From Deltaproteobacteria bacterium (GTDB lineage: Bacteria > Desulfobacterota > Desulfovibrionia > Desulfovibrionales > Desulfomicrobiaceae): DNA of 33,148 bases. Where the stretch lies: positions 1-33,148 of the forward strand of contig RZZR01000014.1 of the NCBI GenBank assembly GCA_009929795.1. Direction: 5' to 3'. Below are positions 1-33,148 of the stretch, in pieces. Under the pieces are notes generated by a model. The model did no database searches. It saw only the letters and a program-made list of their open reading frames with translations, and was not told where the DNA came from. The translations under genes were made by a program, and so were the position numbers. Every line of letters starts with the position of its first letter. Position 1 is the stretch's first letter.

Positions 1-126
1 GCGGCCATGCATGCCCTGTCTCTCGACCCGGTGACGGCCGCCGTCTGCACTCTTGATCAGATTCGAGCGATGTTCGATGAATTGCGACACGCGCAACGCC
101 CCTGGCTCGATCGTTGGATGCACTGA
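1..126 (+). CDS. Glycoside hydrolase family 4 protein (alpha-galactosidase/glucosidase type), C-terminal fragment
   Basis: The window opens inside a reading frame that begins at base 1 and ends at a TGA at 124-126, giving the last 41 residues of a protein. The segment has the form 'DPVTAAVCTLDQIRAMFDEL', which resembles the C-terminal helix of NAD+ and Mn2+-dependent family 4 glycosidases (MelA/LplD type), where a 'DPLTAAVLSLDEI' stretch precedes the end of the protein. Those enzymes hydrolyse alpha- or beta-glycosides by a redox-assisted elimination. No catalytic residue lies in the visible part, so the assignment rests on C-terminal resemblance only. It converges with the hydrogenase protease gene, 20 bases separating the two stop codons, with no clear terminator between them. 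Confidence 0.5.
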   Translation, partial: AAMHALSLDPVTAAVCTLDQIRAMFDELRHAQRPWLDRWMH

Positions 127-146
127 GATTCGTGTCGTAGGCTGTG

Positions 147-626
147 TCAGCCCAAATTGCATTCCTGACGGATCATTTCGACCACCCGCTCCACGGCCGC
201 CTGCACCGCAGGCGTGCAGGCCGGACAGAATTCCGAGGCGTCCTCGATTTCGATGAGGATAATGCGCAGATCCATAGGCATCTCGCCTGGGAAAAGCTCC
301 TGGCCGGCCTTGAGGGTCCCGCCCAGGGTGGCGGCATGCGACCCGGAAAGCAGGCCATCGCTGAAGATGTCATCCAAACGAAGGTCGAGGACCGTGCCCG
401 GAGGATGACCGAGCTGACAGGCATCCACGACAAAGGCCCGATCGAAACCCATGACCTTGTCCATGGCCTCGAAGCCCACCGTATGCAGAACCTCCACGGT
501 CACGGGCAGGCCCAGGGCCTCGACCCGTTCGGCCACCTCGATGCCGGCCCGGTCGTCCTTGAGCAGGGGATTACCGATGCCAACCACGACCGTACCCCTC
601 TTTGCCTTCACGGTGTCATTCAACAT
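147..626 (-). CDS. Hydrogenase maturation protease (HyaD/HybD/FrcD family)
   Basis: This 159-residue protein should clip the C-terminal extension of the NiFe hydrogenase large subunit after nickel insertion. It carries the family's N-terminal motif GIGNPLLKDDRAG, an aspartate in the 'FVVDACQLG' segment, and the histidine in 'GSHAATLGG'. These match the positions of the three nickel-sensing ligands of HybD (Glu16, Asp62, His93), with Asp in place of the first Glu. The ATG at 626 is preferred over an upstream TTG at 662 because a purine-rich GAGAGG lies just before it and because the family begins close to the GxGN motif. It is the last gene of the hydrogenase operon, 87 bases after the large subunit, and the large subunit does carry a cleavable tail. 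Function is well supported; which name it deserves is not. Confidence 0.88.
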   Translation of the reverse strand: MLNDTVKAKRGTVVVGIGNPLLKDDRAGIEVAERVEALGLPVTVEVLHTVGFEAMDKVMGFDRAFVVDACQLGHPPGTVLDLRLDDIFSDGLLSGSHAATLGGTLKAGQELFPGEMPMDLRIILIEIEDASEFCPACTPAVQAAVERVVEMIRQECNLG

Positions 627-655
627 GCGGACCTCTCTGAAAGACAGGTTTGAAC

Positions 656-699
656 GGAACAAGGCCGCATGTCCATCTCGGACATGCGGCCTTGGTTCC
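656..699 (-). other. Intercistronic stem-loop between mvhA and the protease gene
   Basis: The left arm AAGGCCGCATGTCC (661-674) and right arm GGACATGCGGCCTT (680-693) are perfect 14-base complements around a five-base loop. A further five pairs (656-660 with 695-699) extend the stem past one bulged G at 694. No run of T follows it on the minus strand, so it does not look like an intrinsic terminator. Its place between two genes of one operon suggests an mRNA-stabilising or processing element that would let the hydrogenase subunits be made in excess of the protease. That role is inference. Confidence 0.7.
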
Positions 700-713
700 C
701 CGAAGGGCCGGGG

Positions 714-2177
714 CTAGAAGTTCGACAATTCCTCGCGTAAGGTCCCGTCCGACTCGAAGATCTCGATCTTCAAGGGAACCCCGCCGGTGACCGTGTGCGT
801 GGCGCAGGCCAGGCAAAGGTCATAGGGCCTGAAGGCCATTTCCACATAGTTCAGGAGGCCTTCGTTGACTTGGCCGTCCTTGATGAAATGCTTGGCCGCC
901 TTTTTGACGGCCAGATTGATGGGGCCATTGTTGTGGGTCGTGGCCACGATGAGGTTGGCGTTGGTCACGATCCCCTTGTCGTCGGTCTGGTAGTGGTGGA
1001 TGAGGGTCCCGCGCGGGGCCTCGATGATGCCCACGCCCTCGCCGGTGATGGCGTAATTCTGGTTGACCGTGTCCGGGCTGGTGATCTCCGGATCGGCGGC
1101 CAGAATCTTGAGCTTCTCGGCCGCGCTCAGAAGTTCGATGGCCCGGGCCCAGTGGTAGGCCTGGATATAGTGAACCGGTCGGGAGTTGAAGGTCTCGTGG
1201 AACTGCTCGTAGGCCGCCTGTGCCAGGGGGGTGTCCATGCCGTTGCCCACGTTCATGCGGGCCAGCGGGCCAACACAGTACATGTTCGTGCCCTCGCCCT
1301 CGGTGATACCGCTCCATGGTCCCATCTTCTTCTGATACGGAAACTTGAGGTAGGACCAGGGCAAAACGCGCTCGGAAATGAAGTCCAGATAGCCCTTGCC
1401 GGTAAAGGTCCCGACCTCCCGGCCGTTCAGATCGATCACCTTTTGGGTGCCGTCGTAGTAGGTGACGCGGCCCTTCTCATCCACGCTGCCCATGTAGTTC
1501 ACCGGGACCTTGTACATGTCGCCGGTAACGAGCTTCATGTAGGCCTCGTTCTTGAGCACCACGTTGTCGAAGACCTGCAGGGTCAGCTTGCCCAATTCGA
1601 CCAGCTCGTCGGCCCAACCGGCCACCTGGACCCGTTCCTCCTCGGTCAGCCGCTTGGACCATCCGCCAGGGAGGGCGGCCACCGGGTGGTTGGGTTTTCC
1701 GCCAAGCATCTCGAAAATCTTCACCGCCAGGCCGCGCTTGCGCAGGACCTCACGGCCGATCTCGGCCCCGACCTTGCCGATCAGACCGATGATGTTTCGC
1801 TCGGCCGGGGAGGCTTCGGGTCCGACCACGAAATCGGGAAAGCCCAGAGCGTAGAGGATGACGGCATGGTCCTCGATATAGTGGGCGTTGAAGTACATCT
1901 CGCGGAGCTTTCGGCCGGTGCTCGTGGGCGTCACACCAAAGACCCCGTCCGAGGCCTTCATGGAGGCGGTGAAGTGCACTCCCCGGCAGACGCCGCAGAT
2001 GGTGGACACGGTCCGGGGGACCTCCTCCATGGGCATGCCCTGTAGAAACTTCTCGTAACCACGGAACTCCACGGTCTGAAAAAAGGCGTCGTCGACATTT
2101 CCCGCGTCGTCGAGGAAAATGGCGATCTTGCCATGGCCCTCCAAGCGGGTGATGGGATTAATTTCGATTTTTTTCAC
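714..2177 (-). CDS. mvhA: F420-non-reducing-type [NiFe] hydrogenase large subunit MvhA (group 3c-like)
   Basis: This is the catalytic subunit, carrying the NiFe(CN)2CO site that splits H2 in the cytoplasm. It is 487 residues long. The N-terminal L1 motif is at C61-C64 (ICGVCRGVH) and the C-terminal L2 motif at C455-C458-H461 (DLCLACATH). The 26 residues after H461 are the tail expected to be removed by the protease encoded next in the operon. The usual L2 motif is DPCxxCxxH; here the proline is leucine. The start is taken as GTG at 2177, six bases after a perfect AGGAGG; an in-frame ATG at 2198 lies inside the end of mvhG, and the Shine-Dalgarno would then be inside the gene. The mvhG stop TAG abuts this ribosome site. 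Partners are MvhG, MvhD and HdrABC, all in the same operon. Confidence 0.93.
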   Translation of the reverse strand: MKKIEINPITRLEGHGKIAIFLDDAGNVDDAFFQTVEFRGYEKFLQGMPMEEVPRTVSTICGVCRGVHFTASMKASDGVFGVTPTSTGRKLREMYFNAHYIEDHAVILYALGFPDFVVGPEASPAERNIIGLIGKVGAEIGREVLRKRGLAVKIFEMLGGKPNHPVAALPGGWSKRLTEEERVQVAGWADELVELGKLTLQVFDNVVLKNEAYMKLVTGDMYKVPVNYMGSVDEKGRVTYYDGTQKVIDLNGREVGTFTGKGYLDFISERVLPWSYLKFPYQKKMGPWSGITEGEGTNMYCVGPLARMNVGNGMDTPLAQAAYEQFHETFNSRPVHYIQAYHWARAIELLSAAEKLKILAADPEITSPDTVNQNYAITGEGVGIIEAPRGTLIHHYQTDDKGIVTNANLIVATTHNNGPINLAVKKAAKHFIKDGQVNEGLLNYVEMAFRPYDLCLACATHTVTGGVPLKIEIFESDGTLREELSNF

Positions 2178-2187
2178 GGCATTCCTC

Positions 2188-3159
2188 CTATCGGACATTG
2201 CTCTTCAGACGACTGGCCGGAAGCGAATAGCGGTAGACCAGCTTGGAGAGGACCGGGAATTTCTCCAGCAGCGAGTCGGTGGCCGCTTCGCTGCCGAGAA
2301 TGGAGCCGATGGCGCTAACGGCCCGGGCCCCGTAGTCCTTGATTCCCGGAATCGGGCCACCACATCCGCGGCAGGGCATGTTCACATTCAGACACGAGGC
2401 TCCGCAATCTCCCTGAGTGATCGGCCCCAGGCAGACGAAGCCGTGCTGAAGCAAGCAGCCCTTTTCCTCGGGCATGCCGTCAACCGTCCGCTTGACGGTC
2501 TCCACCGGGAGGCGCTCCAACTCCTCGTTGGCCGGATTGCGCTTGCACACGTCGCACACGGCTTTGCCGCTGGTCAGCCAAGACCCCTTGGGCGGCAGGT
2601 TGCCGGTGACGATGGCCTCAACGGCCTTGGCCACGAAACTGTGGTGCGGCGGACACCCGCCCACGTAGTAGTCCACCTCGACCAGATCCTGGATGGTCCG
2701 GACCTTGTCCTGGAAGGCCGGCAGGGTCAGATCGTACTTGCCGTCCAGGAAATACTGGGGCTGTGGATAGACACCGTCGGGATTCTCGGTGGAAAAGGTG
2801 TCCTTGTAGGCCTGCTTGAAGAGTTCGTCGTTGGTGTGGATGTTGGCCATGCCCGGGATGCCGCCCAGGGAGGCGCAGGCCCCGAAGGCCACGAGAATCT
2901 TGGATTTAGCCCGAAGAACGCGAACCATGTGCTCGTGCTCGCTCAGACGAACCATGCCGTCCACAAAGGCCAGGTCGATAGACTTGTCGGCCATGGCCTC
3001 GAGGTCCTTGTACTTTACGTCGGCCACGGTCGGGGCCCAAAAGACGACCTCGATGTGCTCCAGGGCGTCAAGCAGATTCTCGGACAGATCCACCAGGGCC
3101 ATCTCGCACCCGGCGCACCCACCGGCCAGCAAAAACGCAAACTTGATCTTGTCAGCCAT
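2188..3159 (-). CDS. mvhG: F420-non-reducing-type hydrogenase small subunit MvhG
   Basis: This 323-residue iron-sulfur subunit passes electrons from the NiFe site to MvhD. Near the N-terminus, AGGCAGCEMALVDL supplies two ligands of the proximal [4Fe-4S] cluster, with further cysteines in GACASLGG and VGGCPPHH. The C-terminal half has cysteines in CDVC, FVCLGP, GDCGASC and MPCRGCGGP, which fit the medial and distal clusters. No twin-arginine signal is present, so the enzyme is cytoplasmic, as expected for group 3. The start codon overlaps the mvhD stop in a TGATG arrangement, which indicates translational coupling. Confidence 0.93.
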   Translation of the reverse strand: MADKIKFAFLLAGGCAGCEMALVDLSENLLDALEHIEVVFWAPTVADVKYKDLEAMADKSIDLAFVDGMVRLSEHEHMVRVLRAKSKILVAFGACASLGGIPGMANIHTNDELFKQAYKDTFSTENPDGVYPQPQYFLDGKYDLTLPAFQDKVRTIQDLVEVDYYVGGCPPHHSFVAKAVEAIVTGNLPPKGSWLTSGKAVCDVCKRNPANEELERLPVETVKRTVDGMPEEKGCLLQHGFVCLGPITQGDCGASCLNVNMPCRGCGGPIPGIKDYGARAVSAIGSILGSEAATDSLLEKFPVLSKLVYRYSLPASRLKSNVR

Positions 3160-3575
3160 CACTTGCCCCCCTCCTTGACCGGATTGGGCCCCAGCTTGCG
3201 GAGCTCTTCCGTGTATTCGGTCATGACCTCGGCGAATTTCTTGCCCTCGGCCCCGGAGATCCATTCCCAGCGAAACCTCTCCGGCTCGTAGCCGAATTCC
3301 TGGACGATCTTCTTGATCATCTTCATCCGCCGGTCGGTCTTGTAGTTGCCTTCCTTGTAATGGCAGTCACCGAAATGACAGCCACCGACAAAGACGCCGT
3401 CCGCGCCCCGGGACAGGGCCTCCAGGACATATTCGGGCTCGACCCGGCCGGAACAAGGCACGCGGATGAGCTTGATGGTCGGCGGATACTTGCAGCGAAG
3501 GTTCCCGGCCAGGTCGGCTCCCGCATAGGTGCACCACTGACAGGCGAAACCGACGATGTTTGGGCTGAAATCCAT
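3159..3575 (-). CDS. mvhD: Methyl-viologen-reducing hydrogenase delta subunit MvhD
   Basis: This 138-residue protein bridges the hydrogenase to the heterodisulfide reductase through a [2Fe-2S] cluster. Cysteines occur in FACQWC near the N-terminus, in LRCKY, in VPCSGR and in GGCHFGDCHY, the pattern expected of the MvhD/FrhD family. The C-terminal half is charged and helical. It overlaps hdrB upstream and mvhG downstream by single bases (TAATG and TGATG), so the three should be translated in step. In methanogens MvhD docks on HdrA; here hdrA is the first gene of the same operon, which supports the same complex. Confidence 0.92.
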   Translation of the reverse strand: MDFSPNIVGFACQWCTYAGADLAGNLRCKYPPTIKLIRVPCSGRVEPEYVLEALSRGADGVFVGGCHFGDCHYKEGNYKTDRRMKMIKKIVQEFGYEPERFRWEWISGAEGKKFAEVMTEYTEELRKLGPNPVKEGGK

Positions 3576-4495
3576 TATTTCACCTCCTCTTGAACCTTTC
3601 GTTTGTCGGCTTGGATCTCGGCGATAATCGCATCCCTCGAGGTCTGGCTGATGGCCGCCACCTCCTTGGAATCAAAGCCCTGAGCCAAGGCCAGCAGCTG
3701 GGTGTAGTAGAAGACCGGAATTTCGTAGTCGATGATCCCGCGCTCACGGAAGATCTTCTGGGCTCCGTCCATCTGCAGATAACAGGACGAACAGGTGGTC
3801 ACGATCATATCCGGATCGAGTTCCTCTTTGATGGAATCGAATTTGCGCTTCAAAAGGCCAAAGGACTTCTCTTGATCCGTGCTCCGCATAGCCCCCATAC
3901 CGCAGCAATCGGCCAGGCGACTGTACTCGGGGGCGTCGGCGCCCAGGACCTTGCAGAGTTCGATGAGCTGGGTCGGATAGAAGGAGTTCTTCTCCTTGAC
4001 CTCCATGACATCCGACGGCCACAGGATGTGGCAACCGGGTTGAACGGCGATCTTCAGACCGTCCAGGCTGAATTTGAGAGAGGCCTTGATCCTGTCCAGT
4101 CCGATCTTGTCGTAGAGGACATGCGCCACGTGATAGACCTTGGACGCGCCCGTGTAGGATCGACCGATGGCTGAGAGGTTTTCGTTGACCACGCCCTTTT
4201 TGCCGGGCTTGTGATCGATCATGTGCTTGGCCTCGGAAAGGACACCAAAGCATGAATTGCAGCCGGTCATGAGGTCGACACCCCGTTCCTCGCCCAGGGT
4301 GATGTTTCGGGAGGATATGGTCAGCCAAGTATCCAGGTCGAACGATGGGGCCGTGCCCCAGGCCGGGCAGCAGGTGGCGCCGTCCAGGTCCACCGGCTCC
4401 ACGCCCAGGGCCGGGAAGACCTTGCGGAAGGACTGCTCGATGTCCGGGGCCTTGAAGGGAATGTTGCATCCCAGATAGAGTCCGTATTTTTCCAT
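3575..4495 (-). CDS. hdrB: Heterodisulfide reductase subunit B (HdrB)
   Basis: HdrB holds the two noncubane [4Fe-4S] clusters at which the disulfide substrate is reduced. Two complete CCG domains can be read in its 306 residues: C10, C42-C43, C79 and C82, then C155, C197-C198, C235 and C238. Every expected ligand is present, so this should be an active subunit and not a regulatory relative. Sulfate reducers do not make the CoM-S-S-CoB substrate of methanogens, so the physiological acceptor is unknown; a DsrC-type trisulfide or another thiol-disulfide is the usual proposal. It lies between hdrC (20-base gap) and mvhD (one-base overlap). Confidence 0.93.
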   Translation of the reverse strand: MEKYGLYLGCNIPFKAPDIEQSFRKVFPALGVEPVDLDGATCCPAWGTAPSFDLDTWLTISSRNITLGEERGVDLMTGCNSCFGVLSEAKHMIDHKPGKKGVVNENLSAIGRSYTGASKVYHVAHVLYDKIGLDRIKASLKFSLDGLKIAVQPGCHILWPSDVMEVKEKNSFYPTQLIELCKVLGADAPEYSRLADCCGMGAMRSTDQEKSFGLLKRKFDSIKEELDPDMIVTTCSSCYLQMDGAQKIFRERGIIDYEIPVFYYTQLLALAQGFDSKEVAAISQTSRDAIIAEIQADKRKVQEEVK

Positions 4496-4515
4496 GTGTA
4501 CAACTCCTTTCGTGC

Positions 4516-5031
4516 TTAGAAGATGCCCAGGTCGGCCATGGGGCTGTTGTCGAGGAGGGTCTGGATCTCCTTCTGAGCCTGGGCATTGTTGAGGGCCGTG
4601 GGAGGCACCGGATCGAGCCCGACCTTTTTCCGATTCTCGGCCGTTGCCTCGGTGGTCACGGCGTGACCGACCTGATACAGGCTCATCTGGGGGCCAAAGG
4701 CCGAGGTCGAAAGAGCCAGATCATTGGCCTGATAGCGGCGGTAGGCAAAGACCACCTCCTGAGGCCGAACCCCCTGGGGGCAGATCTCTGTGCAGCGATT
4801 GCACGACTGGCAGCCCCAGGTGGAGACCTCCTCGATGGTTTCCTCCATCTGCCCGTTCAGTATCTTGCGGATGAGCAGGCGGCACAGGACAGGGAACCCG
4901 GCTTTCACTCCTGGACAAACCGCGGAGCAGGCCCCGCACTGCACGCACTTGAGAATTCCGTCCCCACCAAGATCGATGATGGTCTGGACGGCTTCCTTGA
5001 TCTTGTCGTTCTCTATTATCAACGCAGGCAT
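4516..5031 (-). CDS. hdrC: Heterodisulfide reductase subunit C (HdrC)
   Basis: HdrC is a 171-residue ferredoxin-like subunit that carries electrons from HdrA to the active site in HdrB. It has two CxxCxxCxxxCP motifs, CVQCGACSAVCPG near residue 29 and CQSCNRCTEICPQG near residue 74, each able to bind one [4Fe-4S] cluster. There is no membrane segment, so this is the soluble HdrC and not an HdrD/DsrK fusion. It sits 12 bases downstream of hdrA. Confidence 0.93.
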   Translation of the reverse strand: MPALIIENDKIKEAVQTIIDLGGDGILKCVQCGACSAVCPGVKAGFPVLCRLLIRKILNGQMEETIEEVSTWGCQSCNRCTEICPQGVRPQEVVFAYRRYQANDLALSTSAFGPQMSLYQVGHAVTTEATAENRKKVGLDPVPPTALNNAQAQKEIQTLLDNSPMADLGIF

Positions 5032-5043
5032 GGAATCACTCCT

Positions 5044-7065
5044 CTAGGCGGTCAGGGCCGCGATTTGAGCGTAAATCTGGTCGTCCTCGTACCCGTGCAG
5101 GACAATGGCTCCGGATGGGCAGGCCGACGTGCACACCCCGCATCCATGACATTGAGTCATGTCGATTTCGGCCCTGGGCCGGTCGCCATGAATTTTCAGG
5201 CTGATGGCGTCGTACGGACACAGAGGCACGCAAATGCCGCAGCCACTGCATTTCTCGGTATGCACCTCTGACAGGATCGGCTCGATCTTGACCTTGCCCT
5301 GGGCCAGAGGCACGGCCGCTGCCGCCGCAGCGCCCTTGGCCTGGGAAACGGTATCAGGGATGTCCTTGGGCCCCTGACAGCATCCGGCCAGAAAGATGCC
5401 CCGAGTGGAGGTCTCAACCGGGCCCAACTTGGGATGGAGCTCCCGGAAGAAGTTGGAGCCGCAGAATTGCAGACCCAAGGTCTGGGCCAGCTTTTTGGCC
5501 GATTCGGGCAGTTCGATGGCCGTGGCCAGAATGACCAGGTCGGATTCGTACTCGATGGGCGTAGCCGACTCCATGTCGTAGGCCAGGACACGCAGCTTGT
5601 CGCCGGGCAGCATTTCCAGGCCGCCGACCTTGCCCTTGAAGATGTTCACACCCATCTTGCGGGCCCCGACATAGTATTCGTCATAGTCCTTGCCGGCCGT
5701 GCGGACGTCGATGAAGTGCATGTTGATGCTCAGGTCCGGATATTTCTCCTTGAGGAGACGGGCCTGTTTGATCATGTACATGCAGCAGACCCGGGAACAA
5801 TGGGTGTGGAACTTCTCGTCCCGGGAGCCCACGCAGGAAACGAAGGTCATGGTATGGGGCTTCTCGTTGTCCGAAGGTCGCAGGAGCTTGCCGCCGGTGG
5901 GGCCGGTGGCCGAGATGAGCCGCTCGAGTTGCAGGGCGGTGATGACATTGGGCGAATCCGGGGCCATCTCCTTGAACCAGCCCTTGTCCATGACTTGATA
6001 GCCGGTGGCCACGACAATGGAGCCGACCTTGATTTCCTCGATTCGCCCGTTGGGGTCGTGAGACAGACTGCGGTTGATGGCGTCGGCCGGACAGGCCTCC
6101 TGACAGGGGGCGATCATGGGTTCGCCTGTCTTCTTGCTGACCCTCGGCTCCTCGCCGAATTTGTGCCCTCGACAATTCAAACAATTGGCGGCGTCGATGA
6201 CCGCCTTCTTGGGTACGGCCTGGGGAAAATGGATGTATGCCGCCCCGCGGGCCGACAGGCCGAGATTGAACTCGTCCTTGATCTTCCCCTTGGTTTGTTC
6301 CAGGCAGACCTCGGCGCAGGCCCCGCAGCCGGTGCATTTGTGCCAGTCGATGTAGGTCTGCTTGCGTCGGATCTTGACGTCGAAATTGCCGATATAGCCT
6401 TCGACTTCCTCCACCTCGGAATAGGTCATGAGCTTGATGTTCGGGTGGTTCCCGGCATCGACCATGACCGGGGTCAGGATGCAGGCCGAGCAGTCGTTGG
6501 TCGGAAAGGTCTTGTCCAGCATGGCCATGACCCCGCCGATGGAAGGCTCCTTTTCCACCAGATAGGTGGTGAAGCCCATGTTGGCCAATTCCAGGGCCGA
6601 AAAGATTCCCCCGACTCCGCCGCCAACGACCAGAGCGGCCTTGGTCACGTCGACGTACTTGTCTTCCAGCGGGTGCAGGCGGGCGGCCTTGCCTACGGCC
6701 GAGGCCATGAGTTTCTTGGCCTTTTCCGTGGCCCCGGAGTGGTCTTGCCCATGAACCCAGGAATCCTGGTCACGGATGTTGGCCATCTCGAACAGATACT
6801 TATTCAGACCGGCTGCTTCGCAGGCGGCCCGGAAAATCGGCTCGTGGGTCCGGGGCGTGCAGGCGGCCACGACCACACGGTCCACCAGACCGGCCCGGAT
6901 ATCCTGCTTGATCATCTCCTGACCCGAGTCCGAACACATGAACAGGTCCTTGCGGGCCACGGCCACGTCGGGCAGGGTCTCGGCATGGGCCCGGACCGCC
7001 TCCACGTCGATGACCCCGGCGATGTTCGTGCCGCAATGACACACATACACCCCAACTTTCGCCAT
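5044..7065 (-). CDS. hdrA: Heterodisulfide reductase subunit A (HdrA), electron-bifurcating flavoprotein
   Basis: HdrA carries the FAD that splits electron pairs between ferredoxin and HdrB. In its 673 residues one sees an N-terminal CHCGTNIAGV segment (residues 9-18), the dinucleotide motif GGGVGG (148-153), an inserted ferredoxin-like region with CTGCGACAEVC (244-254) and further cysteines at 295, 298, 321 and 325, the internal cysteines C411, C423, C427 and C428, and a C-terminal ferredoxin with C606-C616 and C639-C649. This matches full-length HdrA. No in-frame TGA suggests selenocysteine. The start at 7065 has AAGGAGG before it; a longer frame reaches 7167 but runs through the leader hairpin. 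It is the first gene of the seven-gene operon. Confidence 0.94.
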   Translation of the reverse strand: MAKVGVYVCHCGTNIAGVIDVEAVRAHAETLPDVAVARKDLFMCSDSGQEMIKQDIRAGLVDRVVVAACTPRTHEPIFRAACEAAGLNKYLFEMANIRDQDSWVHGQDHSGATEKAKKLMASAVGKAARLHPLEDKYVDVTKAALVVGGGVGGIFSALELANMGFTTYLVEKEPSIGGVMAMLDKTFPTNDCSACILTPVMVDAGNHPNIKLMTYSEVEEVEGYIGNFDVKIRRKQTYIDWHKCTGCGACAEVCLEQTKGKIKDEFNLGLSARGAAYIHFPQAVPKKAVIDAANCLNCRGHKFGEEPRVSKKTGEPMIAPCQEACPADAINRSLSHDPNGRIEEIKVGSIVVATGYQVMDKGWFKEMAPDSPNVITALQLERLISATGPTGGKLLRPSDNEKPHTMTFVSCVGSRDEKFHTHCSRVCCMYMIKQARLLKEKYPDLSINMHFIDVRTAGKDYDEYYVGARKMGVNIFKGKVGGLEMLPGDKLRVLAYDMESATPIEYESDLVILATAIELPESAKKLAQTLGLQFCGSNFFRELHPKLGPVETSTRGIFLAGCCQGPKDIPDTVSQAKGAAAAAAVPLAQGKVKIEPILSEVHTEKCSGCGICVPLCPYDAISLKIHGDRPRAEIDMTQCHGCGVCTSACPSGAIVLHGYEDDQIYAQIAALTA

Positions 7066-7151
7066 CTTGTCCTCCTTGATTGTATGTCCTGACTGATCTG
7101 TTCCCGAGCCTGAACCGCTTGGCCCGGCGACCATACCAACGACCATAAAAA

Positions 7152-7192
7152 AACCTGACCCACGCATTGAATCGAAAACATTGGGTCAGGTT
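7152..7192 (-). terminator. Terminator-like hairpin in the hdrA leader (possible attenuator)
   Basis: Eleven-base arms AACCTGACCCA (7152-7162) and TGGGTCAGGTT (7182-7192) enclose a 19-base loop. Read on the minus strand, the hairpin is followed by seven consecutive T (the stem's last two plus five), the layout of an intrinsic terminator. It lies between the peroxiredoxin terminator (7353-7384) and the hdrA start (7065), so it cannot be needed to end the upstream operon and would interrupt a transcript headed into hdrA. Just before it on the minus strand is a five-codon frame (start ATG 7209-7207, MGELN, stop at 7194-7192) preceded by AAGGAG at short spacing, its stop touching the stem. Attenuation is inference; a small RNA terminator is the alternative. 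Confidence 0.5.
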
Positions 7193-7268
7193 CAATTCAA
7201 TTCGCCCATCGACTCCTTTCAATGGAAACTACCAGATGCGCCACAGGAGACAAATCGAAAATGAATTT

Positions 7269-7284
7269 GTTCCATACGTGGAAC
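7269..7284. promoter_or_regulatory. Palindrome GTTCCA-N4-TGGAAC upstream of hdrA
   Basis: Two perfect six-base arms flank four bases, the 6-4-6 geometry typical of CRP/FNR-family operators. It lies about 200 bases upstream of the hdrA start in the non-coding leader. The sequence matches no consensus I can name with confidence, so the bound regulator is unknown. Confidence 0.4.
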
Positions 7285-7318
7285 GATAGACGTCATCGAT
7301 AGCAAGAATTTGCAATTA

Positions 7319-7336
7319 TTGCTATTCAAATGGCAA
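7319..7336. promoter_or_regulatory. Imperfect palindrome TTGCTATTCAAATGGCAA upstream of hdrA
   Basis: Fourteen of the 18 positions are self-complementary, with perfect TTGC/GCAA ends. It sits 35 bases from the 7269-7284 palindrome and just downstream of the peroxiredoxin terminator, in an AT-rich stretch, so it is well placed as an operator or promoter-proximal element of the hdr-mvh operon. I could not find a convincing -35/-10 pair in this 7066-7352 region. Confidence 0.3.
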
Positions 7337-7352
7337 CAATTTGTGGACCATG

Positions 7353-7384
7353 AAAAAAGCCCGGCAGGATAAATCCCACCGGGC
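7353..7384 (-). terminator. Intrinsic terminator after the peroxiredoxin gene
   Basis: On the minus strand the stem GCCCGG...CCGGGC (7359-7384), with an inner GGAT/ATCC pairing, is followed by six T (7353-7358). It begins 28 bases past the peroxiredoxin stop and closes the reductase-activator-peroxiredoxin operon. Confidence 0.85.
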
Positions 7385-7411
7385 TCGACATCGATCACCA
7401 CGACCAATGAG

Positions 7412-8128
7412 CTACTTTTTGAGTATGGCCTTGAAGACCGTATCTTTGTCGATCTTTTTGGTGCAGAAAAACCAGTCGTGGCAGGTCATGCCTTCCTGTC
7501 CATCCATGCGATCCTTGGCCACCCCACAGGAGCCGGCCGGGGGCACGATGACCTCGTCGCCGGGTCGCCAATCGGCCGGTGTGGCTACACCGAATTCGTC
7601 GGCCGTCTGCAGGGCGATGAGAATGCGGTACATCTCGTCGAAATTCCGGCCAAGGCTCAGGGGATAGTAGACGATGGTCCTGATGACCCCCTTTGGATCG
7701 ATGAAGAAGACGGCCCGCACGGCCTTGGTCGTGCTTTCGCCGGGCTGAATCATCCCGTATTTCTTGGCCACTTCCATGGTGATGTCCTCGATGAGCGGAA
7801 AGGTGACCTCGATGTTCTTCATTCCCTTGAACTCGATCTTCTCCTTGATGGTCCTCAACCAGGCAATGTGACTGTAGAGACCGTCCACGGACAGGCCGAC
7901 CAGTTTGCAACCGGCCTCGTTGAACTGCTTTTCCATGGCCGCGAAGGTCATGAACTCCGAGGTGCACACAGGCGTGAAATCGGCCGGGTGGCTGAAGAGG
8001 ATGACCCAGCTGCCCTGGTACTGTTCGGGAAACTTGAGCTCCCCCTGGGTGGTCACGGCCGTGAAGGCCGGGGCCTTGTCTCCGATGCGGGGCATGCTGA
8101 TGGCTTCTGTTGTCTGCTGGGCTTCCAT
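7412..8128 (-). CDS. Peroxiredoxin, archaeal thioredoxin-peroxidase (Prx6-like) type
   Basis: This 238-residue enzyme should reduce hydrogen peroxide and alkyl hydroperoxides using a thiol donor. The peroxidatic cysteine is C55 in PADFTPVCTSE. The C-terminal domain ends with CHDWFFC, a C-x5-C pair like the C207/C213 pair of Aeropyrum pernix thioredoxin peroxidase, which places it with the decameric archaeal-type Prx6 group; an extra cysteine lies in AGSCGVAKD. The start at 8128 follows a GGAGG. An in-frame ATG at 8158 would overlap the activator gene. The gene is 33 bases downstream of the activator ATPase gene with no terminator between, so it is probably co-transcribed with the double-cubane reductase. 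Confidence 0.92.
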   Translation of the reverse strand: MEAQQTTEAISMPRIGDKAPAFTAVTTQGELKFPEQYQGSWVILFSHPADFTPVCTSEFMTFAAMEKQFNEAGCKLVGLSVDGLYSHIAWLRTIKEKIEFKGMKNIEVTFPLIEDITMEVAKKYGMIQPGESTTKAVRAVFFIDPKGVIRTIVYYPLSLGRNFDEMYRILIALQTADEFGVATPADWRPGDEVIVPPAGSCGVAKDRMDGQEGMTCHDWFFCTKKIDKDTVFKAILKK

Positions 8129-8161
8129 GATGAATACCTCCTGATTGTAGGGTGTCATGCG

Positions 8162-8932
8162 TTACTGGACGGAACCGTACAGGGCCGCTCCAAGGGCCCC
8201 GACCATATCGGGATTATCGGGAACGACTGGCTCGCGTCCCAGGGCCCGACTCACGAGCTCGACCACGCATGGATTGCGGGCCACGCCGCCGGCAAAAACC
8301 ACCGGATGCGTGAGGCCCACCCGGCCGAGCATGTTCATGGTCCTCTTGACGATGGAGGCGTGCAGACCCAGGGCGATGTTTTCGGGACGATGCCCCTGGG
8401 CCATGAGGGACGTTGCCTCGGTCTCGGCGAAAACCGTGCACATGGAGTTGATGGTCAGGGCCTCGTCGCCTTGCAGGGCGTAGGCCCCGAACTCCTCGAT
8501 GGAAATCTGGAAAACGTTGGCCACGTGCTCCAGAAACTTGCCCGTGCCCGCGGCGCAACGGTCGTTCATCTCGAACTTGAGAACCCGGCCGTCCCCGGTC
8601 AGGCTGATGGCCTTGGTGTCCTGCCCGCCGATGTCCAGGACCGTTCGGGCCTCGGGCGACAGATCGCGCACGCCAAGGGCGTAAGCCTTGATCTCGGTGA
8701 TGGTCTCAACGGGCGGACCATTGTCTTCGGCCAGGGTCTGGGCCACGAGGGTCCGGCCGTAGCCCGTGGCCGTGACCCGTTCCAGAGGCAACCCGGCTAC
8801 GAGGGACCGAATCTGGCCCCGGGGGTCGAAGGTCGTGGGTCGACGGGCCGTGTGGACCACGGCCCCGTCACGTCGGCAGACCAGTTCGATGGACCGCGAG
8901 CCGACATCAATGCCGGCGATCATTCCGGGCAT
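8162..8932 (-). CDS. ATPase activator of double-cubane reductase (BcrAD/BadFG/HgdC family, YjiL-like)
   Basis: Such activators are homodimeric [4Fe-4S] proteins of the ASKHA fold that hydrolyse ATP to push one low-potential electron into a partner enzyme. In its 256 residues one sees the first phosphate loop IAGIDVGSRSIEL, the second DIGGQDTKAI, and the two cluster cysteines expected one per motif, in NDRCAAGTGKFLE and in SMCTVFAETEA (the equivalents of C127 and C166 of HgdC). The start ATG directly follows the stop of the reductase gene with no gap. Its electron donor would be reduced ferredoxin or flavodoxin, which is family knowledge. Confidence 0.92.
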   Translation of the reverse strand: MPGMIAGIDVGSRSIELVCRRDGAVVHTARRPTTFDPRGQIRSLVAGLPLERVTATGYGRTLVAQTLAEDNGPPVETITEIKAYALGVRDLSPEARTVLDIGGQDTKAISLTGDGRVLKFEMNDRCAAGTGKFLEHVANVFQISIEEFGAYALQGDEALTINSMCTVFAETEATSLMAQGHRPENIALGLHASIVKRTMNMLGRVGLTHPVVFAGGVARNPCVVELVSRALGREPVVPDNPDMVGALGAALYGSVQ

Positions 8933-10207
8933 CTACTTCAGCATCTCCACGAATGCCTCGACCCGGGTCTTCAATTGTTCCACGTCCTCCATGGAATAAT
9001 CCGTTTCGATGGCCAGGGAGGGGATACTTTCCTTCTCCAGACGGTTGCCCAGCTTGATGGCCTCATGGCCGTAGGGCTGGCAGAACATGAGGGTGTACTG
9101 GACGACCCCATCGGCCTTGAGTTCCCGGGCTATGGCCGCCACGTTGTCCATGCGCTCGGTGTTGGGCGTGAAGCAGGCGCAGTCGATCTTCAGATACCGG
9201 TCCACGATGGTCTCGATCATTTCTTCCAGGGTCTCGCCCGACTCGTCCACCAGATCCCGGGTGTTTCGGGTGCCGATGCAGGACTCCTCGCCGACGATGA
9301 CCGCCCCGGAACTCTCGATGACATAGGGCAGCTTCCAGTTGGGCACGGCCATGGGGCAACCCGAAAGCAACAGCCGCGGAGTGCCCTTGGGAGCCACGCC
9401 TTGCCCGGCCTTGATCCGTTCTTCGATCTGATCGCACAGGGTCGAAATGGAGGCCGTGAACCGCACCGGGTCGTCGTAGAAACCGACCTGGTTGATGAGC
9501 AGGGCGTCCCGACCCGAGATGGGGGCCGGATCGGCTTCCCGAAGACGGTTCAACCGCTGAAGGACCCGCCTGCGATCGTTCACGGTCTTGATGGCCGCCT
9601 TGAGTTTTTCGGCGGTGATGGTTTTTCCAGTCAACTTCTCCACCTCGACCATGTAGCGCAGGACCTCGGCTTTCCAGAGCTCGCGGTCGCAGGCCCGTTT
9701 CTGCTGCGGGACCTCCATGACCAGCATGGGCACGAGTTCGCCAAAGGCCTCGTAGGCCTTTTTCTTGCCGTCGCAGGTGGTCTCGCCCACGATCAAATCG
9801 CAGGACTCGGTAAAGGGACAGAGCTTGGCCATCTTGAAACCGATGAAGGACTTGATCAGGGCGCAGGTGTTGCGGGGAACGAGCTTTTCGGCCTCCTCCT
9901 TGCCGGCGTCGGCCCCGGAACAGAGGCCCACATGGACCGCGTCGGCGGCCAGGCTGATCTCCTCGGGCACGAAGACGCAGAACGACCCGATGACCTTCCG
10001 GCCCTGAGCCTTGGCGTCCTGAAGCTCCTTGATCCGCAGGCCGTGGACCTCGGACAGGACGAAATCCAGATACTCCATGCCCTGAAGCCGGCCCTGCTGG
10101 GACATGTAGATGTCGCCGTAGAACTTGCCCAGAACCTGAAGCAGGCCATCATGGGCCGGCAGATCAAGATTCAGCTTCTCCCACATCTCATGATACGATT
10201 GGCTCAT
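8933..10207 (-). CDS. Double-cubane cluster reductase (2-hydroxyacyl-CoA dehydratase subunit D family, DCCP/YjiM-like)
   Basis: This 424-residue protein belongs to the HgdB/FldB superfamily but stands alone, without the second dehydratase subunit, next to one activator. That is the arrangement of the double-cubane cluster protein of Carboxydothermus hydrogenoformans and of E. coli YjiM-YjiL. Cysteines that could hold the [8Fe-9S] cluster occur at C77, C96, C115, C130, C136, C145, C284, C310, C343, C345 and C376, with motifs TCALIKS, CPFTESCDLIVGETTCDGKKK-like spacing, SGCPMAVPN and EESCIGTRN. The characterised relative reduces small molecules such as acetylene, azide and hydrazine in an ATP-dependent way, but its natural substrate is unknown. 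The ATG at 10207 has a GAGGAG site; an upstream in-frame ATG at 10246 lacks one. Confidence 0.9.
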   Translation of the reverse strand: MSQSYHEMWEKLNLDLPAHDGLLQVLGKFYGDIYMSQQGRLQGMEYLDFVLSEVHGLRIKELQDAKAQGRKVIGSFCVFVPEEISLAADAVHVGLCSGADAGKEEAEKLVPRNTCALIKSFIGFKMAKLCPFTESCDLIVGETTCDGKKKAYEAFGELVPMLVMEVPQQKRACDRELWKAEVLRYMVEVEKLTGKTITAEKLKAAIKTVNDRRRVLQRLNRLREADPAPISGRDALLINQVGFYDDPVRFTASISTLCDQIEERIKAGQGVAPKGTPRLLLSGCPMAVPNWKLPYVIESSGAVIVGEESCIGTRNTRDLVDESGETLEEMIETIVDRYLKIDCACFTPNTERMDNVAAIARELKADGVVQYTLMFCQPYGHEAIKLGNRLEKESIPSLAIETDYSMEDVEQLKTRVEAFVEMLK

Positions 10208-10287
10208 ACTGTTCTCCTCGGAATGGTTCTTGTTTATGGAATCCATCCTATACCCTTGGTCAGGGGAGAAAAGTCAAATCATTCCAG

Positions 10288-10315
10288 TCTATAGCCAAAC
10301 CAATTCACAATTCAA
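10288..10315 (-). promoter_or_regulatory. Candidate sigma-70 promoter of the double-cubane reductase operon
   Basis: On the minus strand, TTGAAT (10315-10310) and TATAGA (10293-10288) are 16 bases apart, close to the housekeeping consensus. Transcription would start near 10281, leaving a leader of about 74 bases. The heptamer TCTATAG occurs at 10288-10294 and again at 10320-10326, 32 bases apart, and CTATAG is itself a palindrome, so a regulator could contact both copies, one of them overlapping the -10 box. Confidence 0.45.
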
Positions 10316-10440
10316 ACGATCTATAGACAAGACTGGTCTGCCTTGAATCTACTTGGTTTGGTCCTCATATTTTGGAAACGAAGGTTTGATTCAGCGACAT
10401 GGTCATCCTCAAATAGCCAATCCCCAGCGCCGACAATCAA

Positions 10441-10472
10441 AAGGCCCGAAGCGACTGTTCGCTTCGGGCCTT
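10441..10472 (-). terminator. Intrinsic terminator after the thioesterase gene
   Basis: Perfect 13-base arms AAGGCCCGAAGCG (10441-10453) and CGCTTCGGGCCTT (10460-10472) enclose a six-base loop. On the minus strand the stem ends in four T and then GATT. It lies 25 bases past the thioesterase stop and separates that operon from the double-cubane reductase promoter. Confidence 0.82.
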
Positions 10473-10497
10473 CTTACGGGCACGCTTCAGGATCTGA

Positions 10498-10893
10498 TCA
10501 AACCCAGGTGTTTGTCGAGCAGTCCTTGCCCGGGCCGCACTCGGGCAAAGGGATTTTCTGACCTTGGCGGTCCACGCGAACAAAGGTGATGCGGGTGTTG
10601 AAGACGGGTCGTTCGTCCACGGCCCCGTCCTCGTCGGCAAAGACCTCTACGCCATAGGTCACCGCGGTCCGGCCCTGATGCAGCCGATTGACCTGGAACC
10701 GGAGCATGGCCCCGCTGGAGACGGACTGGGTGAAGCGGACCTCGTCCATGCCCACGGTCACCAGGCGGCAGCCCCGGTATTCCCGCGAAGCCGTCAACCA
10801 GGCGAATTCATCCACCCATTTGAGGAGCATGCCGCCAAAGAGATAGCCGTGGTGATTCAAATGCTCGGGCCGGACCAGCGTGTAGAGATTCAC
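10498..10893 (-). CDS. Hotdog-fold acyl-CoA thioesterase (YciA/ACOT type)
   Basis: This 131-residue protein should hydrolyse acyl-CoA thioesters. The N-terminal segment NHHGYLFGGMLLKWVDE holds the conserved asparagine-histidine, glycines and aspartate of the YciA/BFIT-type hotdog family, and FTQSV, RTAVTYGVEVFADE and FNTRITFVRVD follow in the expected order. The start is GTG at 10893 with GAGGGTGAGG before it, 16 bases after the azoreductase-like gene, so the two form one transcript. The C-terminus (CGPGKDC) has two cysteines not typical of the family. Substrate chain length cannot be judged from sequence. Confidence 0.85.
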   Translation of the reverse strand: MNLYTLVRPEHLNHHGYLFGGMLLKWVDEFAWLTASREYRGCRLVTVGMDEVRFTQSVSSGAMLRFQVNRLHQGRTAVTYGVEVFADEDGAVDERPVFNTRITFVRVDRQGQKIPLPECGPGKDCSTNTWV

Positions 10894-10909
10894 GTCCTCA
10901 CCCTCGGGG

Positions 10910-11533
10910 TCAGAACCGCACTACCAGGCTTCGGGCCTCGTCCATGGCCGCCAGCCTGGATTCCTTGGCTTTTTCCGGGCCCTGGAGCGTCGGCTGGACC
11001 ACCACCGTGAAGATCTGCTCCAGGCCGATGAACCGCAAAAGCCACTCGAAATGCCTGGCCTGGAAGTTGATGGCGTCGGCCCCGGAATCAGGTGGATACT
11101 CCCCTCCCCTGGCGTAGGCCACAAAGGCCTTGCCCTCGGTCAGGCCATGATAACCTTCGGCCGTGGTCGTGAATGTGTAGGACGGTTGGATAATGACGTC
11201 CATGTAATGTTTGAGGACATAGGGAAAATTAAAGTTCCACATGGGCACGGCAAAGACGTAGCGATCAAAGGACGTGAAGTCCTCGATGACCGCCTCCACG
11301 GCTCTCCACCTGGCCTTTTGCTCCGCACTGTGCTCCAGACCGTGCATGATGTTGTACTTGGCCTCCAGCATGGCCCCGTCCAATTTGGGCAGGTCCATGG
11401 CAAAGAGATCCCGGACCTCGACCACGGCCTCGGGGTGCCGCTTCCGATAGGTCTCAACGAACACGTCGGCCACGGCCAGAGAATGGGATCGTTGCCCCCT
11501 GGGGGAGGCCTTGATGTACAAGAGTCTCTTCAT
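10910..11533 (-). CDS. FMN-dependent NAD(P)H quinone/azo reductase (AzoR family)
   Basis: This 207-residue flavodoxin-fold protein reduces quinones or azo compounds by two-electron transfer from NAD(P)H in AzoR homologues. The FMN phosphate loop SPRGQRSHS is near the N-terminus, followed by the flavin-ring contact segment PMWNFNFP near residue 98 and the ARGGEYP segment near 140. Length agrees with AzoR (about 200). It is first in a two-gene unit with the thioesterase and is transcribed away from the MoaD-like gene across an 88-base gap. The true substrate is uncertain; AzoR proteins often act on electrophilic quinones. Confidence 0.88.
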   Translation of the reverse strand: MKRLLYIKASPRGQRSHSLAVADVFVETYRKRHPEAVVEVRDLFAMDLPKLDGAMLEAKYNIMHGLEHSAEQKARWRAVEAVIEDFTSFDRYVFAVPMWNFNFPYVLKHYMDVIIQPSYTFTTTAEGYHGLTEGKAFVAYARGGEYPPDSGADAINFQARHFEWLLRFIGLEQIFTVVVQPTLQGPEKAKESRLAAMDEARSLVVRF

Positions 11534-11621
11534 GTCGGCTCCTCGTTTTCGCGTTGACGTTGATATTCCTTCTCTTCTAGTCTCTCAACGACCATGCGAA
11601 CCGTCAACAGGAATTCGCTCC

Positions 11622-11855
11622 ATGTCAATGAAAATCCAGCTCAAGCTCTTCGCCACCCTGGCCACGTTCAGACCTGATTCGGCCCAATGCTATGAATTGC
11701 CGGACGGGTCCACAGTGGAGGATCTCATCGCTACGCTCGGGATTCCGGAAAAGGAGGTCCATCTGATCTTCATCGACAATGCCCACGCCGAACGGGAAAC
11801 CGTCATCAAGGACGGGGCCCGGGTGGCCCTGTTCCCGGCCGTAGGTGGCGGATGA
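11622..11855 (+). CDS. MoaD/ThiS-family sulfur carrier protein
   Basis: This 77-residue beta-grasp protein ends in VGGG, the diglycine tail that an E1-like enzyme adenylates and a sulfur donor converts to thiocarboxylate. The 'PDGSTVEDLIATLGIP' and 'ARVALFPAVGGG' segments are typical of MoaD/ThiS. The ATG at 11622 has AGGAA before it; a second in-frame ATG at 11628 is possible. The stop overlaps the start of the ThiF-like gene in an ATGA arrangement. No molybdopterin, thiamine or aldehyde oxidoreductase gene lies nearby, so the pathway served is not known; a tungsten/molybdenum cofactor role is one option. Confidence 0.87.
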   Translation: MSMKIQLKLFATLATFRPDSAQCYELPDGSTVEDLIATLGIPEKEVHLIFIDNAHAERETVIKDGARVALFPAVGGG

Positions 11856-12682
11856 GGGATCTGCTCGAGAACCTCAAGGCCGCGGCCAAACCCGGGGCCT
11901 TCAAGGACGGACGGCCCGGCCGGTTCATCGATCTTGAGGTCGTTCGATCCCTTGCCCGAAGCCATGGAATGCCCAGCCGCGAAATCGAGGCCCGGGCCTT
12001 GGACCTGGAAATCGTTCCCCAGCGCTATGCCCGGAACATGGCCCTGCTCGAATGCCGGGACCAGGCCCGCCTCCTGCGAAGCACTGTTTCCGTCGCCGGT
12101 CTGGGAGGCCTGGGGGGCTTCGTGGCCGAATTTCTGGCCAGAATGGGGGTTGGCAGTCTGACGCTTGCAGACCACGATCGCTTCGACGAGACCAACCTCA
12201 ACCGGCAATTATACTGCACCGAGGCCGATCTCGGCCATTCCAAGGCCCTTGTGGCTGCCCAACGAATTCAGGCCGTCAATTCGTCACTGACCACAACCGT
12301 TATCGAGAACCGTCTCGACGCATTGACCTTTCCCGCCTTTCTGAACGGTGCCCAGGTCGTCGTGGACTGCCTCGACAACCATCCATCCCGATCCGACCTG
12401 GCCCGGGCGGCCGATCAGGCCGAAATCCCCCTGGTCACGGCATCCGTGGCCGGCCTGGTGGCTCAAGTTTCCACCGATGCCCGAACCTTTGCCGATCATT
12501 CCGGTCCTGAAGGATCAACTCCTGAAGACCGACTGGGCACCCTTGTCTTCGCCCCAGCCTTGGCGGCCTCCTGCCAGGCGGGGGCGGCCCTGGCCATTCT
12601 TCTCGGACACCCCTCGCCCCTCGACGGCCGCATGCTGGCCGCGGATCTCGAGGACATGACCTTCGCCGTCCTGAACCTTTGA
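11852..12682 (+). CDS. ThiF/MoeB/HesA-family E1-like adenylyltransferase
   Basis: This 276-residue enzyme should adenylate the C-terminus of the carrier encoded just upstream. The nucleotide loop GLGGLGG is at residues 83-89, the catalytic arginine in NLNRQ (R118), a lysine at K131 and the DCLDN motif at 172-176, all in canonical order. About 75 residues precede the nucleotide loop, longer than MoeB or ThiF. The only cysteines are C68, C122, C173 and C241, so the paired CxxC zinc site of MoeB/ThiF is absent; C241 is the best candidate for any thioester or persulfide chemistry. The four-base overlap with the carrier gene marks them as a functional pair. Confidence 0.85.
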   Translation: MRDLLENLKAAAKPGAFKDGRPGRFIDLEVVRSLARSHGMPSREIEARALDLEIVPQRYARNMALLECRDQARLLRSTVSVAGLGGLGGFVAEFLARMGVGSLTLADHDRFDETNLNRQLYCTEADLGHSKALVAAQRIQAVNSSLTTTVIENRLDALTFPAFLNGAQVVVDCLDNHPSRSDLARAADQAEIPLVTASVAGLVAQVSTDARTFADHSGPEGSTPEDRLGTLVFAPALAASCQAGAALAILLGHPSPLDGRMLAADLEDMTFAVLNL

Positions 12683-12702
12683 ACCGTCAGACTCTGTTTT
12701 TT

Positions 12703-12739
12703 CCGGACAAGTCAGTCCATCAAAACCGGACAAGTATCC
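12703..12739 (+). repeat. Tandem CCGGACAAGT repeats, candidate activator sites upstream of the sigma-54 promoter
   Basis: CCGGACAAGT occurs at 12703-12712 and 12726-12735, 23 bases apart. Each is followed by a partial inverse: GGAC-N6-GTCC at 12705-12718 and GGA-N6-TCC at 12728-12739. They sit about 85-118 bases upstream of the predicted start site of the sigma-54 promoter, the usual place for enhancer-binding-protein sites. An AT-rich stretch at 12757-12794 lies between, suitable for DNA bending. The binding protein is unknown. Confidence 0.5.
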
Positions 12740-12794
12740 CGATTTTCAACGGACCTGATTTCTTAATATACTGAATTCATTAAATCATAATACC

Positions 12795-12810
12795 TGGCCC
12801 GATCATTGCT
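12795..12810 (+). promoter_or_regulatory. Sigma-54 promoter of manC and histidine kinase
   Basis: TGGCCCGATCATTGCT matches the consensus TGGCACGNNNNTTGCW at every fixed position except one (A to C at position 5), with correct GG/GC spacing. Transcription would begin near 12821, leaving a 150-base leader before manC at 12972. The leader is GC-rich with several possible helices but matches no riboswitch I recognise. Confidence 0.65.
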
Positions 12811-12971
12811 TATTCCTGTAGGTTGAAATGACCGGCTCCGGACCGCCCGCGCTCGTCCCCTCCTGCGCGATGCTGGCCCGGGGCCGGTTCCATTTGAATC
12901 CCGCCGTCTTGAGTTTTTCTCCTTGAAGCCGTAACAGAGCAGAAAAAATCACAATCGTTCAAGGAGGATTC

Positions 12972-14408
12972 ATGCTCCATCCTGTCGTTCTCTCCGGAGG
13001 CTCCGGCACTAGGCTCTGGCCTCTGTCCCGCAAATTCTACCCCAAGCAGCTTCTTCCCCTAGTCGGGGAGGAAACCATGATCCAGACCACCATCGGCCGG
13101 GCGGCCTCCCTGCCCGAGGCTGCCCCGCCCATCGTCATCTGCAACGAGGCCCACAGGTTCCTGGTGGCCGAGCAGATCCAGGAAGCCCGACTGCCCCACT
13201 CGGTCATCGTCCTCGAACCAGAGGGCCGCAACACGGCCCCGGCCGCGGCCGTCGCAGCCATCCTGGCCCTCGGGAAGGATCCCGAGGCTATGATCCTGGT
13301 CATGCCTGCGGACCACGTCATGACCGAGCCCCAAGGATTTGCCCAGGCCGTCCGCCAAGGTCTTCCTTATGCCTCCCAAAATCTTCTTCTGACCTTCGGC
13401 ATCCGTCCGGACAGGCCCGAAACCGGCTACGGCTACATCCTTCAGGGCCGGGCCCTGGATGATGGGAGCGATCGGACTTTGGTCCATGCCGTGGATCAAT
13501 TTGTGGAAAAACCCGATTTGGAAACGGCTCGGGCCTACGTGGAATCCGGGGACTATCTTTGGAACAGCGGAATCTTTCTCATGTCGGCCGCAACCTATCT
13601 TGAGGAACTGGAACGCTTTCTGCCCGAGGCCTTGGCCTCTTGCCGCAGGGCTGTGGACCGGGCCGCGTCCGACCTGGACTTCCTCCGGCTGGATCCCGAA
13701 AGCTTTCGGGACTGTCCGTCCGACTCCATCGACTACGCGGTCATGGAAAAGACCGATCGTGCCGCCGTGGTCTCCATGGAGGCCGGGTGGAGCGATGTCG
13801 GGTCATGGTCGGCCCTGATCGGCATCGGGTCCCCCGACGAGAACGGCAATGTCTGCCGGGGAGACGTCATGGCCCACGGCTCTAGGAACAACTACCTCCA
13901 TGCCAGTCACCGTCTGGTGGCCACCGTGGGGCTCGAGAACCACATCGTGGTCGAGACCAAGGACGCCGTTCTGGTGGCCTCCCTGGACAAGGCCCAGGAC
14001 GTCAAGGCCATTGTCGAGCGCCTTGTTTCCCGGGACCGCGAGGAGCACCTCCTCCACCGCAAGGTGTACCGACCATGGGGCAGCTACGAGGGCATCGACA
14101 CCGGCGACCGGTTCCAGGTCAAGCGGATCACGGTCAAGCCCGGGCAAGTTCTCTCCCTCCAGATGCACCATCACCGGGCCGAGCACTGGATCGTGGTACG
14201 GGGCACAGCCAAGGTGACCAACGGGGAAAAGACATTCCTGCTGGGCGAGGATCAGTCCACCTACATTCCCCTGGGCACGGTCCATCGCCTGGAAAACCCG
14301 GGAAAGATTCCCCTGGAACTCATCGAGGTCCAGACCGGGTCCTATGTTGGCGAAGACGACATTCAGCGATACGAGGACCTCTATGGACGGGCCGAGCCCT
14401 CATCCTGA
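12972..14408 (+). CDS. manC: Mannose-1-phosphate guanylyltransferase / mannose-6-phosphate isomerase
   Basis: This 478-residue bifunctional enzyme makes GDP-mannose for exopolysaccharide or lipopolysaccharide synthesis. The nucleotidyltransferase domain begins with the signature GGSGTRLWPLSRKFYPKQ and continues with EPEGRNTAPA and FVEKPD. The C-terminal cupin domain carries VKPGQVLSLQMHHHRAEHWIVV, the metal-binding segment of the type II isomerase, so both halves look active. A GGAGG lies just before the ATG. Length is the usual 470-480. It is the first gene after the sigma-54 promoter and its end overlaps the kinase gene; no other polysaccharide gene lies nearby. Confidence 0.94.
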   Translation: MLHPVVLSGGSGTRLWPLSRKFYPKQLLPLVGEETMIQTTIGRAASLPEAAPPIVICNEAHRFLVAEQIQEARLPHSVIVLEPEGRNTAPAAAVAAILALGKDPEAMILVMPADHVMTEPQGFAQAVRQGLPYASQNLLLTFGIRPDRPETGYGYILQGRALDDGSDRTLVHAVDQFVEKPDLETARAYVESGDYLWNSGIFLMSAATYLEELERFLPEALASCRRAVDRAASDLDFLRLDPESFRDCPSDSIDYAVMEKTDRAAVVSMEAGWSDVGSWSALIGIGSPDENGNVCRGDVMAHGSRNNYLHASHRLVATVGLENHIVVETKDAVLVASLDKAQDVKAIVERLVSRDREEHLLHRKVYRPWGSYEGIDTGDRFQVKRITVKPGQVLSLQMHHHRAEHWIVVRGTAKVTNGEKTFLLGEDQSTYIPLGTVHRLENPGKIPLELIEVQTGSYVGEDDIQRYEDLYGRAEPSS

Positions 14409-15621
14409 CCCGGAATCCTCCGACCCCGACCGAGACTCCGACCGCAGGGAAAAAGCCCTCAAGGCCGTTCTGGCCAGACTTCTGACCGCCCATGCCAAGG
14501 CCTTGAATCTGGCCCGGGCCTCGGCCGGGGAACTCCTGGAAGCCGTCCTTGAAAAGGAGGCCCTCCAGGAAACCAGAACCCACAGCGAACGGAATCTTCA
14601 AGCCCTCATGAATGCCGTTCCCTTCCGGACGACCATCATCGATTCCAAGGGCAGACTCCAGCTTTCCAACGATTCGGCCCTGAACATGCTTCGCGGGGCC
14701 GACTTCGCCCGCCATGTCCCGGCCAGGGTGGCGGCGGGCATTCAGGGATGTCTCCGGACCGGAACCCCATACAGGGGCCGTGAAAAGCTGGGCGATCGAC
14801 ATCTGGTCTACACCGTCGTCCCATCCATGGACGATGACGGCCGGATCGAGCGGCTGGTCGTCATCGAACAGGATATCACATTTCAGATGAGCATGAAACG
14901 CCACGGTTCGGTCTCCCAGAAGCTTGAAAGCCTGGGAACCATGGCCGCAGGCATCGCCCACGATTTCAATAACAAACTGGGCACCATCGCCATCTTTTCA
15001 CAACTCGCCATGGAGGTACTGGAGCCGGACCACCCGGTCCGCAAGTACGTTCACCGGATCCAGAAGACCGTCCAGACCTCCAAGCAGCTCACCGAACAGG
15101 TTTTGACCTTTGGCCGTGGAGACACCCGACCCAAGATCGTTCTCGACCCGGTCCCGGTCCTCCGTGACGCCGTCAAGTTCGTCCGCCGGACATCCCCGCC
15201 CAGCGCGGTCTTTCACGTCGACCTGCCTGACAAGGCTCCGACCATTCTAGCCAACTCCATTCACCTCCACCAGATCGTCCTCAATCTGACCTCCAACTCC
15301 CTGGACGCCATGCCCGACCAGACCGGAGACATCTGGATCTCCCTGGACGAATCGGCCGCCCCCGCCGAGGTCGAAATCGGATTTTCCGGACCGCATCTGC
15401 TGTTGACCTTCCGGGATAACGGCTGCGGCATGAATCAGGAGACCCTTGAAAAAGCTCTCCAGCCCTTCTTCACCACCAAGGTCGACGGCAAGGGAAGCGG
15501 CATGGGACTTTCCGTGGTCCACGGCATCGTTAAGGGAATGGGCGCGACCATGCGCATCGACTCATCGCCGGAGACGGGGACGGCCTTCTTCATCTCCATC
15601 CCAATCTACGAGCCCTGCTGA
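14383..15621 (+). CDS. PAS-domain sensor histidine kinase
   Basis: This 412-residue soluble kinase has a helical N-terminus rich in charged residues, a PAS domain at about 75-165 (ending VVIEQDIT), then the dimerisation/phosphoacceptor helix AAGIAHDFNNKLG with the phosphorylated His at 193, and an HATPase domain with N-box LNLTSNSLDAM, G1 box DNGCGM, FFTTK, and G2 box GSGMGLSVVHGI. There is no membrane segment or receiver domain, so it senses a cytoplasmic cue through PAS and needs an unlinked response regulator. The start at 14383, with GAGGACCT upstream, overlaps the end of manC by 26 bases. A longer frame starting at 14344 is unlikely because it lies deeper inside manC. Confidence 0.88.
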   Translation: MDGPSPHPDPESSDPDRDSDRREKALKAVLARLLTAHAKALNLARASAGELLEAVLEKEALQETRTHSERNLQALMNAVPFRTTIIDSKGRLQLSNDSALNMLRGADFARHVPARVAAGIQGCLRTGTPYRGREKLGDRHLVYTVVPSMDDDGRIERLVVIEQDITFQMSMKRHGSVSQKLESLGTMAAGIAHDFNNKLGTIAIFSQLAMEVLEPDHPVRKYVHRIQKTVQTSKQLTEQVLTFGRGDTRPKIVLDPVPVLRDAVKFVRRTSPPSAVFHVDLPDKAPTILANSIHLHQIVLNLTSNSLDAMPDQTGDIWISLDESAAPAEVEIGFSGPHLLLTFRDNGCGMNQETLEKALQPFFTTKVDGKGSGMGLSVVHGIVKGMGATMRIDSSPETGTAFFISIPIYEPC

Positions 15622-15625
15622 ACAA

Positions 15626-16123
15626 TCAGGACAGCTTGGCGAACTTTCGGATCAGGCGGGCCTTGACCTCGGCCGGGACCAGGCCTCCGACCTCTCCCCC
15701 CAAACGGACCACATCCTTGATGATCGTCGAGCTGATGAAGAGCCACCTGTAGTCGGTCATCAGAAAAACGGTCTGGATGTCACGCTTGAGTCTTCGGTTC
15801 ATGAGAGCCATCTGAAACTCGTACTCGAAGTCCGAGACGGCCCGAAGACCGCGCAGAATAGCCGCCGCGCCCTTGGTCTGGACGAAATCCACCAGCAGGC
15901 CATAAAAAGGCTCCACAACCACCCGGGGCTCGTCGCGAAAGACGTCTTGGGCCATGGCCACCCGTTCCTCCAAAGTGAACAGCGGACTCTTGGGAGTGTC
16001 GGCGGCTGGGGCCACCACGACCTGGTCAAAAATCCTCAGCCCCCGGTGGATCAGGCTGCAATGTCCATTGGTCAGGGGATCAAAGGTCCCTGGGTACACG
16101 GCGATATTCAATTTCTTGTCCAT
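15626..16123 (-). CDS. coaD: Pantetheine-phosphate adenylyltransferase
   Basis: CoaD transfers AMP from ATP to 4'-phosphopantetheine, the fourth step of coenzyme A synthesis. In its 165 residues YPGTFDPLTNGH is the adenylyl-binding (T/H)xGH motif and FISSTIIKDVVRLGGEV is the C-terminal ISSTxxR/K signature. Start at 16123 with GAGG upstream; it overlaps the end of rsmD by 16 bases. It converges on the kinase gene with only four bases between stops. Confidence 0.95.
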   Translation of the reverse strand: MDKKLNIAVYPGTFDPLTNGHCSLIHRGLRIFDQVVVAPAADTPKSPLFTLEERVAMAQDVFRDEPRVVVEPFYGLLVDFVQTKGAAAILRGLRAVSDFEYEFQMALMNRRLKRDIQTVFLMTDYRWLFISSTIIKDVVRLGGEVGGLVPAEVKARLIRKFAKLS

Positions 16124-16668
16124 ATGCGTATCCTCGTCTGACCGTACTCCCGGTCCTTGAGTTCGCTCAGCCCGTGGTCTCGAGGCAGATGAACCTCCAG
16201 ATCCCGCTCGATCTCCGCGCAGACAATCCCCCCCGATTGCAGCCTCTGACTCCGAATCAGGGCTTCCAGAGCCGGCTCCAGGAGCCCGAGCCCATACGGA
16301 GGATCCAGAAAGCACAGACCGAACTCCATTGGCGGACCCTGCAGGAAAAAACGGACCACATCATCCCGAAAAACCATGTAGCGGTCCTGCCTCAGGCCCA
16401 GAAGATCGGCGTTCGCCCGGATGATCTTGGCCGCCTTGTCGCTTCGCTCCACGAACACGGCCCGCCGGGCACCGCGACTCAGGGCCTCAAAGCCCAAGGC
16501 TCCGCTCCCGGCAAACCCGTCGAGCACATCCAGCCCGAGCCAATCGATACCCAGAGAGTCGAGCATGGAAAAGAGCGACTCCCGGACCCTGGCCGTGGCC
16601 GGCCTGTAGCCCGGCCCCTGCCCGGTCCGGATGGTTCTTCCGCCCAGTTCCCCTCCGACGAGGCGCAC
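16108..16668 (-). CDS. rsmD: 16S rRNA (guanine(966)-N2)-methyltransferase
   Basis: RsmD uses S-adenosylmethionine to methylate G966 of 16S rRNA during 30S assembly. Its 186 residues contain the N-terminal RNA-contact segment GGRTIRTGQGPGYRPATARVRE, the SAM-binding motif DGFAGSGALGFEALSRGA and the catalytic DPPY motif (FLDPPYGLGL). The start is GTG at 16668 with GGAGGAG before it, three bases after the stop of the metallo-beta-lactamase gene. rsmD-coaD adjacency is a common bacterial arrangement and supports both calls. Confidence 0.94.
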   Translation of the reverse strand: MRLVGGELGGRTIRTGQGPGYRPATARVRESLFSMLDSLGIDWLGLDVLDGFAGSGALGFEALSRGARRAVFVERSDKAAKIIRANADLLGLRQDRYMVFRDDVVRFFLQGPPMEFGLCFLDPPYGLGLLEPALEALIRSQRLQSGGIVCAEIERDLEVHLPRDHGLSELKDREYGQTRIRIWTRN

Positions 16669-16671
16669 AGT

Positions 16672-18342
16672 CTACTCCTCCTGCCGGTCTTCCGTTTCGT
16701 CCCGGGCCAGTTCCATGGGGCCGGCCTGGTGGTAGATGTCGGAAATAAGGCTGGCCAGTCTGGAATTGATGTTCACCAGGTTGTCCCTGATCTCGGTCTG
16801 CTGGTACCATGGCAGCTGGTGGACTGTGCTCAGTCTGCGGACGAGCAGGTCGGCCTTGGCCCTGGTTTCGTCCGTCAGATAAATCCAGTCGATGCCCGGT
16901 CGGGCCTTTTCCTTGGGCACGGTCACGGCCACGACCCGGTCGGCCTCCAGTTCGCATTCCTCGAGATAGTCGGGAATATGGACATCGTAGCCATGCCGGC
17001 TTCGGATCAGATCGGCCAGAACCTGCTGGGAGTCGTACTCGCCATGGACGAGAAAAATCTTCATCCCCGGATTGCGGAAATGAGACAGCCAGGCCATGAG
17101 CTGGGACTGTCCGGCGTGGGCCGAAAATCCGTTAATGGTGAAGACCTTGGCCTCCACGGCCAACTGCTCGCCGAGGATGCGGATTTCTCTGGCCCCGTCC
17201 ACAATCTTCCGGCCTGGCGTGCCCATGGCCTGAAAGCCGACAAAGACGATGGAGGCCCCCTTTTTCCAGATGTTGTGACGGAGATGGTGTTTGATTCGCC
17301 CCGCATTGGCCATACCGCTGGCCGAGATGATCACGGCTGTCCCCGGGGTGGAGTTGATGGCCATGGACTCCTCGGTGGTCAGGGTGAACCGGAGATTGGG
17401 AAGATCAAGAGGGTCCTCACCCTTTTCCAGGACGGATCTGCTCTCTCGATCGAACACGCTCCAATGTTTGCGGAAAATCTCGGTGGCCCTGATGGCCAGG
17501 GGGCTGTCCAGAAAGATAGGGACATCCGGGGGAAGACGTCCCTCCTTGGCCAAAAGCCGGAGGCAATAGATGACCTCCTGGCTCCGTTCCACTGCAAAGG
17601 CAGGGATGATGACCTTCTGGCCGTGCTTGTAGCTGTAGGCGATGGCCTCGGCCAACTCGTCGCGGCTCAGGGATTCGTTCTTGTGGTCTCTGGCCCCGTA
17701 GGTCGATTCCATGAATAGGAAATCGGCGTTGACGGCGATATTGGGGTCCCTGATCAAGAGCTGATCGGGCCGACCCAGATCCCCGGTGAAAATCAACTTC
17801 GTACTTTTGCCGTCTTCATCCACCCAAATCTCGATGAAGGCCGAGCCCAGAATATGGCCGGCGTCGTTGAACTTGACCTTGATCCCCGGGGCTGGCTCGA
17901 AGGTCTCGTAATAGGACACGGATTTGAGGAGCGCCACGGCCCGCATGGCGTCTTCCTGGTCATAAAGGGGCTCCACCGGGGCCTTGCCGTGCTTGGCCCG
18001 ACGGTTGTTCTCCCATCTGGCCTCCATTTCCTGGATATGGGCGCTGTCCGCCAGCATGATCTCCAGGAGGTCCCTTGTGGGCTCCGTGGTATAGACCGGA
18101 TTGGAGAACCCTTCCCGGACCATCTTGGGCAAAAGGCCCGAGTGGTCGATATGGGCATGGGTCATGAGAATGAAGGACAGTTCGGTTGGATCGAAGAATT
18201 CGGTCCGGTTCAGGTTCCGGCTCTCGATTTCCTTGTTGCCCTGATGCATGCCGCAGTCCACGGCGAACCTCACCCCTCCGGCATCAAGCAGAAAGCACGA
18301 ACCGGTCACCGTCCTGGCCGCGCCCATGAATCGAATTTTCAT
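16672..18342 (-). CDS. Beta-CASP metallo-beta-lactamase RNA-processing nuclease (Ysh1/CPSF-like)
   Basis: This 556-residue cytoplasmic protein should be a zinc-dependent ribonuclease. The metal motif HAHIDHSG is at residues 62-69, further metal residues in DAGHILGSAFIE and FTGDLG, a beta-CASP domain in the middle with 'YGARDHKNE' and 'IPAFAVERSQE', and a C-terminal RMMBL segment (INGFSAHAGQSQLMAWL, then 'FLVHGE'). This is the layout of bacterial CPSF73-like enzymes. A helical tail follows (about residues 500-556), ending in acidic 'DETEDRQEE'. It is first in a unit with rsmD and coaD. Its RNA target is not known. Confidence 0.9.
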   Translation of the reverse strand: MKIRFMGAARTVTGSCFLLDAGGVRFAVDCGMHQGNKEIESRNLNRTEFFDPTELSFILMTHAHIDHSGLLPKMVREGFSNPVYTTEPTRDLLEIMLADSAHIQEMEARWENNRRAKHGKAPVEPLYDQEDAMRAVALLKSVSYYETFEPAPGIKVKFNDAGHILGSAFIEIWVDEDGKSTKLIFTGDLGRPDQLLIRDPNIAVNADFLFMESTYGARDHKNESLSRDELAEAIAYSYKHGQKVIIPAFAVERSQEVIYCLRLLAKEGRLPPDVPIFLDSPLAIRATEIFRKHWSVFDRESRSVLEKGEDPLDLPNLRFTLTTEESMAINSTPGTAVIISASGMANAGRIKHHLRHNIWKKGASIVFVGFQAMGTPGRKIVDGAREIRILGEQLAVEAKVFTINGFSAHAGQSQLMAWLSHFRNPGMKIFLVHGEYDSQQVLADLIRSRHGYDVHIPDYLEECELEADRVVAVTVPKEKARPGIDWIYLTDETRAKADLLVRRLSTVHQLPWYQQTEIRDNLVNINSRLASLISDIYHQAGPMELARDETEDRQEE

Positions 18343-18490
18343 AACGTTTCTCCCGTCGCAATCGGAATCCGTTGATCGGCGAAGGGCCGGTCGGCCCGCA
18401 CATCAATGGGTCTATTGAATTCCCGGCCTGGAGGCAAGAAATCCCACTGCACCGGATTCTCCCCCGCCCGGGCCCGGCCGCGAATTGATT

Positions 18491-18519
18491 TTGACCTTTC
18501 GGTCCATTGAGGATATTGA
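18491..18519 (+). promoter_or_regulatory. Candidate sigma-70 promoter of the TPR gene and iorAB
   Basis: TTGACC (18491-18496) and TATTGA (18514-18519) are 17 bases apart, giving a leader of about 50 bases before the ATG at 18577. The -35 box is part of an imperfect inverted repeat, TTGACC-N4-GGTCCA, so a dimeric regulator could occlude it. The rest of 18343-18576 shows no gene. Confidence 0.35.
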
Positions 18520-18576
18520 ACAAAGTTTGACCGGATAAGACCGAGACATATTTTCCCATCAAGGAGAACCCGCAAC

Positions 18577-19293
18577 ATGGATCAGAGAAAGCAGAACCCC
18601 GCCGAGGGCCAGAAGGACATCCTCGCCGAGATTGAACAGGAAGCCGACCAGGACATGCACCCGGTCCTGAAATGGATTCTGGACCACATCCGCTTCATCG
18701 CCGTGGGCATAGCCGGCGTGGTTCTGGCCGTGGCAGCCTTTCAGGGCATCCAATGGCATTTCGACTCCCGCAACGCCGACCTGGAAAACAGGCTCACGGC
18801 CATCATCGACCAGACCAACGCCACCGAGCGGATTTCCGGACTGGAGACCTTTCTGGCCGAGGCCCCGAAATCTTTGAGGGACCGGGCCAGTCTGGCTCTG
18901 GTCCAGGCCCTGATGGAGTCCGAACGGTATGTCGAGGCCGAGGCCGTCTGGACCCGCCTGACGGCATCAAACGACCGGGAACTGGGAATCGTGGCCGCCT
19001 TCGGTCTGGCCAAGACCTTTGCCCTGCAGGCCAAGTACGAGGCGGCCCTGGCCGAGCTTGTCAAAATCAAGGCCCAAAATCTCGAGGAATACAAGTTCTT
19101 CCTGAACCAGGAAATCGCCGCCGTGGCCGAATCGGCCGCCGACTTGAAGGAGGCCCTGGCCGCCTATGAGGACTTGAAGGCCCTGGGTGAAACAAACGTG
19201 GACATGGCCTATGTCGACTACAAGATACGCCATATTCAAGCCCGAATGCAGACCGAATCTACGGAAACGGCCCCTGAAGAGTCCCAGGGCTGA
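18577..19293 (+). CDS. Membrane-anchored tetratricopeptide-repeat protein (YfgM-like)
   Basis: This 238-residue protein has a charged cytoplasmic N-terminus, one membrane segment at about residues 39-58 (FIAVGIAGVVLAVAAFQGI), and a helical, alanine-rich periplasmic region from about 65 to 220 with degenerate TPR units. The plan is that of YfgM/TPR_21 proteins, which act as ancillary Sec-translocon or envelope chaperone subunits. AAGGAGAA lies before the ATG. It is 39 bases ahead of iorA and on the same strand, so co-transcription is likely, but a functional link to IorAB is not evident. Confidence 0.75.
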   Translation: MDQRKQNPAEGQKDILAEIEQEADQDMHPVLKWILDHIRFIAVGIAGVVLAVAAFQGIQWHFDSRNADLENRLTAIIDQTNATERISGLETFLAEAPKSLRDRASLALVQALMESERYVEAEAVWTRLTASNDRELGIVAAFGLAKTFALQAKYEAALAELVKIKAQNLEEYKFFLNQEIAAVAESAADLKEALAAYEDLKALGETNVDMAYVDYKIRHIQARMQTESTETAPEESQG

Positions 19294-19332
19294 GCCGACC
19301 CTAACTCCGAAGCGCAACAGGAAGGTCCCGAC

Positions 19333-21171
19333 ATGAACGAACTGCTCCTTTCGCCCGAAGCCGGCGGCCCCCACCTTCTCCTTGGCAACGAGGCCATCGT
19401 CCGCGGAGCCCTTGAGGCCGGAGTGGGTTTCGTATCCTGCTACCCGGGCACACCGTCGTCCGAGGTTCCCGACACCTTTTTCCGACTCTCCCCCAAGGCA
19501 GGGTACTCCTTCGAGTATTCCGTCAACGAAAAGGTGGCCATGGAAGTCGCCGGAGGGGCGGCCCTGGCCGGCGTGCCCTCCCTGGTGACCATGAAACATG
19601 TGGGCGTAAACGTGGCCGCCGACCCCATGATGACCCTGGCCTATATCGGAACTCCAGGGGGGCTGGTCATCCTGAGTGCCGACGATCCCGGCTGCCACTC
19701 CAGCCAGAACGAACAGGACAACCGGATATATGCCCGCCTCGGGGGCCTGCCCTGCTTCGAGCCCGCCTCGGCCCAGGAGGCCAAGGACATGACCCGCGAG
19801 GCTCTGGTCCTCTCGGCCCGTCTGGGCCAGCCGGTCTTGTTGCGGACCACCACCCGGGTCAACCATCTCCGGGGCCCAGTCATTTTCGAGGCCCTGCCGG
19901 AAGCAAGGTCCAAAGGCCGGTTCGTGAAGACGCCCGGACGCTTCGTGCCCATCCCGGCCGTGGCTCGGACCAGGCACCCGGCCCTGCTCTCGGCCCTGAC
20001 CGACATGAAGAATGAAAACGAGTCCTCGTCCTGGAACATCCGCCATGGCCAAGGTCGAATCGGCTTCATCTCCTCGGGCATCTCCCGGGCCTACTTGGCC
20101 GACGCCCTGGAAGGCCTCGGCAATCCCCAAGTCCAGGTTCTGGAACTCGGTCAGAGCTATCCATTGCCTGCGTCCCTGATCCTCGACTTCCTCCGCCACG
20201 TGGATCTGGCCGTCATCGTCGAGGAACTCGAACCGGTCATGGAGACCGAGATCCGGGCCCTGGCCCAGGAGCACGGCCTGGCCGTCAAGATCATGGGCAA
20301 GGGGCCCCGTCTGCCCCGCACGGGCGAGTATTCGGTCCGGATCGTCATCGCGGCCGTTCGCCAGGCCCTGGGAATGCCCGATCCCGAGGAATCCATCTGC
20401 TCCGCCGAGCCAAACCTGCCCATGAGGCCGCCGAATCTTTGCGCCGGATGCCCGCACCGGGCCGCGTACTACGCCGTCCGCCAGGTCTATGGAGACGAAG
20501 CCGTCTATTCATCGGACATCGGTTGCTATACCCTGGGCATTCTCCCGCCGCTCAAAACCGCCGACTTCCTGCTCTGCATGGGTTCCTCCATCTCGGCCGG
20601 GTCCGGCGCGGCCCGGGCCGGTTCCGACCCGGTGGTGGCCTTCATCGGCGACTCGACCTTCTTCCACTCCGGGGTGACCGGCCTCATCAACGCCGTGCAC
20701 AACGAGCATGACATCCTCCTGGTCATCCTCGACAACCGGACCACGGCCATGACCGGCCACCAGCCCCATCCAGGGGTGGATCAGACCGCCATCGGCCCGA
20801 ACCCCAGACCCGTAGACATCGAAAAAATCGTCATCGCCTGCGGCGTCGAGCACATCCGGGTGGTCAAACCCCTGAACTACAAGGCCACGGTCAAGGCATT
20901 GGAAGAGCTCAAGGCCCTCTCCGGGGTCCGGGTCCTAATCGCCAAGGACCCCTGCACCTTGTTCGCCCGTCGTATTCTGGGCCGCAAGCCCGGACAGGTG
21001 GCCTACGTCGTCCCCGGCCGGGAAAAGGACTGCCTTCCCCTGGCCCGGGATCTGGCCTGTCCGGCCTTTTTCGTTCACGACGGAGGCCTGGGAATTGACC
21101 CCCTGATCTGTGCCGGATGCATGCTATGCGTCCAGGTCGGCGAACATATCAAGGCCAAAAGCAGGAGCTGA
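19333..21171 (+). CDS. iorA: Indolepyruvate:ferredoxin oxidoreductase subunit alpha
   Basis: IorA with IorB oxidatively decarboxylates aryl-2-oxo acids to acyl-CoA and reduces ferredoxin. The 612 residues show the pyrimidine-binding domain (SCYPGTPSSE), the CAGCPHRAAYYA motif, and the TPP motif GDSTFFHSG...NRTTAMTG. The C-terminal ferredoxin module is abnormal: the usual two CxxCxxCxxxCP motifs are reduced to C567 and C576 (ACPAFF), then C593, C596 and C599 with G603 where the last cysteine should be. The surviving C593/C596/C599 plus C576 can still make one cluster. A GGAAGG precedes the ATG. iorB follows at once, with its ribosome site inside the end of iorA. Confidence 0.93.
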   Translation: MNELLLSPEAGGPHLLLGNEAIVRGALEAGVGFVSCYPGTPSSEVPDTFFRLSPKAGYSFEYSVNEKVAMEVAGGAALAGVPSLVTMKHVGVNVAADPMMTLAYIGTPGGLVILSADDPGCHSSQNEQDNRIYARLGGLPCFEPASAQEAKDMTREALVLSARLGQPVLLRTTTRVNHLRGPVIFEALPEARSKGRFVKTPGRFVPIPAVARTRHPALLSALTDMKNENESSSWNIRHGQGRIGFISSGISRAYLADALEGLGNPQVQVLELGQSYPLPASLILDFLRHVDLAVIVEELEPVMETEIRALAQEHGLAVKIMGKGPRLPRTGEYSVRIVIAAVRQALGMPDPEESICSAEPNLPMRPPNLCAGCPHRAAYYAVRQVYGDEAVYSSDIGCYTLGILPPLKTADFLLCMGSSISAGSGAARAGSDPVVAFIGDSTFFHSGVTGLINAVHNEHDILLVILDNRTTAMTGHQPHPGVDQTAIGPNPRPVDIEKIVIACGVEHIRVVKPLNYKATVKALEELKALSGVRVLIAKDPCTLFARRILGRKPGQVAYVVPGREKDCLPLARDLACPAFFVHDGGLGIDPLICAGCMLCVQVGEHIKAKSRS

Positions 21172-21173
21172 AC

Positions 21174-21764
21174 ATGGACAAAATCCGCATTTTCCTGACA
21201 GGAGTCGGAGGCCAGGGGACCCTGACCGCCACCACCCTTCTGGCCAATATTGCTCTGGACAACGACATTCCGGTCACGGCCGGGGAGATCCACGGCATGG
21301 CCCAGCGGGGCGGGGTCGTCGAATCCTTCGTGCTCATGGGCGGATGGAAAAGCCCCCGCATCGATCTCGGCGAAGCCGACATTCTCCTCGGATTCGAACC
21401 CTTGGAAACCCTCCGGGCTTTGCCCTATCTGAAGAAGAACGGCCTCATCGTCTCCAACAGCGAGCCCATGCTTCCCCCGGGAGTTGCCGCCGGCCGCGAG
21501 TCCTATCCAGATCTGGATCTGATCAAATCCAAGGCTTCTGCCTGGGCCTCCAAGACCCTGTTTCTTCCCTGCCGTTCCCTGGGCATCGAGGCCGGAAGCC
21601 CCCTGGCCGCCAACACCGTGCTCATGGCCGCCTTGTTCGGCTCCGGGGCACTGCCCTTCGGGCTCGACGCTCTGGAGCGGGGCATCGGCATGTACATGAA
21701 ACCGAAGATCGTGGATTTGAACATTCGGGCCATGCGCCTGGCCGACCGGGCCCTGGCCAACTGA
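21174..21764 (+). CDS. iorB: Indolepyruvate:ferredoxin oxidoreductase subunit beta
   Basis: IorB is the gamma-type domain subunit completing the IorAB enzyme. Its 196 residues contain the N-terminal GVGGQGTLTATTLLA motif and the GEIHGMAQRGGVVESFV segment that are diagnostic for the family. AGGAG sits eight bases upstream of the ATG at 21174; a longer frame from 21117 lies inside iorA and is rejected. The gap to iorA is two bases. Length agrees with other IorB proteins (about 190-200). Confidence 0.94.
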   Translation: MDKIRIFLTGVGGQGTLTATTLLANIALDNDIPVTAGEIHGMAQRGGVVESFVLMGGWKSPRIDLGEADILLGFEPLETLRALPYLKKNGLIVSNSEPMLPPGVAAGRESYPDLDLIKSKASAWASKTLFLPCRSLGIEAGSPLAANTVLMAALFGSGALPFGLDALERGIGMYMKPKIVDLNIRAMRLADRALAN

Positions 21765-21803
21765 GCGAACCACGTCAGCCGAAACACGGAAGCAAGTGCC
21801 GCC

Positions 21804-23345
21804 ATGACCTTAGCCCGGGACCGCTTTCTCCACACCCTGAAGCACCTCCTGTCGGACCTCGATCCCCTGAGTCCGCTCCGGCCGGGCATGGAGGCTCTGC
21901 TGACCTACACGGCCAGGGAGATGGGCTATCCCCGCATGGCCCTGACCATCTTCGACCCCAAAACCAATCTGCTCCGCTGCAGCGCATCCCACGGCCATTC
22001 CCAGACCTCGGCGGTCTCCTATACCCCGGGCCAGGGCATCGTCGGTCTGGTCCAGTCCACGGGCCAGGGCATCATCGTCCCCATCATGGCCGAAGACCCC
22101 AGATTCTTGAACTTGGCCGGCCGCCGCAGCGCCCCTGAGCTTCACGAACTATCCTATGCTGCCGTGCCGGTCTTCCCTGCCGGAACAGCCCAGGAAGCCG
22201 AAGTCATCGGGGTGCTGAGCGCCGACATTCCGGCCTCGGCAGACAGATCCCTGGACACCCTGGCCCGGCACCGTCTCTTCCTGGAAATCCTGGCTGCGGT
22301 CATCGCCCGACAGACTGCCTACATGCAGGAACGTCTCCAGATGCAGAGCGATCTGGCCCCGGACCTCGGTCTGGATTGCGCCGGCCAAGATCTGGCTAGA
22401 AACAGCATCGTGGGCACGTCCAAGGCCATGGCCGGAATCATGGCCCAGATCCGCCAGGTGGCCGGCACCCGGGCTACCGTCCTCCTCCGCGGCGAATCCG
22501 GTACAGGCAAGGAGCTTCTGGCCCAGGCCATCCACAACATGAGCCCCAGATCCGGCGGCCCCTTTGTCCGCCTCAACTGCGCCACGCTCCCGGCCCACCT
22601 GGTCGAGAGCGAATTGTTCGGGCATGTGCGGGGGGCGTTCACCGGAGCGGTGGACAGCAAGCGGGGCCGTTTCGAACTGGCCGACAAGGGCACTCTGTTT
22701 CTGGACGAGATCGGGGAATTGTCGTCGGACACCCAGGCTAAGCTCTTGCGGGCCCTGCAGGAAGGGGAGATCCAACGTCTGGGCAGCGAAAAGACCACCC
22801 ACGTGGACGTTCGGATCATCTGCGCCACCCACCAGAATCTCGAGGAAATGATCGAGGCCAGGTTATTCAGGGAGGATCTCTACTACCGGATCAACGTCTT
22901 TCCGGTCTTCATCCCCCCCCTGCGGGACCGGAGGGAAGACATCCTGGTCCTAGCCGAACATTTTCTGCAGTCCTTTTCCAGGGAATACGGCAAGGACATC
23001 AAGCGGATCTCGACTCCAGCCATCGACCTGCTCGTCCAGTACCACTGGCCCGGCAACGTCCGGGAACTGAGAAATTGTCTGGAGCGGGCCGTACTCCTGT
23101 GCATGGAAACGGCCATCCGGACCTATCATCTACCCCCGACCCTGCAGACGGCCGAAAGCTCGGCCTCGGAAGTGGACCTCTCTTTCGGCGAGGCCGTTTC
23201 CAAATTCGAGCAGGAGGTCATTGTCGATGCCCTGAAAAAAGCCCGGGGCAACATGCTCCAGGCCGCCCGGGATCTGCGGGCCAGCTATCGGATCATCAAC
23301 TACAAGGTCAAGAAATACCGGATCGACTCCAAGAAATACCGGTAG
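21804..23345 (+). CDS. Sigma-54-dependent transcriptional activator (GAF-AAA-HTH, NifA type)
   Basis: This 513-residue activator has an N-terminal GAF domain (about residues 20-175), an AAA+ domain with Walker A GESGTGKE at 230-237, the sigma-54-contacting GAFTGA loop from G277, Walker [10 protein letters not shown] and the VRELRN segment, and a C-terminal Fis-type helix-turn-helix (about 465-510, '[24 protein letters not shown]'-like). GAF plus this layout is that of NifA/FhlA-type activators that answer to small molecules and not to phosphorylation. It follows iorB by 39 bases, so it may be in the same transcript. Its targets are unknown; no sigma-54 site was found before iorA, while one exists before manC. 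Confidence 0.9.
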
Positions 23346-23350
23346 TTCCA

Positions 23351-23365
23351 GACGGAAATGCCGTC
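23351..23365. terminator. Weak bidirectional hairpin between convergent genes
   Basis: GACGG (23351-23355) and CCGTC (23361-23365) form a five-base stem with a five-base loop, in the 36-base gap between the activator stop and the lipoprotein stop. A short A run follows on the plus side. It is small, so its role as terminator is doubtful. Confidence 0.25.
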
Positions 23366-23381
23366 GTCTCAAAACGATCGG

Positions 23382-23765
23382 TCAGCGGCGGTCCTTGTAG
23401 GAACCACAGCCCAGAAAGTCCTCCCCCGTGGACATCTCGTAGTACCTGATTCCCCAGCCCACGACCCGGCCCGAGCGAACGCCCACCGGGGTGAAACACT
23501 CGGGGAGTTGCAGACGCTTGCCGCCTCGAACCGTGCCGCAACCGGTCCTATATACAAGGAACTCGGTGCCGTGGACGGTTTCCGAACACCACGGGGATCC
23601 GAGCAGATCGAGGACGTTGTCCTTGGGCAGGCCGATTTCCAGACGGCCCATGTCCATTCTGACCTGGGTTTCGGTATGAATCCCGGAGGTCCGGGAAGGA
23701 CCCGCGCATCCGGCCGTCAAAATTCCGGCCGCCAGCATACATGCCATGAAGACCCGAAAAACCAT
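23382..23765 (-). CDS. Small lipoprotein with SmpA/BamE-like motif
   Basis: The 127-residue product starts with a hydrophobic signal and a lipobox LTAGC, lipidated at C20, so it should be an outer-membrane or periplasmic lipoprotein. The mature part includes 'MGRLEIGLPKDNVLDLLGSP', the form seen in SmpA/OmlA (BamE) folds where a helix-loop 'G-x-s-k-x-x-V-x-x-l-G-x-P' recurs. Four further cysteines (in SPWCSE, TGCG, PECFT and LGCGS) could form disulfides. The start at 23765 has GGGAGG upstream; a longer frame to 24299 overlaps other genes and is rejected. It is divergent from the 23826 gene across 60 bases. Confidence 0.72.
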   Translation of the reverse strand: MVFRVFMACMLAAGILTAGCAGPSRTSGIHTETQVRMDMGRLEIGLPKDNVLDLLGSPWCSETVHGTEFLVYRTGCGTVRGGKRLQLPECFTPVGVRSGRVVGWGIRYYEMSTGEDFLGCGSYKDRR

Positions 23766-23825
23766 GTCGCCTCCCGCCCCGAACAGGGCATTGTCATTTT
23801 TTCGGCTTTGTGCCACCTCTTGTCC

Positions 23826-24242
23826 ATGAGTCTTGCATCTCGCGCGCCACTTCAGACCGGAAGATATCGGTTGAACCAGATGGTCAAGGCGGTCCTCGTC
23901 CGCCATCTGGCCGACCTGAGCCGATTGAACCATTCGGCCTCCGAACGATCCGTGTCCCTGTACGGGATCCTCAAAAAAGACCCCATTGGCGAGTTCAGGC
24001 CCAACGAGATCGAGTCCATGCTTAAAGACGTCCAAAGATTGCCTGGAGTTCGCAGTCTGGACATCCGCCTGGAAAACTGGAACGTTTCCCCGCGGGGGAC
24101 CGGCTGGGAAATCCGGGCCGTCCACCGCCGGGCGGCCGGGCCGGAACGTCTGGAAGATGTCCGCATCGACCGACCGGAGGACATCGTAAACGTCCTCCAG
24201 GACATGGGCTTTGGACTGGACCCGGAATCGGAAAAACCATGA
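23826..24242 (+). CDS. Conserved-looking hypothetical protein upstream of pfk
   Basis: I do not recognise this 138-residue protein. It is basic, soluble and predicted alpha/beta, with segments 'LYGILKKDPIGEFRPNEIESMLKDVQRLPGVRSLDIRLENW'-like content and an acidic C-terminal end. No cysteines, membrane segment or signal peptide is seen. The start is uncertain: the ATG at 23826 lacks a ribosome site, whereas a TTG at 23871 has GGAAG seven bases before it, and an ATG lies at 23880. The stop overlaps an ATG of a 20-codon frame that leads into pfk, so it probably belongs to the pfk transcript. Confidence 0.6.
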   Translation: MSLASRAPLQTGRYRLNQMVKAVLVRHLADLSRLNHSASERSVSLYGILKKDPIGEFRPNEIESMLKDVQRLPGVRSLDIRLENWNVSPRGTGWEIRAVHRRAAGPERLEDVRIDRPEDIVNVLQDMGFGLDPESEKP

Positions 24243-24301
24243 AACCGCCCTCTGGAATCGGCTCCAAGACCGATTGCGGGCAGAAGAGAGGCCGACCATG
24301 A
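24239..24301 (+). CDS. Possible 20-codon coupling ORF between the hypothetical gene and pfk
   Basis: An ATG at 24239 overlaps the stop of the upstream gene (ATGA), runs 20 codons beginning MKPPSGIG and ends in a TGA that overlaps the pfk start codon (ATGA). Both ends thus have the overlap geometry of translational coupling. It has no clear ribosome site of its own, and chance is a real alternative. Confidence 0.3.
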   Translation: MKPPSGIGSKTDCGQKRGRP

Positions 24302-25632
24302 CCTACGACATAGCCAAGCTCGACACCACCATCGAAAACCTCGGCGAGGCCAAGATCCCTTCGCCCATGCCCTTCGGGCGCTTCATTCCAAACGATCAGA
24401 CCTGCCTGGTCCACATCAACAGCGAGCTCGACAAGGAATCCTGCAAGGCCCCCACCTATTGCGACTTCGAGGAGGCCGGGCCCAGGGAATTCACCTACTT
24501 CGATCCGCCCAAGACCAAATGCGCCCTGGTCACCTGTGGCGGGCTCTGCCCGGGCCTGAACGACGTCATCCGGGCCATCGTCATGGAGGCCCACCACAAC
24601 TACCGGATTTCGGCCACCTTCGGCATCCAGTACGGCCTTCAGGGGTTCATTCCCAAATACGGCCACGACCTGATCGAACTGACCCCCAAGGCCGTCGCCG
24701 ACATCCACGCCTTCGGCGGAACCATCCTGGCCTCCTCGCGCGGGCCCCAGCCCCCCGAGGAGATCGTCGACGCCCTGGAGCGGATGAATGTCAGTGTCCT
24801 GTTCATGATCGGCGGCGACGGCACCATGAAGGCCGCCTCCAAGATCGCCTCGGTCATCGCTGAGCGCCGACTGAAGATCTCCATCATCGGCATCCCCAAG
24901 ACCATCGACAACGACATCAACTTCGTCAGCCGGTCCTTTGGATTCGACACGGCCGTGGAAAAGGCCACCGAGTCCATCCAATGCGCCCACGTCGAGGCCA
25001 CCGGGGCTCCCAACGGCATCGGCATCGTCAAGCTCATGGGCCGCGAGTCCGGCTTCATCGCCGCCCAGGCCACCCTGGCCCTTAAGGAGGTCAACTTCGT
25101 CCTCATCCCCGAGTCGCCCTTCGACCTTCACGGGCCCAAGGGGCTGATCAAGGCCATCGAGGACCGCATCGTCAAGAGACGGCACGCAGTCATCGTCGTC
25201 GCCGAGGGGGCCGGTCAGGAGCATTGTCAGATCGAGCACAAGACCGACGCCTCGGGCAACCCCATCCTCGGAGACTTCAGCGAGATCCTCATCCGGGAGA
25301 TCAAGGCCCATTTCAAGGCCAAGGAAATCCCCTTAACCCTCAAATACATCGACCCCAGCTACATCATCCGCTCCATCCCGGCCAACGCCAACGACCGGGT
25401 CTATTGCGGCTTCCTGGGCCAGCACGCCGTGCACGCCGCCATGGCCGGGAAGACGAACATGGTCGTCAGCAAGCTTCAAGACCGTTATGTGAACATCCCC
25501 CTCGATCTGGTGACCCTCAAGCGCAAGAAGATCAACACCAGCTCCAACTATTGGCGGGCCGTGGTCGAATCCACGGGACAACCCCTGTCCATGAAAAACG
25601 ACGCGCCCGTCGAGACGGGAAAGAATACGTAA
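24298..25632 (+). CDS. pfkA: 6-phosphofructokinase (PPi-lineage, ATP-type active site)
   Basis: This 444-residue enzyme phosphorylates fructose 6-phosphate at the committed step of glycolysis. It has GGLCPGLNDVIRAIV at the nucleotide loop, GGDGT at 172-176, PKTIDND at 200-206 and MGRESGFIAA, in the order of the long PFK group that includes Treponema TP0108 and trypanosomal enzymes. G175 is the residue that favours ATP (Asp in PPi-dependent enzymes), while K201 is the one typical of PPi-dependent enzymes, so it belongs to the PPi lineage but probably uses ATP. GAGAGG precedes the ATG at 24298; the longer frame from 24211 runs back over the upstream gene. Confidence 0.9.
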   Translation: MTYDIAKLDTTIENLGEAKIPSPMPFGRFIPNDQTCLVHINSELDKESCKAPTYCDFEEAGPREFTYFDPPKTKCALVTCGGLCPGLNDVIRAIVMEAHHNYRISATFGIQYGLQGFIPKYGHDLIELTPKAVADIHAFGGTILASSRGPQPPEEIVDALERMNVSVLFMIGGDGTMKAASKIASVIAERRLKISIIGIPKTIDNDINFVSRSFGFDTAVEKATESIQCAHVEATGAPNGIGIVKLMGRESGFIAAQATLALKEVNFVLIPESPFDLHGPKGLIKAIEDRIVKRRHAVIVVAEGAGQEHCQIEHKTDASGNPILGDFSEILIREIKAHFKAKEIPLTLKYIDPSYIIRSIPANANDRVYCGFLGQHAVHAAMAGKTNMVVSKLQDRYVNIPLDLVTLKRKKINTSSNYWRAVVESTGQPLSMKNDAPVETGKNT

Positions 25633-25644
25633 GGATTCCGGCCC

Positions 25645-26706
25645 ATGAGTTCCAAGACCCGCATTCTAGCCCTGGTGACGGTTGCCGCCGTCGTTTTTGT
25701 GGTCGGCACCGTCATCTACAGGCTGATCCTGCTCAAGAACCCGCCTCCGCCGGTGTACGTTCCCCCGCCCCCGGCCATCGAGCAGCCGGTTTTAACACCG
25801 GAGGACGAACCCGGGCCCGAACCTCGAAGCGACATCAAGCCCGCCCCGCTCGAGCCCATCGAGACCGAACCCGCCGAACCGGAAGCCCAACCCGTTGAGC
25901 CGGAACCGGCCATGCCCGAGTCGGACCCCGTGGTCACCCCGGAATTTCCGGCCGATCTGGCCGTGTTCCTGGCTGGCCACTACCGCCCGTCCGGCAGCGT
26001 CCTGAATCCCGAGTCCACGGGCCTCCTGGCCCTGGACGTCAAGACCGTGAACATGCGCTACGGCACTGAACTCCTGGGCCTGGATCCCGGTCCGGCCGAC
26101 GATCTCGACCAGGCCAGGAACTCGGTCTTTCGACACGTCCTAAGCCCTGCCACCATCCGGGTCCTGTCCTTTCTCTACGCCGGACAATTCGTCGAGGAGC
26201 TGCGTCTGGCGGCCACGGAGATCACGGTGGAATTCCCGGCCGACGGAAACGCCACGGTACGCAGAGCCCTGACCCCCGACCAGCGCCGGGAATTCTTCGT
26301 CCTTTTATCCGATAAAATCAAGGACGTCGGCCAGGCCCTGGTCTCCCTGACCGGGAACCGGAAGGTCATGGATCTGACCCGCGACTATGTCCGCCGCGTG
26401 GACGAGGTCAACAACGCCTATTTCTACTTCTGGAAATTCAAAGACCAGGGCACGCCCCAGGACCTCGAAGACGCCGGCAAGGAGATCAAAAACGCCATCC
26501 TGGCCCGGGAACAGGCCCGGCAGAACCTCAAGCAGGCCGTTCTTGAAGGAGTCCGCATCAACACCCTGAACGGAAACGAGCTGCTCTACATGGCCCAATG
26601 GACCTACCGCCGCCTGGCCGCGGACCCGTCCCTGGCCGATGCTTTGAACTCCATGGGCCGAGCCCTCATCGACCTGTCGTCCAGACTGGACAGGGAAACG
26701 CCATGA
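25645..26706 (+). CDS. Unknown membrane-anchored protein with Pro/Glu-rich linker
   Basis: I do not recognise this 353-residue protein. It has one N-terminal membrane segment at about residues 7-29, then a linker at about 32-97 made mainly of Pro, Glu and Ala ('PPPPVYVPPPP', 'EPEAQPVEPEP'), resembling the wall-spanning linkers of TonB-like proteins, then a mostly helical domain to the end with no cysteine. The layout suggests an inner-membrane anchor with a periplasmic domain held away from the membrane. It follows pfk by 12 bases and its stop overlaps the start of the next gene (ATGA), so the two unknown proteins should be made together and may interact. Confidence 0.75.
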   Translation: MSSKTRILALVTVAAVVFVVGTVIYRLILLKNPPPPVYVPPPPAIEQPVLTPEDEPGPEPRSDIKPAPLEPIETEPAEPEAQPVEPEPAMPESDPVVTPEFPADLAVFLAGHYRPSGSVLNPESTGLLALDVKTVNMRYGTELLGLDPGPADDLDQARNSVFRHVLSPATIRVLSFLYAGQFVEELRLAATEITVEFPADGNATVRRALTPDQRREFFVLLSDKIKDVGQALVSLTGNRKVMDLTRDYVRRVDEVNNAYFYFWKFKDQGTPQDLEDAGKEIKNAILAREQARQNLKQAVLEGVRINTLNGNELLYMAQWTYRRLAADPSLADALNSMGRALIDLSSRLDRETP

Positions 26707-27659
26707 CCTCGTCTCCCCAGGCCGGACCCTTCCGTCCCGGGCTGATTGCAGGCCTGGTCATGACCGCCCTCCTGGCCGGGGCCTGCGTTCTTTCCGCCCT
26801 TGGCTACGGCGAACGGGCCGTGAATGTCCTGGGGGGCGAGGCCCTGCGAGCCGAGAACGACCGCTATCTGGAAACGACCATGAACAAGGCCGTGGCCAGC
26901 TTCGCGGTCATGTCCGTGCTCAAAGCCGGACTGTCCATCATCGAGGGCAGCGACGTCGGGGCCAGCCTCGGCCTGTCCATGCACGTGCAAATCGGCGACT
27001 TCGTCCAGCCTGCCTACGATTACGTGGACATCGCCTGGCGGACCCTGCTCCTCGGCTCGGTGACCCTTCTGGGCATCCGCTATCTGCTCCAGGCCACCAT
27101 GGTCGTGGACTCCTGGCTCTTGACCGCCACCTTCGCCCTGGCCCTGGCCGTCTGGCTGACGGTCTGGCTTTTGCCGAACCTGCACCGTTTGAAGCAGACC
27201 CTGACCGACCTGTTGCGGGTGGCCGTCGTGGGCACCCTGGCCCTCTACTACATCCTGCCCCTCTCGGTCTGGGGAGCGGCCAGGCTTTCGGAACTCATCA
27301 CCGCCCCGGCCATCCGGGAATCCGAAGCCGGCTTCACGGCCGCCAAGGAGGAGCTCTTCCCCGAGAACGAGACCATCCCCCAAGGGCTCATGGACAAGTT
27401 CGAGGCCGCCCAAAACAAGATGCGGGACGTCTTCGTCTTCCTGAAGGACCGGGCCCGGGACATGATCGTCTGGACCGTCCAGATCATCGCCGGGTACATC
27501 TTCGACTGCCTGGTCTTTCCGGTGACCCTCTTCTACCTCCTGCTCTGGGCCACTCGGGGGGCCCTGGGCTACGTCTTCCAGCTCGGATTCCAGCGGGCCC
27601 TGGTCCGCGACCTGGCCCGGGTTTTGGGTCAGAGACCGCAGGTACGGGACACGGCTTAG
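26703..27659 (+). CDS. Unknown multi-pass inner-membrane protein
   Basis: I do not recognise this 318-residue protein. Hydrophobic segments lie at about 13-33, 113-133, 137-157, 170-192 and 254-284, with a hydrophilic loop at about 36-110 and a charged helical loop at about 195-250 ('ESEAGFTAAKEELFPENE'). The C-terminus is basic and probably cytoplasmic. The start at 26703 overlaps the upstream stop by four bases; a longer frame from 26598 is rejected because it lies inside the upstream gene. It pairs with the Pro/Glu-linker protein, and no other clue to function is visible. Confidence 0.75.
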   Translation: MTSSPQAGPFRPGLIAGLVMTALLAGACVLSALGYGERAVNVLGGEALRAENDRYLETTMNKAVASFAVMSVLKAGLSIIEGSDVGASLGLSMHVQIGDFVQPAYDYVDIAWRTLLLGSVTLLGIRYLLQATMVVDSWLLTATFALALAVWLTVWLLPNLHRLKQTLTDLLRVAVVGTLALYYILPLSVWGAARLSELITAPAIRESEAGFTAAKEELFPENETIPQGLMDKFEAAQNKMRDVFVFLKDRARDMIVWTVQIIAGYIFDCLVFPVTLFYLLLWATRGALGYVFQLGFQRALVRDLARVLGQRPQVRDTA

Positions 27660-27716
27660 ACAATCCTTTCCGTTTTCCCCACGTGGCCGTGGGCTAGAAC
27701 AACCCGACCAAAATCA

Positions 27717-27751
27717 GACGGCCCGGGCATCGAGATGATGTCCGGGCCGTC
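27717..27751 (-). terminator. Terminator shared by convergent operons before cstA
   Basis: Fourteen-base arms (27717-27730 and 27738-27751) pair around a seven-base loop with a single G-U. On the minus strand the stem is followed by TGATTTTGG. It lies between the stops of the unknown membrane protein and cstA and can end both transcripts, better on the minus strand. Confidence 0.7.
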
Positions 27752-27783
27752 CGTCTTCCTGGCTCAATGCTTTCCGGGACACT

Positions 27784-29505
27784 CTACGGCCGAGCATCCA
27801 CCCTTGCCTTTCCCTTCCCCGAACGAATCCGCGCGATGATCATGGTCGATTCGACGAAGATGACTAGGGCCATGACCACCAGGGCCACGGCGATGATCCC
27901 CAGGGTCGCGTCCTTGGCCGGGCCGGTGAAATAGCCGGTCTTCGGGTTGAACATGTTCCAGCCCAAGGCGGCCAGGGTCGTGGCGGTCATGAACACAGCC
28001 GGAAGGAAGGTGTAGACCGTTGGCTTCCGTTTTCCGGCCAGGTAGGCGCTGATGACGATCAGGGCGATGGCCGCGATGAGCTGGTTGGAGGCCCCGAACA
28101 TCTTCCAGATGGTCTGGTAGTCGTTGGACAGGGCCAGAAAAAGGGATGGGATCACCACCACGGCCGTTCCAACGATCTTGTTATTGATCAGCCTGGAATT
28201 CGGGGCCAGGGTCTCGCAGAAAATGAACCGGCCGAGCCGGGTCGAGGTGTCCAGGGAGGTCATGACGAATGTCTTGACCATGGAGGCCCCGAGCAGGGCG
28301 GCCAGCCCCACTCCGAGGCCGGGGACGACGTGCCCAGCCAGATTTCCGAACCCGCTGCCAAAGGCCACGATCCAGCCTTGGGACAGGGCGCTTCCGAAAT
28401 ATTGCTCCACGGCCACGGCCGCGTCCGTTCCCTCCGGAGCCAGGCCCCACTTGAGTCCGGCCCCGACCACCAGGACCACCAGAAAGGCCAAAACCCCCTC
28501 CATGAGCATCCCGCCGTAGCCCACGATCCTGCCGTCGGTCTCCTTGGCCAGCTGCTTGGAGGTCGTGCCCGTGGCCACCATGGTGTGGAACCCGCTGACC
28601 GCCCCGCAGGCCACGGTGATGAACAGCATCGGCCAGACCGGGTTGTTTCCGGCTATGAACCCTCCGGTCATGGCCGGGGCCGAGATCTCGGGGTGGACCA
28701 CGATGACCCCGACGAAGCCCAGAACCAGACCGACAAAGAGCTGAATGGCCGAGAGGAAGTCCCTGGGCTGGAGCAGGAACCAGACCGGCAGAAGCGAAGC
28801 CACGGCGCAATAGGCGAAAAGGATGACGACGACCGTGTTCTCCTTGAGCTCCGGGCTCCAGTCCGCCGGCAGGGCCAGCGGATAATGAAATCCGACCCAG
28901 ACCAGGCCGTACATGGCCGCCACGGCCAGAATCGTGGCCACGGTGGTGTTCAGCTTCAGCCTGTACACGGCCTGGCCCAGAAGCATGGCCACGATGCAGA
29001 CCCCGGCCGTGGGAATGACCAGTTCGGGTTTCTTGATGAGCGCCGTGGCCGAACTCTCGGCGAAAACGGTGATGATGAAGATGAGCGTCAGCCAGAGAAG
29101 CAGGCCGAAGATGATTCTGGTCCCCTTGCCCACGGTCGTCCCGGCGATCTCGGCAATGCCCCGGCCCTGGTGACGGACCGAGAGCATGAGGGACATGTAG
29201 TCATGGACTCCACCGATGAACACGCAGCCCAGGGCGATCCACAGGGTCGGCAGGGCCCAGCCGTAGATGGAAACGGCGATGATCGGCCCGACAATTGGCC
29301 CGGCCCCGGCAATGGACGAGAAATGATGGCCCCAGAGAAACATCTTTCGGGCCGGGACAAAATCGACTCCGTCCTCCAGGGCCACGGCCGGGGTAGGCCG
29401 ATTGTCATCGGCCTCGATCAGCCTGTCCTGAAGGAATTTCCCATAAAAGCGGTAGGCCAGGTAAAACCAAGCCAGAACCACGGCGACAACAATCAGGATG
29501 AGCAT
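27784..29505 (-). CDS. cstA: Carbon starvation protein A (CstA-type peptide/pyruvate transporter)
   Basis: This 573-residue polytopic protein belongs to the CstA family, whose members import peptides or pyruvate by proton symport. About sixteen hydrophobic segments run through it; family segments seen include 'HHFSSIAGAGPIVGPI' near residue 60, 'GGVHDYMSLMLSVRHQG' near residue 100, and 'FETLAP'-like 'FCETLAPNSRLINN'. It is shorter than E. coli CstA (701) at the C-terminus, like the versions found in many anaerobes. It follows the rhomboid gene by 26 bases, with GGGAG upstream. Expression under carbon limitation is family knowledge; no CRP site was seen. Confidence 0.93.
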   Translation of the reverse strand: MLILIVVAVVLAWFYLAYRFYGKFLQDRLIEADDNRPTPAVALEDGVDFVPARKMFLWGHHFSSIAGAGPIVGPIIAVSIYGWALPTLWIALGCVFIGGVHDYMSLMLSVRHQGRGIAEIAGTTVGKGTRIIFGLLLWLTLIFIITVFAESSATALIKKPELVIPTAGVCIVAMLLGQAVYRLKLNTTVATILAVAAMYGLVWVGFHYPLALPADWSPELKENTVVVILFAYCAVASLLPVWFLLQPRDFLSAIQLFVGLVLGFVGVIVVHPEISAPAMTGGFIAGNNPVWPMLFITVACGAVSGFHTMVATGTTSKQLAKETDGRIVGYGGMLMEGVLAFLVVLVVGAGLKWGLAPEGTDAAVAVEQYFGSALSQGWIVAFGSGFGNLAGHVVPGLGVGLAALLGASMVKTFVMTSLDTSTRLGRFIFCETLAPNSRLINNKIVGTAVVVIPSLFLALSNDYQTIWKMFGASNQLIAAIALIVISAYLAGKRKPTVYTFLPAVFMTATTLAALGWNMFNPKTGYFTGPAKDATLGIIAVALVVMALVIFVESTMIIARIRSGKGKARVDARP

Positions 29506-29531
29506 GACGATACGACTCCCGTGTTACGGGT

Positions 29532-30503
29532 TCAACGCAGGGCCAGAAACCAGGCCCCGGCCACGACAAACGGGACCATGGCCCCGCAAGCGAATCCAAA
29601 AAGCTTGCCGGGGCGTCCCGCGATCCGAAGGCCGATCCCGGCTCCCCAGCCCAGGGCCAGTCCGGCCACAAATCCGAACAGATGGGCCAGAAGATCGGTC
29701 CGCTCCCCGGCCGTGCCCAGCATGGCCAGCATGCCAAGGCCGGCGGCCACCGGGACCCCGGCCCGAGTCCAGCGCTGGGGAAGATCCAGGGAAACGGCCA
29801 TGCCCGAAAGGATGCCCACGGCCCCGAACACGGCCGTGGAACCGCCGATGGACAGATGGCCCGGCCCCCGGATCCAGGCATTCAGGACATTGCCCAGGAT
29901 TCCGGCCGCAAGGGTCAAAAGCCAGGCCGGTCCCGGCCCCAGCCTTCGGGAGGCCGTGCCCACGAACACGGCCAGGCCCAGGCTGTTGGCCAGCAGATGG
30001 CCGACATCGGCGTGCAGAAACAGGGCTGTCACCGTCCGATACCATTGCCCGGCCAGCATCAGGGCGCTGTCGGCCTGCCCGGCCTCGAGCCATTCCCAGG
30101 CCGGACGGTCCAGAAAGGGCTGCACGGCCTGGATGCGCAGCCCGAGCAGGGTGAAGGCCAGGGTCCAGAGCAGCGTGGCCCCGATGGACAGGCTTTCGGG
30201 CTCCACGACCGGGACGGGCTCTCCCGCCTCCTCCGAGGCATATTCCTCGATCTCCCTTTTGGCCCGTTCCTCCCAATCGGGGTGGACCAGAAGCTCAGAC
30301 CGTTCCTGGGTTTTGGAGACCCGATGAGGCACGAACAGGGCCTGGAGGACCAGGGACCATTCCCTGATCCGGCCATGCCGTCCACCGCCCATGCTGTCCG
30401 GATCGACAGCCTCCAGGGTGACGAACTCCGTTTCGCGGACCGGGTCCGGCGATCGTGGAGCCGGGGCCTCCCGACGGATTCTGGTCCGGCGAAAGACCCG
30501 CAT
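29532..30503 (-). CDS. Rhomboid-family intramembrane serine protease
   Basis: This 323-residue protein cleaves transmembrane helices in its family. The catalytic serine is S222 in GGSTAVFG and the histidine is H274 in HLFGFVAG, with the conserved HADVGHLLAN segment at 164-173 and hydrophobic segments to the C-terminus. It has an unusually long hydrophilic N-terminal region of about 105 residues ahead of the first membrane helix, with a GREWS-like amphipathic stretch and an acidic 'EEYASEEAGEPVPV' segment. The start overlaps the uvrC stop (TGATG). Substrates are unknown; the neighbour cstA is one membrane protein in the same operon. Confidence 0.9.
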   Translation of the reverse strand: MRVFRRTRIRREAPAPRSPDPVRETEFVTLEAVDPDSMGGGRHGRIREWSLVLQALFVPHRVSKTQERSELLVHPDWEERAKREIEEYASEEAGEPVPVVEPESLSIGATLLWTLAFTLLGLRIQAVQPFLDRPAWEWLEAGQADSALMLAGQWYRTVTALFLHADVGHLLANSLGLAVFVGTASRRLGPGPAWLLTLAAGILGNVLNAWIRGPGHLSIGGSTAVFGAVGILSGMAVSLDLPQRWTRAGVPVAAGLGMLAMLGTAGERTDLLAHLFGFVAGLALGWGAGIGLRIAGRPGKLFGFACGAMVPFVVAGAWFLALR

Positions 30504-32338
30504 CAGGCCCCTTCCCTCAAGCCGGCCAGGGCCTCCACGACCTTGGAGGCCCTGCGTTCTCCGAATCCCGGCAGGCCCGACACGTCCTCGATCCCGGCGG
30601 CCAGCATGGCCTCGACGGACCCAAACCGCTCCCAGAGCAGGGCTGCGGTTTTCGGCCCGATGCCCGGCAGGGCCTCGACCCGGCTGGCCAGGGCCGGTTT
30701 GGTTCTGGCCCTGCGCTGTCCGGTGAGGACAAACCGATGGGCCGCGTCCCGGACCCCCTGGAGGAACAAAAGGCCGGGGCTACCCGGCCGGAAGGCCACG
30801 GGATTCTTCCGGCCCGGCACAAAGACCCGGTCCCCCAGCTCGCCGCCCCGGCGGGTCTCGCCCTTGGCCATGGCCGCTAGCGGAAAAACGACCCCGGTCT
30901 CGCCCAGGACCCGGGACACCGCCCCGAGCTGGGCCCGGCCCCCGTCGATGAGCAGAAGATCCGGCCAGGGTGGACCCGATCCAAGGCGGCGGCGGACAAA
31001 GGCCGCCAGGGCCTTGTAGTCGTCGCCCCCGCAGTCGTCGCCATCCAGATTGTAGAGTCTGAAGTCCTCCCTCTTGGGCCGCCCGTCCTCGAAGACCACC
31101 AGTCCGGCCCGGGTTTCCCGCCCCCCGAGATGGGAGATGTCCACGGCCTCGATGCGAGCCGGTGTCGACGCCAGGCCGAGCCTCGCGGCCACGCCGGCCA
31201 GAGGACTGTCCACGTGCTGGAGCTTGGGTTGGTTCATGGCGTTGGTCCTGGCGATGGCCACGAGTTCCCGCTCGTGATCCCCCCGGGCCGGGTCGAGGCG
31301 GACCGCCTTGCCGGACCGCTCGGACAGATGCTCGATGAGGCCCTCGTCGTCCAATGCCAGGGGCAGGACGATCCTCGGCGGGATGAATTTCCCCGGCCCG
31401 TAGAACTGGACGAGAAAGGTGGACAGCATGTCCCGGATCTGGGTCTCGTCCTCCGGAGTCACGCCGTCCCAGACGAATCCACGCCCATCCATGAGCCTGC
31501 CCTGGCGGACAAAGGCCATGCCCAGACGAATTCCGTCATCGTGAGGACTGATCTCCACGACATCGACGTCGTCCCCTCCGGGCAGCACGGCCGCCTGTCG
31601 CTCCACGGTCTCCTGCACGGCCCGGATCTGGTCCCTGAGCGTCGCGGCCTTCTCGAACTCCAGGGCCTCGGCCGCGGCCTGCATCTCGGAGCGCAGGACC
31701 CGGATCAACTCCCGGGATCGGCCCGACAAAAGCATCTCCACCCGCCGGACCAGGGCCGCATACCCCTCGCGGTCCACGTCCAGGACACAGGGACCCAGAC
31801 AGCGGCCGATGTGATATTGCAGGCAGGGCCGGACCCGGTTCCGGAAGACGTGATCCCGGCACTTGCGCAGGGGAAAAATCCGGTTCACGGCCTTCATGGT
31901 CTGCCTGGCGGCCAGGGCCGAGGTAAAGGGCCCGAAATACACCGAACCGTCGTCCACATATCGTCTGGTCAAGGTCAGGCGGGGATAGGCCGAGGATGCG
32001 TCCAGGGTGAACAGGACATAGTTCTTGTCGTCTCTGAGGACGATGTTGTAGCGGGGCCTGTTCTTCTTGATCAGGCTGGCCTCCAGAAGCAGGGCCTCCT
32101 TTTCCGTGGCCGTCATCAGGGTGTCGATGGCCGCCACCCTGGCCATCATGACCCTGGTCTTGGGCGAAAGCGTGTCTGCCTGGCGGAAATACGAGGCCAA
32201 GCGGCGACGGAGATTCTTGGCCTTGCCCACGTAGATCACCCGGCTCCGATCGTCCTTCATGAGATAGACCCCCGGGGTCTCGGGATAGTCGGCGGGCCTG
32301 AACCGGGTCCGGGACTGATCTTTTTCGCAGCCCATCAT
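30503..32338 (-). CDS. uvrC: UvrABC excinuclease subunit C
   Basis: UvrC makes both incisions around a DNA lesion after UvrAB binding. In 611 residues it has the N-terminal GIY-YIG nuclease (PGVYLMKDD..VIYVGKAKNLRRRL), the UVR motif (ALEFEKAATLRDQIRAV), the central RNase H-like nuclease with 'VDISHLGG' and 'LLIDGG', and C-terminal helix-hairpin-helix motifs ('LPGIGPKTAALL', 'LPGFGERRASKVVEAL'). All expected domains are intact. The start is ATG at 32338 after GGGAGAGGGG; a second ATG follows at once at 32335. A longer frame from 32395 would run through the lipoprotein terminator. Confidence 0.95.
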   Translation of the reverse strand: MMGCEKDQSRTRFRPADYPETPGVYLMKDDRSRVIYVGKAKNLRRRLASYFRQADTLSPKTRVMMARVAAIDTLMTATEKEALLLEASLIKKNRPRYNIVLRDDKNYVLFTLDASSAYPRLTLTRRYVDDGSVYFGPFTSALAARQTMKAVNRIFPLRKCRDHVFRNRVRPCLQYHIGRCLGPCVLDVDREGYAALVRRVEMLLSGRSRELIRVLRSEMQAAAEALEFEKAATLRDQIRAVQETVERQAAVLPGGDDVDVVEISPHDDGIRLGMAFVRQGRLMDGRGFVWDGVTPEDETQIRDMLSTFLVQFYGPGKFIPPRIVLPLALDDEGLIEHLSERSGKAVRLDPARGDHERELVAIARTNAMNQPKLQHVDSPLAGVAARLGLASTPARIEAVDISHLGGRETRAGLVVFEDGRPKREDFRLYNLDGDDCGGDDYKALAAFVRRRLGSGPPWPDLLLIDGGRAQLGAVSRVLGETGVVFPLAAMAKGETRRGGELGDRVFVPGRKNPVAFRPGSPGLLFLQGVRDAAHRFVLTGQRRARTKPALASRVEALPGIGPKTAALLWERFGSVEAMLAAGIEDVSGLPGFGERRASKVVEALAGLREGA

Positions 32339-32354
32339 CCCCTCTCCCGGGAAA

Positions 32355-32381
32355 GAAAAAGGCAGGGCACGGCGCCCTGCC
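32355..32381 (-). terminator. Intrinsic terminator after the 32408 lipoprotein gene
   Basis: On the minus strand GGCAGGGC and GCCCTGCC arms (within 32361-32381) form an eight-base stem, followed by five T from 32360 to 32356 and more T just beyond. It lies 27 bases past the lipoprotein stop and just before the uvrC start, so it separates the two genes. Confidence 0.8.
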
Positions 32382-32407
32382 TTTTGGACACGCATGCGTT
32401 CAAGAAA

Positions 32408-32914
32408 CTATCTCTTCCAGAATTCGCCTTCGTTGTTCCCGCAGTCGTTGAACCGGTTGTCGTCCTTGGCCGTGAAGGTCGTGGGCTTGTCGTCCACGAA
32501 GCGGAGCTTCAGCGTGTACTTCCAGTCACCGCCGATCTCCTGGGTCATCTCGAGAATCTTGCCGTCGGACTTGAAGGTGTAGGTGTAGGTCTTGCCGCTC
32601 TTGGTGGTCACATAGGTGTATTCCGTGGTGTGCTTGCCGGCGTAGATGTAGAAACGATTCTTCAACTCGTCCGGAGTGCCGTCCGTGACCAGGGACATGT
32701 CACCGCCGATCTCCAGATTGAGCCTGTTGCCGACGCAGGCTTCCTTGTCCGCGCTCTTCACCTCGATGGTGTAGGTTCCGTAATACTTGGCGTTGTCGAC
32801 ATCGCTGTCCGAACTGCTCGAATCGCACCCCCCCTGGGCAAAAAAGAATCCAAGCACCAAAATGGCCGCCACCTGAAGCCACGAACCAACCCGCTTTGAG
32901 CCCCATTTCTTCAT
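32408..32914 (-). CDS. Putative secreted lipoprotein of unknown function
   Basis: This 168-residue protein has a basic N-terminus, a hydrophobic stretch to about residue 29 and a candidate lipid-attachment cysteine at C30 in AQGGC, followed by a serine/aspartate-rich linker (DSSSSDSDVD). The lipobox is weak, with Gln at position -3 where Leu is usual. The mature domain is beta-rich, with repeated 'YTYVTTKSGKTYTYTF' and 'EIGGDWKYTLKLRFVDD' strands and two more cysteines (EACVG, NDCGN) that may form a disulfide. It looks like a lipocalin/META-type small sandwich but I do not recognise it. AAGGAGG precedes the ATG. Its own terminator and promoter region mark it as a single-gene unit. Confidence 0.7.
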   Translation of the reverse strand: MKKWGSKRVGSWLQVAAILVLGFFFAQGGCDSSSSDSDVDNAKYYGTYTIEVKSADKEACVGNRLNLEIGGDMSLVTDGTPDELKNRFYIYAGKHTTEYTYVTTKSGKTYTYTFKSDGKILEMTQEIGGDWKYTLKLRFVDDKPTTFTAKDDNRFNDCGNNEGEFWKR

Positions 32915-32940
32915 ACCCGTTCCTCCTTGGTTGAAGTGAA

Positions 32941-32946
32941 ATTTTA
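32941..32946 (-). promoter_or_regulatory. Possible -10 box of the 32408 gene
   Basis: On the minus strand TAAAAT (32946-32941) lies 27 bases before the start codon. No good -35 box is 16-18 bases further upstream, so the call is weak. Confidence 0.25.
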
Positions 32947-33082
32947 TCCATACTCTGCTCCGGAACCGTGGGAAACGCAAGATGTTTAATCACCCCGGCT
33001 CAGGTCCCGGCGAAACACCCTCAGCCCGGAGAACCCGCCTTCCGCCTCGATATGCATCCGGCTCGGTGCAGATCGGCCGTTC

Positions 33083-33111
33083 TTGCCTTTACCCGATCTT
33101 CCCCCTATTCT
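33083..33111 (+). promoter_or_regulatory. Candidate promoter of the gene starting at 33133
   Basis: TTGCCT (33083-33088) and TATTCT (33106-33111) are 17 bases apart on the plus strand. The predicted start would be close to the ribosome site, so the leader would be very short. Confidence 0.35.
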
Positions 33112-33132
33112 TTCGGTTCAAGGAGCGACACC

Positions 33133-33148
33133 ATGACCACCCTTCTGG
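33133..33148 (+). CDS. Start of a gene cut by the window end
   Basis: ATG at 33133 follows AAGGAG (33120-33125) by seven bases and opens a frame reading MTTLL before the window ends. A candidate promoter lies upstream. The product cannot be guessed. Confidence 0.5.

Follow-up and report, generated by a model that had tools for sequence, protein, structure and literature searches.

The window analysed here, a stretch of 33,148 nucleotides, carries three genes on the minus strand, which encode, in this order, a double-cubane cluster protein (DCCP; 8933..10207), its DCCP reductase/activator (8162..8932), and a peroxiredoxin of 237 aa (7412..8125). The DCCP belongs to the long type, with about 60 N-terminal residues ahead of the NF040772 core, and the activator is a HgdC/BadF-type ATPase. 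The open frame of the DCCP extends to 10246; its start is most likely the ATG at 10207, because a GAGGAG lies just upstream and the homologues align from about residue 14-17. The DCCP gene directly abuts the activator gene (TAG-ATG, a gap of 0 bases). The peroxiredoxin gene has a ribosome-binding site (AGGAGG) of its own and begins at 8125, 36 bases behind the activator gene. The earlier note on this DNA was right about the three genes, their order, strand and identities, and about the zero gap; its second gap, given as 33 bases, is replaced by 36. The three genes probably form one operon, and their co-transcription is predicted.

A good terminator follows these genes, whereas their promoter is weak. 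The intrinsic terminator described earlier 3' of the peroxiredoxin gene (7357..7386, minus strand) is present as a sequence, with a 13-bp stem, 8 GC pairs, a 4-nt loop and a T run; as a class, such sites were no commoner in the window than in shuffled sequences (3 found versus 3.4 expected). The promoter-like element at 10288..10315 (minus strand; TTGAAT-16-TATAGA) also exists as a sequence, with 8/12 matches, but a sigma-70 scan of the window gave no site above threshold, this element included. It is a weak, putative promoter, and unproven. An alternative promoter-like site at 10277-10247 has 9/12 matches and a long spacer of 19 nt.

The assignment of a double-cubane reductase and an ATPase activator was supported by family scores, solved relatives and conserved cysteines. 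The DCCP scored 478.3 bits against the family profile NF040772 double_cubane (cut-off 350), and its best solved relatives were 7yyl/6eno (E 7e-137). The activator scored 200.8 bits against TIGR00241 (cut-off 125.4), and matched 7yyl_E (the activator chain of 7yyl) and 4eht. Seven cysteines of the DCCP (Cys90, 109, 128, 158, 323, 356 and 389, numbered from 10246) were invariant in 107/107 sequences and, judged by this conservation, could be the cluster ligands; the two cluster cysteines of the activator, C126 and C165, were both present in 95/95 homologues. DCCP and activator together are an unremarkable example of a known system whose structure has been solved. In the chemistry that we infer for it, a low-potential donor, for instance ferredoxin, would give electrons to the activator, and ATP hydrolysis would drive their transfer to the [8Fe-9S] cluster of the DCCP, which would then reduce a small substrate. 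DCCPs reduce acetylene, hydrazine and azide in vitro, whereas their biological function has been called unknown (PMC11971306). At some other loci (L015, L037, L038, L044, L049, L073 and L096), a second, shorter DCCP without the N-terminal extension (about 36% identical) is found in the same gene cluster.

The peroxiredoxin is of the PRK13189 type (Prx6/archaeal-type) and scored 331.3 bits against NF009668/PRK13189 (cut-off 211); 5ovq, 6itz and 2cv4 are among its many PDB relatives. The peroxidatic Cys54 lies in TPVCTSE, the PxxxTxxC motif reads PADFTPVC, and the C215-x5-C221 tail is CHDWFFC (residues 215-221). The earlier description of the enzyme as archaeal-type holds for its structural family, whereas enzymes of this type are frequent among bacteria of the same phylum.

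Conservation of the gene arrangement was examined in 80 DCCP loci from public genomes and in loci from 61 genomes, the majority of which belong to the same family and order; the two surveys overlap in some genomes, and not all counts are independent. Moreover, 395 genomes of the phylum were searched with the peroxiredoxin and the DCCP as queries, and the 61 relatives were searched with both. In 91/106 loci, no more than 400 nt separated the activator from the end of the DCCP gene. By contrast, no peroxiredoxin was found downstream of the DCCP in any other surveyed locus, although in 88 of them the sequence continued for 1.5 kb or more on that side. Nor is there a peroxiredoxin beside the closest DCCPs (83-84% identical; L002, L082 and L083, including the sister genus, G002 and G007), and the sister genus has only a 48% identical peroxiredoxin elsewhere in the genome. 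The flanks of the window share no synteny with the sister genome locus beyond the DCCP and its activator. A long DCCP occurs together with a good match to the peroxiredoxin in about 21 genomes; in 18 of these, the two genes are widely separated or lie on different contigs, and the other three are the window's genome, G015 and G016. The earlier note had named linkage in this genome alone as a result that would refute its claim; for a peroxiredoxin within the operon, this is what the count showed, and the 'fixed pairing' that had been proposed is refuted. A conserved DCCP-activator-peroxiredoxin operon was ruled out by the DCCP-centred and the peroxiredoxin-centred surveys alike. In a literature search, no publication that pairs a DCCP with a peroxiredoxin came up, as would be expected if no such pairing exists in general.

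One other case of proximity was found within the same family. G015 and G016 (L088/L084) carry a different PRK13189 peroxiredoxin, 44% identical, which is divergently oriented about 380 bp upstream of the DCCP. The proximity of DCCP and peroxiredoxin thus arose at most twice.

The relatives of the peroxiredoxin suggest where it might have come from. Among the 395 phylum genomes, its nearest relatives are found in G398 (81%), G132 (75%) and G160 (68%), all from other families. In the tree, the window peroxiredoxin groups with those of G398 and G132 (support 92/99 and 87/91) and is separate from the types that its own family harbours. None of these nearest relatives is linked to a DCCP; the one in G398 adjoins a CoA-disulfide-reductase-like gene (L122). 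Since the nearest relatives belong to other families and are unlinked to DCCP, the comparison suggests that the peroxiredoxin was inserted behind an older DCCP-activator pair.

The likely reading is therefore an ordinary DCCP and DCCP-reductase pair with an incidental neighbour. In the simplest form of this account, a stand-alone, peroxide-scavenging peroxiredoxin came to sit behind the DCCP-activator pair in this lineage, and it would probably be read through from that pair. The pairing looks incidental because this genome is the only one in which a peroxiredoxin is found behind the DCCP-activator pair. The peroxiredoxin does not belong to the DCCP system, and at most benefits from the same expression; its co-transcription with the pair and its acquisition by insertion are what we infer from the arrangement and the gene relationships.

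It is also conceivable, if unlikely, that the peroxiredoxin serves as a dedicated guard, recruited into the operon because it clears peroxide that could otherwise destroy the oxygen-labile double-cubane cluster. The tight co-directional spacing and the separate ribosome-binding site would be in line with this role, and so would the second, independent proximity in G015 and G016. Chance would not readily place PRK13189-type peroxiredoxins near DCCP twice, independently, in one family, and a functional reason is therefore possible. However, comparative support extends to these two proximities within one family, and every other surveyed DCCP locus, including those of the close sisters, manages without a peroxiredoxin. 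The anaerobes concerned are rich in oxygen-labile proteins that have no private peroxidase, and the nearest relatives of the peroxiredoxin are unlinked to DCCP.

Another proposal turns from the peroxiredoxin to the genes beyond the terminator, where an HdrA-HdrC-HdrB-MvhD-MvhG-MvhA operon lies downstream on the minus strand (window 714-7065). This operon might be the more telling neighbour and would supply low-potential ferredoxin to the activator. Electron-transfer proteins, either MvhD or HdrC/DsrK-like, occur near the DCCP in 12/80 loci; most are encoded on the same strand, and many directly adjoin it. On the other hand, a terminator separates the two operons in the window, the sister genomes have no Hdr/Mvh genes near the DCCP, and the linked Fe-S proteins elsewhere are DsrK/HmcF-like, unlike the HdrB/HdrC of the window; we hold this proposal to be improbable. 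In several loci (L022, L028, L030, L034, L041, L057, L060 and L061), a DsrK/HmcF/HdrD-like Fe-S protein is encoded directly before the DCCP or after the activator, in some of them together with MvhD, and this protein is a possible electron donor.

Least probable is the view that the three proteins share one redox task (on a peroxide, sulfur or nitrogen compound), in which the peroxiredoxin would share the substrate or the product of the other two; the operon-like arrangement is the one point in its favour, but the arrangement is not conserved in any other genome examined, and peroxiredoxins of this type are widespread without DCCP.

The preferred reading, an incidental peroxiredoxin behind an ordinary pair, leaves the substrate of the DCCP to be sought among its recurring neighbours. 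All open frames in the 80 DCCP loci were clustered, and the recurring families include YedF, SelD, SelB, a rhodanese-like lipoprotein with a DoxX-like gene, an ABC-transporter ATPase and PstS, as well as MvhD and DsrK-like electron-transfer proteins and the shorter DCCP paralogue (about 36% identity). YedF, SelD and SelB, whose assignments were borne out by scores above the family cut-offs, rank near the top. At least one of the three was present in 17/80 DCCP loci, and tRNA-Sec genes were found in five of the 80. SelD lies within 5 kb of the DCCP in at least five phylum genomes from four or more families (G104, G131, G134, G144 and G220), whereas less than one genome would be expected by chance (an estimate from about 10-20 kb of a 3 Mb genome and some 60-100 genomes). 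In the window itself, no SelD, SelB, YedF or tRNA-Sec is found next to the DCCP; its genome (G000) does contain SelD, SelB and YedF, all unlinked to the DCCP as far as the contigs show.

Further observations were made at these loci. Apparent selenium islands, in which the DCCP and its activator lie amid SelB, tRNA-Sec, SelD and YedF, were seen in L065, L072, L074, L077, L079 and others. In addition, tRNAs of 90-92 nt that resemble tRNA-Sec are present at L070:7155-7244, L073:9126-9217 and L024:1700-1791. They have a long variable arm and are very similar to the tRNA-Sec of L072; their anticodon is GCA and ARAGORN calls them tRNA-Cys. Those of L070 and L073 lie directly before SelB. Judged by these features, the three tRNAs are candidates for an assignment of selenocysteine to cysteine codons.

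Because the recurring neighbours in other genomes, not in the window, are SelD, SelB, tRNA-Sec and YedF, a role of the DCCP in selenium (or related sulfur) metabolism may be put forward tentatively as the best guess, for example the delivery of a reduced selenium species to SelD; this step is far less certain than the rest of the account. A more specific version, which must be taken as slightly more doubtful, is that the long-type DCCP and its ATP-driven activator serve selenium assimilation and would reduce a selenium compound, oxidised or organic (or a persulfide-like one), to selenide for SelD; the peroxiredoxin would have been added in this lineage, perhaps against peroxide from selenol autoxidation. 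If true, the orphan double-cubane reductase would thereby have a natural substrate. No SelD match was found in several long-DCCP genomes (G169, G200, G204 and apparently G281), and the DCCP is therefore not strictly tied to selenium use. A correlation of presence and absence between DCCP and SelD was also considered and proved too weak, since SelD is present in 348/395 genomes.

The earlier observation of the operon is essentially correct, whereas its central inference is not; this looks like a known kind of operon with an incidental third gene. The clue to the DCCP substrate that had been proposed, a fixed peroxiredoxin partner, fails on genome comparison. The recurring selenium neighbours are a better and directly testable clue to the natural substrate of double-cubane proteins.

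The selenium link itself is not new. Lin et al. 2015 listed a '2-hydroxyglutaryl-CoA dehydratase subunit' and an activase among the STRING partners of selenium genes in Slackia, with links to YedF, LysR_Se and DUF3343, and did not propose them as selenium genes (PMC5322559); a 2023 preprint provisionally linked a 'dicubane cluster protein' to selenium metabolism (PMC10418091). The present survey extends the link to the long-type DCCPs of sulfate reducers and relatives. Many homologous loci, with DCCP and activator beside SelB, SelD and YedF, may be likened to the selenium/methyl-selenide clusters (type I MGCs, PMC10418091), whereas the window DCCP, in contrast to these clusters and to the Slackia links, is not beside selenium genes. 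With other PRK13189/NF009668 peroxiredoxins (PDB 5ovq, 2cv4 and relatives), the window enzyme has in common a score well above the cut-off, the PxxxTxxC motif and the C-x5-C tail; the window copy lies in a DCCP operon, whereas the others stand alone or beside other genes. The closest known system is the DCCP and DCCP reductase of Carboxydothermus hydrogenoformans (PDB 6eno, 7yyl), in which the DCCP is of the same long type almost from end to end and likewise has an adjacent HgdC-type activator with two cluster cysteines; the window pair belongs to a different phylum and has a peroxiredoxin behind it.
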